A stretch of 64,000 bases of DNA from Nitrospira sp. Lineage in GTDB: Bacteria > Nitrospirota > Nitrospiria > Nitrospirales > Nitrospiraceae. Of the stretch, positions 1 through 64,000 are shown one piece after another. The number at the start of each line of letters is the position of its first letter. Positions within the stretch are counted from its first letter, which is position 1. Position numbers and translations under genes: made by a program. The notes beneath the pieces are model-generated. The model ran no database searches. It saw only the letters and a program-made list of their open reading frames with translations, and was not told the DNA's origin. The DNA is taken from positions 1 to 64,000 of the forward strand of contig JAHBWT010000010.1 in the NCBI GenBank assembly GCA_019636815.1, written 5' to 3'.

Positions 1-423
1 GTATTTTGCGATATACCCGTTGAATCGGCTGATCGCTTCGCCACAGGCATCGAGAAAACGTCGGATGGCCGTTTGGAGATCTTCAGGGTCCAACCGACGA
101 GCCAGTGCCGTCGAACCGACAAGGTCACAAAACATGACCGTCAGTTGGCGACGTTCCGCCTGACCTCGTTCGGAAAGGAACGGTTTCGTTTCCTGATCGG
201 TCGGAATGGGTAGAGGCTCCACATCATCGCCTTCACGGCCCTGCGGGAGTTGGGCGATGGCGCGCAAGATCTTTTTCCGATGACCCAGTAACACCCCTAA
301 GGTTGCGAGGTCCGTATCATTCAATTCTGGCAGGATGTCCCAGGTGATCGCATTGTGCTGAAACGCCTCGTGATAGCGGCCAAGACCGAGGCTTTCGAGC
401 CATGCTGAGACGCGGTCATTCAT
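1..423 (-). CDS. SAM-domain / class III adenylate cyclase-like protein, N-terminal part (runs off window)
   Basis: The reading frame is open from the ATG at 423 to the window edge (141 codons), so only the N-terminus is present. Residues about 1-60 read as a SAM (sterile alpha motif) domain: WLESLGLGRYHEAF followed by ITWDILPELNDTDL and LGHRKKIL. A short linker leads to RRQLTVMFCDLVGSTALA near residue 95, the first metal-binding strand of a class III nucleotidyl cyclase; the Asp of FCDLVGST is the expected metal ligand. Known proteins with this order usually continue into an AAA/NB-ARC ATPase and TPR repeats, which would lie outside the window. The Shine-Dalgarno is weak. Signalling role and cyclase activity are inferred from family resemblance only. 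Confidence 0.85.
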   Translation of the reverse strand, partial: MNDRVSAWLESLGLGRYHEAFQHNAITWDILPELNDTDLATLGVLLGHRKKILRAIAQLPQGREGDDVEPLPIPTDQETKPFLSERGQAERRQLTVMFCDLVGSTALARRLDPEDLQTAIRRFLDACGEAISRFNGYIAKY

Positions 424-695
424 AGGAAGCCAATTTGTGATGTATTTTCAAGAATGCATGACTGAGACGTACAACTTGACTACCTAATTGCAACACGTGC
501 CGGTTTGCTCCATACTGTCGACATGCGCACCGGTGCTTCAGCCATGAAGATCCGCCATCGGTCCGTTGTACGGCAACTGGAGTATCGGCTCATTGGCATC
601 GGCATGTCCGTACTCGCCTATCTGCTCGAAAAAGCCGTTTTACGTTCGCTCACGCGCGGTGGAACGAAATCTTAATACGGTGCGCGGAACGCTCG

Positions 696-2780
696 TTAAC
701 GTCCCCGCATCAGATCGAGAACGAATCCAACAATCAGCAGCCCGGCGACGATCCCGAATGTGATGGGGATCCAACCCGCGACTGTCGCCGACGTAGCGGT
801 CAGCCCGCTCGCGAGGATACTTGCGGCAGCAGTCAAACCCAATGCGAGGCGACGCCCGGTACGGCGAACCATCTCTTCAAGTGAATTCGCCTTAAAATTG
901 ACGACAAGCTTTTGGCCGGGTCGGGCGCCGATGAGGTGTTCAATGGCTTCGATGACCCGCTCGGCTCGCACTTTCAACTTCTGCGACTGATACACCAGCG
1001 ATTTGGGATCCAGAGCGGCGCCCATACGTTTCATCATCAACCGCATTAAAAACTTGCCCGCCACATCGTAGGGATCGAGTTTTGGATCCAGTTGCGCAGT
1101 CGCCAGCTGGACTTGCGCCAGCGCCTTGGATGCGAGCGTGAGGGAAGCCGGCAGCGGCACGCCATGTCGAAACCCGATCGCGCTCATCTCCTGGAGGAGC
1201 GGTCCGATCTGCATGTCCGCCAGAGCGGCCTTGCGGTATTTCGCGATCATTGCACCGATTTCGCTCTGAAACTGAGGCACGTTCAGATCGCTCCGATCAA
1301 GAGACCCGGCCATCATTAAGGTGATGTCGCTCAGGAACACCGTGTCTTCTTTCCACAACGCCATCAGCAGTAACAACAGGTGCTCGCGCACATCGGCATC
1401 GACAGCCCCGACCATGCCAAAATCCAAGAGGTAGATACGGTCCTTCCACCACATGAGATTGCCGGGGTGAGGATCGGCATGGAAGAAGCCGTCGACGATG
1501 ATCTGTTTATAGAAACTTTCCAAGAGCTGACGGGCCGCCTCGATGCGTTCCGGACCATCCGGCACCTGTGTAATTGAGATACCTTGAATCTCTTCCATCA
1601 CCAATAGGCGGGCTGTCGACAACTCTTGGTGCACGGAAGGGACCGCCAACCGATCATAGTCTGCGAGCACCGCCTGCATCCGGCCGATGTTCTCTATTTC
1701 CTGGCGGAAGTCGAGCTCGCGTTGGAGCGACGTGGAAAGGTGCTTGAACACGGCCTCCATGTTCACCACTTGATTGAGCGCGGGACGCTTGCCGATCTTT
1801 TGGGCGAAGACCTCAAGGAGAGCCAGATCCTGCTCAATTTCCGCTCGTGCTGTGGGCCGTTGAACCTTGACGACCACTCGGTCGCCGGTTTCGAGCGTGG
1901 CCCGATGAACTTGTGCGATCGTCCCGGCCGCGAGCGGCTTGGGATCAATCGACTCAAACACGTCTTCCCACGGCACCCGCAATTCCTGCTCCGCCACCCG
2001 AACGACTTCTCTCTCGGGCATGGGCGGGACATGGCTCTGCAACATGGCTAATTCGTCTATATACTCGGGTGGAAGAAGATCCGGACGGGTCGACAATACT
2101 TGGCCGAGCTTTGAAAAGGTGGGACCCAGCTCTTCTAGCGCAGCACGGAGGCGCTTGGCTTGCTCACGACGTGCCGAAATATCCGATTGATCGCGTTGGC
2201 TGAAGAGTTCTTGAAGCCCATGCTTCGCCATCACGGTGGCGATTTTTACCGCTCGAGCTCCCAGGCGAGGCTCCACGGCTTGGGGTTCGGCTTGAGAGGG
2301 AATAACTCGCGCGGCTTCCGCCGTCTGCCCCTCGGCTAAGAGTTGAGTATTCACGATGATCACGGTGCAGCGGGAATTATGACTGATGCGGTTCGGCACA
2401 TTACCGAGCAAAAATTCCTTTCTCCCCGCCATGCCCGAATTCCCGACCACCAAGACATCGATGGCTTCTCGCTCAGCGGCGCGGACGATGGCCAACGCGG
2501 GATCGTCATTCATGACGACGAACGCATGTCCGCGCTCTCCGGCCAACTGTCTCACCATATTTTCGAGCTCATCATTGGCGGCAGCGGCTCGTGTGTGTTC
2601 AGCTGCGCCGAACTCCGTTGTGGCAGGATGTTGCGGTAGGATGACCTGCAACACAAACAGCTCCGCCTCGTAGCGGCCGGCAAACTCAGCGGCCCATTGG
2701 ACGGCGTGGTCCGCCGTTCTTGAACGATCCGTCCCCACCATCACGCGTCGTATGGCGTTGCCTTGATGAACGCTGTCCAT
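696..2780 (-). CDS. Universal stress protein (UspA) domain fused to a UbiB/ABC1 (ADCK-like) atypical kinase
   Basis: A 694-residue fusion. Residues about 10-145 form a UspA domain (VMVGTDRS start; nucleotide-loop pattern G113-xx-G116-x9-G126, followed by Asn instead of the usual Ser/Thr). Residues about 175-600 are a UbiB/ABC1 kinase-like domain: the KxGQ motif at 224-227, the Ala/Gly-rich loop AAGTIAQVH at 284-292, the lysine in VVVKVQRP (K305), HADPHPGN at 434-441 and the DFG triplet at 453-455. The C-terminus carries two hydrophobic helices after about residue 640, matching the membrane anchoring of UbiB proteins. UbiB-family ATPases support isoprenoid quinone synthesis or lipid trafficking. 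UbiB alone is usually about 500-550 residues, so the N-terminal stress domain is an addition. GAGGA lies just before the ATG at 2780. Confidence 0.93.
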   Translation of the reverse strand: MDSVHQGNAIRRVMVGTDRSRTADHAVQWAAEFAGRYEAELFVLQVILPQHPATTEFGAAEHTRAAAANDELENMVRQLAGERGHAFVVMNDDPALAIVRAAEREAIDVLVVGNSGMAGRKEFLLGNVPNRISHNSRCTVIIVNTQLLAEGQTAEAARVIPSQAEPQAVEPRLGARAVKIATVMAKHGLQELFSQRDQSDISARREQAKRLRAALEELGPTFSKLGQVLSTRPDLLPPEYIDELAMLQSHVPPMPEREVVRVAEQELRVPWEDVFESIDPKPLAAGTIAQVHRATLETGDRVVVKVQRPTARAEIEQDLALLEVFAQKIGKRPALNQVVNMEAVFKHLSTSLQRELDFRQEIENIGRMQAVLADYDRLAVPSVHQELSTARLLVMEEIQGISITQVPDGPERIEAARQLLESFYKQIIVDGFFHADPHPGNLMWWKDRIYLLDFGMVGAVDADVREHLLLLLMALWKEDTVFLSDITLMMAGSLDRSDLNVPQFQSEIGAMIAKYRKAALADMQIGPLLQEMSAIGFRHGVPLPASLTLASKALAQVQLATAQLDPKLDPYDVAGKFLMRLMMKRMGAALDPKSLVYQSQKLKVRAERVIEAIEHLIGARPGQKLVVNFKANSLEEMVRRTGRRLALGLTAAASILASGLTATSATVAGWIPITFGIVAGLLIVGFVLDLMRGR

Positions 2781-2825
2781 CTCGTCCTCGATCCTTTCAC
2801 AAAAACATGTGGCGATGTCCTTGCA

Positions 2826-3287
2826 CTACAACCGCTTCTCCTCCAAATCGTAGACATCGAACCACACATAGACGGGACGGTGGTTCGGCACGAACTTGGG
2901 AATGTACTCTTCTAGATATTGCTGCGCCTGGAGACTCATGTCGCTGAGCCTCATGTCGCGCAACCGATTGTTCCATTTCAGCACTTCGTCCGGATCCCTC
3001 ACCTGGGAGTGTTCAGTGATCCATCGAGCAACGTCGTCGTCTGCGGCTCCGGTGGCGACCATGTCTTTGAATTGTTCCGGCGTGATGCCGGTGAAGGCGA
3101 ACCATTGGCTCGCCAGCGAGCAGGGCCAGTAGTTATACTCGCCGTTCATGCCCAGAAGAAACGCTCTACACTTATCGACGCACCGCGCCGCAATCACGTA
3201 GCCGCCAAGTTTTTCGCGAGGACTGCGGGGAAACGTCTTCCGGAGATCCTTGGCGAACGACTTCACCTTTTCGAGTTCAGTGTTCAT
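2826..3287 (-). CDS. DUF5069 family protein
   Basis: A 153-residue soluble protein with the DUF5069 signature near its start (FPRSPREKLGGYVIAARCVDKCRA, seen as two halves around residues 19-44), then GLLGMNGEYNY-like and ITPEQFKDMV segments. No transmembrane helix or signal peptide is visible. The biochemical function of the family is unknown to me. The ATG at 3287 follows a strong purine-rich site (GGGAGG) and overlaps the stop of a possible 62-codon frame upstream by ATGA, which suggests translational coupling. The stop lies 45 bp before the USP-UbiB start, so the two may share a transcript. Confidence 0.88.
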   Translation of the reverse strand: MNTELEKVKSFAKDLRKTFPRSPREKLGGYVIAARCVDKCRAFLLGMNGEYNYWPCSLASQWFAFTGITPEQFKDMVATGAADDDVARWITEHSQVRDPDEVLKWNNRLRDMRLSDMSLQAQQYLEEYIPKFVPNHRPVYVWFDVYDLEEKRL

Positions 3288-3472
3288 GATCCTCCCTCCC
3301 TACATTGGTTGTCATAGCGGCAAGCAATGACTTGACCTGCGCGTCCCACTTCAGACACCAGCTGCACTGCGTCGTAATACCGTCTGTCAAACCTTCCCTT
3401 TGGCGAACCAACGAAGCGGCCCGCGCCGATCTGTTCCGTGGGAGTCAGTAGACTTCGTACCGGGATAAGCAC
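3284..3472 (-). CDS. Possible small protein coupled to the DUF5069 gene
   Basis: A 62-codon frame from a GTG at 3472 that ends in an ATGA overlap with the DUF5069 start codon. The middle (YYDAVQLVSEVGRAGQVIACRYD) has a plausible amino-acid composition, but I do not recognise a family. Support comes from the exact stop/start overlap and the good ribosome site for the next gene inside its tail. Against it are the weak start codon and short length. It may instead be the leader region of the DUF5069 gene. Confidence 0.35.
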   Translation of the reverse strand: MLIPVRSLLTPTEQIGAGRFVGSPKGRFDRRYYDAVQLVSEVGRAGQVIACRYDNQCREGGS

Positions 3473-3597
3473 GGTAGCGAGATCCTCGCTTGATACGACT
3501 TGGCCGATTTCGACAGTTCGTCGAGTCTGGCGATAGAGTGAGACATGGGGACAGGTTATCCAATTGCCTATTCATCCGATCCTCAGGCGACGCTCGC

Positions 3598-4401
3598 TCA
3601 CGATCCTCGACGCATCTCCTCTGCGCCAATCCGGACGATGCAGGCGGATCGCGCATCATGCCACGCCCTCTCCCAGAGGCGAAACCCTCCAGTAAACGCA
3701 TGGTGGTTATTGCCAAGTCGCACCCACTTCGGCAGCTTCCCCAGTTTCTTGGCATTGCCGCCGCCCAACACCACATAGTCGGCCTGTAGTGCGTCCTTCA
3801 GTGCCGTTACGACATCGGTGACATACCGGCGCCATTTCTTTTTGCCGTACCGCTTGAGCCCGCGCAAACCGACATGATCCTCGTACGTACGGCCTTTCCG
3901 ATAGACGAGGTGGGCCAGCTCCATCGGGACCAATACCCCATCGGTGATCAGCGCGGAGCCCAGGCCTGTCCCGAGCCCCAAGAAGAGCATGCGTCTGCCC
4001 GCGTAGCTCCCGAGGGCCTGCATCGCGGCATCGTTGACGATCTTTACCGGACAGCCAAAGGCCGCTGCGAAATCAAAGTTCACCCATCCCTTATCGAGGT
4101 TCTTCGGTTCCACCGCGGGTCGTCCGGCCCGGACGGCGCCTGGATATCCCAGTGCGACGACATCATACGACCAATCGGCAACGAGCCGCCGAACGGCTTC
4201 GACCATGTTGCGGGCAGTCATGGACGGGCCGGACGGGACTTTCCGCGGCGTTGGTTTTCCAGTGGCCAACACCTTCACGTTGGTCCCGCCCACATCGATG
4301 ACCAGCACCTTGAGAGGACGGAGGGATATTCTGCTGTCGTCCTTCGCCCGCAAGGTATTCAATCCGGGCTTGCGCGCCTTTCGCGATGTCTTCGTCGCCA
4401 T
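3598..4401 (-). CDS. ROK-family sugar kinase, likely polyphosphate-type glucokinase
   Basis: A 267-residue protein started at the ATG at 4401. An AGGTGGGG site sits just upstream, and the next gene stops at 4406. After a basic N-terminal tail the sequence VLVIDVGGTNVKVLATG gives the ROK/ASKHA phosphate-1 loop. LGYPGAV and VKIVNDAAMQALGSY carry the catalytic-Asp region (NDA), and LFLGLGTGLGSAL is the second phosphate loop. The ROK zinc motif CxCGxxGC is absent, as in polyphosphate glucokinases (PPGK). The expected reaction is phosphorylation of glucose using polyphosphate or ATP. Its position directly after a GH15 glycosidase that would release glucose supports a glucose-salvage role. An in-frame extension to 4617 runs into the GH15 gene and lacks domain homology, so I rejected it. 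Donor specificity cannot be read from the sequence. Confidence 0.88.
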   Translation of the reverse strand: MATKTSRKARKPGLNTLRAKDDSRISLRPLKVLVIDVGGTNVKVLATGKPTPRKVPSGPSMTARNMVEAVRRLVADWSYDVVALGYPGAVRAGRPAVEPKNLDKGWVNFDFAAAFGCPVKIVNDAAMQALGSYAGRRMLFLGLGTGLGSALITDGVLVPMELAHLVYRKGRTYEDHVGLRGLKRYGKKKWRRYVTDVVTALKDALQADYVVLGGGNAKKLGKLPKWVRLGNNHHAFTGGFRLWERAWHDARSACIVRIGAEEMRRGS

Positions 4402-4405
4402 ATCG

Positions 4406-6256
4406 TCACCCCACCTTCGATCTGGATCTGGCATCGAGCGTGCGATCGAGATTGAAGGCGGCGCTGATGAGAGCCAGATGCGTGAATGCCTGCGGAAAGT
4501 TGCCGAGCGCGTCGCCACTTGGGCCGATCTCCTCCGAATACAAGCCGACGTGGTTGGCGTAGCCCAGTATACGTTCAAACAGCAGCCGCGCCTCGCCCAG
4601 TTTCGCGCGATCGACACGCCCCGCTCTGGTCAATGCTTCGACCAACCAAAACGAGCACATGGTGAACGACCCTTCTTTCCCGTCAAGTCCGTCTTCTCTC
4701 GTTTCACTGTCGTAGCGGTACACCAACCCATCCGACACGAGGCCGCCGCGCTTCGGTGAACGATTAATGGCATCCAGCGTTTTAAGCATTCTCGGATCGT
4801 TTGGAGAGAGGAAAAACACGAGCGGCATGATGAGATTGGACGCGTCCAGCGACTCGCTGCCATAGTGCTGCACGAAGGCCTGGCGGGTGGCGCTCCATCC
4901 CTTCTCCATGATCTCGCCGTAGATTCGGTCCCTGACCTGAAGCCAGCGCGCGCGATCCGCGGGAAACGACCGCTTGTCGGCCAATCGAAGACCGCGATCC
5001 ATGGCGACCCAGCACATCAACTTGGAGTACACGAAATGCCGCCGGCCGCCGCGCACTTCCCAGATCCCTTCATCCGGCTGCTGCCAGTTCTCACACAGCC
5101 AATCGAGCCGCCGCCGGATGCTCGTCCACACTTCGTGCCCGATGGGCATCACGTATTTGTTGTACAAGTACAGCGCGTCCAGCAGCTCACCGTAGATATC
5201 CAACTGCAGTTGGTTATACGCGCCGTTGCCTATTCGCACAGGTCGAGACCCTCGATAGCCGTCCAGATGATCGAGCGTCTTCTCCGTGAGATCGTGGCGG
5301 CCGTCGATGCCATAGACGATTTGCAACGATCCATCCGGCGCCACCTCCCCCGCTCGCGCCTCCAACCATCTCATAAAGCCGACCGCTTCGTCGGTAAATC
5401 CGATCCGCAGCAGGCCGTAGAGGGTAAAGGCGGCATCCCGAATCCACGTATAACGATAGTCCCAGTTTCGGCCTCCACCGAGAGTCTCCGGCAAACTGCA
5501 CGTCGGGGCGGCGATGATGGCACCGGTCGGTTCGAACGTCAGGAGTTTCAGGGTGAGCGCCGAACGGGAGACCACTTCCCGCCAGCGACCGGTGTAGGTG
5601 CATTTGGACAGCCAGCGATGCCAATAGTTCACCGTCTGTTCGAATAGTGCGTCGGCCTCACCCATCGACGGAAAACAACCGCAGTTCTCATCCGATTGAA
5701 TGCCTCCGAGCACGAAAACCGCTGACTGTTCCTCGTGCAGGACAAAAACCGCTTCGGCGCCGCGATCGCCCGCCGCAAGTGGGATATCGGACGCGAGTCC
5801 CAAGCTGAGGCCGGCGGAGTGGAAACTGGCTCCTTGCTTGGTGATGATCGTGCGATGGGTTGCCCGCGCATAATCAAAGGCGGGCTGGCATCGCACGCGA
5901 AACTCCATGCTTCCCTGGGTCACTCTCACCCGGCGAATCAGCGAATGCCGCCACGCGGAATCGCTCGACAGACCGGGCGGCATGAAATCTTCGATTTCGG
6001 CGATCCCGCTCGCCGAGTAGAAGCGCGTCATCAAGATATTGGTGTCCGGCCAATAGAACTGTTTGGTCTTCACGTCCTCATGGGTCGCGACAATCTCGAA
6101 CCGGCCTCCTTTCTCGTGATCAAGAATGGCCGCGAAGACGCTCGGGGAGTCAAAGTGCGGAAAACAGAACCAATCGATCGATCCGGTCATGCTAACGAGC
6201 GCCGCCGTGCGCATATTCCCGATGATGCCGTAGTTTTGAATCGGCTGGTAACTCAT
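4406..6256 (-). CDS. Glycoside hydrolase family 15 protein (glucoamylase/trehalase type)
   Basis: A 616-residue cytoplasmic-looking protein. The N-terminal beta-sandwich begins with [19 protein letters not shown] and [18 protein letters not shown]. The (alpha/alpha)6 catalytic domain contains [19 protein letters not shown], a candidate acid glutamate in DEGIWEVRG and a candidate base glutamate in [21 protein letters not shown]. This arrangement matches bacterial GH15 enzymes, several of which are trehalases; the family also includes glucoamylases. There is no signal peptide, so an intracellular alpha-glucoside such as trehalose or a short glucan is the likely substrate (inference). The ATG at 6256 overlaps the stop of the upstream efflux gene (ATGA). 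In-frame starts at 6274 and 6292 are possible. The ROK kinase follows 4 bp after its stop. Confidence 0.92.
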
Positions 6257-7686
6257 CGCTTCGTTTCTTTCCATTGTTGAGACAATGCCCATTCCTGTCC
6301 CTGTTCACCGGGCGACCAACCGCCACCCAAGGCTTTGTACAGCTGGACCACCGACGTCAGGTATAGGCGGCGAGTCGTCGCGAGCGCCAACTCCACATCG
6401 AACAGGTTCCGTTGCGCGATCAGCACGTCCAAATAGTTCGCGAGACCGCCCTTGTATCGGAGATTCGCGAGGCGAAGGGCCGTTTTCAACGCACTGACCT
6501 GCCTCTCCTGAGCAGCCGCCTGCTCCCGCGCAGTACTGACGCCTGCCAGCGCGTCTTCAACCTCCTTGAACGCAACGAGGATCGTCTGCTTGTATTGGGC
6601 GACCGCTTGCCTGGCTTGAGCTTCGGCGGCATGTTGTTGAAACCCGAGACTCTGGGCATTCAGGATGGGACCGATCAGAGTCGGACCAAGGACCTCGAAA
6701 TCTCCTCCGGATGCGAAGAGTTTGGACAGGCTGGGATTCGCGATGCCGAGTAGCCCCGTGAGGGAAAGTTTTGGAAAACGATCGGCTTTGGCGGCTCCGA
6801 TCCTGGCCGTCGCCGCAGCCAACTGCTGCTCAGCCTGTACGACATCCGGTCGCCGCTGCAGCAATTCTGACGGGAGGCCGGCGGGTACGACCGGCGGCAC
6901 CACTTGGTCGGTCAGCGATTGCCCTCTGGAAATCTGACCGGGATTCCTCCCTAACAGCAGGCTCAACTCGTTTTCTTTCTGAATCGTTTGGCGCTTGAAG
7001 TCCGCGATGCGCGCCGCCGCGTTTTCTCGCTCGGCTTGAAACTGTTCAACATCCAGCCCGTGAATCAACCCTTGCCGGTGGCGCGCTTGGCTGATTCGCA
7101 CCGACTCATTCCATGCTTTCAACGTGCGTTCGGCGATCTCCAGTTGCAGGTCGAACTGCCGAAGGTCGAAATAGGCCTGAGCCACCCCTCCAACCAGCTG
7201 CAAGACCATCGCGCGCCGGTTTTCTTCCCGAGCCAGCAGATCACCGCGAGCCGCCTCGTTCGACCGCCGGATCCGTCCCCACACGTCGATTTCCCAGGCG
7301 AGATTCCCCTGCAAATAATAGTTGAATGGGTTGGGGAATCCCGGAATGCGGGCGCCGCCGTGCCTGACTAAAGGGCCGTTGACCGTGCCCGTCATTTGAG
7401 GAATATAGTCGGTCCTCGCGATGAACAATCGCGCCTCAAACTCTTCGATCGTCGCCACCGTGCGCTCGAGATCTTTATTTTCCTCCAATGCGATCTCGAT
7501 GAGTTTCCGGAGTTCCGCGTCTTGATAGAGTTCCCACCACGGCATATTGGCGAGAGACGGCAAATCAGCCGCTTCCTTAGCCATGCGAAACGAATCGTTG
7601 GTAGGAATATCGGGGCGCGAATAATCGGGCCCCACCGCACAAGCGAGCAGCAGGCCCGAAAGCCCCAGCAGCGAGAGGATACGCAT
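6253..7686 (-). CDS. RND efflux outer-membrane lipoprotein (NodT/OprM family)
   Basis: A 477-residue outer-membrane factor with a lipoprotein signal ([16 protein letters not shown], lipobox LLAC). It is followed by the family start [11 protein letters not shown] and two outer-membrane efflux repeats, including [18 protein letters not shown] and, later, [19 protein letters not shown] and [19 protein letters not shown]. It should trimerise into a beta-barrel plus periplasmic alpha-tunnel that accepts substrates from the RND pump. It begins 2 bp after the pump stop and overlaps the GH15 start by 4 bp, so it belongs to the same transcript. The substrate is not deducible. Confidence 0.95.
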
Positions 7687-7687
7687 A

Positions 7688-10600
7688 TTAAAGCCCTACC
7701 TCCCCGGACACCGGTGCAAGTCCGGTGCGGTCTTTTCCGATTCCGTCCTGTTGGCCAGGTCCGGTCGTAGGCTTCCCCAACATTCGGATCAGCATGAAGA
7801 ACAAGGGGACAAACAAGACAGAAAGAATCGTCGCGGCGATCATCCCTCCGAATACACCCGTACCGATCGAATGCCGACTGGCCGCACCGGCCCCACCGGC
7901 GGCAACCAAGGGCACCACGCCGAGAATAAACGCCAATGAGGTCATGAGGATGGGGCGGAACCGAAGACGCGCCGCCTCGATCACCGCATCCCTCAATGGA
8001 AGGCCGTGCGTGTATCGTTGATTCGCGAACTCCACGATGAGAATGGCGTTCTTGGCCGAAAGCCCGATGAGCGTGACGAGGCCGATCTGGAAATAAATAT
8101 CGTTGGCCATCCCCGACGACCACACCGCCGACAATGCGCCAAACACGCCGAACGGTACGGCCAGGATCACGGCAAACGGGACACTCCAACTCTCGTACTG
8201 AGCCGCCAGCACCAAGAACACCATGAGTAAGCCGAATCCGAACGCGAGAACCGACTGGGAGCCGGCCTTACGCTCCTGGTAGGAAATGCCGCTCCAATCG
8301 ATGTCGAACCCCTGAGGAGTCAATACCTCTTGCGCCACTCGCTCCAACGCATCGAGCGCCTGGCCTGAACTGTAGCCCGGCGCCGCTGAGCCCAGAACAA
8401 GAGCGGTATTGAACCCATTGAAGTGGGTGACGGGATCAGGCCCGCTGGAATAGGTCGTCGTGACCACTGTGTCGAGCGGGATCATCGCCGGCTCTCGACC
8501 AGTCAATGCCCGAACGTAGATCTTGCCGATATCGGCCGGGCGCGATCGATACTGAGGCTCCGCTTCGGTCTGGACCCGATAGACACGACCGAATTTCACG
8601 AAATCGTTGATGTACAGGTTTCCGAAATAGGCCTGAAGCGTGTCGAACACTTCGGAAATAGGCACTCCGAGCGCTTTGGCTCTCTCTCGATTGATCTTGG
8701 CGTGCACTCGGGGCGCGCTCACGCGAAAACTGGTACTGACCGCCCCGATCGCCGGGTCCTGCCTTGCCTTTTCGACGAACTCCTGAGCGACCGCGCCAAA
8801 CTGTTTAAAGTCCCCGCCGCTCGGGTCCTGGAGCTGCACGGAAAATCCCCCGGTGGCGCCCAGACCGCGAATCGAGGGAGCATTGAACGCCAGGATCAGC
8901 GCGCCGGGGATCTGCGCAAACTCCTTGAACGCGCCCCCGATAAGAGTCTTTACATTGTCCTGCTGGCTCTTCCTTTCATCCCAGTGTTTGAGGGGCGCGA
9001 AGAGTGTCGCCGTATTGGTTCCTCTGGTATTGAAGACGAAGTTCTGTCCCGACAGCGCTTGTGTTCCGTACACCGCGGGCAGGGTATGATAATACTGCTC
9101 GACCCGATCGAGGACCGCGTCCGTCCGTTTTTTCGACGCCCCATCCGGCAGCTGAACGACGGTAATAAAATACCCCTGGTCCTCCTCCGGCAAGAAGGCC
9201 ATGGGAATCAGCGTAAACAATTTCACCGCGATGCCGATCACGATCCCGCACAGCGCCAGCGAGAGGACCATGTGCCTCAACGTGAAACTCACGCTTGTCG
9301 CGTACCGAATTTTGACCCACTCGAACAGCCGATTAAACAGTCCAAAGAACCCTTTGCGTGGCCCATGGCTCGGCTTCAGCACCAGGGCGCAGAGAGCGGG
9401 GCTGAGCGTCAGCGCGACGAACCCTGAGATCGCGACGGAGACCGCGATCGTGATCGCAAACTGTTTGTACAATTGGCCGGTGATACCCCCGAGAAATCCC
9501 ACAGGCACAAAGACCGCGCACAGCACCAGCACAATGGCGATCACGGGACCGGCCACCTCCCCCATGGCCTTCTTGGCCGCGTCCTTCGGGGACAGTCCTC
9601 CCGCCATGTGGCGCTCCACGTTTTCCACGACCACAATGGCGTCATCCACCACAATCCCGATGGCGAGCACCAAGCCGAAAAGGGTGAGGGTATTGATCGA
9701 AAACCCGAGAGCCGCCATCCCCGCAAAGGTGCCGATCAGCGAGACTGGAACCGCCAAGACGGGAATCAGGGTTGCGCGCCAGCTTTGGAGGAAGAGATAC
9801 ACCACCAGAACAACCAAGACCATGGCTTCTCCCAAAGTCTTGACCACTTCCTTGATGGAGACGTCGACAAAGCGGGTCGTGTCGTAGGGAATATCGTAGG
9901 TGACACCGGGCGGAAAGACCTTGGTAAGTCTGTCCATTTCCCCTCGGATTCGCTTGACCGTGTCGAGGGCGTTCGCGCCGGGCGAGAGAAAGGTGAGAAG
10001 CAGCGCGGTGGGCTTGCGGTTATAGCGGCCTTCGAGCACGTAGGATTGCGCCCCCAACTCGACCCGCGCGACGTCTTTGAGACGAACCATCGACCCGTTC
10101 GGCATCGCTCGAACGATCATGTTCTCGAATTCGCTCACGTCGGACATGCGCCCGTCGGCAAAGAGCGGGAGGGTGAGCTCCGTGGAGATCGGCATGGGTT
10201 CCCGTCCGACGGTTCCGGCGGGAAAGTCCCGGTTCTGTTCGCGTACGACATTCGAGATATCGGTCGGCGTCAGACCCAACTGTGCCATGCGCACCGGATC
10301 GAGGACCAGGCGCATGCTGTAGTTCTGTTGTCCGAAGACGAGCGCATCGCCGACTCCGGGCAGCCGCTTGATATTGTCGAGAATGCGCAGGATCGCGAAA
10401 TTCGAGAGGAAGAGCGCATCTTGCTGCGGGTCGTCGGAGCGGAGCACCATGACGGTCAGCAGGTCCGGCGACATTTTCTTAACGGTCACTCCTTGGCGAA
10501 TGACTTCCGGCGGAAGCTGCGGCTCGGCCAGCTTCTGGCGGTTCTGCGCCTGGACTTGCGCAATATCGACGTTGGTGCCGATTTCGAAGGTTAGCTTGAT

Positions 10601-10870
10601 GGTCATGTGACCGTCGTTCGTACTTGTCGAATCGAAGTAGAGGAGGCGGTCGATCCCGGGAAGCTGCAACTCGATGGGGCGGGCTACCGACTCCGCCACG
10701 ACCTCCGCGCTCGCACCGGGGTAATCGGCTTCGATCTGTACCACCGGAGGAGTGATTTCAGGAAATTGAGCGATGGGGAGGGTCAGCATCGCCACCAAGC
10801 CCACCACCACGACGACGATGGAAAGGACCGAGGCAAAAATCGGCCGGTCGATGAAAAAACCGAGGTTCAT
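7688..10870 (-). CDS. RND multidrug efflux permease (HAE1/AcrB type)
   Basis: A 1060-residue inner-membrane pump. The start at ATG 10870 is set by the conserved opening NLGFFIDRPIFASVLSIVVV and the 4-bp overlap with the adaptor stop. The proton-relay residues of hydrophobe/amphiphile-type pumps are present: the Asp pair in GIVVDDAIVVVENVERH (TM4) and the Lys in GLSAKNAILIVEFANQR (TM10). Two large periplasmic loops and twelve predicted helices fit AcrB/MexB/MexF relatives. The missing GxxxD heavy-metal signature argues against a CusA-type metal pump. Long apparent frames on the opposite strand here come from codon bias and were ignored. Confidence 0.96.
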   Translation of the reverse strand: MNLGFFIDRPIFASVLSIVVVVVGLVAMLTLPIAQFPEITPPVVQIEADYPGASAEVVAESVARPIELQLPGIDRLLYFDSTSTNDGHMTIKLTFEIGTNVDIAQVQAQNRQKLAEPQLPPEVIRQGVTVKKMSPDLLTVMVLRSDDPQQDALFLSNFAILRILDNIKRLPGVGDALVFGQQNYSMRLVLDPVRMAQLGLTPTDISNVVREQNRDFPAGTVGREPMPISTELTLPLFADGRMSDVSEFENMIVRAMPNGSMVRLKDVARVELGAQSYVLEGRYNRKPTALLLTFLSPGANALDTVKRIRGEMDRLTKVFPPGVTYDIPYDTTRFVDVSIKEVVKTLGEAMVLVVLVVYLFLQSWRATLIPVLAVPVSLIGTFAGMAALGFSINTLTLFGLVLAIGIVVDDAIVVVENVERHMAGGLSPKDAAKKAMGEVAGPVIAIVLVLCAVFVPVGFLGGITGQLYKQFAITIAVSVAISGFVALTLSPALCALVLKPSHGPRKGFFGLFNRLFEWVKIRYATSVSFTLRHMVLSLALCGIVIGIAVKLFTLIPMAFLPEEDQGYFITVVQLPDGASKKRTDAVLDRVEQYYHTLPAVYGTQALSGQNFVFNTRGTNTATLFAPLKHWDERKSQQDNVKTLIGGAFKEFAQIPGALILAFNAPSIRGLGATGGFSVQLQDPSGGDFKQFGAVAQEFVEKARQDPAIGAVSTSFRVSAPRVHAKINRERAKALGVPISEVFDTLQAYFGNLYINDFVKFGRVYRVQTEAEPQYRSRPADIGKIYVRALTGREPAMIPLDTVVTTTYSSGPDPVTHFNGFNTALVLGSAAPGYSSGQALDALERVAQEVLTPQGFDIDWSGISYQERKAGSQSVLAFGFGLLMVFLVLAAQYESWSVPFAVILAVPFGVFGALSAVWSSGMANDIYFQIGLVTLIGLSAKNAILIVEFANQRYTHGLPLRDAVIEAARLRFRPILMTSLAFILGVVPLVAAGGAGAASRHSIGTGVFGGMIAATILSVLFVPLFFMLIRMLGKPTTGPGQQDGIGKDRTGLAPVSGEVGL

Positions 10871-12060
10871 TTCGACGGTTCCGCGCCGCCGATGACCGGC
10901 GGTGGAGGCGTATCGGATATTGTCGAGGCAACCGTGACGGGCTTGACTTGGGCTCCGGGCATGACTCGTTGAAATCCCTCCACCATGACCCGTTCCCCGG
11001 CACGGAGCCCTTCCTCGATGAGCCACCGGTCTCCTTGCCAATCCGTCGCCTTCACGTCTCGAGCTTCTATTTGGTCGCTCTGACTGACGACATAGACGAC
11101 CGCCCCCTTTGGTCCCTGCTGGACCGCGCGCTGCGGAACAAGGATGGCATCGGGCTTCGAGACTCCATGAAAGCGCACGGTCACGAACTGGCCGGGCAAC
11201 AACACCCGATCGGGGTTCGGGAAAACCACCCGCGCCTGCCGGGAGCCCGTCTCGGTCCGCAACCCTATATCCGCAAAATCCAACACACCGTCATGATCAT
11301 AGGTCGTTCCGTCCACGAAGATGATGGTGCCCGTCAAACTGTAGATCCCCGGATGCTGAATCCGTTTCGAAAGAGTGTCCCGCCGCCGTTTGAGGAGAAA
11401 ATTCTCCGGCGCGCTCACGATCACGTACATGGGATCGACTTGATGAATGACGGTCAGGAGGTCCGTCTGCGCGGTGACCAGCCGCCCCTGGTAGTAGCGC
11501 GTTCTCTCGATCAAGCCGTCGACCGGAGCCACGATGAGCGTGTTGTCCAGATCGAATTTGGCCTTGACCAGATCCCCTCTCGCCGCCTCCAGCGAGGCCC
11601 GTGCGGCAAGATCTTCCGCGATCGCGTCGTCGACGTCTTTCTGACTGACGGCATCTTCGACGAGCAACGGCTTGACGCGCGCCAGATTCTGCTTGGCCTG
11701 GACGACCCGCGCCTCGGCTTGCGCGACTCGTCCCTTCGCGCTCGCGAATGCCGCCTGGAAGGGCACAGGATCGATCTCGTAGAGACGATCGCCTTGTTTG
11801 ATGTCGCGTCCCTCGGAAAAGAAGCGTCGCTTGATGATTCCGGTGACTTGCGGACGGATCTCGACGATGCTCGACGCTTCGGCTTGCCCGATAAACTCCG
11901 GTTCATCAGGAACAGTCTGAGAAATGATTTCGACGACCTGGACTTCGGGGATCGGGCGAGGCGCCGGAGAGCCGGCTTCGCCCTTGCACCCGAACAAGCC
12001 GAGCGCTCCCATCAAAAAAACACCGCCTAACGCAAGTCTCTTTCGGATCGTCTCATTCAT
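10867..12060 (-). CDS. RND efflux periplasmic adaptor (membrane fusion protein, lipoprotein)
   Basis: A 397-residue adaptor from the ATG at 12060. It has a lipoprotein signal (ALGGVFLMGALGLFGC). The barrel-sandwich half-motifs are VEIRPQVTGIIKRRFFSEGRDIKQGD and VDGLIERTRYYQGRLV, the latter after a coiled-coil hairpin (VAQAEARVVQAKQNLARV). The C-terminal beta-barrel and membrane-proximal domains are present (VLLPGQFVTVRFHG). It is the first gene of the adaptor-pump-outer-membrane-factor-GH15-ROK chain and overlaps the pump start by ATGA. No regulator gene is adjacent, and the 127 bp upstream show no convincing promoter. Confidence 0.95.
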   Translation of the reverse strand: MNETIRKRLALGGVFLMGALGLFGCKGEAGSPAPRPIPEVQVVEIISQTVPDEPEFIGQAEASSIVEIRPQVTGIIKRRFFSEGRDIKQGDRLYEIDPVPFQAAFASAKGRVAQAEARVVQAKQNLARVKPLLVEDAVSQKDVDDAIAEDLAARASLEAARGDLVKAKFDLDNTLIVAPVDGLIERTRYYQGRLVTAQTDLLTVIHQVDPMYVIVSAPENFLLKRRRDTLSKRIQHPGIYSLTGTIIFVDGTTYDHDGVLDFADIGLRTETGSRQARVVFPNPDRVLLPGQFVTVRFHGVSKPDAILVPQRAVQQGPKGAVVYVVSQSDQIEARDVKATDWQGDRWLIEEGLRAGERVMVEGFQRVMPGAQVKPVTVASTISDTPPPPVIGGAEPSK

Positions 12061-12187
12061 GACAGTGCGCGCCCACGGACGCCCAGTATGACCTACCGAA
12101 TTGCCGATCCTCAAGAGTGACCTCAAGCGGGCAGGCTGATCGGGAGGCGACGGTCTCGCCTCACCGGCCAGGGCACTGGGAATCGGG

Positions 12188-14203
12188 CTAGGATTGTTCC
12201 ACCAACCAGCGCAGCATTTTCTCCGACCGAACGATGCCGATCAGACGTCGATCGCCCTTGTTCTCGACTACCGGAAGCCAGTCGATATCATGCTTATTCA
12301 TCAAGTCGCCAACCATCAAGCTCATATCGTCCGGAGTAACCGTGATGGGGTCCATCCGCATGAAATCCCGCACCTTGGTGGACGGTTTCTTCCCTTGCGC
12401 GAAGACTTCAAACAATTCATTCCTGGTGACGATTCCTTCCAAACATCCCTTTTCTTCTACAACGGTCAGATATTCGACCGCATGCTGGTCAAACATGCGA
12501 ACGGCGTCTTCAAACGTGTCCTCAGGAGAAAGGCGGTGAGCTGGGACCGCTTCCATAAATGTGACCAGCGGTTGACGCTCGAGAGCGGTCCACGCGTGGC
12601 TCAAGTGCCGGTTCAATCTGGGTCGCCGCCACCTCAGCGCCTGCGCGATGAGATGACGGAAGGGCGTCAGCGCTCCGGAAATTTGCGAGAAGACTTCTTT
12701 GCCCATCACGAGCACCTCGACCACCGTGCGGGCGCGGACACTCCCGATGCGGACAGTACCGTCAAGAAGCGCAATTTCTCCGAAAAACTCTCCCGGCCCG
12801 AACACCGCCACGAGGTGCTGTTGTCCCGTGGAGTCGCGCCGGAGAACTTCGACCTCGCCCTGTTCGATCACGTAAAAACTCATCGCCGGTTCGCCTTCGA
12901 CAAAGATAAAGTCGCCGGACCGATAATGGGCCCGTGCGACCCGTTCGGTCTGATTGCCCCTCGGATGGGCCAGGTCTCGTGGAAAGAACAGTTCCCAGGT
13001 CCAATCGAACGCGACTTTGACCCGGCGGGACCAAGAGGGCGATTTCAGCAGATAGACGGTTCGCCACAGCCACCAAGCCGGAAACCCGGAGAGGCGTACG
13101 CCCAAAATTTCTGCGACCGCCTTTCGCTCTCCGATCCCGCACAGTTGTCCCAACGGCTTAAAGAAGAACGGCCTGGTGGATTCACCATGCAAGACCCGAA
13201 TGATGTTCTCCGCTGCTTGCCGCCCTTGCCGTTCGGCAAACTGGCCGGTCGTCGGTGAGGTATCGCCGTCATAGGTGTTCACGATATGGGCGCAGTCGCC
13301 GACCGCCCAGAGGTTCGACGTGCCGCGCACGCGCATATCCGGATCGGTACGCAGTCGACTGCGTTCCTTGGGCGCATCAAGCCGGTGTACCAAAAGCGGT
13401 GCCGTGGTGCCGATCGTGCAGACGACCGTGGCACCGCGGAGCATTCGACCGTCATGCAGCTCGACCCCCTCGGCTGTCGCCGACACCACGCGCGCACCGA
13501 GTAACACATGAATGCCGGCCTGCTCCATCTTCGTTCGAGCGAACTCGCGCAGGGTCTGGCTCACTTCCGGCAAAATCTGATCGCGGCTGTGCGCCAACGT
13601 CACCGTGACGTCACGGGCACTGAAGTTGCTGTAGAATCGCGCGCTGGCTCTGATCAAGTCGTTGATCTCGCCGGCCGCCTCCACACCGGTGAAGCCACCG
13701 CCGACCACCACGAAGGAGAGATACCACCGTCGCCGCTCTGGATCGTCGCAGACTTCGGCTTTTTCAAGTTGCTCCATCACGTGAAACCGTAAAGCCATGG
13801 CATCGCCCACGGACTTCAGTGGAAACGCATGGTCGGCCATACCGGGGACTAAATTCAGATTGACCACAGTCCCGCAGGCCAACACGGCATGGTCAAAGGC
13901 CACGCGACCTAGACGACCATCGTATCTCTCGTATTCCACCTCGGACGCAGCCAGGTCGATTTGACGGACCCCTTCCGTTCGACAGCGGACTCCGGGCAGC
14001 ATCTGACGCAACGGCGCTGTGACGGCACCGGGGTTGATCGCGGCGCCGGCCACTTCGGCCAACAACGGATAGAACACCATGTTGTTTTCCTGGCTGAACA
14101 ACACGATTTCGCAGGTGTTCGCCGACAATCTCTTCCGTAGAGTCTTTGCGCACTTCACCCCGGCAAATCCACCGCCCACTATGATGATCCGTGTCATACC
14201 CAT
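12188..14203 (-). CDS. NDH-2-like FAD/NAD(P)H dehydrogenase fused to cNMP-binding and CBS domains
   Basis: A 671-residue multidomain protein. Residues 1-about 400 are a type II NADH dehydrogenase-like flavoprotein: the FAD loop IIIVGGGFAGVKCAKTL at the start, the NAD loop FVVVGGGFTGVEAAGEIND and the FAD-ribityl motif LWAVGDCAHI. A hydrophobic stretch around FPAWWLWRTVYLLK may contact the membrane. Residues about 415-530 form a cyclic-nucleotide-binding (Crp-type) domain with YVIEQGEVEVL and PGEFFGEIALLDG. Residues about 545-671 are a CBS pair (HAVEYLTVVEEKGCLEGIV and DIDWLPVVENKGDRRLIGIV). NDH-2 alone is about 400-430 residues and transfers electrons from NADH to quinone. The added modules suggest control by a cyclic nucleotide and adenylate charge (inference). 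The start could also be the ATG at 14197. Confidence 0.93.
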   Translation of the reverse strand: MGMTRIIIVGGGFAGVKCAKTLRKRLSANTCEIVLFSQENNMVFYPLLAEVAGAAINPGAVTAPLRQMLPGVRCRTEGVRQIDLAASEVEYERYDGRLGRVAFDHAVLACGTVVNLNLVPGMADHAFPLKSVGDAMALRFHVMEQLEKAEVCDDPERRRWYLSFVVVGGGFTGVEAAGEINDLIRASARFYSNFSARDVTVTLAHSRDQILPEVSQTLREFARTKMEQAGIHVLLGARVVSATAEGVELHDGRMLRGATVVCTIGTTAPLLVHRLDAPKERSRLRTDPDMRVRGTSNLWAVGDCAHIVNTYDGDTSPTTGQFAERQGRQAAENIIRVLHGESTRPFFFKPLGQLCGIGERKAVAEILGVRLSGFPAWWLWRTVYLLKSPSWSRRVKVAFDWTWELFFPRDLAHPRGNQTERVARAHYRSGDFIFVEGEPAMSFYVIEQGEVEVLRRDSTGQQHLVAVFGPGEFFGEIALLDGTVRIGSVRARTVVEVLVMGKEVFSQISGALTPFRHLIAQALRWRRPRLNRHLSHAWTALERQPLVTFMEAVPAHRLSPEDTFEDAVRMFDQHAVEYLTVVEEKGCLEGIVTRNELFEVFAQGKKPSTKVRDFMRMDPITVTPDDMSLMVGDLMNKHDIDWLPVVENKGDRRLIGIVRSEKMLRWLVEQS

Positions 14204-14574
14204 GACTTTGGTTCCCAGCCCGCCTGACTCTCGTTACCTCGGTCTGATGAGACACCTGAAACCAGGAAAAGGAGAGAGTGTCAGCCCATTGCGGCGTTCG
14301 GGTCTTTCCTACCCAGGTGTCGCCAGAGGATGACCGCTAGGCTTTCCCGCGCGCCGCGTCCACACTCCAGATGCCAGCCCTTGAGATGAGATGGACAAAA
14401 ACGTGGAGCAGTAGAGCGCGGCCAGTTCCCCCACATTCTAAATGGGCAACAACGCCTGTGTGCCGTGCGCCAGCCAATACGCGGCGGCATAGTCCCCTCC
14501 TCATTCAGTGAGGACCGAGCGTTTCAGTCCTACTGGTCAGATTATCTTCTGCGTCGAACTTGTCCTCTTCTAAA
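14204..14574. other. Intergenic region without recognisable gene
   Basis: About 370 bp between two minus-strand genes. Short frames here (for example 14281-14490 minus) have no recognisable motif and no ribosome site. I see no strong hairpin terminator or promoter. The dehydrogenase promoter presumably lies near 14204-14290, but I cannot point to a convincing -35/-10 pair. Confidence 0.5.
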
Positions 14575-15021
14575 TTACAGGCGCAGCGGCTTGATGGGCG
14601 AGATGACCGCTTCCGGATTGTTCCTCCACACCGACTTGTCCGCATCCACATAGAGTTCCACTTCGTTCCCGTCAGGATCCTTCAGATAGAGACTCTGGCT
14701 CACCGTGTGATCGCTCATACCGTCGATCGAGATCCCTGCTTGTTCCAACTCCCGCTTGGCCTGACGCAGTTCATCGAGACGGTCACCGATTTTGATGCCG
14801 ATGTGGTAGAGACCCCGTCGCCGCCCTTGCAGCGGTCCCGGAGCGTCGCCGACTTGGATCAAAAGCAGCTCATGGTGCGTGCGACCGGACGTGAGCGCAG
14901 CGGCCGCCCCGTTGAAAACCTTTCCCACTTCTTCGAACCCGAGGAGTCCCCGATAGAAGGCCAACGACCGTTCGAGATCTTTCACATAAAACACGACATG
15001 GCCAAGGTAATGGGCTTTCAT
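14575..15021 (-). CDS. Glyoxalase/dioxygenase-like VOC family protein
   Basis: A protein of about 148 residues with one vicinal-oxygen-chelate fold. The opening HYLGHVVFYVKDLERSLAFY places the first metal His. GLYHIGIKIG gives the second, and LYLKDPDGNEVELYVD provides the Glu ligand of the extradiol-dioxygenase/CatE-like group. The exact substrate is unknown. The start is taken at the ATG at 15021 because AAGAGGTG lies at good spacing before it; a GTG at 15030 that overlaps the upstream stop is the alternative. It is the last gene of a minus-strand run of small stress or detoxification proteins. Confidence 0.87.
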   Translation of the reverse strand: MKAHYLGHVVFYVKDLERSLAFYRGLLGFEEVGKVFNGAAAALTSGRTHHELLLIQVGDAPGPLQGRRRGLYHIGIKIGDRLDELRQAKRELEQAGISIDGMSDHTVSQSLYLKDPDGNEVELYVDADKSVWRNNPEAVISPIKPLRL

Positions 15022-15026
15022 CCGAC

Positions 15027-15437
15027 TCACCTCTTGTTCGGAATAGACTGCTTCAGCAATGCCTTGACCGCCGCGTGCTCCAGCACCACATCGGGACTTC
15101 GCTGAAGCGCGTCGTGATACTGCCTGCCGAATCCCTCCCCTTCTTCCGTCGGCGTCACGAGCGTCTGGACGGACGCGAGCAGGGCCGGAAATCCCTCACG
15201 AGCTGACTCATCCGCCTCGATTAATTCATCGAGATTGGCTATCAGCTGGGACAGCGGGCGCAACCAGGCGAACCAGGCATCATTCAACACCAACTGCAAG
15301 AATGCTCCATTGGATGGGATACGTCCATGCACGCGCTCATAGGAGCCCCGCTCGTCGTCCAACAAGGCTTTGTGCAGGCGAAGAAGGGCGCGAAACAGAT
15401 CGTCGAGAAAGACGTCTCTCTTTGTGTGCTCCCACAT
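15027..15437 (-). CDS. Conserved hypothetical protein
   Basis: A 136-residue soluble, helix-rich protein (MWEHTKRDVFLDDLFRAL start, later FLQLVLNDAWFAWLRPLSQLI and DELIEADE). I remember similar unannotated proteins but know no function, so this is left as hypothetical. There is no signal peptide, cysteine motif or transmembrane helix. It sits between two small enzyme-like genes with short gaps (5 bp downstream, 19 bp upstream), which supports co-transcription with the VOC and SnoaL genes. Confidence 0.8.
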   Translation of the reverse strand: MWEHTKRDVFLDDLFRALLRLHKALLDDERGSYERVHGRIPSNGAFLQLVLNDAWFAWLRPLSQLIANLDELIEADESAREGFPALLASVQTLVTPTEEGEGFGRQYHDALQRSPDVVLEHAAVKALLKQSIPNKR

Positions 15438-15456
15438 GATGAACGCGCGTACCTCT

Positions 15457-15843
15457 TTATCGTTTTAAGCCCGTATCATAATAAAATCGCTCGTGGATGA
15501 TCTTGCCGTTCCTCCACTTGGCGACGGAGACCTGCTCCATATGGACCGCTTGGCCGTTGGTCTCGATGAAGTCCAAGGTACATTCGTAGAACGTCACGTC
15601 GGCACCCACGGCCGAGGCCGTTACATTGAACCCTTTCCACTCTTTCACGCCGCTCATGAACTGTTTTTCCCGTTCGATGTTGGCAGCAAGACCCACCGTC
15701 GGCGGATTGGCGTTATCTTGCATCACCGTGCCCTTGTCGTAGAGCTCATTCATGGCCTCGATGATCTTGCCTTGGCGAATAGAGCCGAACAGGTCGTTTA
15801 ACCGTTGCTGAAGATTCTGTGTGCTCATGACCGGCTCTTTCAT
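15457..15843 (-). CDS. SnoaL-like / nuclear transport factor 2-fold protein
   Basis: A 128-residue protein of the NTF2-like fold. It has an N-terminal helix pair (LQQRLNDLFGSIRQGKIIEAM), ELYDKGTVMQDNANPPTVG, and a C-terminal beta-sheet with VAKWRNGKIIHERFYYD, which is typical of SnoaL-like polyketide cyclase relatives. Such proteins act as small isomerases, hydrolases or ligand-binding proteins; the substrate is not deducible. The first ATG (15843) overlaps the stop of the VOC gene upstream (ATGA). A second in-frame ATG at 15828 is an alternative start. Confidence 0.85.
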   Translation of the reverse strand: MKEPVMSTQNLQQRLNDLFGSIRQGKIIEAMNELYDKGTVMQDNANPPTVGLAANIEREKQFMSGVKEWKGFNVTASAVGADVTFYECTLDFIETNGQAVHMEQVSVAKWRNGKIIHERFYYDTGLKR

Positions 15844-16259
15844 TTGTTTTTCGACGCGAACACAATTCCTGCCTTCTGCACCTCCTGATAGGGCAGAAGC
15901 CAGACCAACGACTCATCACTGAGATCCCCGACTTGAATCCGATTGCCCCAAGGGTCACGAAAGTCGCAGCGAAAATCCGGATGGAGCTTCAACTTGTACT
16001 TCTTCGTCAGTTTGTTGCGCACTTCCTGGATTTGTTTGGCGTCGCGAACCATAAGTCCGAAGTGTTTGGTGCGATCAGGCTGTAATTCATCCACTTCAAA
16101 AATTGCCATAAACTGATGCTCGCCGAGTTTGCACCAAGCAGTCCCTTCACCTCCGCGGAGCATTTTCAGCCCGAACACATCCTGATAGAACTTGACCGCT
16201 TTCTTGGCATCGGTGACTTCGATGACGACGTGATTGCAGCCATATACTTGAACGGCCAT
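15840..16259 (-). CDS. VOC family protein (glyoxalase-like)
   Basis: A 139-residue VOC-fold protein. CNHVVIEVTDAKKAVKFYQ begins the first beta-alpha-beta-beta-beta unit and DFRDPWGNRIQVGDL closes the second. The usual terminal Glu ligand is replaced (NRIQV rather than NxxEL), so metal dependence is uncertain. It could be a binding protein rather than an enzyme. It overlaps the SnoaL gene by 4 bp, and about 28 bp separate it from the heme-binding-like gene upstream. Confidence 0.87.
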   Translation of the reverse strand: MAVQVYGCNHVVIEVTDAKKAVKFYQDVFGLKMLRGGEGTAWCKLGEHQFMAIFEVDELQPDRTKHFGLMVRDAKQIQEVRNKLTKKYKLKLHPDFRCDFRDPWGNRIQVGDLSDESLVWLLPYQEVQKAGIVFASKNK

Positions 16260-16287
16260 GATTCCCCCAGTACATTTTCCCTTACGG

Positions 16288-16836
16288 TTACTTCGGTTCC
16301 TGGAATTTCATCGCCGCGCCGATACTATCCAAACCTGCCTGGGCGCAGGCGGCATCCAAATGTCCCCCCGGCGCACCGCCGACGCCGATCCCACCGACGA
16401 CTTCGCCGGCGATATCGATCGGTAATCCTCCGGCGAGAAACAGAATTTTGTCATTCATATGTTGCAGCCCTTGAACCACTGGTGTCTTGGCGATGAGCTC
16501 GGCGACATTCGCTGTCGGTCCGCGCATGCTCGCAGCCGTATAAGCCTTTTTCTGACTGCTTTCGACGGTATGCGGCCCAGCAGCATCGGCCCGCATGAAC
16601 GATCTCAAGATCCCGGCCCGATCGACGACCGCCACGCTGACGCGATACCCGTCTTGAGCGCATTTATCCAGCGCAGCTGAGGCCGCTTTCCCCGCCAAAG
16701 ATAACGGCAACACCGTTTCACGCGGCAAGTCCTCCGCTCGGGCGCTAGAGGGAAAGAGCCCCACCAGCATCGCCGCACCCAGCAGTCCACAGGCACATAA
16801 TTCCCTCATGGGATGAAATTCGCGATTTTCCCTCAT
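16288..16836 (-). CDS. Exported GlcG/HbpS-like heme-binding family protein
   Basis: A 182-residue protein with a cleavable Sec signal (LLGAAMLVGLFPSSARA, cleavage near AEDLP). The GlcG/HbpS fold follows: YRVSVAVVDRAGILRSFMR, then a region rich in SQKKAYTAASMRGPT, and IAGEVVGGIGVGGAPGGHLD. Characterised HbpS members bind heme and sense oxidative stress outside the cell. GlcG members are of unknown function. A very strong site (GGAGGAGGG) precedes the ATG at 16836. An ATG at 16809 is a weaker option. The export signal makes a periplasmic role likely. Confidence 0.88.
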   Translation of the reverse strand: MRENREFHPMRELCACGLLGAAMLVGLFPSSARAEDLPRETVLPLSLAGKAASAALDKCAQDGYRVSVAVVDRAGILRSFMRADAAGPHTVESSQKKAYTAASMRGPTANVAELIAKTPVVQGLQHMNDKILFLAGGLPIDIAGEVVGGIGVGGAPGGHLDAACAQAGLDSIGAAMKFQEPK

Positions 16837-16970
16837 CCTTCCCTCCTCCGTGAATGAAGTCGCTGCTTTCTGCTCCTATCGTCCGCCGTGTGACGCGAGT
16901 ACGCCGGCAATCATCTCTATCAGGCTACCACTTGCAACAGCAGGACGCACAGACGCAGAGCCCAGAGTCA

Positions 16971-17639
16971 CTATCGATGCGTCGTCTTCTTCTCAGAACC
17001 AGTCGCTATCCGCTGGAAGACCTCGAGAAACGCCTCCGGACGTTGCGCCCCTGAGATCGCATACATATCGTTCAAGACAAAATATGGAACTCCCCGAATG
17101 CCCATCTGGTGGCCTCCCGCTTCTTCTCTCTTCACTTCTGCAATTCCTGTTTCACTCGCCAAGAACAACTCGACCTCTTTTGGCTCCAACCCTGCTTGTT
17201 TCGCCTCTTTCGCGAGGGTCTGGGCATTCCCGATGTCGTTCCCTTCCACGAAATATGCTCGAAAGAGCTCTTCCACCACGGCATCTTGTTTTCCCTGGCG
17301 TCCGGCATACCAGATCAATCGATGGGCCAGGAACGTATTTGGTGTCCTGGCGATCTTGTCGAAGGAAAACGGTATCTGCTCGGCCCTTCCCGCTTCCAGC
17401 AAACGTTCCTCCATTTCCTTGAAGGCAGCCAGGCTGCCGAACTTGGTTTCAAGATAGACGGTACGATCCATCCCGTTCTGCGGCATGGTCGGATTCAACT
17501 GAAATGGTCGCCATTGAATATCGGTTTTGACGCTACTTCCCAGTTGCTGCAGTGCCCGTTCAAGCCGTCGCTTGCCGACATAACACCAGGGGCAGACGAC
17601 ATCGGAATAGACTTCGATCTTGAGGTTCTGCTCGATCAC
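16971..17639 (-). CDS. DsbA-family (FrnE-like) thiol oxidoreductase
   Basis: A 222-residue cytoplasmic protein. It opens with IEVYSDVVCPWCYVGKRRL, a thioredoxin-fold CPWC active site with the CYVGK signature of the FrnE/2-hydroxychromene-2-carboxylate-isomerase-like subgroup of DsbA. A helical insertion follows, and the end GIRGVPYFVLNDMYAISGAQ carries the cis-Pro loop. Relatives include polyketide-linked and stress-linked oxidoreductases (FrnE of Deinococcus is a cytoplasmic disulfide isomerase). No signal peptide is seen. It lies in the same orientation as the neighbouring stress-type genes. Confidence 0.92.
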   Translation of the reverse strand: MIEQNLKIEVYSDVVCPWCYVGKRRLERALQQLGSSVKTDIQWRPFQLNPTMPQNGMDRTVYLETKFGSLAAFKEMEERLLEAGRAEQIPFSFDKIARTPNTFLAHRLIWYAGRQGKQDAVVEELFRAYFVEGNDIGNAQTLAKEAKQAGLEPKEVELFLASETGIAEVKREEAGGHQMGIRGVPYFVLNDMYAISGAQRPEAFLEVFQRIATGSEKKTTHR

Positions 17640-17751
17640 GAGAGGTGTCCCATCCGTTCGGCTTGGTCGTCTTGGGTCGCTTGAACTAGTTCATCTTTCA
17701 TATTCATGATAAATGGCAGTGATGATATCCGCCGCCATGCTCGCCTCATTT

Positions 17752-18609
17752 TTATACCATCGCCCTTAATGCTTCGGCCAAGGTCACGTGCCCTCGCACC
17801 AGCGACGAAGGCTGTTCGTAGTCAATGGTGCTTCGAGAAAATGCAGCATACATCTCTTCGAACAGTTGCGCCGCCTCGTCGGAGAACCCGAACGACTTGA
17901 ACGTCGGCACCACCGCGCTTAACGGAGCATGCTGCGCGGTGACTTTTTTGCCGAGAATCGCGCCGAGCGTGTCTGCGACCTGATCCGGGCTATACTCCTC
18001 CGGCCCCGCCAGTTCCAGCACCCTCCTGCCTCGTTCACCGGCCGACAGTTGCTCCGCTCCGATCCTGCCGATGTCTTTGGTCGAAATCATCGGGATCTTG
18101 ACCTGAGGCGCGAGAAACGTCGGCAGGATCCCCTGCGCCTTCGCCGCACCGATGACTGGCGCCCAGTTCTCCACAAAGTAGGCAGGACGGAGGATGGTCA
18201 GACGTTCGGCACTATAGCCGAGCACACGCTCGCCATAACTCGCGGTTCGAATCGGGCCGGTCGCTCCTGTCATGTGTCCGGCAACCGACGACAGAAATAC
18301 AACATGTTGAACCCCGCTTTTCTTGACCGCCTCTGCCGCGCGATCCATTCGGAGATGTTGATCCGAAAGCCAGGCCGCGGCCCCATAGTTCGGCGGCAGC
18401 ATGAGATAGACGCCCGTCGCTCCGTCGAAGGCTTTGATCAACGCCGACACATCGTCGAGCGACGCAACGGCAACTTCCGCCCCTTTCGCTTTCCAGCTAG
18501 CCCCCTTTTCAACCGTGCGGACGAGAACCCTCACGGGTTGTTTTTTGCTGAGTAAGGTCTCCACGACCACTGATCCCGTATTCCCAGTGGCCCCTACGAC
18601 AACAAACAT
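17752..18609 (-). CDS. NmrA/atypical SDR NAD(P)H-binding protein
   Basis: A 285-residue atypical short-chain dehydrogenase. It has the N-terminal dinucleotide loop FVVVGATGNTGSVVVETLL, a discriminating Arg region (VRVLVRTVEKGASW) and VYLMLPPNYGAAAW, and lacks the YxxxK catalytic pair. These features match NmrA-like and NAD(P)H:quinone oxidoreductase-2-like proteins that sense or reduce quinones. An AAGGAGGG site lies at ideal spacing before the ATG at 18609. It is the first gene of the 14575-18609 minus-strand run, with a 15-bp palindrome 32 bp upstream. Confidence 0.9.
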   Translation of the reverse strand: MFVVVGATGNTGSVVVETLLSKKQPVRVLVRTVEKGASWKAKGAEVAVASLDDVSALIKAFDGATGVYLMLPPNYGAAAWLSDQHLRMDRAAEAVKKSGVQHVVFLSSVAGHMTGATGPIRTASYGERVLGYSAERLTILRPAYFVENWAPVIGAAKAQGILPTFLAPQVKIPMISTKDIGRIGAEQLSAGERGRRVLELAGPEEYSPDQVADTLGAILGKKVTAQHAPLSAVVPTFKSFGFSDEAAQLFEEMYAAFSRSTIDYEQPSSLVRGHVTLAEALRAMV

Positions 18610-18640
18610 GATGAGCCCTCCTTCTCTTTACTGAACACCC

Positions 18641-18655
18641 AAGCAATCATTGCTT
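18641..18655. promoter_or_regulatory. Perfect palindrome upstream of the NmrA-like gene
   Basis: AAGCAAT-C-ATTGCTT is a perfect 7+1+7 inverted repeat located 32 bp before the start codon at 18609. The spacing suits an operator for the minus-strand run. No regulator gene is adjacent, so the binding protein is unknown. Confidence 0.4.
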
Positions 18656-18991
18656 ATCATCTGCATAATGAAGTCACGATCCTGAGTCATAAAGCATTTC
18701 ACCACCCCTTCCGTGAAGGAAGCCACTATCAGAAATACGGTCTTGGCAACTTGCGTTCCACTGAAATAGCTTGTATGTGGAATCTCCCATACGGCTGTAA
18801 TGAGTGAGGATTCGTTGCGTTGGAACCTGGATTTAAGAAAATGGGAGACGCAGATCAGTGGCGAAGTAGCGGCACTGTGCCGAATGGTCGGCTCCTGTAG
18901 AAAATCCTATGGCAATCTTGGTGAGGGTCTCATCATGATGGCGTATGACCTTCGAGCCGATCGGCGCTTGCACCCTGACCGGTCTTTGCTC
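18656..18991. other. Intergenic region without recognisable gene
   Basis: About 335 bp. A plus-strand frame (18800-19030) exists, but it has no ribosome site or motif. Its end is antisense to a lipoprotein-gene relic, so I do not call it. Confidence 0.5.
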
Positions 18992-19030
18992 CTACTCCCA
19001 ACCGTTGACCTCGTAGCCCTTTCCCTTTAG
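18992..19030 (-). pseudogene. Relic of the 3' end of a glycine-zipper lipoprotein gene
   Basis: Read on the minus strand this encodes LKGKGYEVNGWE followed by a TAG stop. The two intact lipoproteins at 23269-23703 and 23752-24186 end in CLKDKGYEVSSWE and CLQEKGYEVTGWQ. By hand alignment about three quarters of the 39 bases match the tail of the 23269 gene. Upstream in this frame is a TGA right after a Cys codon, and no glycine-zipper sequence follows, so only the tail survives. It lies immediately beyond the ABC permease gene. Confidence 0.55.
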
Positions 19031-19182
19031 TCAGCATGCACTGACTCAATACGGGAAATTCCCGTCCAACCGTTTAAATGTTCATCCAGCCAAGCCACTA
19101 GCTAACAGTAGCAATAGATCGGAGAACCAAAGCCCGTTCATTATTGGCGGCGCACCGTTTCATGACCGGATCCAGGAATTCC

Positions 19183-20325
19183 CTAATCTAGAGTCTGGCG
19201 GTACCGTTTCACGCCGATCGCCAAGGCGACAATGGCAAAGAGGGCGATCTGCCATAGCTGGAGCACGACCTCTTCTGGCCCATTCCCTTTGAGCATGATG
19301 CCCCGCACGATCCTAAGAAAGTGGGTAAGCGGCAGCACCTCACCGATCGTTTGTGCCCACTGCGGCATACCACGGAACGGAAACATGAATCCGGAGAGCA
19401 GGAGTGACGGCAAGAAGAAAAAAAACGAGAGCTGCACAGCCTGTAACTGGTTCTGTGCCATAGTAGAAAAAGTAATTCCCATCGCCAGGTTGGCGGTAAT
19501 AAAGACCAACGCGGCCAGGAACAGCATCGGAGTGTTACCGTACACTGGTACCTTGAAAAGCAGGTGAGCCGCCAGGAGAATGAGCACCACTTGAACATAG
19601 CCCACAAGAATATAGGGGAGCACCTTGCCGATCATGACCTCGAACGGCCGCGTCGGCATCGAAAGCAGGTTTTCCATAGTGCCGCGTTCGCGTTCACGCG
19701 TAATCGCCAAACCTGTGATCATTACCATCGTCATCGTCAGCACCACACCCATCAAGCCTGGCACGATGTTGTATTGTGTGATGGCCTCGGGATTGTATCG
19801 CGCATGAATTCGTAGGTCGATGGGATCATCGTCTCTGGAGAGAAAGGCCAGAGGCCCGGTGAAATCTTGGCGGAGTGCCGTTGCCGCCAACACACGCAAA
19901 GAGCCGATGGCGTTGCTGGTCGCGGCCGGATCTGTTGCATCGGCCTCGACAAGGATAGCAGGTTTCTCACCGCGGATTACGTCACGCGAAAAGTTGTATG
20001 GGATGTTGATCACGAACTGCACGTCGCCCCGCGCGAGCACCTCCTCTGCTTCATGCTCGCTCATCACCTGCCGGGTGAATTCGAAGTAGTCGCTGTTCCG
20101 TATCGCCTGGAGGAGTGTTCGTCCGTGAGGACCGTAATCGGCGAGAAGAACCGCCGTCGGCAAATGCTTCGGGTCCGCGTTGATGGCAAAGCCGAAGAGG
20201 ATGAGTTGGATCAACGGAATGCCGATCATCATCCCGAGCGTCACCCGGTCCCGGCGCATCTGAATGAATTCCTTGACGACGATGGCCCAGAAGCGAGAGG
20301 GGGAGAATGTCCGTCGCAGGCTCAT
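19183..20325 (-). CDS. ABC-2 type transporter permease (YbhR/YhhJ-like)
   Basis: A 380-residue membrane protein. An N-terminal helix (VTLGMMIGIPLIQLILFGFAI) is followed by a large extracytoplasmic domain and five helices in the C-terminal half. Family features include PFEVMIGKVLPYILVGYVQ, FSTMAQNQLQAVQLSFFFFLPSLLLSGFMFP and GEVLPLTHFLRIVRGI. These match drug- or lipid-exporting ABC-2 permeases of the YbhS/YbhR group. E. coli has two such permeases in its operon; here only one is present, so a homodimer is likely. The start ATG at 20325 overlaps the ATPase stop by 4 bp. It is the last gene of the TetR-HlyD-ATPase-permease operon. Confidence 0.93.
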   Translation of the reverse strand: MSLRRTFSPSRFWAIVVKEFIQMRRDRVTLGMMIGIPLIQLILFGFAINADPKHLPTAVLLADYGPHGRTLLQAIRNSDYFEFTRQVMSEHEAEEVLARGDVQFVINIPYNFSRDVIRGEKPAILVEADATDPAATSNAIGSLRVLAATALRQDFTGPLAFLSRDDDPIDLRIHARYNPEAITQYNIVPGLMGVVLTMTMVMITGLAITRERERGTMENLLSMPTRPFEVMIGKVLPYILVGYVQVVLILLAAHLLFKVPVYGNTPMLFLAALVFITANLAMGITFSTMAQNQLQAVQLSFFFFLPSLLLSGFMFPFRGMPQWAQTIGEVLPLTHFLRIVRGIMLKGNGPEEVVLQLWQIALFAIVALAIGVKRYRQTLD

Positions 20326-21264
20326 GATGTGACTTCATTCGAGGATCGATGCATGAGATGGATGAACACATCTTCGAGACTCGTGCTCACACGCTGCCAT
20401 TCATACGGCGGAGCACAAAACGCTGAAACCGATGCTTCGAGTGCGACAGGGTCGTCTCCGCTCACATGCAACCGGTCGCCAAACGCGACGGCTTGTTGCA
20501 CGCCGGCCTGTTGGCGCAATATTTCCGCCAATTGCTGGAGATCCGGTCCGCTGACGGACCAGGTAGTAAGCTGCGCCTGAACAATGACATCGGCGACAGT
20601 TCCATAGGTGAGTAACTTCCCATAGGCGATGTAGGCAAGGCGATGGCAGCGTTCGGCTTCGTCCATATAAGTGGGTGGTGATCAAAAAAGTGAGACCTTC
20701 GGCGGCCAACCCGTGAATCTGTTCCCAAAATTCTCTGCGCGCTTTTGGATCGACACCGGCCGTCGGCTCATCCAAGAGCAATAACTGTGGTCGATGGATC
20801 AAACAGGCGGCCAAGGCGAGCCGCTGCTTCCACCCTCCCGACAACTGACCAGCCAACTGCTCTCGTCGACCAGCGAGGCCCAACCGTTCGAGGCTCTGCT
20901 CGACGGCCTGACGACGACGATCGATTCCAAACATCCGCGCGACAAAATCGAGATTCTCGGCGATGCTCAGGTCTTCGTAGAAACTAAAGCGCTGGGTCAT
21001 ATAGCCCACAGCGGCTTTGATGGCTTCGCTTTCTGTGATGACGTCGTAGCCAAGACAAGTACCGCTCCCTTCATCCGGTCGCAAAAGACCGCATAGCATG
21101 CGGATAAACGTGGTTTTGCCGCTGCCATTCGGCCCGAGAAAGCCGTAAATCTCGCCGCGACGTATCTGCAGCCCAATGTTGTCGACCACGGTCCGTGACC
21201 CAAACCGTTTCGTCATGCCGTGCACGTCAATGGCCAATTCTTGTCCGTTCACATCTCGTTTCAT
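20322..21264 (-). pseudogene. ABC transporter ATP-binding protein interrupted by a single-base frameshift
   Basis: A 287-codon frame (21264 to 20401) carries all ATPase motifs: Walker A GPNGSGKTT, Q-loop region YMTQRFSFYEDLS, signature LSGGWKQRLALA, Walker B LLLLDEPTAGVDP and the H-loop TFLITTH. Normal homologues continue after TTH with YMDEAE. Here that sequence (MDEAERCHRLAYIAYGKLL) continues in a second frame, 20666 to 20322. One extra T at 20669/20670 explains the break, so the gene would be intact at about 314 residues if it were removed. The 5' piece alone keeps the catalytic core but loses about 110 C-terminal residues. Sequencing error, a recent mutation and re-initiation at the ATG at 20666 are all possible. 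It is flanked by 4-bp overlaps with HlyD and permease genes. Confidence 0.85.
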
Positions 21265-22250
21265 AGAGTACCGTTGAATTGCACATCTACGGGTTGACCA
21301 GGATGCAGATCGCGTACCGCATCCTGATCGAACAGCGCTTCAACCAAAAAGACCAGTTTCTTACGGTTCTCCTGGCTGTAGATGACCGGCGGGGTATATT
21401 CTGCCCGTGGCGAAATGTAGCTCACCTTCCCCTGAATCGTGCCTTGTACGCCATCCACCGTAATCTGAACTAAATCACCGAGTTTGATGGCCCCAACCTT
21501 GGTCTCGGATACAAACATGCGCACTTTGATGTGATCGGGCGGCAGCAAGACGATCACAGGGCGTCCGGCCTCCACCCATTCTCCTTCGCGGTAGAGGGTG
21601 TCGAAGACAAGTCCCGCCTTCGGCGCCGCTTGTCGTTTTTGTGCGAGAGCCCATTCTGCCTTGGCCAACGCTGCTTCTCTTGCACGAACCTCTGCTTCGG
21701 CTGCCACGACTTGATCCGCACGAGCCCCTAAGAGCGCTGTGTGGAGATCGGCTTTCAGTTGCGCCACTCGCTGCTGATTCTGATCCCGCGTCGCACGAGC
21801 GCGATCGACCTCCATCTCCACTGCAGCACCGGGGATAGACTTAAGGCCTTCCTGTCGCGCGACTTCTTGCATAGAAAGACGGAGCGCGGCCTGCGCATAT
21901 TTCAGTTGCGCCTTGAGTGATTCGATCTCGGAAGGACGTTTCCCCTTCTTGGCATCCTCGAAGTTGGCCAGTGCCTGACCGAGTTTCTTCTCCGCTTCGT
22001 CGCGGGCGGCTTTCTCCGAGACCTGTTCCAGTGCGAACAGAGGGTCACCTTCATTGACCTGTTTCCCACGCCGTACAGACAAGGATGCAAGCGCACCGGC
22101 ATAGGGCGAAGCCACATAGACGTATTCTCCTTCGACGTAGCCCTGGACTCGATCGGACGGAGGTCGCTCACAGCCCGACTGGACCAAGGCAATCAGCAGA
22201 AAGCACGCCGGAATCAGCCACTGTATGGCTCCTGTGTGATCTCTACTCAT
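21261..22250 (-). CDS. HlyD/YbhG-family periplasmic adaptor (lipoprotein)
   Basis: A 329-residue adaptor from the ATG at 22250. A lipoprotein signal (PACFLLIALVQSGC) precedes VQGYVEGEYVYVASPYAGAL and SVRRGKQVNEGDPLFALE, the first half of the biotinyl-like barrel. A long coiled-coil hairpin (about residues 75-195) leads to LVFDTLYREGEWVEAGRPV, and a C-terminal barrel ends in DLHPGQPVDVQFNG. It should link the ABC exporter to an outer-membrane factor, which is not encoded here. A start at 22289 would overlap the tetR gene by 35 bp and lacks a ribosome site. Its stop overlaps the ATPase start (ATGA). Confidence 0.92.
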   Translation of the reverse strand: MSRDHTGAIQWLIPACFLLIALVQSGCERPPSDRVQGYVEGEYVYVASPYAGALASLSVRRGKQVNEGDPLFALEQVSEKAARDEAEKKLGQALANFEDAKKGKRPSEIESLKAQLKYAQAALRLSMQEVARQEGLKSIPGAAVEMEVDRARATRDQNQQRVAQLKADLHTALLGARADQVVAAEAEVRAREAALAKAEWALAQKRQAAPKAGLVFDTLYREGEWVEAGRPVIVLLPPDHIKVRMFVSETKVGAIKLGDLVQITVDGVQGTIQGKVSYISPRAEYTPPVIYSQENRKKLVFLVEALFDQDAVRDLHPGQPVDVQFNGTL

Positions 22251-22254
22251 CGAT

Positions 22255-22887
22255 TCACCGAGTATGCTGATTGTGTAGTGCCCCTTCAAGAATAGTTCTA
22301 ATGATCGACACGTATCCGGCTTCCACCGTCAAACCGAGTTCCGCCAACTTAGGAGGATTCATGATCGTCTGGACTGCCCCGAGTAGAATCTCAATGATGA
22401 GATAAACGGGAATATCGTTTCTAATGAGGCGGGTCTTCTGCCCTTGTTCGAACAGTTCGCCAAAATGATGGCGGATCAAATTTCGACGACGCTTTTCGAT
22501 AACCTGAAACAGCTCGGGAAGCTCGCGGCCGATGTCCCGCACAAATGGTGGTTGAATTTCAGCTGTGTGTCGTTGCACGCAATCGAGCAGGTTGCGAAGC
22601 GCCGTCTCGACATTCTGCTCATTGGTCGATTTCAAACGAGTGAGGTCCGCTTCGACTTCCGAGAACTTCTCCTGCATGATTGCTTGGACGAGCGCCGTCT
22701 TGCTGGGAAAATGCGCGTACAAGGTTTTCTTGCTCATCCCAAGCTCAGCGGCAATATCATCCATGCGGACCGTTCTGAAACCATGGGTAAAGAACTGTTT
22801 CCTGGCCGCTCTAATGACTCTATTGGCCGAGGAACGATGAGAGAGGACTTTATCTATTGGCATCTTCATGGGATTGGCCAAGGACAC
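22255..22887 (-). CDS. TetR/AcrR-family transcriptional regulator
   Basis: A 210-residue regulator. The N-terminal helix-turn-helix reads NRVIRAARKQFFTHGFRTVRMDDIA with LGMSKKTLYAHFPSKTALVQAI as the recognition part. The C-terminal two thirds are a ligand-binding helical domain. It is the first gene of the transporter operon and probably its repressor, like CecR (YbiH) of the ybhGFSR system. The annotated start is a GTG at 22887. In-frame ATG codons at 22869 and 22863 are equally plausible, because the promoter and palindrome at 22891-22933 leave only a very short leader for the GTG. Confidence 0.93.
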   Translation of the reverse strand: MSLANPMKMPIDKVLSHRSSANRVIRAARKQFFTHGFRTVRMDDIAAELGMSKKTLYAHFPSKTALVQAIMQEKFSEVEADLTRLKSTNEQNVETALRNLLDCVQRHTAEIQPPFVRDIGRELPELFQVIEKRRRNLIRHHFGELFEQGQKTRLIRNDIPVYLIIEILLGAVQTIMNPPKLAELGLTVEAGYVSIIRTILEGALHNQHTR

Positions 22888-22890
22888 CGA

Positions 22891-22918
22891 GGAAACTTAT
22901 ACGGTTTTATAGGTTTCC
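22891..22918. promoter_or_regulatory. 28-bp near-perfect palindrome, likely TetR operator
   Basis: The sequence has arms GGAAACTTATA and TATAGGTTTCC (10 of 11 positions complementary) around a 6-bp centre. Size and symmetry fit a TetR-family operator. It covers the -10 box and start region of the promoter at 22906-22933, immediately before the tetR coding start, so autorepression of the whole operon is expected. Confidence 0.7.
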
Positions 22919-22933
22919 ATCGCGAGTTGTCAA
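22906..22933 (-). promoter_or_regulatory. Sigma-70-type promoter of the tetR-efflux operon
   Basis: On the minus strand TTGACA (22933-22928, perfect consensus) is followed after 16 bp by TATAAA (22911-22906). Transcription would start near 22899, giving a leader of about 12 nt to the GTG or about 30 nt to the ATG at 22869. The -10 box is inside the palindromic operator. Confidence 0.7.
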
Positions 22934-23268
22934 CCAGGGTAAATTCCCTCTTCTCTATGCCCCCTCTTATATTGAATGTTGTGCCGATTCGAGAGCCAGT
23001 CAGCCCGCAGTGAGGAGCTCGCTGATATTATTTTATGTTCTTGATGGACCGTCAACTGCACAACCTCATCTTCTGATGAGGTCTGATTAATTCACGTCTA
23101 TCGTGAAGCTTCTTACTTGGTAAACTCGAAATTCGCTCTATAGCATAATCGCGCGTGGAGAAGTAGATATGGAACAGAATCAGCAGAGACTCTTCTAGGA
23201 AACTATCGATTGTGTGCTGGCGAGGTCGTGACGGTGTAGGATCTTCCCCGGTCTATTATCCGTTGCCG
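22934..23268. other. Intergenic region without recognisable gene
   Basis: About 335 bp between the efflux operon promoter and the downstream end of the first lipoprotein gene. I see no frame with coding character and no clear intrinsic terminator. Confidence 0.5.
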
Positions 23269-23703
23269 CTATTCCCAGCTGCTGACTTCATAGCCCTTGT
23301 CCTTCAGACAGCTCTCGACGGCATCAGCATAGGGCGGTTCAGGCTCGAGCGGCTTGAACGTTCCTCCGAGCAACCCGATCACCAGTCCTAGCCCGCTCCC
23401 GGCGGCAGCCCCGATTGTCACACCGGGCAAGCCCCCGATGATCCCTGCCGATGCCCCGACCGCCCCGCCGAGGGTCAGACCGAGAACCGCGCCGGTTGCA
23501 GCATTGGCACTTTGATGGACTCCAGGGTGCAACCCGGTTCTTTCAACTTGTTTTTGACAGGATTCAATCGCTTGTTGAGCTATCTGCCTGCCGTACAAGT
23601 GGAGTTGCTTATTGGATCGTAAGGTGGGTTGCGGCCCCGCGCAGGCCGCGACAGAGAGTAGAAGAACGAGGCCGATGAGACGCTGCCAGGATCGAGTCAG
23701 CAC
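23269..23703 (-). CDS. Glycine-zipper lipoprotein
   Basis: A 144-residue protein with a lipoprotein signal (LIGLVLLLSVAAC, lipobox VAAC). A glycine/alanine-rich membrane-spanning segment follows (GAVLGLTLGGAVGASAGIIG and later GAAAGSGLGLVIGLLGG), typical of glycine-zipper (OmpA-like/SlyB-like) lipoproteins, and the tail CLKDKGYEVSSWE is conserved. Cys residues in IESCQKQ and ESCLKDKG may form a disulfide. It is a tandem paralogue of the 23752 gene, and a third, decayed tail lies at 18992-19030. An envelope-structure role is likely but unproven. Confidence 0.88.
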   Translation of the reverse strand: MLTRSWQRLIGLVLLLSVAACAGPQPTLRSNKQLHLYGRQIAQQAIESCQKQVERTGLHPGVHQSANAATGAVLGLTLGGAVGASAGIIGGLPGVTIGAAAGSGLGLVIGLLGGTFKPLEPEPPYADAVESCLKDKGYEVSSWE

Positions 23704-23751
23704 GGGAAACCCTCTTTGAACTGTCTTTCCTGTGCTTTATACCCTACCCGC

Positions 23752-24186
23752 TCACTGCCAACCTGTCACTTCATATCCTTTCTCTTGCAGGCATCGATTG
23801 ACGAAGTTCGTATACGCGTGGCTGGGTTGAGATGGACCGGCGACGCGAAACAACCCCGTTAAAAGACCCCAGACGGCTCCACTGGCTGCCCCGATCATCG
23901 ATCCTCTTCCTGCTGCTCCGGAGATGGCTCCTCCCACTGCCCCACTCGCAGCGCCCGCACCAGCCCCAACCGCCGTACCGGCCGCAACCCGTCTGGCCTT
24001 GCCGCTGCCTTCTTCTGCGCCGGCCGATTCCGCCAACTCTTTGCAGGCCTCAATGTCTTGTTCAGCGACCTCTTTTCCGACAGATTGCAGATGAGTATTT
24101 GGGTAGAGCACTGGCCGGGCACCGGAACAAGCCGACAGCATCAACACCACTATTATGAGGGCGCTGCCTATTCGCATTCCGGTCAT
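23752..24186 (-). CDS. Glycine-zipper lipoprotein (tandem paralogue)
   Basis: About 144 residues from the ATG at 24186 (AAAGGA upstream; the next gene stops at 24189). The signal is IGSALIIVVLMLSAC with lipobox LSAC. The mature part has ARPVLYPNTHLQSVGKEVAE, an Ala/Gly zipper (VAAGTAVGAGAGAASGAVGG) and the tail CLQEKGYEVTGWQ. It is the same length and layout as the 23269 protein, so the pair arose by duplication. A longer reading to 24261 would add a low-complexity Thr/Gly stretch before the signal peptide and is unlikely. Confidence 0.87.
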   Translation of the reverse strand: MTGMRIGSALIIVVLMLSACSGARPVLYPNTHLQSVGKEVAEQDIEACKELAESAGAEEGSGKARRVAAGTAVGAGAGAASGAVGGAISGAAGRGSMIGAASGAVWGLLTGLFRVAGPSQPSHAYTNFVNRCLQEKGYEVTGWQ

Positions 24187-24188
24187 AT

Positions 24189-24509
24189 CTACACCAGTTC
24201 CTTTCGATGTCGTGGTAGTAGACGCGCCAATACCATGCGAGCCGTGATTCCCTTTAGACAAAGTCGCTTCCGCCGAGCACCGGCTCCCGCATGGATGCGC
24301 ACATTCGCTCGTGGAACCACGCAGTGTTCTGCGACAAATCTGATCAATTCGTCATTCGCGGCACCGTCAACGGGGCGAGCCGCCAGCCGGATCTTGAGCG
24401 CATCCCCGTGCGCTCCGACGCATTCGGTTCGCGATGCGTTGGGTTGGACATGGACGGTGAGAATCGCCCCATGTTCACTGTCTCGAACAATCACAGGTAG
24501 GGGGGCCAC
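24189..24509 (-). CDS. DUF167/YggU family protein
   Basis: A 106-residue protein with the DUF167 core: ILTVHVQPNASRTECVG, ALKIRLAARPVDGAANDELIRF and a terminal RKRLCLKGI segment. The family has solved structures but no established function. It lies 15 bp downstream of the CbbQ-like gene and 3 bp before the lipoprotein start, so it is probably co-transcribed. Confidence 0.9.
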   Translation of the reverse strand: MAPLPVIVRDSEHGAILTVHVQPNASRTECVGAHGDALKIRLAARPVDGAANDELIRFVAEHCVVPRANVRIHAGAGARRKRLCLKGITARMVLARLLPRHRKELV

Positions 24510-24523
24510 AAGACTTGACAGAT

Positions 24524-25339
24524 TTAAAAGATTGCTTTGACCAATTCTTGTATGGTGCGTTGCATGTCCGCATCGTCGGTGATCGGACGGGCGATCGCAA
24601 CGTCACAGGCTCGTTCCGGCTGGATACCCTCCTTGATCAACGTGCCGGCATAGATGAGGAGTCTGGTGCTGACTCCCTCTTCCAGTCCATGATTCCTCAG
24701 ATTGCGGACTTTTTGGCCGAGTTTGACAAGATTCTTTGCCATTCCAGGATCCACACCCGCTTCGCGTTGAACCACTCTCGCTTCGATGTCAGAACCGGGG
24801 TAGTCGAACTCGATCGCCATAAATCGCTGTTTCGTACTTTGCTTCAGGTCTTTGAGAACACTTTGATAGCCAGGGTTGTAGGAGATGACCAACATGAACT
24901 CGTCGGCCGCCTCCAGAATTTGGCCTTTTTTTTCGATCGGCAGCAGACGCCGGTCATCACTGAGAGGATGGATGATGACGGTGGTATCTTTCCGGGCTTC
25001 CACCACCTCGTCAAGATAGACAATGGCCCCATGCTTCACACCCAAGGTCAGCGGGCCATCCATCCATACCGTATCCTGTCCTTTGAGTAAGTACCGTCCA
25101 ACCAAATCGGACGCGGTGAGGTCTTCATGACACGCGACGGTAATCAGCGGCCGGCCAAGCTTGTACGCCATGTATTGAACAAATCGGGTTTTCCCGCAAC
25201 CGGTCGGTCCCTTGAGCATGACCGGCAACCGTCGTGCCGCGGCGAGGGTAAACAGACCGACCTCCCCGCACATCTCCTCATAAAACGGCTCATGGAGAAT
25301 GCGGTACTGTGCCAAATCGATTTCACGAACCGGTTGCAT
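24524..25339 (-). CDS. CbbQ/NirQ/NorQ-type AAA+ ATPase
   Basis: A 271-residue MoxR-class AAA+ protein from the ATG at 25339. Walker A is [17 protein letters not shown], Walker B is [12 protein letters not shown], sensor-1 region is [12 protein letters not shown] and the arginine region is [13 protein letters not shown]. The C-terminal CbbQ_C-like segment ends in [19 protein letters not shown]. Members act with a von Willebrand-domain partner (CbbO/NorD) to activate Rubisco or install nitric-oxide-reductase cofactors. No such partner, Rubisco or norCB gene is in this window, so the client is unknown. The 25-residue in-frame extension to 25414 lacks homology. Confidence 0.92.
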
Positions 25340-25452
25340 CAACTTCTCACTCTCGGTTGGAACATGACCGCGGTCTTCCTCTCGAACGGTGCCCCGCCAC
25401 AATAAACAGAACAAACGGCGAAGATCAAGCGCTTGGCGAGCAGGGAGAGCCT

Positions 25453-27765
25453 CTATACCGTCTTATTTCCGTCGAGCACTTCGCGAACCTTTTGGGTGAG
25501 AAGCGTCGGTGTGAACGGTTTATGGAGAAAGGCCGTGTCCCGCTTCACCCCGCCTTGTTCGAACACTGGATGGTCCGGATAGCCGGACATATACAAGACT
25601 TTGATGTCCGGCCGCACACCCGTCAGTTTCTCAGCCACCTCCGGCCCGCTCATCTGGGGCATGGCAACGTCGGTCAGCAGCAAATGAATGGGACCCATAT
25701 GCTTCGCACCGGTCAAGAGGGCCTCGATACCATGGCGAGCCACCAACACGTCATACCCACTGACACGAAGAGCCTCTTGCACAAGACCACGTACCGACGG
25801 ATCATCCTCAACCACCAGAATGGTTTCCCGCCCGACCGCCCTGCCCGCGTTTCCATTGGCGATCGGCATGGCCTGGGCGGCTTCATCCACTTTCGGGAAA
25901 AAGATCTTACAGACTGTTCCCTGTCCCAGGTTGCTCTCGATTCCAATCGTCCCACCGCTTTGCTTGACGATGCCGTATACGGTGGAGAGTCCCAGCCCTG
26001 TCCCTTTGCCTTTTTCTTTTGTCGTAAAGAACGGTTCGAACAAATGAGATTGGGTTTCTTCGCTCATGCCCTGTCCTGTATCCCTGATCGCCAAACACAC
26101 ATAGGATCCACTCTCGAGCATCATGGTTTCACGCCGAGCGCCTTTGTCGACTACGACGTTCCGGGTCTCGATCGTCAGCCGGCCACCCGTTGGCATGGCA
26201 TCCCGAGCGTTCACCGCCAGATTCATGATCACTTGCTCGATTTGGCCCGGATCGGCTTTGATCGATGCCAATCGTGGGTCAAGGTCGACGCAGAGATCGA
26301 CGATATCCTCACCTAACAACCGCCGCAGCATTCCGTCCATATTCATGATGATCATGTTCAGGTCCACGATCTTGGTGGCCACGAATTGGCGTCGGCTGAA
26401 GGCCAGCAGTTGGCTCGTAAGGCCGGCGGCCCGATCAGCCGCTTTTTTCACCTCGTCCATCTCGCGTCGAGAAGGATCGCCTGTCGCCAAACGGCTGAGG
26501 ACCAACTCGCTGTACCCGCGGATCACCGTCAGGAGATTATTGAAATCGTGTGCGACACCGCCGGCAAGCCGCCCCACGGCCTCCATCTTCTGTGCTTGGC
26601 GCAGTTGGGCCTCCGTCTGACGCAAGGCTTCTTCCGCCCTGGCGCGCTCGCCGAATTGTCCGATTCTCAAGGCAACATCGGCAATCATGCTCAGCAGTTC
26701 GTTGTCCGGTTCACGCACCTGACGGCTGAAGAACTCGATGACTCCATCGACCTCTCCGCTGATGCGAATCGGGAACCCAAACGCTCCATGAATGCCGGCC
26801 TTGGTGGCCGCCTCGGTGTGAACCACAGCAGGATCGCCCATGAGATCTCGTATCCATACCGGCTGCCCGCGTTCCCAGATCTGACCGGGCAAGCCCTTTC
26901 CTATCTTAAAGCCATGGAGCTGATTCGCAGCGATGAACTCGTCGGCACAGACGCCCGCAGCGTGCCAATGGTGGAGACAGCGTAATGTTCCCGATGGCTT
27001 GTCCACTCGCCAAAAGACGCCCAGATCCCACTCAAGACTTTCGCCGACGGCCTGGATGATTTTGGGCACCGCCTCTTCGAGCGTCACCGCTTCGGACAAG
27101 ACACGTGTCACCGCGTATTGGGCGGCTAATCGGCGTTCATCCCGGCGGCGGTCTGTGATATCGCGCACGAACGCGCTGAAAATGTATGTTTCGCCGATGC
27201 GGGCCGGCGAAACGGCCAGCTCCACCGGAAACTCATGCCCGTCTCTGTGGCGGGCGGAAATTTCGATACGGCGATTCAACACAGGACCGACCCCCGACTG
27301 CAGATACTCTCGAATCCCTTGGGCGTGAGCCTCCCGATCACGCTCAGGAATGATCGTCTCCGAAAGCAGTTTCCCCATCGCCTCTTCACGAGTCCATCCG
27401 AAGATCGCCGTCGCTTGGGCATTCCACTCAGTCACGATGCCGGCCGCATCAATGGTGATCACGCCATCAAGCGCCGTATCGACGATCGCGCGATTCCGCT
27501 CCTGACTCTGCAGCAACGCCGCTTCAGCCGCTCGCGCCCATGCGCTTTCCTGTTGCGCCTGGCGGTATTCCGCGCGCAACCGAGCCGTCGACCAGAGTAC
27601 CAGCACCAAGAGCGGGATCCACACCGCCGCCACGATACTCCGCTCGACATGACCGAGCAGGAACGTCCCCACCCCCAAGGCAAACAGGGTGATCAGGACC
27701 ATGACGAACGTCAACCACTCGTATCGCCGCGTCGTGGACGCGCGGCGCTCCTCCGATTGGGTCAT
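25453..27765 (-). CDS. Hybrid sensor histidine kinase (2 TM, PAS, GAF, HisKA, HATPase, REC)
   Basis: A 770-residue membrane sensor. Two adjacent helices (about residues 18-38 and 43-61) have almost no periplasmic loop, so sensing is likely cytoplasmic. A PAS domain spans about 88-205 ([19 protein letters not shown]) and a GAF domain about 220-375. HisKA has the phospho-acceptor H406 in [13 protein letters not shown]. The HATPase has the N-box at N519 and G-boxes DTGQGMS and [11 protein letters not shown]-terminal receiver (about 648-765) has phospho-acceptor D699 in [13 protein letters not shown]. The start overlaps the YkgJ-DUF2156 stop by ATGA. No separate output regulator is adjacent. Confidence 0.94.
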
Positions 27766-29252
27766 AGCGCCACCCTTGTGATCGTCCAGGTGTCAAGAAT
27801 CGCGACCGGGCGATACGCCAACTTGGCCGCGCGTAATCCCGGCAGGCCGGCATCTTCCATTGCATTGATGGAGACCGCTCCATGCGCCAGGGCCGTCCGA
27901 CAGGTATCGCGAAAAACCCACTGCGCCAAACCAGGCACAGAGCGATCTGCGACTTCCAGCAGGACGCACCACGTACGAGGGGTCAGCCAGTAGCCGAACG
28001 TATACGCCTCGATGGCATGGTCGATTCTGATCACTGTCCCTGACACACCGATCTGTGCATACTCTTCAAGGACACACGCATGGGCAGCTTCCGCATCCTC
28101 CAACAAAAACTTTCCCATCACATCGAGGATCCCTCCTCGCTTCTGCCTTGCCCAGCGCCGGTGTAAGTCCATACAGTCGCGTTGGTGTTCAGCGCGATAG
28201 GGTTCGCGCTCAACCCTATGCTCCCGCTCCACGCGATTGCAGAGCGCCCGTTGGGATTTATGGGGGTCTCCTGCCAACACAGCCAGCGCCGCAGCCGAGT
28301 AGACATAGTCTCCTTCCGCCTTCAGAAATTGGTATCCGTCTGCGGCGAACGGTTTTTTCTGTGACTCCATCACATGCTCAATTCGACTGACCGGCAAGTC
28401 CCCGTTCCACTGATGCATCAAGGTGAACGCGTGATCGACTGCGCCATCCAGAGAACCAGGCCCAAGTGGAGGCAACGGCATGAACCATCCGTCCGGGGAG
28501 CGCGCGAAAAGAAAGAGCGTACCATCAGCCTCCATCCACCAATAGGGAAGCAGCGAGGTCCACATATAATGATACGGAAAGGCAAAGGCAGCCAGTGTGT
28601 GGCGAGATCGCATGTGAGATCGCTCGATCGCCTGCTCGAAATACGGTGCATCCGAGACCAGGAGAGGCCGGAGCCGAGGATCGACTCGTCGTGAACGAAG
28701 GCGCGCCGTCAGTTGTGGCAGTCTCTTCACAACCACAACATCGTCCTGAAAGCGGCCGATCAGGCTCGGATTGGCCGCGATCTTATCCACGAGAGCGCCG
28801 CTCACCAAGAGGCTTGCAACATAGTCGGCATATACGCGAATCGTGGCGGGGAGCTCTTCTCGCATAAATGGGCACTTGGTATCCCAACCCAGGAGGACCT
28901 CTTGCCCCGATGCATCCCACATCAACGCCAATGGGTAGAGTCGGCAATCGACTGGACGCACCTCGTAGACCCCACATCGGCCGGATGTCGAATCGAACGC
29001 TGGGCAGAGGTACCCCTCACCGACAGAACTTTTGACGAGATTCACTTGCGAACCGGACTTGTTTGGAAAGCAGGACTCAGGCACTCCATGCGTCACGGCA
29101 TCGGCGATTTCTTGCGATGTAAAGTATGGACGAAGAAAACTATCCGCTTCCGGAAAACGGCAGCAGACATCACAGCGGAAACACGTTGAATTCTGTACCA
29201 GCTGAGGCAATTCCCTCGTCATATGTTCGGAATCCAATGCAACGAAGCCCAT
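27762..29252 (-). CDS. YkgJ-type cysteine-cluster domain fused to a DUF2156/GNAT-like domain
   Basis: About 496 residues. The N-terminal 150 residues hold a cysteine cluster, numbered from a TTG three codons upstream: C27-xx-C30-xx-C33-C34, then C86, C96 and C106. This resembles YkgJ-family Zn/Fe-chelating proteins. From about residue 195 the sequence resembles DUF2156 (RSRHTLAAFAFPYHYMWTSL, later DRSVPGLAQWVFRDTCRTAL and INAMEDAGLPGLRAAKLAYRP), the fold used by aminoacyl-phosphatidylglycerol synthases and other GNAT-like transferases. The enzyme activity is unknown. The ATG at 29252 is chosen; ATG 29222 is an alternative, and neither has a good ribosome site. It is divergent from the ATP-grasp-like gene at 29460. 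Confidence 0.82.
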   Translation of the reverse strand: MGFVALDSEHMTRELPQLVQNSTCFRCDVCCRFPEADSFLRPYFTSQEIADAVTHGVPESCFPNKSGSQVNLVKSSVGEGYLCPAFDSTSGRCGVYEVRPVDCRLYPLALMWDASGQEVLLGWDTKCPFMREELPATIRVYADYVASLLVSGALVDKIAANPSLIGRFQDDVVVVKRLPQLTARLRSRRVDPRLRPLLVSDAPYFEQAIERSHMRSRHTLAAFAFPYHYMWTSLLPYWWMEADGTLFLFARSPDGWFMPLPPLGPGSLDGAVDHAFTLMHQWNGDLPVSRIEHVMESQKKPFAADGYQFLKAEGDYVYSAAALAVLAGDPHKSQRALCNRVEREHRVEREPYRAEHQRDCMDLHRRWARQKRGGILDVMGKFLLEDAEAAHACVLEEYAQIGVSGTVIRIDHAIEAYTFGYWLTPRTWCVLLEVADRSVPGLAQWVFRDTCRTALAHGAVSINAMEDAGLPGLRAAKLAYRPVAILDTWTITRVAL

Positions 29253-29459
29253 CGGGCCCAATCATACGACGCATGCTGAAAGGTAGCAAGGACGCCTCCG
29301 TTCCCGCGCATGGCACGTCTTATCCTGCCTCCACCATCTATACACTCCTAGATACTCAGGGCCCTTGTCGCTCTGGGTCCTGCGTGTTAGCATTCGACGT
29401 CTCGTGTGCTGTAACGCCGTTGTTCTGCCTGGTGCGACGATGGCAAAGGATACGTCCTC

Positions 29460-30884
29460 TTGGAACAAGCGCAAGCCTTCTGCCCGACTCTTTCAACGGA
29501 GGCGGCATATGACCGCTGTACGACCATTCGAGCATGCTTGGACCGTACCAATCTATTTGGAGCATCCTGGCGCATCAGTCCCTGCCCGCTTCTCTTATCT
29601 CCCGATCAACTAGAGTTCTTCAGTACCTTAGGTCCCCACCTCCTGTCGTTCTATCGAGGATTGAATCGCCTCTACAGCGAGAGTGTCAAAGGCCTCCAGC
29701 CGGCTTGGGTGGCCGGCTACCTCGATCAAGGCAAACCGGAATCATTAGTGCAGTACGGCCGTATGAAACGGTTTCGCGACGAGGTCCCAGCCGTCATCCG
29801 GCCGGATATCATTCCGACGCAAGACGGCATGGTGATCACTGAGCTGGATTCGGTTCCTGGAGGCATCGGCCTGACGGCGTGCCTGTCTCAGATCTATCAC
29901 GACCTCGATGACGGTCATTCACAGATCATCGGAGGGCGGAATGGGATGGTTCGAGGTTTTGCTCGCATGCTACGATCATATCAAGCCCAGCGCCTCGGGT
30001 GTGTGGCCATCCTCGTGTCCGAAGAATCCAGGGACTATCGGCCGGAGATGTCCTGGCTTGCCGAACGGCTTCGCGAGGAAGGGCTACCCGTTTGGTGTGT
30101 CGAGCCCCGCGAGGTTCGCTTTACAGAGCAGGGGCTCCGGATCGAGGTCGAAGGCCGCGAGCAACCCGTTGACGTCGTCTACCGTTTTTATGAATTGTTC
30201 GATCTGTTGAACATTCCAAAGGCCGAGCTTGTGCAATATGCCGCAAAGAAGGGATGGGTCTCCGTGACCCCCCCCTACAAACCGGCACTTGAAGAAAAAT
30301 CGGCCTTTGCTCTGTTCCATCATCCTCTGTTACGCCCCTTTTGGGAAAAAGAACTCGGAACTGAATCCATGCTCCTATTGAGGAAAGTCATACCGAAAAC
30401 CTGGCTGCTTGACCCAGCACCGCTTCCGGCAATCGCCACGATTCCCGACCTCCATCTGAGTCATCGCGCCGTCGCGAGCTGGGCCGATCTCGAGAGAGCC
30501 ACGCAGAAGGAGCGCCAGTTCGTCATCAAGCCTTCTGGATTCTCGGAATTGGCCTGGGGAAGCCGAGGCGTTTCAGTCGGGCATGACTTGCCACAGGCTG
30601 AATGGGTAGACGCGCTTCGCAACGCACTTGTCTCGTTTCCCACCACACCCTACATCCTGCAAGCCTTTCATAAAGGCCGATTGTTCGATATGGATTTTCT
30701 GGACGAGGGCCAAGCTGCAGTCGCTCGTATGGCCGGCCGCGCTCGACTCTCCCCCTATTATTTTGTATCGGAAGGAACGATAGAACTCGCCGGCATCCTT
30801 GCGACCATCTGTCCTGCCGACAAGAAAGTGCTGCACGGCATGAAGGACGCGATTCTGGTGCCTTGCGCCGGTCGACCAGACTGA
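29460..30884 (+). CDS. Unrecognised protein, possible ATP-grasp-type ligase
   Basis: A 474-residue soluble protein of no family I can name with certainty. ATP-grasp-like features are VITELDSVPGGIGLTACLSQ (like the pre-ATP-grasp part of glutathionylspermidine-synthase relatives), VYRFYELFDLL, RQFVIKPSGFSELAWGSRGVSVG (a lysine-containing nucleotide-loop candidate) and a C-terminal VLHGMKDAILVPC. The N-terminus is Cys-rich (FCPTL, DRC, RAC, ISPCP). The start is a TTG at 29460 because the next in-frame Met is about 100 residues on and homology-like sequence begins earlier; an in-frame stop lies at 29412. It heads the glutaredoxin/aminomutase/dCTP-deaminase gene string. Confidence 0.8.
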   Translation: MEQAQAFCPTLSTEAAYDRCTTIRACLDRTNLFGASWRISPCPLLLSPDQLEFFSTLGPHLLSFYRGLNRLYSESVKGLQPAWVAGYLDQGKPESLVQYGRMKRFRDEVPAVIRPDIIPTQDGMVITELDSVPGGIGLTACLSQIYHDLDDGHSQIIGGRNGMVRGFARMLRSYQAQRLGCVAILVSEESRDYRPEMSWLAERLREEGLPVWCVEPREVRFTEQGLRIEVEGREQPVDVVYRFYELFDLLNIPKAELVQYAAKKGWVSVTPPYKPALEEKSAFALFHHPLLRPFWEKELGTESMLLLRKVIPKTWLLDPAPLPAIATIPDLHLSHRAVASWADLERATQKERQFVIKPSGFSELAWGSRGVSVGHDLPQAEWVDALRNALVSFPTTPYILQAFHKGRLFDMDFLDEGQAAVARMAGRARLSPYYFVSEGTIELAGILATICPADKKVLHGMKDAILVPCAGRPD

Positions 30885-30954
30885 GACAAGCATGCAAACA
30901 AACTGCAAAATGGCCGTTTCACTTTTCCCGTTTTCCTGGTAGCCTTATGTCACT

Positions 30955-31293
30955 GTGGCTCTGACTCTTTTTCACGTTGACTGGTGCCCCGACTGTCACG
31001 TGGTCCGACAAAAACTGAGCGCCTTGAAGCTCTCCTATCAAGACGTCGTCGTGCCCGACAGCAGGCGGATGCGGACTCAAGTGTACGACGTTTCCGGCCA
31101 ATATTACGTACCGGTCCTCAAGGATGGCGATCTCATTCTGACAGAGACCGAGGACATTCTCAATTATCTGGATACGCGATATGGAGCGAACAGCGAGGGG
31201 GACACCGCACCGACCCACTTTGAGTCACAAGCCCGTGCGATACCGGACACACCGGATAAAGACGACGACCACCCCTCCTGCCGAATCAACTGA
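30955..31293 (+). CDS. Glutaredoxin-like protein
   Basis: A 112-residue protein starting at GTG 30955. LTLFHVDWCPDCHVVRQKL gives a thioredoxin-fold start with a CPDC active site. YVPVLKDGDLILTETEDILNYL matches the cis-Pro and last-helix region of glutaredoxins or the N-domain of glutathione transferases. A polar tail rich in Asp follows (DTPDKDDDHP). It probably reduces or glutathionylates a protein or metabolite made by the neighbouring enzymes (inference). Only 17 bp separate it from the aminomutase gene. Confidence 0.85.
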   Translation: MALTLFHVDWCPDCHVVRQKLSALKLSYQDVVVPDSRRMRTQVYDVSGQYYVPVLKDGDLILTETEDILNYLDTRYGANSEGDTAPTHFESQARAIPDTPDKDDDHPSCRIN

Positions 31294-31310
31294 GCAACGA
31301 AGGACGATTC

Positions 31311-32507
31311 ATGGAAGACTGGAGACAAGCCCTCGCACGAAGCATCGTAAGGCCAAAAGACCTGGCTGAACGGTTCGGGCTCGACGAGAAAGAGGTCGAA
31401 GCGATCGTCGGCCCATACCCGGTGCGGATCACTCCAACCGTACTCGAGACCATCAAATCTCCGGGAGACGCGATTTGGAAGCAGGTCGTCCCCGATACGG
31501 CAGAGTTGGATGATCTTGCGGCCGATGACGATCCGCTGGAAGAAGATCTCATGAGCCCGGTGCCCCACCTCGTTCACCGGTATCCGGACAGAGTGCTGCT
31601 GATGGTGACGAATCAATGTCCTATCTACTGTCGTTTCTGCACCAGAAAACGACTGGTCGGCAAACCCGGGTTCCTCAAGAAAGGTGAATTGGACCGCGCG
31701 ATCGAGTATCTTCGAGAGCACCGAGAGGTGCGCGACGTTATTCTCTCGGGAGGTGACCCGCTGCTGCTTCCTGACCACCTCCTCGAGCGGATACTCAAGT
31801 CGCTTCGCACGATTCCGCACTTGGAACTGATCCGGATCGGCTCGCGAGTCCCAGGTTCATTACCCGAACGCATCACGCCCAAGCTGTGCGAGATGGTGAA
31901 AAGGTATCACCCGATTTACATGAACCTCCACTTCAATCATCCCGATGAACTCACGCCCGCGGTCAAAGCCGCCTGCGGCATGCTGGCGGATGCCGGCATT
32001 CCGTTGGGCGCCCAAACCGTTCTTCTGAAGGATGTCAACGATGATCCTGAGACCATGAAACGCCTAGTCCATCAGCTCCTCCTCGCGCGTGTGAAGCCCT
32101 ATTACCTGTACCAGGCCGATCTGACGAAGGGCACGAATCATTTCCGGACGACCGTAGAAACCGGCTTGAACATCATTAAAGCCCTCCAAGGCCATACCAG
32201 TGGAATGGCCGTGCCCCATTTCGTCATCGATGCGCCTGGCGGCGGCGGCAAGATTCCCTTGTTACCCGACGATTACTTGGTTCACCTGGACGAAGACGGC
32301 GCACTCCTCCGCAACTACGAGAACAAGTCTTTCCTCTATCCTCAACCGAAGACCGAGTCGGGGCGCGAACTGCCGATGGTCGGCGCCCGATCCCCGCGTG
32401 AGGCCCCGGATGAGGAAGCCTATGCGGCCTGCAGTGACAGCTACCCTGATCGCGACGGCTTCGCTTCGTGGGGAAACAGCTGCGGCGGAGAGTCGGACGA
32501 CCTGTGA
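31311..32507 (+). CDS. kamA: Lysine 2,3-aminomutase (KamA family radical SAM/PLP enzyme)
   Basis: A 398-residue radical SAM aminomutase. The [4Fe-4S] cluster cysteines are C103-xxx-C107-xx-C110 (TNQCPIYCRFCTRKRL). The SAM-binding GGDPLLL motif follows, and the PLP-binding lysine is K314 in DAPGGGGKIPLLP. YMNLHFNHPDELTP and GAQTVLLKDVND are typical of the family. The full N-terminal region separates it from the shorter EpmB. The reaction is L-lysine to L-beta-lysine, used either for lysine catabolism or for N-acetyl-beta-lysine osmolyte and natural products; the usual acetyltransferase partner AblB is not adjacent. GAAGGA precedes the ATG. The dCTP deaminase start overlaps its stop. Confidence 0.93.
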   Translation: MEDWRQALARSIVRPKDLAERFGLDEKEVEAIVGPYPVRITPTVLETIKSPGDAIWKQVVPDTAELDDLAADDDPLEEDLMSPVPHLVHRYPDRVLLMVTNQCPIYCRFCTRKRLVGKPGFLKKGELDRAIEYLREHREVRDVILSGGDPLLLPDHLLERILKSLRTIPHLELIRIGSRVPGSLPERITPKLCEMVKRYHPIYMNLHFNHPDELTPAVKAACGMLADAGIPLGAQTVLLKDVNDDPETMKRLVHQLLLARVKPYYLYQADLTKGTNHFRTTVETGLNIIKALQGHTSGMAVPHFVIDAPGGGGKIPLLPDDYLVHLDEDGALLRNYENKSFLYPQPKTESGRELPMVGARSPREAPDEEAYAACSDSYPDRDGFASWGNSCGGESDDL

Positions 32508-33661
32508 CGACACGGTCCCGCCGGTCCGGCATTCTCCCCTATCAAGACATCAAGCGGCTGCTCGCGAGCCGCGCCGTTACGTCTTCGCTGACGATCGAAG
32601 AACGACAACTTCAACCGGCCAGCCTTGATCTCCGCCTCGGCCATAAAGCGTATCGGCTGATCAGCAGTTTCTTGCCCGAGTTGTCGGCCATCTCTTCACG
32701 GCTCAACGTGCTGGATTTTTATCAGTCGGATCTTGTCATGTACGAGATGGACCTGACGGACGGCGCCATTCTGGAGAAAGGCCACGTCTACTTGGTTCCA
32801 CTGTTAGAGCAACTTGCTCTTCCAAAGACCATCCGCGCACGCGCAAACCCCAAGAGCACGACCGGACGCTTGGACGTCTTTACCCGCGTGGTCACGGACC
32901 TCACCGCCGGATTCGATGAAATCCGAGCCGGCTATCGAGGCCAGTTGTTTCTGGAAGTCGTCCCGCGCTCCTTCACCGTCAAGGTTCGTACCGGGCAATC
33001 CCTGAATCAGATCCGATTCGTAGCCGGTGAAGCCGCCGTTTCAGACCAAGCCCTCCTGTCTCTCCATCGCAGGACTCCGCTGCTATACCAAAACGCCGTG
33101 TTGAACAAACCGGTCGGGAACGGGAACTTCCGTGCCGATCGCGGCTTGTTCCTTCGTATCGATCTGGCAGGGCCGGACCGTGGGAACACCCGGGTGATCG
33201 GTTACCGGGCAAAGAAGAACAGCCATGTCATCGATCTCGCGAAAATCGGTTATTATGCCGCTTCGGATTTTTGGGAACCGCTTCCCCGCCATCGTCAAGA
33301 CAGTTTGCTCTTGGAGCCGGAAGAGTTCTACATCCTCGCCTCAAAGGAGCGCATCCGCGTTCCAGCCGGCTATGCGGCTGAAATGGTGGCCTATGAGGCG
33401 GCCTGTGGCGAGCTACGAACGCATTACGCCGGTTTTTTTGACCCCGGATTCGGCTATGGCTTGAAGGGAGAAATCAAAGGGACACAAGTCGTGCTGGAAG
33501 TTCGTCCTCATGATGTGCCATTCTTAATTCATGATGGACAGACTTTTTTCAAAGTCGTCTATGACAAGATGATGGACATTCCGACACAACTCTATGGGTC
33601 AGGATTGGGATCATCCTATCAACAACAAACACTGACATTGAGCAAGCATTTCAAGGTCTAG
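32504..33661 (+). CDS. dcd: 2'-deoxycytidine 5'-triphosphate deaminase, long (two-domain) form
   Basis: About 385 residues from a GTG at 32504 that overlaps the kamA stop (GTGA). An ATG at 32468 would overlap kamA by 40 bp and adds a non-homologous stretch. The N-terminal half has PASLDLRLGHKAYRL, ARANPKSTTGRLDVFTRVV and AGYRGQLFLEVVP. The C-terminal half repeats the fold with AAYEAACGELRTHYAGFFDPGF-like residues and GTQVVLEVRPHDVPF. These are trimeric dUTPase/DCD-fold motifs in tandem. It converts dCTP to dUTP for thymidylate synthesis. Its place in a string with kamA and an ATP-grasp-like gene is unexplained by that role. Confidence 0.9.
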   Translation: MTTRSRRSGILPYQDIKRLLASRAVTSSLTIEERQLQPASLDLRLGHKAYRLISSFLPELSAISSRLNVLDFYQSDLVMYEMDLTDGAILEKGHVYLVPLLEQLALPKTIRARANPKSTTGRLDVFTRVVTDLTAGFDEIRAGYRGQLFLEVVPRSFTVKVRTGQSLNQIRFVAGEAAVSDQALLSLHRRTPLLYQNAVLNKPVGNGNFRADRGLFLRIDLAGPDRGNTRVIGYRAKKNSHVIDLAKIGYYAASDFWEPLPRHRQDSLLLEPEEFYILASKERIRVPAGYAAEMVAYEAACGELRTHYAGFFDPGFGYGLKGEIKGTQVVLEVRPHDVPFLIHDGQTFFKVVYDKMMDIPTQLYGSGLGSSYQQQTLTLSKHFKV

Positions 33662-33663
33662 CT

Positions 33664-34077
33664 ATGGTTCCATCCGACCCTCCACCTTCTCACGACGACC
33701 CGATACGCCCTGCACCTCCACCCAAATCAAGCGGGCAGGAAGGCGGAAATGAACATCAAGTCCACGTCATCGGCCTGATGGTCGGAACCGCGCTAATGTT
33801 CATCGGCTTTTTGAATGTCTTCCTCTCAATCAGCGGCGGGTTTGAAATCAATGAGGTGCCGTTTCTCATTTATTTCGCCGGCCTGACAATCTGGGCCAAT
33901 GCGGCCATTGAAACGCCCGGCATTCGTTATGGAGTCATGGGCCTGGCCATCACGTTAGCCTTGGTCCTTTTTCAGTATGGCGAAGTGTTGTTCTGGCATA
34001 AGCAGGTACTCTTTTGGGTTACCATCATCATCGTGATGTACTTCATGTTCGTCGAACCGAAGAAGCCCGCGCCGTGA
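33664..34077 (+). CDS. Small membrane protein of unknown function
   Basis: A 137-residue protein. It has a Pro-rich cytoplasmic start (SDPPPSHDDPIRPAPPPK) and then four predicted helices: VIGLMVGTALMFIGFLNVFL, VPFLIYFAGLTIWANAAIE, YGVMGLAITLALVLFQYGEV and VLFWVTIIIVMYFMFVEP. I recognise no family. It begins 2 bp after the dcd stop, and its own stop is overlapped by the glycosyltransferase start (GTGA), so it is in the same transcript. Confidence 0.85.
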   Translation: MVPSDPPPSHDDPIRPAPPPKSSGQEGGNEHQVHVIGLMVGTALMFIGFLNVFLSISGGFEINEVPFLIYFAGLTIWANAAIETPGIRYGVMGLAITLALVLFQYGEVLFWHKQVLFWVTIIIVMYFMFVEPKKPAP

Positions 34078-34778
34078 CCTCCAGGGTGACGATCTCTGTC
34101 ATCATCCCAACCTTAAACGAAGAACGGAGTCTGCCGCAGAGCCTGGGGTGTTTATCGGCTTCTGACCCTACCGAAATCATCATCGTCGACGGAGGCAGCA
34201 CCGACCGCACCCTCGACCTTGCTCAGGAATTTTGTGCGCGCACGACGAACGCTCGCCTCATCACGGCGCCACGGGGGCGCGCGTCGCAAATGAATGAAGG
34301 GGCGAAGGCCAGTCAGGGCGAGGTCCTCCTCTTCTTGCATGCCGACACCCAGCTGCCGCCACAAACAGAACGGATCGTTGAATCAGCCTTAGCCAGCCCG
34401 TCCGTGGTGGGTGGACGTTTCGACGTCCGATTCGATAATTCTTCGGCCTGGAGTCAAATCATCAGCGCGTTTATGAATCGCCGGTCGCGACTGACTGGGA
34501 TTGCGACCGGCGATCAAGCCCTCTTTGTCCGACGTGATGTATTCGAGGCGCTCGGCGGCTTCTCCGAGATTCCCCTGATGGAAGACATCGAATTCAGCAG
34601 GCGCCTCCAACAAGCCGGCCGTATTACGGCGTTGCGGTCCACCGTCGTCACCTCGTTTCGACGGTGGGACACGCAGGGCCCGCTGAGAACCATTTTCCTC
34701 ATGTGGACGCTGCGCTTCCTGTACTGGGTGGGAGTCAGCCCGCATCAACTGGCCCGTGTCTATCATGCGGTGAGGTAG
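34074..34778 (+). CDS. Family 2 glycosyltransferase, TIGR04283 type
   Basis: A 234-residue GT-A enzyme from a GTG at 34074 (GTGA overlap with the previous stop). ISVIIPTLNEERSLPQSLGCL begins the nucleotide-sugar fold. EIIIVDGGSTDRTLDLAQ and LLFLHADTQLPP give the acidic metal-binding motifs, and VGGRFDVRFDN and TGDQALFVRRDVFEALGGF match the TIGR04283 group. This group is often found beside TIGR04282, partly in arsenosugar biosynthesis clusters. No arsS or arsM gene is present here, so the product is unknown. The stop at 34776-34778 is 3 bp from the TIGR04282 gene. Confidence 0.9.
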   Translation: MTSRVTISVIIPTLNEERSLPQSLGCLSASDPTEIIIVDGGSTDRTLDLAQEFCARTTNARLITAPRGRASQMNEGAKASQGEVLLFLHADTQLPPQTERIVESALASPSVVGGRFDVRFDNSSAWSQIISAFMNRRSRLTGIATGDQALFVRRDVFEALGGFSEIPLMEDIEFSRRLQQAGRITALRSTVVTSFRRWDTQGPLRTIFLMWTLRFLYWVGVSPHQLARVYHAVR

Positions 34779-34781
34779 CGC

Positions 34782-35534
34782 ATGCCGACTTCTCCTCCCG
34801 GCGATCGGAACTCAACTCGCGGCACCGCCTTGGTCATCTTCGCCAAAGCCCCGATTCCCGGGCAGGTTAAGACGCGCCTCTGCCCACCGTTGACTCCCGA
34901 CGAAGCCGCCACACTGCACGGCAGCTTTGTCCTCGATACGCTCGAACGCACAAAGGCCGCCGTTGATAAGCTGAAGGTGCAGATGGATCGCTACCTTGCC
35001 TGCGCGCCGTCCCCTACCCATGTATTCTTCAAGGTCATGGAAGAACGACAAGGAGTCCGGTTGATCGATCAGATAGGAGATGACCTCGGCGCGCGGATGC
35101 ATCAGTCTGTGGAGACAATGTTCTCGCGTGGCTATCGTCGGACCATCATCATGGGAACGGATGTGCCGACCGTGCCGCTGGAATATTTGAGACAGGCGCT
35201 CACTCTGCTCGACAACCACGACCTTACCATCGGGCCAGCTTTGGATGGCGGCTATTATCTGATTGGGATGAGCAAACCGGTCCCAGAACTCTTCGCTGAT
35301 GTGCCCTGGTCGACCGATCAAGTCCTGAGACTCACACAAGAGAAAGCGGCCAGGCTCGGTCTCAAGACTGCCTTGATTCAACCGTGGCGCGACGTCGATA
35401 CGCTGGCCGATCTTGAAGCGCTGATTGAAGCGTACACCACCGAGGCCAAGAAACCCAAGAATGAGCGAGCCTTTTCCACCCGCACCGCCGGGGTACTCCA
35501 AACGCTCGCAAAACGACTTCGATCGAGAACATAA
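34782..35534 (+). CDS. TIGR04282 (DUF2064) glycosyltransferase-like protein
   Basis: A 250-residue nucleotidyl/glycosyl-transferase-fold protein. ALVIFAKAPIPGQVKTRLCPPLTP is the family opening. TIIMGTDVPTVPLEYLRQAL and LTIGPALDGGYYLIGMSKP are the substrate-binding motifs, and VPWSTDQVLRLTQ follows. It is nearly always paired with TIGR04283 proteins, as here, and the pair probably acts on the same glycan or glycolipid precursor (inference). The C-terminal tail after about residue 215 is basic and shows no motif. Confidence 0.9.
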   Translation: MPTSPPGDRNSTRGTALVIFAKAPIPGQVKTRLCPPLTPDEAATLHGSFVLDTLERTKAAVDKLKVQMDRYLACAPSPTHVFFKVMEERQGVRLIDQIGDDLGARMHQSVETMFSRGYRRTIIMGTDVPTVPLEYLRQALTLLDNHDLTIGPALDGGYYLIGMSKPVPELFADVPWSTDQVLRLTQEKAARLGLKTALIQPWRDVDTLADLEALIEAYTTEAKKPKNERAFSTRTAGVLQTLAKRLRSRT

Positions 35535-35565
35535 TATTTCACCAACCGTTCGGACGAGGAACCGC

Positions 35566-36300
35566 ATGAACCAACACGTTGCACTGATCACCGGAGGAGC
35601 GAAAGGCATCGGGCGGGGGATCGCCCTTGACCTCGCCGCCAGGCAGTGGAAGATTGCTATCTGCTACAGAACCAGCCAAGCAGCCGCACAACAAACCGCG
35701 CAGGACATCACGACCCGAGGGGGGCAGGCACTCGTTATCCGCTGCGATGTCTCAGACCCGGTAGCCTCGAAGAACTTAGTCGCACAGGTTGAAGAAGAAT
35801 GGGGCCGGATCGACGTTCTGATCAATGGCGCCGGGCCCTATCACCGAATCAACCTGTTCGATGAAACGGTTGAGGGCTGGAACGAGATGTTTGACGGCAA
35901 CCTGCATCCTATCTTCTACCTCGCCCAGGCCGTTGCCCCGGGGATGAAAACCCGCAGGTCAGGCCGAATCATCAGTTTCAGTATGGCTAATGCCGATCAG
36001 ATGGAAGCGCAGCCTGATGTCACCGCCCATTACATCGCCAAAGCGGGCGTCCTCATTCTCACGCGCACGTTCGCGAAGCTCTTGGCTCCCTATGGCATTA
36101 CCGTCAACGCCATCTCACCCGGCTTCATCGATTCCGGGAGCGCTCCTCCCCAGGAACTTGCGGCCATGGCGAAGCGCATTCCTGCCGGGTACATCGGAAC
36201 GGTTGATGATACCGTTGCTGCTGTTCGCTATCTGCTCAGTGAAGAGGCCCGCTACGTGAACGGAGCGGCTATCCAAATTAGTGGGGCGTGGGGAATCTAG
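35566..36300 (+). CDS. Short-chain dehydrogenase/reductase with altered catalytic tyrosine position
   Basis: A 244-residue classical SDR from the ATG at 35566 (GAGGA upstream). The cofactor loop is ALITGGAKGIGRGIALDLA, and the NNAG-equivalent is LINGAGPYHRI. The catalytic Ser is probably in RIISFSMANADQ. The active-site stretch reads TAHYIAKAGVLILTR. Counting back four from the Lys, where the YxxxK tyrosine should be, gives His, and a Tyr sits one position later. ITVNAISPGFIDSG follows as in active SDRs. Related proteins have YYIAK, so this may be a substitution that alters or abolishes activity. The substrate is unknown. Confidence 0.9.
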   Translation: MNQHVALITGGAKGIGRGIALDLAARQWKIAICYRTSQAAAQQTAQDITTRGGQALVIRCDVSDPVASKNLVAQVEEEWGRIDVLINGAGPYHRINLFDETVEGWNEMFDGNLHPIFYLAQAVAPGMKTRRSGRIISFSMANADQMEAQPDVTAHYIAKAGVLILTRTFAKLLAPYGITVNAISPGFIDSGSAPPQELAAMAKRIPAGYIGTVDDTVAAVRYLLSEEARYVNGAAIQISGAWGI

Positions 36301-36313
36301 AAAAGGAGGACCT

Positions 36314-36718
36314 ATGCAATCAGCGCAGGAACGTGAAGCTCACGATCGATTCGTCCTGGCCCTTCAGCATGAACATCTGACATGTGCGAAACCTGGCTGC
36401 GGCGGAGCAATGGATGTGGTCGATCACACTCTGCACAGCGCCCGCATTAAGTCTTACGAAGCGACCTGCGAACGTTGCCACACTGTTGAGAAGATTACCG
36501 GCAAGGAAGAGCACCAGCCCTCTTGGGACGTGGCCTCTATCACCTTGATGGCGGAAACGCATCTCCTCCACGAACAGCCGATCTGTCCCTACGACGACAC
36601 GCCCATCACCTTCATCTCCTTACCCAACCCTCGCCGTAAAGCCCGGTACCGCCTCCTATGCTACTACTGCGGCCGGCACACCGAAATGAACTGGCCGCCG
36701 CCGGAGGCAAAACGATAA
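36314..36718 (+). CDS. Small cysteine-rich (zinc-ribbon-like) protein of unknown function
   Basis: A 134-residue protein from the ATG at 36314, set by a near-perfect AGGAGG at 36304-36309. Cysteine pairs suggest metal binding: CAKPGCGG, CERCHT, then CPYDDT and YYCGRH near the end. The middle segment has no recognisable motif. No family name is offered. It begins 13 bp after the SDR stop and is probably the last gene of the plus-strand string that starts at 29460. Confidence 0.78.
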   Translation: MQSAQEREAHDRFVLALQHEHLTCAKPGCGGAMDVVDHTLHSARIKSYEATCERCHTVEKITGKEEHQPSWDVASITLMAETHLLHEQPICPYDDTPITFISLPNPRRKARYRLLCYYCGRHTEMNWPPPEAKR

Positions 36719-36804
36719 CGGATACTTGCGGTGCGCGATGTGGGCTAAGGGAAGATGGTGGTGCCATGTTGTCCATGCGTCTCCCTTGAGACCCTAGCTC
36801 GAGT

Positions 36805-37284
36805 CTACCGGTCCGCAATTCCCGGAGCGAGGACCACGTTGACCGGGAGCTTCTCTTCTAGAGTATATGGACTGGCTCTGTTTTCCTTTACCCATCGCTT
36901 CTCCGCCACAGACTCGAAGGGGGCAGGCAGTTCTCCTTGAAGCGACCACAGGTCAAAGGGTGTTTCATCTATGGATATCTCCCAGTCATATCCCCTGTCC
37001 TTCACGAAGGGAGCAATAACTTTATCCAGCGTCTTGACCCACCATTCTCTCAGAATCGGACCGGGCAGTGTCCTGGCGATTTGATCGACCTTGAATCGCA
37101 CAAATCGGTCGTTCGGTTCGCCACCCACAAAGCAGGACCCCTTGGGCACTTCCTCGAAGATATGGACGACATAGAACTTCGGCAAGGGAATGCTTGCGTA
37201 CACCTCCGTGATGCGTTTAGCCATTTCCCTCTTATCTTCAGCCGTGTAGGCTCCCGCCGGATGATAGACTTTCCATAATGGCAT
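36805..37284 (-). CDS. cis-CaaD-like tautomerase superfamily protein
   Basis: A 159-residue protein started at the ATG at 37284, which has GGAGGG at good spacing and places Pro directly after Met (MPLWKVYHPAGAYTAEDK). In the tautomerase superfamily this Pro1 becomes the catalytic N-terminal base. The length and the segment YVVHIFEEVPKGSCFVGG fit the tandem-fused cis-3-chloroacrylic-acid-dehalogenase-like group rather than the 60-residue 4-OT type. The substrate is unknown and dehalogenation is not implied. It is divergent from marR, with two palindromes between them. Confidence 0.87.
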   Translation of the reverse strand: MPLWKVYHPAGAYTAEDKREMAKRITEVYASIPLPKFYVVHIFEEVPKGSCFVGGEPNDRFVRFKVDQIARTLPGPILREWWVKTLDKVIAPFVKDRGYDWEISIDETPFDLWSLQGELPAPFESVAEKRWVKENRASPYTLEEKLPVNVVLAPGIADR

Positions 37285-37474
37285 CGTTCGTCCCTCCTCG
37301 TCTGTTGAGCACATGATGTATCAGCAGTGGCCACGTAAAGGCTCCCCTGTCACCTCTCCAATAAACGACTTTTCCGGATCACTCACTCATTGATGATGTC
37401 TCACCCGAGAGTCCTTCTTTCCTGGCAAGGACTCTAGCCATTGCCCGCTTCCCGATTGCGACATCTATCCTTCG

Positions 37475-37497
37475 ATATAAGCATATCCCCTTATATA
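37475..37497. promoter_or_regulatory. Inverted repeat (operator candidate 1) between tautomerase and marR
   Basis: ATATAAG (37475-37481) and CTTATAT (37490-37496) are perfectly complementary arms around CATATCCC. This site overlaps the stronger palindrome at 37492-37517 and shares its GCATAT core. Confidence 0.45.
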
Positions 37498-37517
37498 CGG
37501 GCATATGCCCCTATATA
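37492..37517. promoter_or_regulatory. 26-bp palindrome (operator candidate 2), likely MarR binding site
   Basis: TATATA-C-GGGCATATGCCC-C-TATATA is symmetric except for the C/C pair. The central 12 bp are a perfect palindrome. It lies in the divergent region 112 bp before marR and about 208 bp before the tautomerase gene, where a MarR-type repressor would act. Confidence 0.6.
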
Positions 37518-37628
37518 TCACCGTGTACGTACCTTGTCAAACTCTTTATGTTCGAGGTGATTCGGTCATATAATGGTGCGGCATGTCTGGGCCGGCTTAG
37601 ATAAACCATCGATCGCCGCGTATGAACG

Positions 37629-38078
37629 ATGACTGATCATCTGCCGTTTCAATCTCCTTGCTACTGTGCTGAATTGCGAAAGGCCGCACGCCGTGTCTCA
37701 CTCATCTATGACGCTCGACTGAGGGCTAGTGGGCTCAGAACTAGTCAGTTTTCTTTACTCGCTGAAATTGCCCGAGATCGCCCTGCGCCTCCGACTATGA
37801 ATGAACTGTCAAATTATCTGGTGATGGATCGTTCAACGCTGGGACATAACTTGCGTCCTCTTCTCCGTAAGGGACTTGTAGTCCTGCAGCCGGACGCCAA
37901 CGATGCCAGGACGCGTCGCGTCCTGCTGACAGCAAAGGGAACGGTTAAGTTGAAAGCAACGAAGAAACTGTGGCTAAAGGCCCAGCAGGAATATGAGAAG
38001 GCGTTAGGGGAAGGAGCAGCCGTATCGCTCAGAAATACTCTCTACAAACTGTGCAGCTCGAAACTTCTTAAAAGATGA
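37629..38078 (+). CDS. MarR-family transcriptional regulator
   Basis: A 149-residue regulator with the winged-helix core SQFSLLAEIARDRP, TMNELSNYLVMDRSTLGHNLRPL and GLVVLQPDANDARTRRVLLTAKG, the last being the MarR wing. Two Cys residues near the N-terminus (SPCYCAELRKAARRV) could serve as redox sensors as in OhrR or DUF24-type regulators, but this is inference. It is divergent from the tautomerase gene and probably controls it and itself through the palindromes at 37475-37517. Confidence 0.93.
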   Translation: MTDHLPFQSPCYCAELRKAARRVSLIYDARLRASGLRTSQFSLLAEIARDRPAPPTMNELSNYLVMDRSTLGHNLRPLLRKGLVVLQPDANDARTRRVLLTAKGTVKLKATKKLWLKAQQEYEKALGEGAAVSLRNTLYKLCSSKLLKR

Positions 38079-38151
38079 ACTCACGCGCGCACTATTCTTT
38101 ACACACGCGAAAGGTTGATGACGGAAACGTCGACCTTGCGCACCTTCTGAG

Positions 38152-38916
38152 CTAAGCCGACAGGGATTTTTTGACAAACTCGCTAATTCGGCGGAAGTAG
38201 GCTTTGCCGCCCACTGCATAAGTGTCGTTGTGGTTGGCCCCTTGAATCACATGCCATTCTTTGGGCGGTTTGGCGGCTTCGAACACATGGCGTCCCAGTT
38301 CAACAGGGATGATGTCATCCTTGTCCCCGTGAATGATCAGCTTCGGCAGTGAGAGATACGGCAGGCGATCGATCAATCGATACTCAGCCTTCAGAAACCA
38401 ATGTACAGGTAGGCCGCCATAATGAACTTTAGCCACGGCCTCGATGGATGGGAACGACGACTCGAGAATCAGGGCTGAGGCGGGTCGTTGGGCCGCAAGG
38501 TCGCCTGCCACGGAGGCTCCCAGTGATCGCCCGAACAGGACGACTCGTTCAGGGCGAATCTTCCTGATTCGCGCAAGGTAGTCGTATGCTCCGGTCGCAT
38601 CCGCATAGAGTCCCTTCTCAGTGGGGTGGATATTCTGGCTCTTCCCATAACCTCTGTAGTCGAACAAGAAAACAGACAACCCCATCTGGTACAGAAGCCT
38701 GAGATTATCAAGGCGGTTGATGATATTGCCCGCATTGCCATGGCACCAGAGCATGACGGGACGGTCAGCTGTTGCCTCGACATACCAGCCGAAAAGTTGA
38801 CCGCCGTCGGATGATTGAAACCACACATCTTCGAGTGGCAACCCGCTCAGCCTTGCCCAGTCTCGATCTTGCCAGGGTTCCGGATGATAGACGAAGAATT
38901 GATCGAGGAAGCTCAC
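38152..38916 (-). CDS. Alpha/beta hydrolase (serine hydrolase)
   Basis: A 254-residue hydrolase of the YfhR/BEM46-like group. The oxyanion region is VMLWCHGNAGNIINRLDNL. VFLFDYRGYGKSQ follows, with the nucleophile elbow VVLFGRSLGASVAG. Asp is in LIIHGDKDDIIP, and the catalytic His is in IQGANHNDTYAVGG. No lipoprotein signal is visible from the GTG at 38916, although many relatives are membrane-anchored. The natural substrate is unknown. It stands alone between marR and the Lnb-like gene. Confidence 0.9.
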   Translation of the reverse strand: MSFLDQFFVYHPEPWQDRDWARLSGLPLEDVWFQSSDGGQLFGWYVEATADRPVMLWCHGNAGNIINRLDNLRLLYQMGLSVFLFDYRGYGKSQNIHPTEKGLYADATGAYDYLARIRKIRPERVVLFGRSLGASVAGDLAAQRPASALILESSFPSIEAVAKVHYGGLPVHWFLKAEYRLIDRLPYLSLPKLIIHGDKDDIIPVELGRHVFEAAKPPKEWHVIQGANHNDTYAVGGKAYFRRISEFVKKSLSA

Positions 38917-38990
38917 CGGACGAGCATAACGGAATTAGCTTCGGAGAAGAAAGGGCTGGCTCTCTCCACTGAATACGCCCGACTCAACAA

Positions 38991-40931
38991 TCAGAAAAAC
39001 GCCTGAACACTGAAGAGGACATCGTTGTCGTGGCTACGATGGTTGTACTCAAGTCGCACCGCCCAGTTACGCGCCAAGGTGAAACGTGACCCAACATACC
39101 ACCGGAAATCGTCGGACTTATCACCCAGGGGAAATCTTAAATATGATCCGGTCGCCATCATCTTCCACCGTTCGGTGATATCAGCCAGCATCCCGACCGT
39201 TCCTCCCCCTCCGACTCGATGCATGTCGTCGTAGGCCCCGCTGATGTTCGCTTCCACTTCGGCAAACGCGAACAGAACCTCCCGCTTCAGCAATCGCAAC
39301 TCCTTCGCACCGCCGATCCCGCTATTCACGAAGCCGTTGCTGCAGAGCTGACAACCGTTATGGCGGATCGTGTTCATCCCGGTGTTAAGTTTCCACGATG
39401 GAGCGTGAAAAACAGAATCGATGGGCGAGAGTGAGAGAAGATTCAGCAGGGTGGCTCGTTCTACGCGCATCTGATCCGCTCGATTGTAGTATCGGACCGT
39501 GATGGAGGCCATTTCGATTTGCGCATCAGGTGTGTACCCGGCCTCTGGGTCCAACAAATCGTGGTACCCGCCTCGAAACGTCGCTTCTTCGAAGGTGTCG
39601 TTGTTTCGCCAACCTCCCCCGATCGCAACTCGGTGCATCTTATGACCGAGTTCAGGCTGTTTGGCAAAGGGGTGTACGGTGAACTCCTCAGAAGGAATCC
39701 GAAGTTGACTCCGAGCCGTCAGCACTTCACGGTTCCGTTCCTTCCACTCCGGCTTGGGAGAATTGGTCGTATCGATTCGATAGCGAAGATAGTCCGACGC
39801 GAGATCAAGAATAAACGCTTGCCGAGGACGATTCAATCGAATGAGCAACGGGGAGTCTAGCTCCATCGAATCTTGCGCAACTTGATGGGCCAAGTCTCGT
39901 TCTTCTGCAGACAAGAATTCTCGTTTACGCTTGATGACGGTACTGCGGGAAGGACGATAGGTAATGTGGGACACCAGATTCGGCTTTGACACGATTAATC
40001 GGACGGTGTCGGCCGGAACGGTCCAAAACAAAAACTCATCGGTCAGGTGCAAACTGGGATCGGCATAATCGAGTAACGCCAGAATGTGATAGGAGCAGTT
40101 CTCTTTGAAGAAAAAATAATCGAAATAGGCATTCCCTAACTCCCACGCATGCATGAGAAACCGCCGCAATTGTCTTTCGGTGAGGTTGAGACGATATTCC
40201 CAAATATCCCGGTTTTCGATGTCGCGGTATTTCTGCACATTGAGATAGTAGGGAATCGTCGAGAAGTATCCTTTGTAGCTTCCGAAAATACCCCGTATCG
40301 GGTAAGCCAGACCGGCGCCGGGAGGAACATCGGCGGCAAAGTTGATGCTATAGGCAAGGATCCTGGTCTGTTCCGTTTGGCCGCTTTGGTCGACACGAAA
40401 CAACGTGTGGCCAAACATCGAGGCCGGATTGTTCAGGAATGCCGACGGGAAAATGAGAGAAATCGCTTCGACTTCAAAATCTTCGTACCATCGATCAAAG
40501 CGTTCACAGGCAAGCGGCGGCAAGCGAGTCGGATCAAACTTCAGTTGCTCCTTGAGCCAATGATATCGGGCAATGAAGGCACACTGAGCTGGCTGTTGCG
40601 ATCGGCCGACCAATTCAGCAGAGAAAAATTGTGTAAGGGTCGCCGCAAGCTCGGCAGCCGGATCCGTCTTTCCGTTGACGGACATGAAGAAACCCGGATC
40701 GTCTTGTTCGCTCTCGTATCCTCCCCAAATACCCTTTCGGTAATGCAGTAACAGATGCCATTCGCGCTGGTCAGCAAGTTTTTCTTGTTCAGCTTGATTG
40801 ATGAGTTGCGTGAGATACGAATCGCGATCCGATTGCTGCGCGCTGGAAAGGGATGGTACAAACAGCGAAACCAGTAGGACAAGGAGGGAAAAGACCACAG
40901 CGCCAACTAAAGACAACAAGGGCCCTGACAT
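38991..40931 (-). CDS. Lnb-like DUF4105 protein with C-terminal outer-membrane-type region
   Basis: A 646-residue envelope protein. A Sec signal (VVFSLLVLLVSLFVPSLSSA) precedes the DUF4105 domain, whose landmarks are NNPASMFGHTLFRVDQ, YSINFAADVPPGAGLAYPIRG, GYFSTIPYYLNVQKYRDIEN and FFFKENCSYHILALLDYAD. The Cys in ENCSY is the likely catalytic residue by analogy with the lipoprotein transacylase Lnb. The C-terminal about 220 residues alternate like beta-strands and end in Phe (FSVQAFF), suggesting an outer-membrane barrel. The ATG at 40931 lies in the loop of a strong hairpin (40917-40948). Later TTG or GTG starts inside the signal peptide are possible. Confidence 0.88.
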   Translation of the reverse strand: MSGPLLSLVGAVVFSLLVLLVSLFVPSLSSAQQSDRDSYLTQLINQAEQEKLADQREWHLLLHYRKGIWGGYESEQDDPGFFMSVNGKTDPAAELAATLTQFFSAELVGRSQQPAQCAFIARYHWLKEQLKFDPTRLPPLACERFDRWYEDFEVEAISLIFPSAFLNNPASMFGHTLFRVDQSGQTEQTRILAYSINFAADVPPGAGLAYPIRGIFGSYKGYFSTIPYYLNVQKYRDIENRDIWEYRLNLTERQLRRFLMHAWELGNAYFDYFFFKENCSYHILALLDYADPSLHLTDEFLFWTVPADTVRLIVSKPNLVSHITYRPSRSTVIKRKREFLSAEERDLAHQVAQDSMELDSPLLIRLNRPRQAFILDLASDYLRYRIDTTNSPKPEWKERNREVLTARSQLRIPSEEFTVHPFAKQPELGHKMHRVAIGGGWRNNDTFEEATFRGGYHDLLDPEAGYTPDAQIEMASITVRYYNRADQMRVERATLLNLLSLSPIDSVFHAPSWKLNTGMNTIRHNGCQLCSNGFVNSGIGGAKELRLLKREVLFAFAEVEANISGAYDDMHRVGGGGTVGMLADITERWKMMATGSYLRFPLGDKSDDFRWYVGSRFTLARNWAVRLEYNHRSHDNDVLFSVQAFF

Positions 40932-40948
40932 GTCTGCCAGGGCCCTTG
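40917..40948 (-). terminator. Hairpin between DUF3015 and the Lnb-like gene (terminator or attenuator)
   Basis: CAAGGGCCCTG and CAGGGCCCTTG form a perfect 11-bp GC-rich stem around a 10-nt loop. On the minus strand it ends 8 bp after the DUF3015 stop and is followed by TTGTTGTCTTT, a weak U-tract. The annotated Lnb start codon is inside the loop, so the structure could stop transcription or limit translation of the Lnb gene. Confidence 0.55.
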
Positions 40949-40955
40949 GAATGAC

Positions 40956-41465
40956 TTAGCGTACCGATGCTTGCGCAAGGACCGGATGGCCCGCGATCGC
41001 ATCATTGAGAGACTTCACCAGGGCGACCGGAGAAGCTTCCCCCGCCTGAACCAGTGACGTATATCGCTCCTGGGTCATGGCAAAGAACTCTCCATGGCGA
41101 TCGGCCGGGATTCCCATTAGAGTGGCAAGCGAAGCCAGGTGTTCGCCCTTCCCCTGAGCCATCTCCGCAGAGAGCGCCTCAAAGTTCAACGAGGCAAACA
41201 TGGTGGTCTTCTGCTCACTCATGATCTTGCCATCGTTGGTGCAGCCGGAGGTTCCAAAGCTAATGCCGAACGTCTGGCTGCCAAAGGTGCCGTTCGTGGT
41301 GGCTTGCAGCACTTGGGGGGCGATTTCCTTCTGGCCCTTGTACTCACCCCAAGCCAACTTCCCTAAGCCACAGCCCGGACCCGTGTCTGGATTGGACGCC
41401 ATGGCCAAACCTGCTTGGGCGCCGAACAGGACGGCGATAGAAAATACAAGCACTTTCTTCGACAT
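40956..41465 (-). CDS. DUF3015 family exported protein
   Basis: A 169-residue protein. A Sec signal (VLVFSIAVLFGAQAGLAMA) leads to the family opening DTGPGCGLGKLAWGEY. TFGISFGTSGCTNDG and the helical part FEALSAEMAQGKGEHLASLATLMG follow. Two Cys residues may form a disulfide in the periplasm. DUF3015 genes are often near DUF4105 genes, as here, so a joint envelope role is plausible. Function is unknown. The ATG at 41465 has GGAGGA upstream. Confidence 0.92.
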   Translation of the reverse strand: MSKKVLVFSIAVLFGAQAGLAMASNPDTGPGCGLGKLAWGEYKGQKEIAPQVLQATTNGTFGSQTFGISFGTSGCTNDGKIMSEQKTTMFASLNFEALSAEMAQGKGEHLASLATLMGIPADRHGEFFAMTQERYTSLVQAGEASPVALVKSLNDAIAGHPVLAQASVR

Positions 41466-41837
41466 AAGTCCTCCTCCGTTAGATTGAATAATAAGTACCC
41501 ACTACTAGTCCTTAAAACACCGAGCCGAAGTATAGCCGAATTTACCGGCGATGTTGATAAAAAAGTTCGGCTTCTCGAACTATTTGATCCGAACAAGCGA
41601 GGGAGATGATTATAGAGAAATCACGGATGAGCGCAACAACTTTTTCTAGACTCTGGGCACTCTTCTCTACCAACCGAGACCTCAGCGAAGCATACCGGCT
41701 TTGGTTCAGGTCGACTTTCGAGATTTCGATGATGAGACGAGGATATGCGCTCACAGATTTTCTCACCTCGGCATAGCGCCACAGCAAGCCGAAAATCCGC
41801 TACGGTCTCTCCTTCCTTTTTAGGGCCAAATTTCAAA
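41466..41837. other. Intergenic region without recognisable gene
   Basis: About 370 bp. Short frames on both strands (for example 41542-41787 minus) have no motif or ribosome site. The DUF3015 promoter should be within the first 100 bp, but I see no consensus pair. Confidence 0.5.
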
Positions 41838-41866
41838 TTGACTGGTATTACGTATACAACTATACT
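41838..41866 (+). promoter_or_regulatory. Sigma-70-type promoter of the TRL lipoprotein gene
   Basis: TTGACT (41838-41843) and TATACT (41861-41866) are separated by exactly 17 bp. Transcription would start near 41873, giving a leader of about 60 nt to the ATG at 41934. A consensus AAGGAGG lies at 41923-41929. Confidence 0.75.
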
Positions 41867-41933
41867 CCTCTCTCATGATTGCTTAGTGTACCTAGGCAAA
41901 TTCATGTCCACTAATTTTTATTAAGGAGGATCT

Positions 41934-42257
41934 ATGAAGCAGGCATCTCGACTCTCTCTTGCGGCCATTGCCCTCGTCGGTCTCAGCTTGAGCGGCTGTC
42001 AGATCGTCGCCTCTCCGCTGGCAGGTGGGATCTACAATGAAACAAAGTACGGTTTCAATGCGACCGACGAGGCAGGAGCCGGCAGAGAGGGTAAGGCTTG
42101 CGCCACCTCAATCCTGGGCTGGGTTGCGACCGGTGATGCAAGCATCCAGGCAGCCAAGGCAGCTGGAGGCATCACCAAAGTGGCCTCCGTTGACCACTCT
42201 GCCAAGAACATCGTAGGTGTTTTCGGCGAATGGTGCACCATCGTTCGTGGTAACTAG
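41934..42257 (+). CDS. TRL-like small lipoprotein
   Basis: A 107-residue protein with a lipoprotein signal (LAAIALVGLSLSGC, lipobox LSGC). The body has the TRL family core ILGWVATGDASIQAAKAAGGITKVASVD and ends WCTIVRGN. Known members occur as small exported proteins linked to tRNA-locus neighbourhoods in some spirochaetes; no function is established. A strong promoter, a perfect ribosome site and an intrinsic terminator frame the gene, so it is probably a highly expressed single-gene unit. Cys residues in KACATS and EWCTI may pair. Confidence 0.9.
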   Translation: MKQASRLSLAAIALVGLSLSGCQIVASPLAGGIYNETKYGFNATDEAGAGREGKACATSILGWVATGDASIQAAKAAGGITKVASVDHSAKNIVGVFGEWCTIVRGN

Positions 42258-42279
42258 ACAGCTGTAACACCCTATTGTG

Positions 42280-42318
42280 AAGGGCCTTCCGGAAGTTCTC
42301 CAGAAGGCCCTTTCACTT
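42280..42318 (+). terminator. Rho-independent terminator after the TRL lipoprotein gene
   Basis: AAGGGCCTTC (42280-42289) and GAAGGCCCTT (42303-42312) form a 10-bp stem with a 13-nt loop, followed by TTCACTTTCC as a moderate U-rich tract. It begins 23 bp after the stop. Confidence 0.75.
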
Positions 42319-42343
42319 TCCGCCTTCATAACCGAGTGAAACC

Positions 42344-43027
42344 GTGGGATTCGTTTCCCTCGTCCCATTTATTATTCTACCGAGTGCGCTGTTCTGCTTC
42401 CTATGTATAACTGACGTGGTGGTAGCAGCCGAGTTCGGTGATGTGGAAGTGAGCGCGTATGCGCTAGGCAGCTGGCCCCGTGATCAAGACATTTTCAACC
42501 AAGGGACGACAGTTCCCGCCTCAGTTCAGCAGGGTTTTGGCGCTGGGTTGAAGGTCGGGATCTTTCCATCCTTCTTCCATCGAATGGTAGGACTTGAGAT
42601 GGATTCTAATATGCACGGCGCAGCCCTCTCCTTTCGCAACATTGCCAACGGACAGAACCATGGGACGGGCCGATCCGATCTGCTTATAATCAATACAACG
42701 TTCAATCTGATCCTACGCTACCCTGGGGAAAGGATCCGCCCGTACATCGGGGCTGGTATCGGCTGGTCTCATGGCACGCTCCTCAACCCAAGCATTGCAG
42801 GGCGAGACGATAAGGATTTTGACTCAGCCCGCGCTTTGACACATCAGTTTCTCAGTGGAGCACAGATACTCCTCAGCCCCAGAGTCTTTCTCTTCGGCCA
42901 ATACCGAGATTATGCGGTATTTCTGTTTGGAGAATATCGGTATGTCTCATCCAACTTTCATTGGGGTGGACTCGCCGTCGATTTTCGAACCCACTACGGG
43001 TTGCTTGGGGCAGGACTGCGTTTTTAA
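42344..43027 (+). CDS. Outer-membrane beta-barrel protein (OmpA-like 8-strand type)
   Basis: A 227-residue protein from GTG 42344. A signal segment (FIILPSALFCFLCITDVVVAA) precedes alternating strands. GFGAGLKVGIFPSFFHRMVGLEMDS and IRPYIGAGIGWSHGTLL are typical of small porin-like barrels, and the last residues GLLGAGLRF end in Phe as expected for BAM recognition. Residues near 185-205 contain a short tandem duplication (VFLFGQYRDYA then VFLFGEYRYVS), possibly one extra hairpin. No ligand can be inferred. It begins 25 bp after the terminator, so it may depend on read-through or its own promoter. Confidence 0.82.
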   Translation: MGFVSLVPFIILPSALFCFLCITDVVVAAEFGDVEVSAYALGSWPRDQDIFNQGTTVPASVQQGFGAGLKVGIFPSFFHRMVGLEMDSNMHGAALSFRNIANGQNHGTGRSDLLIINTTFNLILRYPGERIRPYIGAGIGWSHGTLLNPSIAGRDDKDFDSARALTHQFLSGAQILLSPRVFLFGQYRDYAVFLFGEYRYVSSNFHWGGLAVDFRTHYGLLGAGLRF

Positions 43028-43226
43028 TGCTCCAGCAAGGTCTAATGTCCGTTCACTAAATTCATCGACATTGCCGGAGATGGCATCACGGGAGCAGTCG
43101 CCTATGTTGTTCCATGATGTCGCCAACGTGAATAATACAGTCCACGTTATGAAAGCGCCGCACAATCGTTATGCCGAAGGACCATGAGTATCGACGATGA
43201 CTCCGACGGGATGAGCCGGGAACGGC

Positions 43227-44369
43227 TCACAGCCCAGGGCCTGTTGGAGCACCCAGGGCGGCACGGACCTTCGACCAATCAAACGTAAAGGGTTCGAGGC
43301 TCTGCTCCGGCATCCCCGCAAGCCGATCCTTCAACCGCTCAGCGCGCGCACTGCTCATGGGATGGGTGGAAAGCCATTCGACTCGCCCTTCGTCTTTCTC
43401 CGCTAACCGTTCAAAGAACGTAATCATGCCGGACGGATCAATCTTGGCGCGATGCAGCAGCTGAAGGCCGGTGAGATCCGCTTCGGTCTCCTGGGCTCGG
43501 CCAAACCTCAGCGTCATCAATTCGACGCCAAGCTGCTTCATCATCTGACCCAAGCCTTGCTGGTTACCAAAAACAATCGAGACAACGGCGATAAAACCCA
43601 GCTGCTTGACGATCCGCTCGAGTCCATGTCGCTGCAAGACATGGTTCAACTCATGAGCCAGAACCCCCGCCACCTCTTCCAGACGTTCCGCCTCCTTCAT
43701 CAATCCAGTGAACACGACAATATAGCCGCCAGGCAGCGCAAAGGCATTCACCACATCGCTCTTCACGACAGTGATCTCAAACGTGTAAGGGTTGTCAGGA
43801 ATTTGGCTGACCAGGCGATGAGTCATCTCGGTGACCGCGTCCACGGGGGGACCGTCTTTCGCCACCTCGTGTTGCGTAAGAAAGTCGCGATAGGCCGATT
43901 CGCCTAACTTCTGCTCCCATTCTATTGGAATGCGATCGACGGCCAGTTCTACGAGCACGTCGTTTCCAAACCACAATCCCAGCGTTAGAGCCAGGAGACT
44001 CCCGCCGGCGATCCCCCAGACCATCCGGTGCCGTCGTCGCACACGACGAACTTGCCCCACTGCTCGTTCAAGTGGCATCGTCAATTGATCAGGAGCTGCT
44101 TGGCGGAATGCACGAATCACATCAGAGTTTTTGAGATATAGGGTTCGCTGGCCCGCTGGCCCCGCCCAACTGAGAACGAGCTGATCGTGATCGAGTCCTC
44201 CTGCGGAGACCGCCACACTTGAAAATGGGACCGCTTCGGCCTGCCCCTGGTTCCCATCAGCGGCAAAGGCGATCGTGAGCCCCTGTGTTTCAACATGAAC
44301 AAGGCACGGCACCCCGCCAGCTGGAAATTCATCACCAAAACAGAGGGCGTTGGGGTGGAAGTCGGTCAT
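43227..44369 (-). CDS. M48-family zinc metalloprotease
   Basis: About 380 residues from the ATG at 44369. The N-terminal 100 residues look like a soluble beta domain. One transmembrane helix (MVWGIAGGSLLALTLGLWFG) follows, then the peptidase with VVNAFALPGGYIVVFTGLMKEA and VLAHELNHVLQRHG, the HExxH zinc motif. The third ligand is Glu in ETEADLTGLQLL, and STHPMSSARAERL is the family end. Relatives (BepA/YcaL/LoiP, Oma1-like) handle envelope quality control. A TTG start at 44435 is possible but lacks a ribosome site. Confidence 0.92.
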   Translation of the reverse strand: MTDFHPNALCFGDEFPAGGVPCLVHVETQGLTIAFAADGNQGQAEAVPFSSVAVSAGGLDHDQLVLSWAGPAGQRTLYLKNSDVIRAFRQAAPDQLTMPLERAVGQVRRVRRRHRMVWGIAGGSLLALTLGLWFGNDVLVELAVDRIPIEWEQKLGESAYRDFLTQHEVAKDGPPVDAVTEMTHRLVSQIPDNPYTFEITVVKSDVVNAFALPGGYIVVFTGLMKEAERLEEVAGVLAHELNHVLQRHGLERIVKQLGFIAVVSIVFGNQQGLGQMMKQLGVELMTLRFGRAQETEADLTGLQLLHRAKIDPSGMITFFERLAEKDEGRVEWLSTHPMSSARAERLKDRLAGMPEQSLEPFTFDWSKVRAALGAPTGPGL

Positions 44370-44444
44370 GGCGTGGTTCTCGATTGACTCACTGGCGGCG
44401 GAATGTTCTTGCGTGGATGCTCCGGCAGCTAACAAGGCCGCAGG

Positions 44445-44462
44445 CGTACCCTCTAGGGTACG
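44445..44462. repeat. Short perfect inverted repeat between AIM24-like and M48 genes
   Basis: CGTACCC-TCTA-GGGTACG forms a 7-bp stem with a 4-nt loop. It has no U-tract, so a simple terminator is unlikely. The flanking CCTGCGGCCTTG sequence gives it the look of a dispersed intergenic repeat. I cannot confirm other copies within this window. Confidence 0.35.
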
Positions 44463-44514
44463 TTGAGGACTGTTTCGAACCGAGAACGAGGTGGGTGGGT
44501 GTTTTCAGCATCCG

Positions 44515-45198
44515 CTATTCGGAGACCGGAATGAACTGTCGAACCCATGAGCCGAAACCACGAGGGTTCCGGCTTTGGATATACACGACACCCGGTCCGC
44601 GAAATCGGCAGACAAACCCCTCGCCGGAGGTGAAACTGGCTACCCATCCGGAGGTGGCCTTTTCGATGTTGTAAGAGGTTGTGGTAGACCAAGCCACCAG
44701 ATGGCTGTTATCCACGATGTATTCCTGACCGGGTTTCAGCTCGATCTTGTGGATGGCTCCGAAGCTGTTTAAAACGAGCATCCCTTTCCCGCTCATTTTC
44801 AGGATGAAGAACCCCTCGCCGCTCAGCAATCCACGGCTCATGCTTTGCATTTGGCTTTCGACGGTAATCCCATCCGCGCCTGCAAGGAATCCATCTTTCT
44901 GCACCATATACTCGTTGACACCATCGAGGTCCAGGATGACAATTTCACCCGGCACAGTCGGAGCGAGCAACGTCTCGCCGTGACCTCGGCTGGCACGCAG
45001 CGTCTGGAAGAAAAACTTTTCTCCTGTGAGAAACTTTCGTGACAACGCTCCCAGAAACCCTCCTTCCATTTTGCTTTCAATGTCGATGGTCGGCGAGCAG
45101 GCCACCATCGCGCCTGACTCGGCCTTGATGTGTTCTCCCTCTGCCAACTCTATACGCACCATCGGGAACGCACCGGGATATAGAATCTCACTTTTCAT
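44515..45198 (-). CDS. TIGR00266/AIM24-family protein
   Basis: A 227-residue protein from the ATG at 45198 (AGAGGG upstream). LYPGAFPMVRIELAEGEHIKAESGAMVAC is the family opening. GGFLGALSRKFLTGEKFFFQ, IVILDLDGVNEYMVQKDGFLA and GLLSGEGFFILKMSGKGMLVLNSFG are the AIM24 beta-roll repeats. There is no signal peptide. Bacterial function is unknown; the mitochondrial homologue supports inner-membrane organisation. An extension to 45306 is composed of non-homologous, hairpin-encoded residues and is rejected. Confidence 0.92.
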   Translation of the reverse strand: MKSEILYPGAFPMVRIELAEGEHIKAESGAMVACSPTIDIESKMEGGFLGALSRKFLTGEKFFFQTLRASRGHGETLLAPTVPGEIVILDLDGVNEYMVQKDGFLAGADGITVESQMQSMSRGLLSGEGFFILKMSGKGMLVLNSFGAIHKIELKPGQEYIVDNSHLVAWSTTTSYNIEKATSGWVASFTSGEGFVCRFRGPGVVYIQSRNPRGFGSWVRQFIPVSE

Positions 45199-45235
45199 TG
45201 TCCCTCTTCTCTTTCTTCTTTCCCTCACCCACCCA

Positions 45236-45353
45236 CGGGCGGAGCAGGTTGATGTCTCATTGCGCGCATGCACCGAGCACCGACCGTCGCCTAGCTCTAC
45301 AATCAATCCTGCGTGTGCGGTGCGCGAGCAGGAGGCACGACCTGCTCCGCCCG
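45236..45353. repeat. 118-bp imperfect hairpin with perfect 14-bp ends
   Basis: CGGGCGGAGCAGGT (45236-45249) and ACCTGCTCCGCCCG (45340-45353) are perfectly complementary. The 90 bp between them keep partial pairing (GCGCGCA and CACCG segments opposite TGCGCGAGC). It fills the gap between the amidohydrolase stop (45355) and the AIM24 gene start. There is no U-tract. It may be a REP/MITE-like element or a large structured RNA. Confidence 0.5.
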
Positions 45354-45354
45354 C

Positions 45355-46839
45355 TCATTCTGCTATCCATCCATAGACTCGTTGACTCGGTTCCGGTCCC
45401 TCTTCCAGATAGCTCATCCTCAGCCGCCCCAAAGCATCCTGCGGCACCTCACGTCGTTTCGCCTCGGCGTCGACACCGAAAATCTTGGCGGCGTTCAACC
45501 CGAAAATCCGTTCTTTGACCCGCCTTGTCAGAGGATGATAGTGATGATGCTCGATCAATTGATCGGGGATCTGGAACCGCCGGAATGCTTCGATCTGCCA
45601 CTGCGGAGTCCCATACCAGATGGAATCGGTTCCCCAGAGGACATGCTCGATGCCGAACGAACGTATGATCCGCCCGAGCAGATGCGCACAGATCAGCGGA
45701 TATGTCGTCACCAATTGCGCGAAGGTGGAACCCAGTTCCATGTAGATATTGGAGATCCCTGGCTCTTCTTCCTTCATCCTGCAGAATTCTGTCGTCCAAG
45801 GAATCTCGCCTGTCTTCGCAAACACCTGATCGACGGATGCTATGCCACGAAACCCTGAGTGATACACCAAAAAGTCAAGATCGGGGAAGTCTTTGGCCGC
45901 TTTGATCAGATCTCTCGGATGGTTGTAGTCCGGCACTGGACCGAGGGGCAATCCCTTGTGAACGCATACCCGCTTCACGTTGAGCTTTTGAGCCTGTTCC
46001 AGCATCGGGTAGGCGATCTGCTCATCATCCATCCGCCAACCTCGGTCGAATCCCTTCGGGCAGGAACCGGTATAGCATTTCCAGGCATCAACCTTGAGGG
46101 TTTCAACCTGCCTCACCATGAATTCCAAATCAGCCGCACCCAGTTGAGGCGTCGCCAATCCATGCGCGAGCATCCGTTGCGAACCGGCCAACCGATTGAT
46201 CTCATCCCGAATATGGGCCATTTCCTTTGGCGGAACGACGGCTTCTTGGGGATACGGTCCAGGCGGCGTGCTGATCAGCCCCACGGTGGTTTCACTATCG
46301 AGAAACACCTCCTTCACAAAATTCTTCCACGACAAATCATCGATGATTCCTCGATCCCCTGCCAACTTTGGGTTCAGCCCTGCCTCGCGGATGTGTCGTC
46401 TCAGCGAGAGCAGAGCCTGCTTGGAAACAGCGCCCTTGCGTTTAGATTCGGCGTCGGATGGATCATAGCCGGAGCTAACATAGTGGGTCTGCACATCGAA
46501 TATGAAATAGGGCGCTCCCTGCTGTTCCGCAAACGCCGCCGACTCGAATAGCTCAACCTCCGTGGTGTTGAAAAACCGTCCAAACACGGCATTCATGGCC
46601 AACAATGCGGCCGCCATTCCACCCGTCGTTGTCAGAAACTCTCGTCGAGTCAACCCTGCTCGAACCGCCGCCATGTCGGACAGCTCTGTCGCAAGGTGCT
46701 CGACGGCTTCTTGCTCCTTAGTCTGAGGAACAGGACGAAACTCTTCGTTGGAAACGATCTGGTTTGGAATGGGCGCGGGGAATGTCTTACCCTTCTTCAT
46801 CGCAGGGCGGCGATTGGACAGGTTTAGGGAGTGTCCCAT
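45355..46839 (-). CDS. Tat-exported amidohydrolase-2 family protein with atypical metal motif
   Basis: A 494-residue TIM-barrel protein of the ACMSD/amidohydrolase-2 group. A long N-terminal segment contains a Tat-type signal (LTRREFLTTTGGMAAALLAM) about 60 residues in. The barrel begins FIFDVQTHYVSSGYDPS: the usual DxHxH metal pair reads QTH, so the first His is Gln. Later ligand candidates are His in FLVYHSGFRG and Asp in VLWGTDSIWYGTP. VCVHKGLPLGPVPDYNHP is family-typical. Substrate and metal content are unknown. The long pre-signal region is odd, and an internal start at 46800 would shorten it only a little. Confidence 0.87.
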   Translation of the reverse strand: MGHSLNLSNRRPAMKKGKTFPAPIPNQIVSNEEFRPVPQTKEQEAVEHLATELSDMAAVRAGLTRREFLTTTGGMAAALLAMNAVFGRFFNTTEVELFESAAFAEQQGAPYFIFDVQTHYVSSGYDPSDAESKRKGAVSKQALLSLRRHIREAGLNPKLAGDRGIIDDLSWKNFVKEVFLDSETTVGLISTPPGPYPQEAVVPPKEMAHIRDEINRLAGSQRMLAHGLATPQLGAADLEFMVRQVETLKVDAWKCYTGSCPKGFDRGWRMDDEQIAYPMLEQAQKLNVKRVCVHKGLPLGPVPDYNHPRDLIKAAKDFPDLDFLVYHSGFRGIASVDQVFAKTGEIPWTTEFCRMKEEEPGISNIYMELGSTFAQLVTTYPLICAHLLGRIIRSFGIEHVLWGTDSIWYGTPQWQIEAFRRFQIPDQLIEHHHYHPLTRRVKERIFGLNAAKIFGVDAEAKRREVPQDALGRLRMSYLEEGPEPSQRVYGWIAE

Positions 46840-46948
46840 GAATTCTCTTCGGTTAATGATCGGGTGGTGATTGTGTGGAATACCGAACGCGCTGTCAAGC
46901 CGCGGGTTGTGGGGAGCGCTTTAGTGAGATCGCAGAAACCGTGACACA

Positions 46949-49900
46949 CTATTTGGCCTTGGATGATCCAGTCGCTGGCTTTGTTGGAGCGGTCGTGGCA
47001 TATCCGGCCGGAATCTCCGCGACGACGTCCAATTCAGGATCCCCATCTTGGTCCTTCCCATCATGCCCGACACTGTAGAAGACACCCTTTTTCAGATTGA
47101 CCAACATCGGCAGCCCCGTGTACGGATCATAGAAACCCTGTCCCGCTTTGGCGAGGCGAGCAAGAAGATCCCCATCGGCGGGCCCACGGCGGAGCCACGC
47201 CTGTAAACTCGCCAGCCGGAGATGGGCATCAGTGTCCACCACCAACCCATTGAATACGTCCCAGGGAGGAAGTGGTTCAAGACCCACGACATTCTCAATC
47301 GGATTGGTGAGATAGTCCATGAAAGTGGTTGCGGGAAACCGGATATAGCTTTTCCTCTTTGGCAGGGACCCGTATTGCCCTTCGCCTGCAGTCTTGTAAG
47401 AGGCTTCATAATACGTCGCATAATCGTTCAACCTGCGCTGTTTAGGCAACGGCAGGATTGAAGTCACCGTTGTAGAGACCGCCTGCGCTTTCGTTCGCGC
47501 GGCTTTCAGCTGATCGTCGTACGTTTTTGCAGCCACCACCAGCTCGCTTTGCATGGGCCAGCGGATTGACAGCTCTCCTTGGTCGAGCGGGCGGAGGAGC
47601 TTCGTCACACGTCCTAGATGTGTTCCATCGAAGTCTGACCGGACCAGCAGCCTCGAGGCCACAGCGATATCGTCATTGATCGCCTGCAGGGCCAGCATTT
47701 TCACTGGAAGGGTTCTCGCCTGGCTTAATACGATGCGCCAGGCTTCCATGTCAGTCTCCAATCGATCGACACCCTGATCCATGCTTTGTACGAACCCATT
47801 GGCGACATGCAGCTGGTGCGCAAATGCAACCGTCGCACAGGGCAGGCTGATGGGTTGCCCATACCCCCAGTCCTCAAAGGGTAGTTTTCTCCACTGCCCA
47901 TACCGCTCGAGCATGAGCTGATGCTCGTTGCCCCATCCTTTGATGGCCACCTGGTGAGATTTGAATTGACCGATGGGATCTGATCCGCGGAACCATCCCC
48001 GCATGGCATCGGCCGATGCATTCGATCGTCCGTCCGTGCCCGACTCAGAACTCCCAAAACACGTTGACGCTGCCTTCCCACCATTGGGATCAGAATTCGG
48101 CTCATCTTTCGCCTGTGCCGAATCTTGCCCTGCCCCGGCTTCCATCCCGAGCAACACCAGATACCCGTTTTTCTTGGAGTCCGACAAGGTTCGCTGAGGA
48201 ATCGTCGTGAGACTTTGAAAGGTCGGGGACGGCGACTCCTCCATGATCACCCATACCAACCCGATCACCCCGATGGCCAATGCGACAGCCATCGCAGATA
48301 ACACCACGAACCCAATGAGTGCTGCCACAATGGCCCGAGTGGTAGAGAAACCTGTGCGAAGAACGTCCGTCAGCGCAATGCGGATCGGGCGGAGGATGGA
48401 ACCAACTTTTCGACCTAATGGAGTCTCTGCTGCACGTTGTCTCGTCTCTGCTTTTCCGGAATCTGGGGACGATTCAAAGAGAACCTCAACAGCACTGGCG
48501 GCAACAGACAGCGGCCGACTCGTTTCTTGTGCCTCGGCAACGATAGGCGAAGCCTGAGGCATGGGAGCAGCGTTGGGCTCCTCGACAAAGCGAATCGATT
48601 CTCCCACATTCTGCCATTCTTCTTGACGAGCCACCGGCTCGTGCATCGGCGCTCTGGGCTCAACGACCGCCTCCGCGGCCGCCCGGTTTTCCTGAGCTGG
48701 ACTCCCCATCGTTTCCATCCCAACAGACGGTGTCAATGGAACTTCAGGCTCCGGCTGAAAGACCTTCTGTTCCGCTCGCACTGAGAGAAGAGAGGAGGAG
48801 GAACGGGAATCGCTAGAAGCCTCGGTAGTTGTCTCACTGATCACTTCGTGAGTAGATTGCGAGGTTTGCCAAGGTGGCACTATCGCGTTTTCCTGAGTTG
48901 AGAGCTGACTGTCTGCTGGTGAAGATTCAACTTCAATTCTCAAGGCAGAGTCGGCACTCTTGATATGAATTTCATCTTGAGCTGTCGTCTGGTCTTCGGC
49001 GATAGGTACTTCGCTCGAGAGTGGCTCTGCCACACCGCTGGCTGGACCTTCCGGCATCGAGAGCTCATCCATCGTGGACGAACCTGAAAGGGGGCCTTGC
49101 TGCTCCGCCTCCATCAAAGCCGGTTCCTCTTCCAAAACCGGTTCTTCTTCTATCGACAGAGAAGCTTGTCCCACATCAACAACCGCATGGCCGACCTCAA
49201 GTAAGGACGGCGGGTCTTGGGGTTGAGGCGGCGATTCAGAGTCTTGCACGATCGAGAAGGAATCCGGCTCATGGGAAGTCGCAGGAGCCGACCCCGTTTT
49301 ATCACCGGATTCTTCATCATCTGTTGCCGCCCAATCTGAGCGGGGTGTGTCATCGGATTGAGTGACTGTGAGGCACGTGGTGTCCTCAATTGGAGTGTCC
49401 GACTGCGCTGATGGGATCGGGATTGCCGATTCCTGAACTTGATCCCATGGCATTCGGGCAATTGGCGTTCCAGTAGAAGTTGTATCTATAAGCGCGAGTC
49501 GCTGATCCTTTTCGTGATTGTCTTCGGATTGGTTCCCTGACGATGGATCCTGAAAAGCAAGACCCGCTGGTGTTTCAGGGACAGACTCGTCAATCCGAGA
49601 TGCCTGTTGTCCCGGCGAAACAGCACCCCCTGAATCTTGGTTTCCAAATTTCCATGCTTTGTTAAACACAGATTCCCAGGAGAATCCTGGCTGCAGCCAG
49701 GGTTCTGAGGTTTCACCCAGTGCTGGGCCTGGCGTTGAGGAGTCATTTAAGCCCGTGGGGGTTGCCGCAGTCGCCTCCAGAGAGTCAGTCTCGACGGATT
49801 GTGACAAAGACGCCGTCGTATTTCGTAATTCAGTTGCGTCTATGGTCAACGGCTCCACTGCCAAGAATGTAAACTCAGAGCCTTCTTCCATCTTCGGAGA

Positions 49901-51118
49901 AGCCGTGATGTCAGCATCCGAGATCTGCGTTGTCATATCACCCGAAGGTTCTGAGATGTTTGCTGTGCCCGGAAGTACCAAAGTTCCTGGTCTAGCAGAA
50001 GCATCTACGAGAGCCTCTTCTCGAGTCTCTCTCGACCCACTCTCCTGGTCCTGTGGAGCAGCTCCATCGCCTCGTGAGGCAATCAGATCGGTCTCCGCTT
50101 GCGTGACGGAGACCTCTCCGACAGAGTCCGGTTGCACAACTTCTACTTCTAATGGGGCACTTCCAGAAGCAGTCTGCCCGGAAGGACCGCTTATCGCGGC
50201 TTCAGAGAGTATTGTGCCCACTTCTTGCCTGCGAATCTCTGACGATATCTCATCCTGTCCATCACTGGTCTTGTCTTCCGTTTGCTGTGAACCATGTGTG
50301 TCCGCAGGCAACGATTGCTCTTGAGGGGAACGCTTTTCCTGCCAGGAAACCTCAGTGGAGGCGGCCGGAGGGGAAGATCGTGGTGGAGAACCAGATAAAT
50401 TGGCTACTTCGTGAGAATTTGGAAGCTCCCATGTCATCGGTTCATTTATGGGTTCAACGTGAGCTTGCCCATCTGACGTCGCTGCAATCGGATCAAGTGT
50501 GGGAGTTGAGATCGGTTCTGGATCTTCTGTAGGCCGGCAAGCCAGTAGGTCGCCGGTCTGGGAATCAAAGAATGAGGCTAACCTGAAGGCCACAGGACTG
50601 GCGGGAGCCAGGTCTCGAATTTTCGCGTAGAGCTGAGAAGCGCGCTGGGGATTCTCAGTGTCGGGATCTTCGATCAAGATATCAACGGCTTTGCCGTATT
50701 CGGCTACGGCTTCAAGTGCATCTCCCTTTTCCTGATAGAGCAAGCCAAGCTTTTCCAAGAAAGGAACACAGCGTTGGGCAGTAGCGAGGTATTCCCGAAG
50801 TAAGGACTCAGCAAGCCAGTAGTCTTGGCGCTGAAAGGCCTCGTCGATGAGCGAGTCAAAGGCCTGTTTGGCTGGGATGAGACTCCCGAGACGAAGATGA
50901 AGTGTGGCAAAAAGCCTCCGCGCTTCCATGTTATTGGGGTCGAGCGCGAGTAACTCCTTGAGCGCGGCTGAAGATCTCCCATACTTGCCCGCGTTCATTT
51001 GGGTGATGGCCTCTTCAAGCAGAGCGGTCTTCCTGCTATAACCGACCACACCACGCTTATGACTACGGACAGCCTGAGTTTTGTCTGATTTTACGGGTGG
51101 TTTCTTCTTCCAACGCAC
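46949..51118 (-). CDS. Giant TPR / low-complexity / single-TM protein with pseudopilin-like tail
   Basis: A 1389-residue protein. Residues about 30-200 are TPR-like helical repeats (ALLEEAITQMNAGKYGRSSAALKELLALDP and LEKLGLLYQEKGDALEAVAEYGKAVD). Residues about 200-900 are Ser/Glu/Pro/Thr-rich low complexity without real repeats. One helix near 928-958 (IVAALIGFVVLSAMAVALAI) crosses the membrane. The C-terminal about 425 residues are probably extracytoplasmic and helical. They end in RLAKAGQGFYDPYTGLPM and GVFYSVGHDGKDQDGDPELD, which resembles the calcium-binding end of major pseudopilins and of related planctomycete-type proteins (my recollection). It could be a scaffold for a pilus or secretion machine. 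It is adjacent to a secretin and a PilZ gene, but on the other strand from both. Confidence 0.85.
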   Translation of the reverse strand: MRWKKKPPVKSDKTQAVRSHKRGVVGYSRKTALLEEAITQMNAGKYGRSSAALKELLALDPNNMEARRLFATLHLRLGSLIPAKQAFDSLIDEAFQRQDYWLAESLLREYLATAQRCVPFLEKLGLLYQEKGDALEAVAEYGKAVDILIEDPDTENPQRASQLYAKIRDLAPASPVAFRLASFFDSQTGDLLACRPTEDPEPISTPTLDPIAATSDGQAHVEPINEPMTWELPNSHEVANLSGSPPRSSPPAASTEVSWQEKRSPQEQSLPADTHGSQQTEDKTSDGQDEISSEIRRQEVGTILSEAAISGPSGQTASGSAPLEVEVVQPDSVGEVSVTQAETDLIASRGDGAAPQDQESGSRETREEALVDASARPGTLVLPGTANISEPSGDMTTQISDADITASPKMEEGSEFTFLAVEPLTIDATELRNTTASLSQSVETDSLEATAATPTGLNDSSTPGPALGETSEPWLQPGFSWESVFNKAWKFGNQDSGGAVSPGQQASRIDESVPETPAGLAFQDPSSGNQSEDNHEKDQRLALIDTTSTGTPIARMPWDQVQESAIPIPSAQSDTPIEDTTCLTVTQSDDTPRSDWAATDDEESGDKTGSAPATSHEPDSFSIVQDSESPPQPQDPPSLLEVGHAVVDVGQASLSIEEEPVLEEEPALMEAEQQGPLSGSSTMDELSMPEGPASGVAEPLSSEVPIAEDQTTAQDEIHIKSADSALRIEVESSPADSQLSTQENAIVPPWQTSQSTHEVISETTTEASSDSRSSSSLLSVRAEQKVFQPEPEVPLTPSVGMETMGSPAQENRAAAEAVVEPRAPMHEPVARQEEWQNVGESIRFVEEPNAAPMPQASPIVAEAQETSRPLSVAASAVEVLFESSPDSGKAETRQRAAETPLGRKVGSILRPIRIALTDVLRTGFSTTRAIVAALIGFVVLSAMAVALAIGVIGLVWVIMEESPSPTFQSLTTIPQRTLSDSKKNGYLVLLGMEAGAGQDSAQAKDEPNSDPNGGKAASTCFGSSESGTDGRSNASADAMRGWFRGSDPIGQFKSHQVAIKGWGNEHQLMLERYGQWRKLPFEDWGYGQPISLPCATVAFAHQLHVANGFVQSMDQGVDRLETDMEAWRIVLSQARTLPVKMLALQAINDDIAVASRLLVRSDFDGTHLGRVTKLLRPLDQGELSIRWPMQSELVVAAKTYDDQLKAARTKAQAVSTTVTSILPLPKQRRLNDYATYYEASYKTAGEGQYGSLPKRKSYIRFPATTFMDYLTNPIENVVGLEPLPPWDVFNGLVVDTDAHLRLASLQAWLRRGPADGDLLARLAKAGQGFYDPYTGLPMLVNLKKGVFYSVGHDGKDQDGDPELDVVAEIPAGYATTAPTKPATGSSKAK

Positions 51119-51472
51119 GGTACAACCTTATCAGATCTCTTACGTGGTGAAGGCCTCAGACAACGGCCGCTCCCCAATTCTTCACCTCTCTGGAGGTTGG
51201 ACGCTTGAAAAGAGGTGAAACTTGTAGGGAGTCTGCAATCCAAGTGCCATACGCGGTTTTTGGATATTACGACTAAGTCATTACAAAGCAATGAGTTGTA
51301 TGGTCTCATCCTAAATGAATGACCATCGTCCATCCATTTTTGGACGAACCGATACTGATCTGACCTCACCGTTGGATGTGGTCTGCATACTGAATCCAAC
51401 AGTTATCCAACTCCGGTGAAACCGATGCCACTCCCGAGCCGGATGAAAACCAGACCACAAAATAATCAATTT
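51119..51472. other. Intergenic region upstream of the giant TPR gene
   Basis: About 354 bp without a convincing gene. TTCACCTCT (51181-51189) and AGAGGTGAA (51211-51219) form a 9-bp inverted repeat about 65-100 bp before the start. A possible minus-strand promoter is TTGCTT (51291-51286) and TAATAT (51269-51264) with 16 bp spacing; both calls are weak. Confidence 0.4.
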
Positions 51473-51772
51473 CTAGCCACAGACTCGATAGTTTTCAGAC
51501 GGTTTGGAAGTCAAACGTGGGCCGATTTCAAAAACATACCCAGGGAGAAGTGATTCCGCAGACCCATGCCGCTGCTTAACCAAAACTTTTCCACAACGAA
51601 GGCAATGTTGTTCCCCTTCCCAGGAGACAGGACCGACAAGATGCCGAATGGGTACGAGGGGATCCGCCGTGGCCTCAGGCATCAGAACACGACGCACCTC
51701 AACCACAAGGCGCCAGGCATGATCTGCCGACAATACTTCCAGACCATCCAGCACGAGGGCAAGAAGTCCCAA
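51473..51772 (-). CDS. Small hypothetical protein with CxxC motif, uncertain start
   Basis: About 99 residues from a TTG at 51772. LALVLDGLEVLSADHAWRLVVEVRRVLMP is helical, and HCLRCGKVLVKQRHG is a single CxxC, too little for a full zinc ribbon. The same frame is open upstream to about 51866 and reads WIPGSYKTKVWVFAQHLLAEAKGD, which looks genuinely coding yet has no ATG, GTG or TTG start. An ATG with GGAGA near 51860 is in another frame. The gene may therefore be 5'-damaged by a frameshift or use a rare start. No family is recognised. Confidence 0.45.
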   Translation of the reverse strand: MGLLALVLDGLEVLSADHAWRLVVEVRRVLMPEATADPLVPIRHLVGPVSWEGEQHCLRCGKVLVKQRHGSAESLLPGYVFEIGPRLTSKPSENYRVCG

Positions 51773-52104
51773 GGCTCGTACGGGATCTCCTTTCGCCTCG
51801 GCGAGCAGATGTTGAGCAAAAACCCAAACCTTAGTCTTGTATGATCCTGGAATCCATTCTCCGGCCTCTCACTCGTATCCCCTTCTCTCTATCGGCTTTT
51901 TTGCGAAGGTATTTAATTGTTGCCGGGAGCCCAATGAGTGCGGCTCACTCGAATGGCCAACTAGATTGAACTGACCGGTTTTGAACTCTCTCGCTCCCAT
52001 TCTCTATCGAAAAAATTCATCCTGGTTGTCTCTTTCGATGTGGCTATGGTACGGTCAAGCCCAAGTGTTCAGGTTGACTGTTACCACGGAATTACAACGC
52101 CATC
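51773..52104. other. Intergenic region between the small CxxC gene and the secretin gene
   Basis: About 330 bp. The first about 95 bp may encode the true N-terminus of the minus-strand CxxC protein. The remainder must hold the secretin promoter, but I see only poor -35/-10 matches. Confidence 0.4.
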
Positions 52105-53697
52105 GTGCGATACCCCTTTAGCTTCAGGCAGTCATCGGAAACCCACGGGCCACTATTGCCCTGCTTGGCTTGGCTATTCTTCCTTATTTTCGTCTTGTCT
52201 CCACCGGTTTCTAGTGGGTTTTCGCCGGCCTGGGCGGCTCAACCGGCAAAAGTCGCGCTCGATTTCAACGACGTCGATATCCCGGTTTTTGTTCGCTTCA
52301 TCAGCGAGCTCACTGGGAAGAACTTCGTCTTGGATGAAACGATTAAGAAACAAGGAGGGAAGATCTCGGTGTTCTCTCCCAGTAAGGTTTCATCGGAACA
52401 GGCTTTCAACATGTTCGTGGCGGCATTAGAGGCAGCTCGGATGGCTGTGGTCCCGAAGGGAGAGAACCTCTACCAAGTGGTGCCGATGGGCGATCTTCCG
52501 CCGGAACGTGGTGTGTTTGTCTACAAACTCAAACATGCCAATGCGACAGATCTGGCCGCCGTACTGACGAATCTGGTGGCACGGTCACAAACCGTGGCAC
52601 AAATTACTCCTGGCACTCGGCCGCCGATCAGGCCGCTGACGGAATTCGAAGCCCCGGTCCAAGTGTTTGCCGATAAGGCAACCAACTCGGTCATCATTAG
52701 TTCGACCAAGATCGCATGGAACCACCTCCGGTCGGTGATTCGTGATTTAGATATCCGACGCAAACAGGTCTTTGTAGAGGCCGTCATCCTGGAGGTTCAA
52801 GTTGACCGGCTGCGACAAATCGGTACCGACCCGACTCAGGTTCTTGGTGCAGGTAAGTCTGGGTTTTTGCAAGGGATCGGCGGATTAAATCGAGCGCCGG
52901 AAGAACTCGCCTCCGTGGCTCAGGCAATCAGCGGTGTTGCTGCTGGTGGAGCAACAGGTGGAGCCGTCACGGTCTTGAACACACTCAATGTCCGGGCCTT
53001 TATGAACTTGCTGATGAACCTCACGGACACCAATATCCTTTCGACCCCCCAAGTCCTGGCTGCAGACAATCAAAAAGCCAAGATCGTCGTGGGGGAAAAT
53101 CGACCATTTCCGACCGGCCAAGCTCAAGGTATCACCGGTGGAACTCTCGTGACGATCGAACGGAAAGACGTCGGAGTGACATTAGAGTTAACCCCTCAGG
53201 TCCTAGAAGATGACTTGATTCGCCTAGAGATCAAGCAAGAGATTACAGCCATCGCGGAAAATGTGGCTCAAACCATTGGATCGGGGACAGCGAGCATCCC
53301 TGTCGGCCCCACGACTACCAAGCGATCGATGGAAACAACCACAGTTGCCCAAGACCAACAGACACTCGTCGTAGGCGGGCTCGTGCGTGACAATATCACC
53401 CTTAGCGAGAGAAAAATTCCTCTGCTGGGAGACATCCCCTGGCTTGGATGGTTCTTCAAATCTCAAAGTCGTCAGATTGAGAAGCTGAATCTTCTTGTGT
53501 TTCTCACTCCCCATCTCGTTCGAGACGAGGCGGACATGATTGAGTTGAACGCACGAAAGGCCAGGGATATCAATTCGCTCCAGCGTGATAACCGCATTGA
53601 GGAGCCCACAAAACTCAAACAGGATGTTCTTGAGCGATTAGAACTCCCCTCGACGATTCCTCCTTCCCCGCTCGACTCAACAACCGTCACGCCCTAA
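52105..53697 (+). CDS. gspD: GspD-type secretin (type II secretion / type IV pilus outer-membrane channel)
   Basis: A 530-residue secretin from GTG 52105. A signal peptide (LAWLFFLIFVLSPPVSSG) precedes an N0 domain (KVALDFNDVDIPVFVRFISE, NFVLDETIKKQGGKIS). N1/N2-type repeats follow (VFVYKLKHANATDLAAVLTNL and VQVFADKATNSVIISSTK). The secretin core has VEAVILEVQVDR, NILSTPQVLAADNQKAKIVVG and VGVTLELTPQVLEDDLI, and VVGGLVRDNITLSERKIPLLGDIPWLGWFF is the barrel signature. It is shorter than classical GspD (about 650-700 residues), lacking one N domain. No gspC or gspE is adjacent; the only related genes here are pilC and pilSR at the far end of the window. Confidence 0.94.
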   Translation: MRYPFSFRQSSETHGPLLPCLAWLFFLIFVLSPPVSSGFSPAWAAQPAKVALDFNDVDIPVFVRFISELTGKNFVLDETIKKQGGKISVFSPSKVSSEQAFNMFVAALEAARMAVVPKGENLYQVVPMGDLPPERGVFVYKLKHANATDLAAVLTNLVARSQTVAQITPGTRPPIRPLTEFEAPVQVFADKATNSVIISSTKIAWNHLRSVIRDLDIRRKQVFVEAVILEVQVDRLRQIGTDPTQVLGAGKSGFLQGIGGLNRAPEELASVAQAISGVAAGGATGGAVTVLNTLNVRAFMNLLMNLTDTNILSTPQVLAADNQKAKIVVGENRPFPTGQAQGITGGTLVTIERKDVGVTLELTPQVLEDDLIRLEIKQEITAIAENVAQTIGSGTASIPVGPTTTKRSMETTTVAQDQQTLVVGGLVRDNITLSERKIPLLGDIPWLGWFFKSQSRQIEKLNLLVFLTPHLVRDEADMIELNARKARDINSLQRDNRIEEPTKLKQDVLERLELPSTIPPSPLDSTTVTP

Positions 53698-53842
53698 GAC
53701 TGATGCATTTTCGACATCATCTGGACAACGAGAGCCCTTTAGGGAAATTGTTCCGACCATTTTCCACGACCTCTCTGACAGTGAGGATCGGTCATCAACT
53801 TGCCTAGTTGGTATGCCACGGGCCCCTCCTCTGAGGAATGGC

Positions 53843-53889
53843 CCTAGGCCGTCTGCCCCGATAGACTGCCGGTCTATGGAGGGCCTAGG
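53843..53889 (+). promoter_or_regulatory. Nested RNA hairpin that covers the pilZ ribosome-binding site
   Basis: CCTAGGCC (53843-53850) is complementary to GGCCTAGG (53882-53889). Inside it ATAGAC (53861-53866) pairs with GTCTAT (53872-53877). The Shine-Dalgarno GGAGGG (53878-53883) lies within the structure and is partly paired, 7 bp before the ATG. Translational control is possible. Confidence 0.4.
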
Positions 53890-53890
53890 A

Positions 53891-54244
53891 ATGGCAGATA
53901 CACCGGTAAACTGGCGAATCCATCATCGGCTTCCTGTAGCATATCCTGTGATATTTGGAGGCGCCCCGTTTGTGGGAGAAGGGGTTGTCTCCAACCTTTC
54001 TCTTTCCGGCTGCTCAGTGACCTGTGAGCGGACGGTTCTTACGGGAAGCTATGTTAAGTTGAGCGTCATCTTGCCCGATCCCACATCCTCTCTGTTCATC
54101 GAGCTGGGGAAAATCCGCTGGGTTCGAAAACATACGTTCGGTGTTGAGTTTATTCGCCTACCGACGATCACCCGACACCGATTAGATCGTGTGATGTCTG
54201 AACAACTTTCTGTCGATATGGACCTGGTTACGGTATCAGTCTGA
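53891..54244 (+). CDS. PilZ-domain protein (c-di-GMP receptor)
   Basis: A 117-residue protein from the ATG at 53891, chosen because GGAGGG stands 7 bp upstream. WRIHHRLPVAYPVIFGG supplies the RxxxR c-di-GMP motif, and VSNLSLSGCSVTCERTV the N/DxSxxG motif, so binding is likely. GKIRWVRKHTFGVEFIRL is the conserved strand end of the domain. It stands alone behind the secretin gene, suggesting c-di-GMP control of surface structures. A longer start at 53813 would extend into the upstream hairpin and lacks homology. Confidence 0.9.
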   Translation: MADTPVNWRIHHRLPVAYPVIFGGAPFVGEGVVSNLSLSGCSVTCERTVLTGSYVKLSVILPDPTSSLFIELGKIRWVRKHTFGVEFIRLPTITRHRLDRVMSEQLSVDMDLVTVSV

Positions 54245-54485
54245 GCGTGAAGTACGTTCTCGCCTTTGTATGCTTTGCCACGGCACCCATCACACACATA
54301 GCTCTAGGTATGAGATTCGAGGGCTGGCCCTTCAAGGGCTTAGCGATTAGCCCTGCGAGCAAACAACTGGAGAAGCCCCGTCCATCCAGACTACAACCGT
54401 GGTGACTCTTCACATTACAGTAGCGGGCAGTACCGGAAGAAAGAATTGAGCAGGCGGTAGATTGAGTCTGGTTCTCGAAAAGTAA

Positions 54486-55577
54486 CTACACGTTAAACCT
54501 AAAGTAGACGATATCCGCTTCTTTGATGACGTAATCTTTGCCTTCGAGGCGGAAGAGTCCCTTCTCCTTAACCTTCGCCTCCGACCCGCACGCCAGCAAA
54601 TCGTCGTAGTGATAGACTTCGGCGCGGATGAAGCCGCGCTCCATATCGGAGTGGATTTTTCCCGCCGCTTGTGGCGCCTTGGTGCCTTTGGGTATCGGCC
54701 AAGCGCGGGATTCGGTCTCGCCGGCGGTGAAGAAGGTAATCAGGTCCAGCAAGGCATACGCTTCGCGGGTCAGCCGGATGAGGCCAGATTCGGTGAGCCC
54801 CATTTCCTTCAGAAAGTCGGCTCGCTCACTCTCTGGTAACGACGATAGCTCCGCTTCGAGTTGTCCGCAGATGGTGACGACTCTGGCTCCTCGCTTGGCC
54901 GCAAACGCACGCACGGTTTGGACCATGGCTTCATCGGCACTCCTACCCTCGGATACGTTGACGACAAACAGGACTGGCTTAGCCGAGAGCAACTGACATT
55001 CGTTGAGAATCACCCGTTCTTCCGGCGTGTATTCCCGATTGCCCAACCACTCACCTTTGTCGAGGAACCCGATAAGTTTGGCGAGAAATTCCACTTCGAA
55101 GGAGGCCTTTTTATCCCCGGCCCGTACTTTCTTCTCAGTTTTCTGCTTCCGCCGATCGAGCGTGTCCAGATCGGCCAACATGAGCTCGGTTTCGATCACG
55201 CCGATGTCACGGATTGGATCGATTCCCCCACTGACATGGACGACGTCAGTGTCTTGAAAACAACGAACCACGTGAAGCAAAGCATCCACCTCGCGGATGT
55301 GGCCGAGAAATTGATTGCCTAACCCTTCGCCCTTGCTGGCCCCTTCGACCAACCCGGCGATGTCCCTCACTTCCAGCGTGCTGTAGGTGGTCTTCTTCGA
55401 AGCAAAGGTTTGGGTCAGCTTGCCGAGGCGGGGATCAGGCACCAGCACGATGCCGGTGTTTGGATCAACGGTCGCGAACGGATAGTTGGCCGATAAGGCG
55501 CCGCCGCCGGTCAACGCATTGAACACGGTCGTCTTGCCGACGTTCGGGAGACCGATCATGCCACAACACAAGCCCAT
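54486..55577 (-). CDS. ychF: YchF/OLA1-type ribosome-associated P-loop NTPase
   Basis: A 363-residue TRAFAC GTPase-like protein. Walker A is GLPNVGKTTVFNALTGG. The switch and Walker B region is EVRDIAGLVEGASKGEGLGNQFL, and FVVNVSEGR replaces the canonical NKxD, as in ATP-preferring YchF. The C-terminal TGS domain has LITFFTAGETESRAWPIPKG, and it ends KEADIVYFRFNV. It binds ATP/GTP and ribosomes and regulates stress responses. The ATG overlaps the pth stop by TAATG. No clear terminator follows it. Confidence 0.97.
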   Translation of the reverse strand: MGLCCGMIGLPNVGKTTVFNALTGGGALSANYPFATVDPNTGIVLVPDPRLGKLTQTFASKKTTYSTLEVRDIAGLVEGASKGEGLGNQFLGHIREVDALLHVVRCFQDTDVVHVSGGIDPIRDIGVIETELMLADLDTLDRRKQKTEKKVRAGDKKASFEVEFLAKLIGFLDKGEWLGNREYTPEERVILNECQLLSAKPVLFVVNVSEGRSADEAMVQTVRAFAAKRGARVVTICGQLEAELSSLPESERADFLKEMGLTESGLIRLTREAYALLDLITFFTAGETESRAWPIPKGTKAPQAAGKIHSDMERGFIRAEVYHYDDLLACGSEAKVKEKGLFRLEGKDYVIKEADIVYFRFNV

Positions 55578-56170
55578 TAGTTCTTATCCTCTCTTTCGTC
55601 AACCAGCTTTTCTCTGACATTAAACTGATTCATGGCCGACTCCGGTCCACGATGAATCAGACATTCCAGTGCATCGACGGCTCGTTCCAGGCAGGGATCA
55701 ATGACCATCATCTCGCCCTTCGTGACTGATTCCAGGACATAGTCGGCGGAATCTTGCCCTGCAGCAGGTCGTCCGATTCCAATCTTCAACCGCACGAATT
55801 GTGAAGTCCCGAGCGTTTCGATGATGGATTTGATTCCGTTATGGCCGCCATGCCCGCCGGCGAGCTTGATACGCAACCGCCCCGGCTCCATATCCAAATC
55901 GTCATGCACGACGATGAGTTCGCCGGGGGACAGCGAGAATTCACGTAGGAGGCCTTTCAGCGGAGGGCCGGTCACGTTCATCCAATCGAGCAGGCCAGCC
56001 AGCTCGACCAGTTCTCTTCCAAGTCGCCCGGACCCTCGTTGTCCGGAGCCGCGAGGTGAGAGTCGAATAGACCATCGAGAGGCAGCCCGTTCGATGACCC
56101 ACATGCCGACATTGTGACGGGTCTGGGTGTATGTTTTCCCAGGATTGCCCAGTCCAACGAGGAGATGCAA
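55577..56170 (-). CDS. pth: Peptidyl-tRNA hydrolase
   Basis: A 197-residue enzyme that recycles peptidyl-tRNA. LLVGLGNPGKTYTQTRHNVGMWVIE contains the substrate Asn and catalytic His (RHNVG). ELIVVHDDLDMEPGRLRIKLAGG has the catalytic Asp, and GGHNGIKSIIETLGTSQFVRLKIGIGRP is the RNA-binding part. The gene is in the conserved order prs-rplY-pth-ychF with a 2-bp gap from rplY. The C-terminal tail (VREKLVDEREDKN) is slightly longer than in E. coli. Confidence 0.97.
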   Translation of the reverse strand: MHLLVGLGNPGKTYTQTRHNVGMWVIERAASRWSIRLSPRGSGQRGSGRLGRELVELAGLLDWMNVTGPPLKGLLREFSLSPGELIVVHDDLDMEPGRLRIKLAGGHGGHNGIKSIIETLGTSQFVRLKIGIGRPAAGQDSADYVLESVTKGEMMVIDPCLERAVDALECLIHRGPESAMNQFNVREKLVDEREDKN

Positions 56171-56172
56171 CG

Positions 56173-56946
56173 TTACTTCTTCTTTTCAGTTTCTTTCTTT
56201 TCAGCCTTGGGAGCCACAGCTTCTTTCTTCTCACCACCCTTTGCATCAGCTGCACCCGCCGCCCCAGCTTTTGCCGATTCGGCCCCCTCAGCCCCAGCCA
56301 CCGCTTCCTTGCCCTTTGCCAGAACTTCTGGCTCCCCTGCCGCGCCCGGGGTGCTCGAGAGCAAGGCTTCGAGTTTGGCATCCGACATCGGCGCGGCCAC
56401 ACTGACGACCATTTGGTCAGGCTCGTCCAAGAATCGGACGCCTTCAAGTGCTCCCATTTCCTTCACATGGATGCCGGTACCGACGGTCAATGCTGAGGCA
56501 TCGACTTCAACATGGTCAGGCAGGGCTGCAGGAAGGCATTCAACATGTACATCACGCATGTTGTGGTGAAGAACACCGCCTTCCTTCACACCCACTGGAA
56601 CGGCACCAATCACTTTGATCGGGACCTTTACACGAATCGGCTTTGTCATGGAAATTTCAAAGAGATCCGCATGCAACACAGCCCCGGTCACCGGGTCGAC
56701 TTGATAGTCACGCAAGAGAGCCGTGCGATTTGGGCTGGACTTGGTGCCGTCAACGGTGAGCGAAATCAACGCGGTACTACCTGCATGAGACTTTAGAATT
56801 TTCGTTAATTCGTCCGGGTTCACGGTCAGCAAAAGGCAGTCCCCCTGGCCATACAACACCGCCGGGATTTTTCCCGACCGCCGCATGGACCGTGCGGCAC
56901 CCTTGCCCGCCTGTTCTCTCACTGTCACTGTCAAATCGAATTTCAT
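56173..56946 (-). CDS. rplY: 50S ribosomal protein L25/TL5 (Ctc-type)
   Basis: A 257-residue long-form L25. The 5S-rRNA-binding domain opens with FDLTVTVREQAGKGAARSMRRSGKIPAVLYG. The C-terminal beta domain includes RVKVPIKVIGAVPVGVKEGG and LPDHVEVDASALTVGTGIHV. A low-complexity Ala/Glu/Lys tail (GGEKKEAVAPKAEKKETEKKK) extends beyond usual CTC proteins. It stabilises the central protuberance of the large subunit. It lies between prs (51 bp) and pth (2 bp). Confidence 0.96.
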   Translation of the reverse strand: MKFDLTVTVREQAGKGAARSMRRSGKIPAVLYGQGDCLLLTVNPDELTKILKSHAGSTALISLTVDGTKSSPNRTALLRDYQVDPVTGAVLHADLFEISMTKPIRVKVPIKVIGAVPVGVKEGGVLHHNMRDVHVECLPAALPDHVEVDASALTVGTGIHVKEMGALEGVRFLDEPDQMVVSVAAPMSDAKLEALLSSTPGAAGEPEVLAKGKEAVAGAEGAESAKAGAAGAADAKGGEKKEAVAPKAEKKETEKKK

Positions 56947-56997
56947 GATCTTCCTCCGTCTCCTCGGTGTCCGGCTCGATGCTCAGCCGCTACTGGC

Positions 56998-57939
56998 TTA
57001 GGCAAATAGTAAACTCACTGACTCGTCTTCATGAATCCGTCTGATGGCTTCACCCAACAAAGGAGCCACCGACAATTGATGCAATTTCGGACAAATCAGC
57101 TCTTTCCCCCGCAACGGAATGGTGTTGGTCACCACTACCTGGGATAGACACGACGCCTCTAGTCGCTCCAAGGCCGGCCCGGACAGCACCGCATGGGTGC
57201 AGGCCGTCATCACTTCTCGAGCACCTTGATCAAGGCAGGCCTGGGCGCCTTGAACAATCGTACCAGCCGTATCGATCATATCATCCAGGAGCAACACACT
57301 TTTCCCTTGTACGTCCCCGATGATATTCATGATTTGCGCTTGGTTCGGGCCTTCGCGCCGCTTGTCGATGATGGCTAGGTTGGCCTGGAGGCGTTTTGCG
57401 AACGCCCTGGCCCGTTCCACGCCACCCGCATCAGGCGATACGACGACCAGATCCGGGATTTGTTTCTTCACGATATAGTCGAGCAAGACCGGGAGCGCAT
57501 ACAAGTGATCGACCGGCACGTTAAAAAACCCCTGGATTTGTCCGGCATGAAGATCCATCGATAGGACGCGATCGGCTCCCGCGATGGTCATCAAATCCGC
57601 GACCAACTTTGCAGTGATGGGAACGCGCGGTTGATCTTTTCGGTCCTGACGGGCATATCCGAAATAGGGAACGACGGCGGTGATACGGTTGGCCGATGAA
57701 CGTTTCAGCGCATCGATAATGATCAACAACTCCATCAAAGAATCATTGACCGGCTGGCAACAAGACTGCACGACAAACACATCGGCGCCACGCACATTCT
57801 CGTCGATCTTAACTCGAATCTCCCCATCGCTGAACGAAGAGACGGTGGCCTCGCCCAACTTCTGCCCCAGATACGCGCAAATCTCATGGGCAAGCGCAGG
57901 GTTTGCGTTGCCGGAGAAAATTTTCAGCTCTCTGTTCAT
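56998..57939 (-). CDS. prs: Ribose-phosphate pyrophosphokinase (PRPP synthetase)
   Basis: A 313-residue class I enzyme. [21 protein letters not shown] is the opening. [24 protein letters not shown] and [21 protein letters not shown] form the ATP and flexible-loop motifs. The metal site is in [12 protein letters not shown], and the PRPP-binding loop is [14 protein letters not shown]. It makes PRPP from ribose-5-phosphate and ATP for nucleotide, His and Trp synthesis. It follows ispE, as in many bacteria, with its own promoter candidate at 58084-58113. Confidence 0.97.
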
Positions 57940-58083
57940 GACGACTTCCGCGAACTACACACCAACCCTTCCACAACGTGCTGGATTCTCTAGTGGTTCT
58001 TGTGCGGTGAGCGACGGTGGCTTTGTCACACCACGTCTCTCGATCGCTACCCACGCGACTGGGGAAACCAATCAAAGGGTGAA

Positions 58084-58113
58084 AATGTATCGGAAACCCG
58101 GGGCTCCTGTCAA
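58084..58113 (-). promoter_or_regulatory. Sigma-70-type promoter candidate for prs
   Basis: On the minus strand TTGACA (58113-58108) is followed after 18 bp by TACATT (58089-58084). It lies just downstream of the ispE stop and about 145 bp before the prs start, in a 207-bp gap without a tRNA or gene. Confidence 0.5.
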
Positions 58114-58146
58114 CAAACGACCGGCTGGCATCTGGACACCGGGCGA

Positions 58147-59055
58147 CTACGAACCCGTGTGGGTTTCCGCCACAAAAACCTTGAACGTCTGTTCATTGAG
58201 AAAGGATGCTTGGGCGGAACGCGCTTCGGCCTCATCTTGAAAAATACCAAATACGGTTGCTCCACTGCCGGAGAGTAACGCGACCTCAGCCCCTCTGGCC
58301 GTGAGCCGTTGCTTGATGTCACGTAGCAGGGGGTATGCGTGGAACACCGGTGCCTCAAAGTCGTTTTCGACGGCCTCCAGTACCTGTTTCCAACTTAGTT
58401 CAGCCCCTGTATCCAGCGCCGAATGGAAACGAGAAATCGGGACCACCCCTGTTCGGCTCTCAGAGAGCTGCTGGTACGCCCACCTGGTTTCGACCGGGAA
58501 GCTCGGATTGACTAACACGACCCATCGGCTCCCTATAATTCGTACCGGCGTCACCATTTCCCCCCGTCCACTCACCGTCGCTATAGGGGCAAAAAAGAAG
58601 AACGGCACATCGCTTCCAAGTGTTTGTCCGACTCGAGCCATCTGCTTCGGCGACCATCCCAATTTGAGGATCCGGTTCAGTCCATTGATCGTGGCCGCCG
58701 CATCGCTGCTGCCTCCTCCTAGACCGGCTCCCATCGGGATTCGCTTGGCAAGGGCAATGTCCAATCCCACTGCTTGCCCACTCTGCTCAAGAACGGCCTC
58801 CGCCGCACGATACACGAGGTTCGAACGATCCGCCGTCAAGGACGGATCGTCGCAGCGCAAGGTGATGGCCGAGTGGCCGGGATTGATGGAGATCGAAAGC
58901 TTGTCTTCCAATCTGACCGTCTGCATCAGAGACCACACATTGTGATACCCGTCGGAGCGACGGTCGAGAATATGGAGGACGAGATTAATCTTGGCAGGCG
59001 CGTGAACAGTAATCTGAGTTGGTAGAACGCTGACTTCAGCAGAAGGGTTAGTCAC
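58147..59055 (-). CDS. ispE: 4-diphosphocytidyl-2-C-methyl-D-erythritol kinase
   Basis: A 302-residue GHMP kinase of the MEP isoprenoid pathway. VHAPAKINLVLHILDRRSDGYH is the substrate-binding opening. The ATP loop is PMGAGLGGGSSDAAATI, DVPFFFFAPIATVSGRGE follows, and LLSGSGATVFGIFQDE is the C-terminal GHMP motif. It starts at a GTG (59055) immediately after AGGAGG and overlaps the response-regulator stop by 8 bp, so it is translationally coupled to pilR. Isoprenoids made here would feed quinone and cell-wall lipid synthesis. Confidence 0.96.
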   Translation of the reverse strand: MTNPSAEVSVLPTQITVHAPAKINLVLHILDRRSDGYHNVWSLMQTVRLEDKLSISINPGHSAITLRCDDPSLTADRSNLVYRAAEAVLEQSGQAVGLDIALAKRIPMGAGLGGGSSDAAATINGLNRILKLGWSPKQMARVGQTLGSDVPFFFFAPIATVSGRGEMVTPVRIIGSRWVVLVNPSFPVETRWAYQQLSESRTGVVPISRFHSALDTGAELSWKQVLEAVENDFEAPVFHAYPLLRDIKQRLTARGAEVALLSGSGATVFGIFQDEAEARSAQASFLNEQTFKVFVAETHTGS

Positions 59056-60433
59056 GACCTCCTTTTATAGCATACTTTTCCAGTCGATACCGAAACGATC
59101 TGGTGTTCAGACGGAGCATGCGAGCGGCTTTCTTTTTTACCCATTTTGACCGTTCCAGAGCTTTGAGTAACAGATCCTTCTCAATGCCGTTGATCAGGCC
59201 TTCAAGGTCCACCCCTTCATCGGTCAGATCCAGCGGCATGGCGGACGACTGTGACTGTGTCGTGGGTCGATGGAGCCATCCTCGCACGTTGGCGTCGGTG
59301 ACCGGACCTTCCGTGGAGAATGCGACAACCCGTTCGATCAGATTCTCCAGCTCTCGAACATTGCCTCGCCATTCATGCTCCAAAAGCACGTGCATGGCCT
59401 CGGCGCTGATCACAGGCTTGGCCTTACCGCTCTCCTTCGAAAATCGCTCAAGAAAGTGATCCACCAGCAACGGAATATCACCGGTTCGCATACGCAACGG
59501 AGGGAGTCCGATGGGAATCACGTCCAGTCGGTAGTACAGATCCTCCCGAAACGACCCGTCCGCGACCGCTTTTTCCAAATCTTTATTGGTCGCCGCAACG
59601 ATGCGCACATCGACCTTGATATCTTGATTGCCCCCCACTCGTCGAAATTCACGTTCTTGGATGACCCGCAGCAGCTTCACTTGAATCGTGGGAGTGGTAT
59701 CACCGATCTCGTCCAGAAAGATAGTTCCTCCGTTCGCAATCTCGAACAGTCCTGCTTTGTTGGAGATGGCTCCTGTGAACGATCCCTTCATATGCCCGAA
59801 CAGCTCGCTTTCCAGCAGTGTTTCAGGCACCGCGCTGCAGTTAACGGCCACAAAGGGAAGGCTACTTCTCGCACTGTTGTAGTGAATGGCGCGCGCGACT
59901 AATTCTTTTCCCGTTCCACTTTCGCCGCAGATCAGCACATTACTTTTTGAATCGGCAACTTTGCGCACGACGTCAAAGACTTTCTGCATCGCCTCGCTTT
60001 GACCCACCAACTGCGCAAAGGAGGATTGGCTTGCCATCTCACGCTTCAGCAGCATGTTCTCGGTCGTGAGGCGTCGTTTTTCCAATGCGTTCCGGATGAT
60101 CAACTGAACTTCGTCAACCTGGAACGGTTTCGTCAGATAATCATAGGCACCGTGTTTCATGGCTTCGACGGCAGAATCGGCCGTCGCAAAGGCCGTGATA
60201 ATGAGAACAACGGTCTCCGGTGAGGCGGACTTTACCGCTTTGAGAACCGCCATACCATCGATCTTGGGCATCCGCAGATCGGTAATCACGAGATCAAAAA
60301 TCTCTTTCTGTATGAGATCGACCGCTTCCCCCCCATCATTCACGCTGGTGACAGAGTATCCCGCCCGCTTGAGCATGATGCTCAAGACTTCGCGCAAGCC
60401 TTGTTCGTCATCTACGACTAGGATCTTTTCCAC
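59048..60433 (-). CDS. Sigma-54-dependent response regulator (NtrC/PilR type)
   Basis: A 461-residue activator. The receiver domain has phospho-acceptor D52 ([13 protein letters not shown]) and K102. The AAA+ domain has Walker A GESGTGKE (170-177). The sigma-54 contact loop is GSFTGA (217-222) rather than the standard GAFTGA. Walker B is [11 protein letters not shown], and the arginine finger region is [14 protein letters not shown] Fis-type helix-turn-helix ends the protein ([24 protein letters not shown]). It overlaps the PilS-like kinase by 16 bp and couples to ispE. Pilus genes are likely targets (inference from the kinase type and nearby pilC). Confidence 0.95.
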
Positions 60434-62121
60434 GGTTCCCTACCCTCATGCCACAGCCGCACCCCAGCGTCTGCCGTGCGGGGCAGGCAGACTCCAAACC
60501 GTGTCCCTTGACCTTCATGGCTTTCCACTTTGATCCACCCTCCGTGCAGATCCACGATACGATGGACAGCCGCCAACCCTAATCCGGATCCTCTCTGTTT
60601 GGTGGTAAAGAACGGAAGAAAGATTTTGTCGAGATTGTTCTTCGGGATACCTTCGCCGGTATCGTGAAATGAGACTTCAATTACGTCAGCCTTGCGTCCC
60701 GCGACATCGACTTTCCTGCTTCCGGCCGTGATCGTCAGTTCCCCGCCGGCTGGCATTGCATCGAACGCATTCACCGCCAAATTCCAGAACACTTGTTTCA
60801 TTTGATCCTGATCGACTTGAGCCCGCAATGCCCCCGCACAGGGGACTACCTTAATAGAAATACCTCTTCGGATTCGTGCTTCATGTTGTACCAGATCAAG
60901 AGTCTCGGCAAGGACTTTGTATAAATCGTACTCCGCCAGATTCAGGGCCGGCGGCCTCGCGTACTGGAGAAACTCGGTGATGATCGCGTCCAACCTCGTC
61001 GCTTCCCGAATTGCAATGTCCATCAGACGCTGACTGGTCTCATCGGCCTGGAGATCCTTTCGAAGCATTTGCATCGCACCCGCAAGCGCACCTAATGGAT
61101 TGCGAATTTCATGTGCCATGCCCGCCGACATTTCTCCGAGGCTGGCAAGCCACTGCTTGCGCCGCATTTCCTCTTCCAGATCACGTATCTGCGTGAGATC
61201 CTTGAACACTCCAACCAATCCCTTTTGTTCCCCTCTCTCGTGCAAAGGCCCAAGCGTCATCCCGAGAATCAATCGATTGCCGTCAAACCGCTTGCACTCC
61301 ACGTCAAATCGGACGTTCGCGGAGACGCCCTCCGTGCGTTCACCTTCTAGGTGATTCGGATGCCAATCGAACACTTCCCGCCAATGGCGTCCTCGGACTT
61401 GCTGAAAGTCATAGCCGGTGGCCTCCTGCGCCGCGGGATTGAACGAGGTAATTCGCCCGTTTTCGTCCGTCGTGAACACCCCGCTGCTGATACTGTGAAC
61501 GATGTTTTCGTGGAACGCCCGAAGGCGACTCAGTCCCTGCTCTTTTTCACGAAGCGATAGATCGGCTTGTCCAAGTTGGTCTGCGAGCGCCCCGCTCAAG
61601 TACCCGACAACCAGGAAGGCCAAACTATACACCCCGAACGCATGAAGCGTTTCAGCGGCACTGAGTCGAGTATGCAGCAACCATCCCCATCCCTCCGCCA
61701 GCCCATGGAGCTGCACATTCGTCAGAATCCCGAAGAGGATGATGCACAGACTCGCGGTCAGCAAGCCCACACGCCGACGCGACACGAGGCTGGCAACCGT
61801 CACGCTGATGACATACAGGACAGCAAACGGACTCTCGATTCCGCCCGTCCGTGCGATTAAGATCGTCTCGAGCAGGAAATCAATCGCGACTTGAGCCCAC
61901 GCAAATTGGACGAGCACTTCCGGGTCGGACAGTTTCCTGATCACGAGCGCGTAGATGATGGTGGCCGCGTAGGTACAAACAATCAGAGCATAGAATGTTT
62001 CAACCCGTTCGCCTTTTGTAACCTGGAAGGCCAGGGAAAGTCCCAGCAAGAGGGTCACGATGACGGCCCGCCACCCCATCAACCAGTAAATTCTAGCCTT
62101 GATGTCCTCCACAAAATACAA
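60418..62121 (-). CDS. PilS-like membrane sensor histidine kinase
   Basis: A 567-residue kinase. Six hydrophobic helices occupy residues about 15-185 (VIVTLLLGLSLAF, ALIVCTYAATIIYALVI, VLYVISVTVASLVS, TASLCIILFGILTNV), as in PilS. A PAS domain spans about 203-320 (FHENIVHSISSGVFTTDENG). HisKA has H337 in GMAHEIRNPLGALAGAM. The HATPase has N-box FWNLAVNAFDAMP, DTGEGIPKNNLDK and RGSGLGLAAVHRIVDLHGG. It has no receiver domain and signals to the adjacent NtrC-type regulator. It lies 194 bp downstream of pilC, where a separate promoter may sit. Confidence 0.95.
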   Translation of the reverse strand: MYFVEDIKARIYWLMGWRAVIVTLLLGLSLAFQVTKGERVETFYALIVCTYAATIIYALVIRKLSDPEVLVQFAWAQVAIDFLLETILIARTGGIESPFAVLYVISVTVASLVSRRRVGLLTASLCIILFGILTNVQLHGLAEGWGWLLHTRLSAAETLHAFGVYSLAFLVVGYLSGALADQLGQADLSLREKEQGLSRLRAFHENIVHSISSGVFTTDENGRITSFNPAAQEATGYDFQQVRGRHWREVFDWHPNHLEGERTEGVSANVRFDVECKRFDGNRLILGMTLGPLHERGEQKGLVGVFKDLTQIRDLEEEMRRKQWLASLGEMSAGMAHEIRNPLGALAGAMQMLRKDLQADETSQRLMDIAIREATRLDAIITEFLQYARPPALNLAEYDLYKVLAETLDLVQHEARIRRGISIKVVPCAGALRAQVDQDQMKQVFWNLAVNAFDAMPAGGELTITAGSRKVDVAGRKADVIEVSFHDTGEGIPKNNLDKIFLPFFTTKQRGSGLGLAAVHRIVDLHGGWIKVESHEGQGTRFGVCLPRTADAGVRLWHEGREPWKRS

Positions 62122-62315
62122 CTCCAGCTAGGCGGTAGTGTTGATCCTTATCACCGACTGACCATGGCCTGAGTGGTTCCATCCACGCGGAAGCATCCTG
62201 AGAACGCGTGTCGATTGATTTCGATTCGGCGGAGGACTCGCCAGAAGCGGACGACTAGACCATCCCGTCCAAGAAGATCGCGAAGCCGTCTCTCGAATTG
62301 GGCTCGGCAAACGGC

Positions 62316-63530
62316 CTAACCGATTGCCGATGCCATCGTGAAAATTGGCAGATACATGGCGACCACGATGAATCCGACCGTCGTACCCAAAAATACCATC
62401 ATCATGGGCTCCAAGAGTGCGGTGAGATTTCCGACAGCCTCGTCGACTTCATCTTCATAGAAATCGGCGATCTTTCCGAGCATGGTGTCCAACGCGCCGG
62501 TGGATTCTCCGACCGAAATCATATGCGTGACCATTTTGGGGAATGTCCCGCTTTTCGCAAGAGGATCCGAGATGGTTTTCCCTCCGCTGATGCTGACCTT
62601 AGCGTCAAGAAGAGCCCCTTCCACCACTTTGTTACCTGAAGTTTTTGCACAAATCGTCAGCGCGTCCAACAAGGGAACGCCGCTCGCCAGCAAGGTGCCC
62701 AGGGTTCGCGTAAATTTGGCGACCGATGCCTTCCTGATCAAGTCTCCGAACACCGGAAGCTTCAGCAAGAGCTTATCGATCGCCAGCCTTCCCTGTGGGG
62801 TCGCATAGTATTTCTTGATGCCCACCACCGCCGCTATGATGACGCCAAGAATGATGTACCAATTGCCTTGCACGAAGTTACTCATGTCGATGACGAGCTG
62901 TGTCGGCGCGGGCAACGCCATCTTTCCGCCGGACATTTCCTTGAACATCTTTTCGAAGACCGGGATTACCCAGATCATCAAAACCGTGATGACGATCGCG
63001 GCAATGCCGACGATGGCCGCGGGATAGACCATGGCACTCTTGATCTGTCCCTTGAGTTTCATCGCCTTTTCGATGTGCTTAGAGAGACGGCTAAGAATGG
63101 TATCGAGCAACCCTCCCACTTCACCGGCGTGAACCATATTGACGTACAAATCATCGAATATTTTCGGATGTTTATGGAGCGCATCTGAGAAAGTCGAGCC
63201 TCCCTCGACTTGGAGTCGGATATCACCTACGGATTTCCTCAAGACCGCGTTTTCTGATTGTGTCGAGAGGATTTCGAGGCACTGAATCAGGGGGAGTCCC
63301 GCATTGATCATGGTTCCGAATTGTCTGGTAAAAACGACAAGATCCTTTTCTTTTACTCCACTTCCCAGGCTAAAACTGAATCCATCTTTGGCGGCCTTTT
63401 CCTCAAGGCTGGTCACGACCACGCTTTGCTTGCGCAATTGTTCGACAGCCTCATCGCGCGACTTCGCGACGAGCTCACCCTTCTTCACCGCTCCCGATCG
63501 ACTCCGTCCAACGTACGCAAACGTGGCCAT
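62316..63530 (-). CDS. pilC: PilC/GspF-family inner-membrane platform protein
   Basis: A 404-residue protein with two GspF repeats. FAYVGRSRSGAVKKGELVAKSRDEA begins the cytoplasmic N-domain. VVFTRQFGTMINAGLPLIQCLEIL and AKFTRTLGTLLASGVPLLDALTI are the paired cyto-domains. Helices occur at MVYPAAIVGIAAIVITVLMIWVI, WYIILGVIIAAVVGI and LLEPMMMVFLGTTVGFIVVAMYLP. It forms the rotating platform that links the pilus ATPases to pilin. PilB/PilT and pilin genes are not in this window. AGGA precedes the ATG. Confidence 0.96.
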   Translation of the reverse strand: MATFAYVGRSRSGAVKKGELVAKSRDEAVEQLRKQSVVVTSLEEKAAKDGFSFSLGSGVKEKDLVVFTRQFGTMINAGLPLIQCLEILSTQSENAVLRKSVGDIRLQVEGGSTFSDALHKHPKIFDDLYVNMVHAGEVGGLLDTILSRLSKHIEKAMKLKGQIKSAMVYPAAIVGIAAIVITVLMIWVIPVFEKMFKEMSGGKMALPAPTQLVIDMSNFVQGNWYIILGVIIAAVVGIKKYYATPQGRLAIDKLLLKLPVFGDLIRKASVAKFTRTLGTLLASGVPLLDALTICAKTSGNKVVEGALLDAKVSISGGKTISDPLAKSGTFPKMVTHMISVGESTGALDTMLGKIADFYEDEVDEAVGNLTALLEPMMMVFLGTTVGFIVVAMYLPIFTMASAIG

Positions 63531-63677
63531 AGCTTCTTTATCCTGTTGTGGCTCCTTGAGCCGTTTGTGGAAAATGCCTAGGACTACGAAGTGAGTCTAC
63601 TGGGGGGTCAAAAACCTGTCAAAAACTATTGCATTATTTACTCAAGCGACATGACGGACATGTCCTGGCTCCTGTCG

Positions 63678-64000
63678 TTAGGCAAGCGGAGGAGCCGCAT
63701 TGGTGTCGCGAAACCCTCGGTAGAGGTAATGTAACCCTGAGGCAAGTGTGAACCCGACCATCATCATGAGAAGTGGCGTGAGCATGGCGGGATCAAGCCC
63801 ACGCCACGTCAAGAGCACAACCAGCAGGACGTAGCTCAATTGCAACAGGGTCGTCCCTTTGCCGAGGAAGGTCGGCTTTACGTTGATCGGGGTACTCGTG
63901 ACGTGGGCAACCGCAGTGCCCAAAAGGAGAATCAAGTCCCGGCTGACAACGAGGATGACAAGCCATGATGGAATCAGATGCAATACGGCAAGGGAAATGA
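63678..64000 (-). CDS. CDP-alcohol phosphatidyltransferase, C-terminal part (runs off window)
   Basis: The frame is open to the window edge, so the N-terminal CDP-binding motif is not visible. The visible 107 codons contain LIPSWLVILVVSRDLILLLGTAVAH, a feature of the PgsA/CDP-OH-P transferase helices, followed by PTFLGKGTTLLQLSYVLLVVLL and GFTLASGLHYLYRGF. It probably makes phosphatidylglycerophosphate or another phospholipid headgroup. The in-frame TTG at 63983 is not a likely true start, because homologous sequence continues upstream. Confidence 0.8.
   Translation of the reverse strand, partial: ISLAVLHLIPSWLVILVVSRDLILLLGTAVAHVTSTPINVKPTFLGKGTTLLQLSYVLLVVLLTWRGLDPAMLTPLLMMMVGFTLASGLHYLYRGFRDTNAAPPLA

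Follow-up and report, generated by a model that had tools for sequence, protein, structure and literature searches.

Domain layout and neighbourhood of the fusion gene

The window, i.e., the whole stretch of 64,000 nucleotides that was analysed, corresponds to contig C2 of a 4.01 Mb Nitrospira genome (G000; 95% complete). On its reverse strand, at positions 12188-14203, lies a complete gene for a protein of 671 residues in which an NDH-2-like flavoprotein is followed by a cyclic-nucleotide-binding domain (CNB) and a pair of CBS domains, as indicated by the open reading frame, by Pfam and by relatives. The reading frame occupies these positions exactly, with an ATG start and the stop codon included. 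The first domain is Pyr_redox_2 (residues 5-327; 13223-14191, reverse strand, like all the following features of the gene; Pfam E 3.4e-40), predicted from residue counts and fold to bind FAD and NAD(P)H and carrying the motifs GGGFAG, GGGFTGVE, GD and GQFAERQ, the last being a quinone motif of the AQxAxR type. It is followed by NDH2_C (residues 352-410; 12974-13150; E 4.4e-11), the membrane-interacting C-terminal domain of NDH-2 enzymes. The CNB (cNMP_binding; residues 426-508; 12680-12928; E 4.5e-23), also recognised by its fold, contains the phosphate-binding-cassette motif FGEIALLDGTVR (residues 474-485; 12749-12784) with E476 and R485. Finally, a tandem CBS (Bateman) module spans residues ~546-670 (12194-12568), as defined by Pfam, alignment and fold, with the motifs GIVTRNE in CBS1 and GIVRSEK in CBS2; Pfam detects CBS in two stretches (E 1.5e-17; best 611-668). 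All Pfam matches of the fusion protein exceed the curated cut-offs.

Pfam scans of 63 aligned proteins, among them the window protein, detected no helix-turn-helix family. In CRP/FNR transcription factors a helix-turn-helix follows the CNB, whereas in the fusion protein this place is taken by CBS. The initial annotation had proposed an NADH dehydrogenase-like flavoprotein with complete cNMP and CBS modules and without a helix-turn-helix; the composition is borne out by Pfam, reading frame and relatives, and the missing helix-turn-helix by the Pfam scans.

Directly downstream of the fusion gene, a tripartite RND efflux pump (membrane fusion protein, pump and outer-membrane factor) is encoded at 6253-12126 on the reverse strand. 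An operon with this pump was considered as a clue to function and rejected, since none of 13 readable Nitrospira-family regions has a pump immediately after the gene (a fourteenth, L116, was unreadable). Besides the window, just L037 and L038 have pump parts within 1.2 kb downstream, with L037 carrying another type. Across the 74 loci described below, conserved neighbours are lineage-specific only and lend no support to a function. On the other side of the gene, positions 14575-18609 (reverse strand) carry small detoxification-type genes, assigned by Pfam as glyoxalase, SnoaL-like, HbpS-like and NmrA-like, together with a second glyoxalase-like and a DsbA-like gene recognised by eye.

Distribution and age of the fusion

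The full-length fusion occurs in 18 of 175 genomes of the same GTDB family (71-100% identity, the window's own genome counted), the 17 others carrying the whole protein at 71-88% identity; a nineteenth genome, G125, has a copy in two pieces. Intact copies are also found in single-contig genomes of the family. The other matches in these genomes (E<=1e-60) are NDH-2-only proteins with ~34-38% identity. Moreover, a scan of a named collection with one genome per species returned 74 loci with relatives, with labels from no fewer than eight groups of phylum rank: Nitrospira, Dadabacteria/Thermodesulfobacteriota, Verrucomicrobia, Lentisphaera, Acidobacteria, Planctomycetota, Melainabacteria/Obscuribacterales, Ignavibacteria, plus a few more whose labels are at odds with their tree position. 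By their titles nearly all of these records are metagenome-assembled or uncultured. The nearest named relatives are Nitrospira, and most relatives from other phyla are ~44-60% identical to the window protein. Such identities of the whole fusion, together with the 71-88% within the family, are those of neither a chance event nor an assembly join: the fusion is real, old and deeply conserved.

Alignment A2 contains 63 rows, namely 62 of the 74 loci and the window protein. Left out of it are seven cut, short or fragmentary loci (L057, L067, L101, L105, L107, L108, L109), two with a broken frame (L094, L106), L097 with its stretch of N and, for no particular reason, the intact L095 and L100. According to Pfam, Pyr_redox_2, NDH2_C and cNMP_binding are each present in all 63 proteins and CBS in 58 of them, so that the search for the combination Pyr_redox_2, cNMP_binding and CBS, proposed as a check in the initial annotation, finds all of them in 58/63 scanned proteins. 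Removal of the five CBS-less members gave alignment A3 of the sensor half (58 proteins). By tblastn, a CNB is found in 72 of the 74 loci, the misses being L105, where the contig end cuts the gene, and L109, a fragment. Because the scan patterns fall within the flavoprotein region, they could also have picked up members devoid of a CNB; no intact CNB-less member is present among the 74 loci.

In a quick tree, the fused proteins form one group separate from 13 NDH-2-only proteins. The five CBS-less members nest inside the CBS-bearing group, in a region of weakly supported forks. A CBS-less ancestral form was considered and set aside, as the nesting suggests, within the limits of those weak forks, that CBS was lost. 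A different C-terminus supposed for L097 turned out to be a run of N. At L109 (8001-8588, from a KSB1 metagenome-assembled genome) the family sequence stops after its first 162 residues (69% identical) and gives way to unrelated sequence, as in a broken gene or a chimeric contig. Other loci stand out by their labels: L041 (labelled Nitrococcus) groups with Nitrospira, L068 (labelled Betaproteobacteria) groups with Acidobacteria, and L106 (labelled Magnetospirillum; frame-broken and outside the tree) has neighbour genes common to Opitutaceae loci. All three come from metagenome-assembled genomes, and either mislabelled bins or gene transfer may account for them.

Conserved sites of the two halves

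In the enzyme half, an acidic residue at the nucleotide-site position discussed below favours NADH in Rossmann-type enzymes. The NDH-2 features counted on A2 were drawn from a survey of the family (PMC5299459). Both GxGxxG motifs are kept (G10, G12, G168, G170 and G173 in 63/63; G15 as 58 Gly and 5 Ala), and so are the catalytic glutamate of GxGxxGxE (E175 in 63/63, the counterpart of E172 of S. aureus) and the GD pair (G302 and D303, 63/63). In the Y/F-D pair, Tyr is present in 46 and Phe in 16 of the 63 proteins, with D104 in 62. The quinone motif takes the form xQxAxR, with Q321 and A323 invariant (63/63) and R325 in 62/63. Its first residue is Gly in 55 and Ala in 8 proteins, so that the literal AQxAxR occurs in 8 at most and the window protein, with GQFAERQ, is not one of these; the forms given for NDH-2s in the survey are AQxAxQ, AQxAxR and APxAxQ (PMC5299459). 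According to the same text, the Trp of the WxxG motif near the NADH adenine is found in 99% of NDH-2s (PMC5299459). Here the motif is replaced by CxxG (C262 in 59/63, G265 in 62/63). Furthermore, the acidic position of the NADH site, Glu or Asp in solved NDH-2s, is a His in the whole family (H205 in 63/63, with S206 in 57/63 and R207 in 49/63).

From a structural perspective, the AlphaFold2 model made on A2 (mean pLDDT 84.3; pTM 0.61; the packing between domains is not fixed by the model) has NDH-2s as all of its 27 best Foldseek PDB matches, with TM 0.76-0.90 on the target over ~400 residues. The solved NDH-2s, such as those of Caldalkalibacillus thermarum (4nwz) and S. aureus (5na1) and yeast Ndi1, have in common with it the fold, the GxGxxG motifs, E175, GD, the AQxAxR-type motif and NDH2_C, whereas the fusion protein adds CNB and CBS and differs in CxxG, in the His at the NADH site and in the Gly that starts the quinone motif. 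Of the residue and domain features tested, all but WxxG were found, consistent with an NDH-2. Chains of FSP1 are among the matches of the nucleotide-binding half, and the nucleotide site of the fusion protein may resemble that of FSP1. The replacement of the acidic residue by His and of WxxG by CxxG means that NADPH is a possible donor. Hence, of the description as 'NADH dehydrogenase-like', the NDH-2-like part stands, while NADH, given the His-Ser-Arg at the nucleotide site, is one possible donor next to NADPH. In the window's genome, two other NDH-2-like genes keep Glu and Trp. They stand in tandem (G000:C132:1927-4601), share 32% and 29% identity with the fusion protein, and combine Glu at the NADH site with a quinone motif of the variant form G(I/V)APVA.

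In the CNB, G475 and E476 of the cassette are invariant in A2, and R485 is kept in 55 of 63 proteins, including the window protein, which has all three residues; the 8 CNBs without this phosphate Arg have His (6) or Tyr (2), and the residue after the Arg position varies widely. The PDB entries matched first by a profile of the sensor half (A3) are PKG and PKA; SthK ranks lower. In the sensor-half model (pLDDT 84.7; pTM 0.54, the packing of the domains again being left free), the CNB matches cAMP-bound CRPs by Foldseek; c-di-GMP-responsive CLP and cAMP-independent trypanosome PKA are also among its matches. A helical linker of low model confidence (residues 510-531) connects the CNB to the CBS pair, which matches ST2348 (TM 0.80 on the target) and AMP/ADP-bound AcuB. 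The nucleotide signature of CBS domains is G-h-x-T/S-x-x-D, where only CBS1 of the pair keeps the usual adenine-nucleotide form: in A3 its T-x-x-D/E has Thr in 52/58 and Asp in 46 or Glu in 10 of 58, Glu being the residue of the window protein, whereas CBS2 has Arg instead of Thr in 53/58. The initial annotation made conservation of the ligand residues in homologues a test of nucleotide control; they are conserved in the CNB and in CBS1 and changed in CBS2.

Concerning the source of a cyclic nucleotide, a search with PF00027 detects a single cNMP domain in the window's genome at E<=0.001, namely the CNB of the fusion (the next match has E 0.81), and the fusion CNB is the only one detected in 4 of the 19 fusion-bearing genomes. 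At the edge of the window (positions 1-423, reverse strand), sequence and relatives reveal the N-terminal part of a gene of the class III adenylate cyclase type, truncated where the contig ends, with a SAM-like N-terminus (recognised by eye) and the initial third of the class III cyclase domain; the 'cyclase-type protein' annotated there is real. The remainder of the gene is probably at the start of contig C67, where the only PF00211 match of the genome lies. In 8/8 homologous loci from six relatives, a single frame runs through this junction and joins both parts, and this SAM-cyclase-ATPase gene, apparently split by the assembly (1-423 and G000:C67), is one frame of ~1,140 residues in relatives. 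Together the two pieces show the metal-binding Asp pair and the Lys, Thr, Asn and Arg positions, which presumably are the canonical adenylate-cyclase catalytic sites. In some relatives, two genes of this kind lie near each other; the window's genome apparently has one, with two copies being possible. In the six relatives, cyclase and fusion lie on different contigs or ~480 kb apart, in agreement with the earlier suspicion that their 12 kb spacing is coincidental.

The presence of one cNMP domain and apparently one cyclase in the same genome revives the link between cyclase and fusion at the genome level. However, fusion and class III cyclase are not associated among the 175 same-family genomes (15/19 against 112/156; Fisher p 0.60), and four of the 19 fusion-bearing genomes yield no match to PF00211 with the limit relaxed to E 10, including G131 and G006, which are 99-100% complete. 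No class I cyclase was found in these four genomes nor in the window's genome (5/5). CYTH-family proteins, not assigned to a class, are present in three of the four (G131, G006 and G105), that is, in 3/5 when the window's genome is included. The fusion genomes without class I or III cyclase suggest that cAMP alone does not account for all members, or that an unrecognised source exists.

Proposed function, alternatives and related systems

On the basis of architecture, fold and conserved sites, we propose with moderate confidence that the fusion protein is an NDH-2-type oxidoreductase that uses FAD, is bound to the membrane and passes electrons from NAD(P)H to quinone, under the control of cyclic and adenine nucleotides through two modules of the same chain; the reaction from NAD(P)H to quinone, the ligands and their effect are all inferred in this way. 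The CNB would bind a 3',5'-cyclic nucleotide, with cAMP as the likeliest candidate, and AMP, ADP or ATP would bind the CBS pair at its single site with the standard signature, in CBS1. The NDH2_C region contacts the membrane in solved NDH-2s, and the CNB directly follows this amphipathic domain, so that its movement on ligand binding would reach the quinone entrance or the docking to the membrane. The modules would thereby set the activity of the enzyme or its access to membrane quinone, in either direction. This suggests that a cyclic-nucleotide signal and the energy state of the cell could directly switch the electron flow into respiration.

Some relatives of CRP and PKA bind other small molecules, and the same gated enzyme might sense through its CNB a ligand different from cAMP and cGMP, such as a nucleoside or dinucleotide. 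This would agree with the fusion genomes lacking a recognised class I or III cyclase, with the 8/63 proteins devoid of the cassette Arg and the variability of the residue after it, and with the fold matches to CLP and trypanosome PKA. It appears unlikely, since Gly-Glu in 63/63 and Arg in 55/63 make up a cyclic-nucleotide signature, true cAMP/cGMP receptors are the best profile matches, an adenylate-cyclase-type gene is found in the window's genome and CYTH-family proteins occur in three of the four cyclase-less genomes. Even less probable is that the two modules have lost ligand binding and act as a scaffold for dimerisation, which is common for CNB and CBS domains, or for positioning at the membrane; the loss of T-x-x-D from CBS2 and the five members that manage without CBS point in this direction, but ligand residues without an evident function in a scaffold persist in different phyla at ~45-60% protein identity.

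A further alternative concerns the enzyme and is compatible with the gated NDH-2 proposed here: the protein may mainly be an NADPH-dependent quinone reductase, serving antioxidant functions or quinone cycling and not the respiratory entry of NADH, with the sensors gating that reaction. The His-Ser-Arg in place of Glu/Asp, the Cys in place of Trp in 59/63 proteins and the retention of Glu and Trp in the two other NDH-2-like genes of the genome speak for it, as does the precedent of an NADPH-using NDH-2, S. aureus NDH-2B, described as an NADPH:quinone oxidoreductase (PMC11302666). Nevertheless, dinucleotide preference is not safely readable from sequence and fusion-free relatives also vary at the nucleotide site, which makes this a serious but tentative option, held at somewhat less than even chances. 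An artefact, be it a chance fusion, a mis-assembly or a misannotation, can be regarded as refuted: although the public relatives are nearly all metagenome-assembled or uncultured by title, the gene is intact in 18 same-family genomes, single-contig ones included, and all four domain types recur in 58/63 proteins across phyla.

NDH-2 is usually regarded as an ungated, non-pumping electron bypass, and Nitrospira lives on thin energy margins. If the gated NDH-2 is real, its wide occurrence would let bacteria directly control how respiration is divided between energy-conserving and energy-wasting routes, and a thin-margin Nitrospira would be a natural setting for it. As a more speculative and rather improbable extension, the sole cNMP receptor of the window's Nitrospira might be a respiratory enzyme, with cAMP acting on the quinone pool and not on transcription and with CBS reading the energy charge, while across uncultured phyla a separate class of doubly gated NDH-2, perhaps NADPH-using, might open and close a non-pumping electron entry within seconds.

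The initial annotation knew of no NDH-2 with such modules, and this still holds: a full-text literature search, whose coverage leaves out most subscription journals, turned up no account of an NDH-2 carrying CNB or CBS. In plants and protists, NDH-2s with EF-hand insertions are regulated by Ca2+; they too are NDH-2s with a fused ligand-binding module, but ligand class, position and module differ. Bd1971, SthK and the mycobacterial Pat are gated by their fused CNB. These proteins (Bd1971 EAL, 6hq4; SthK; Pat acetyltransferase), which are among the profile or fold matches, likewise join a prokaryotic effector to a CRP-type CNB, but the effector is unrelated to NDH-2 and the matches lack a CBS pair. 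COG2905 comprises signalling proteins of the type CNB-CBS-CBS-DUF294, on which the full-text search found no paper; they show the same order of CNB and CBS pair, with a nucleotidyltransferase-like effector in place of NDH-2. The family survey published in 2017 restricted itself to sequences free of fused domains (PMC5299459); this rule of selection, which is no functional requirement, may explain why the fusion went unnoticed. A thioredoxin-reductase-type flavoprotein from the Red Sea ATII (PMC6544261) combines, like the fusion protein, a pyridine-nucleotide-disulfide oxidoreductase fold with a CNB; in this class-II thioredoxin reductase the CNB is N-terminal, and the portion of the paper at hand names neither CBS nor NDH2_C.
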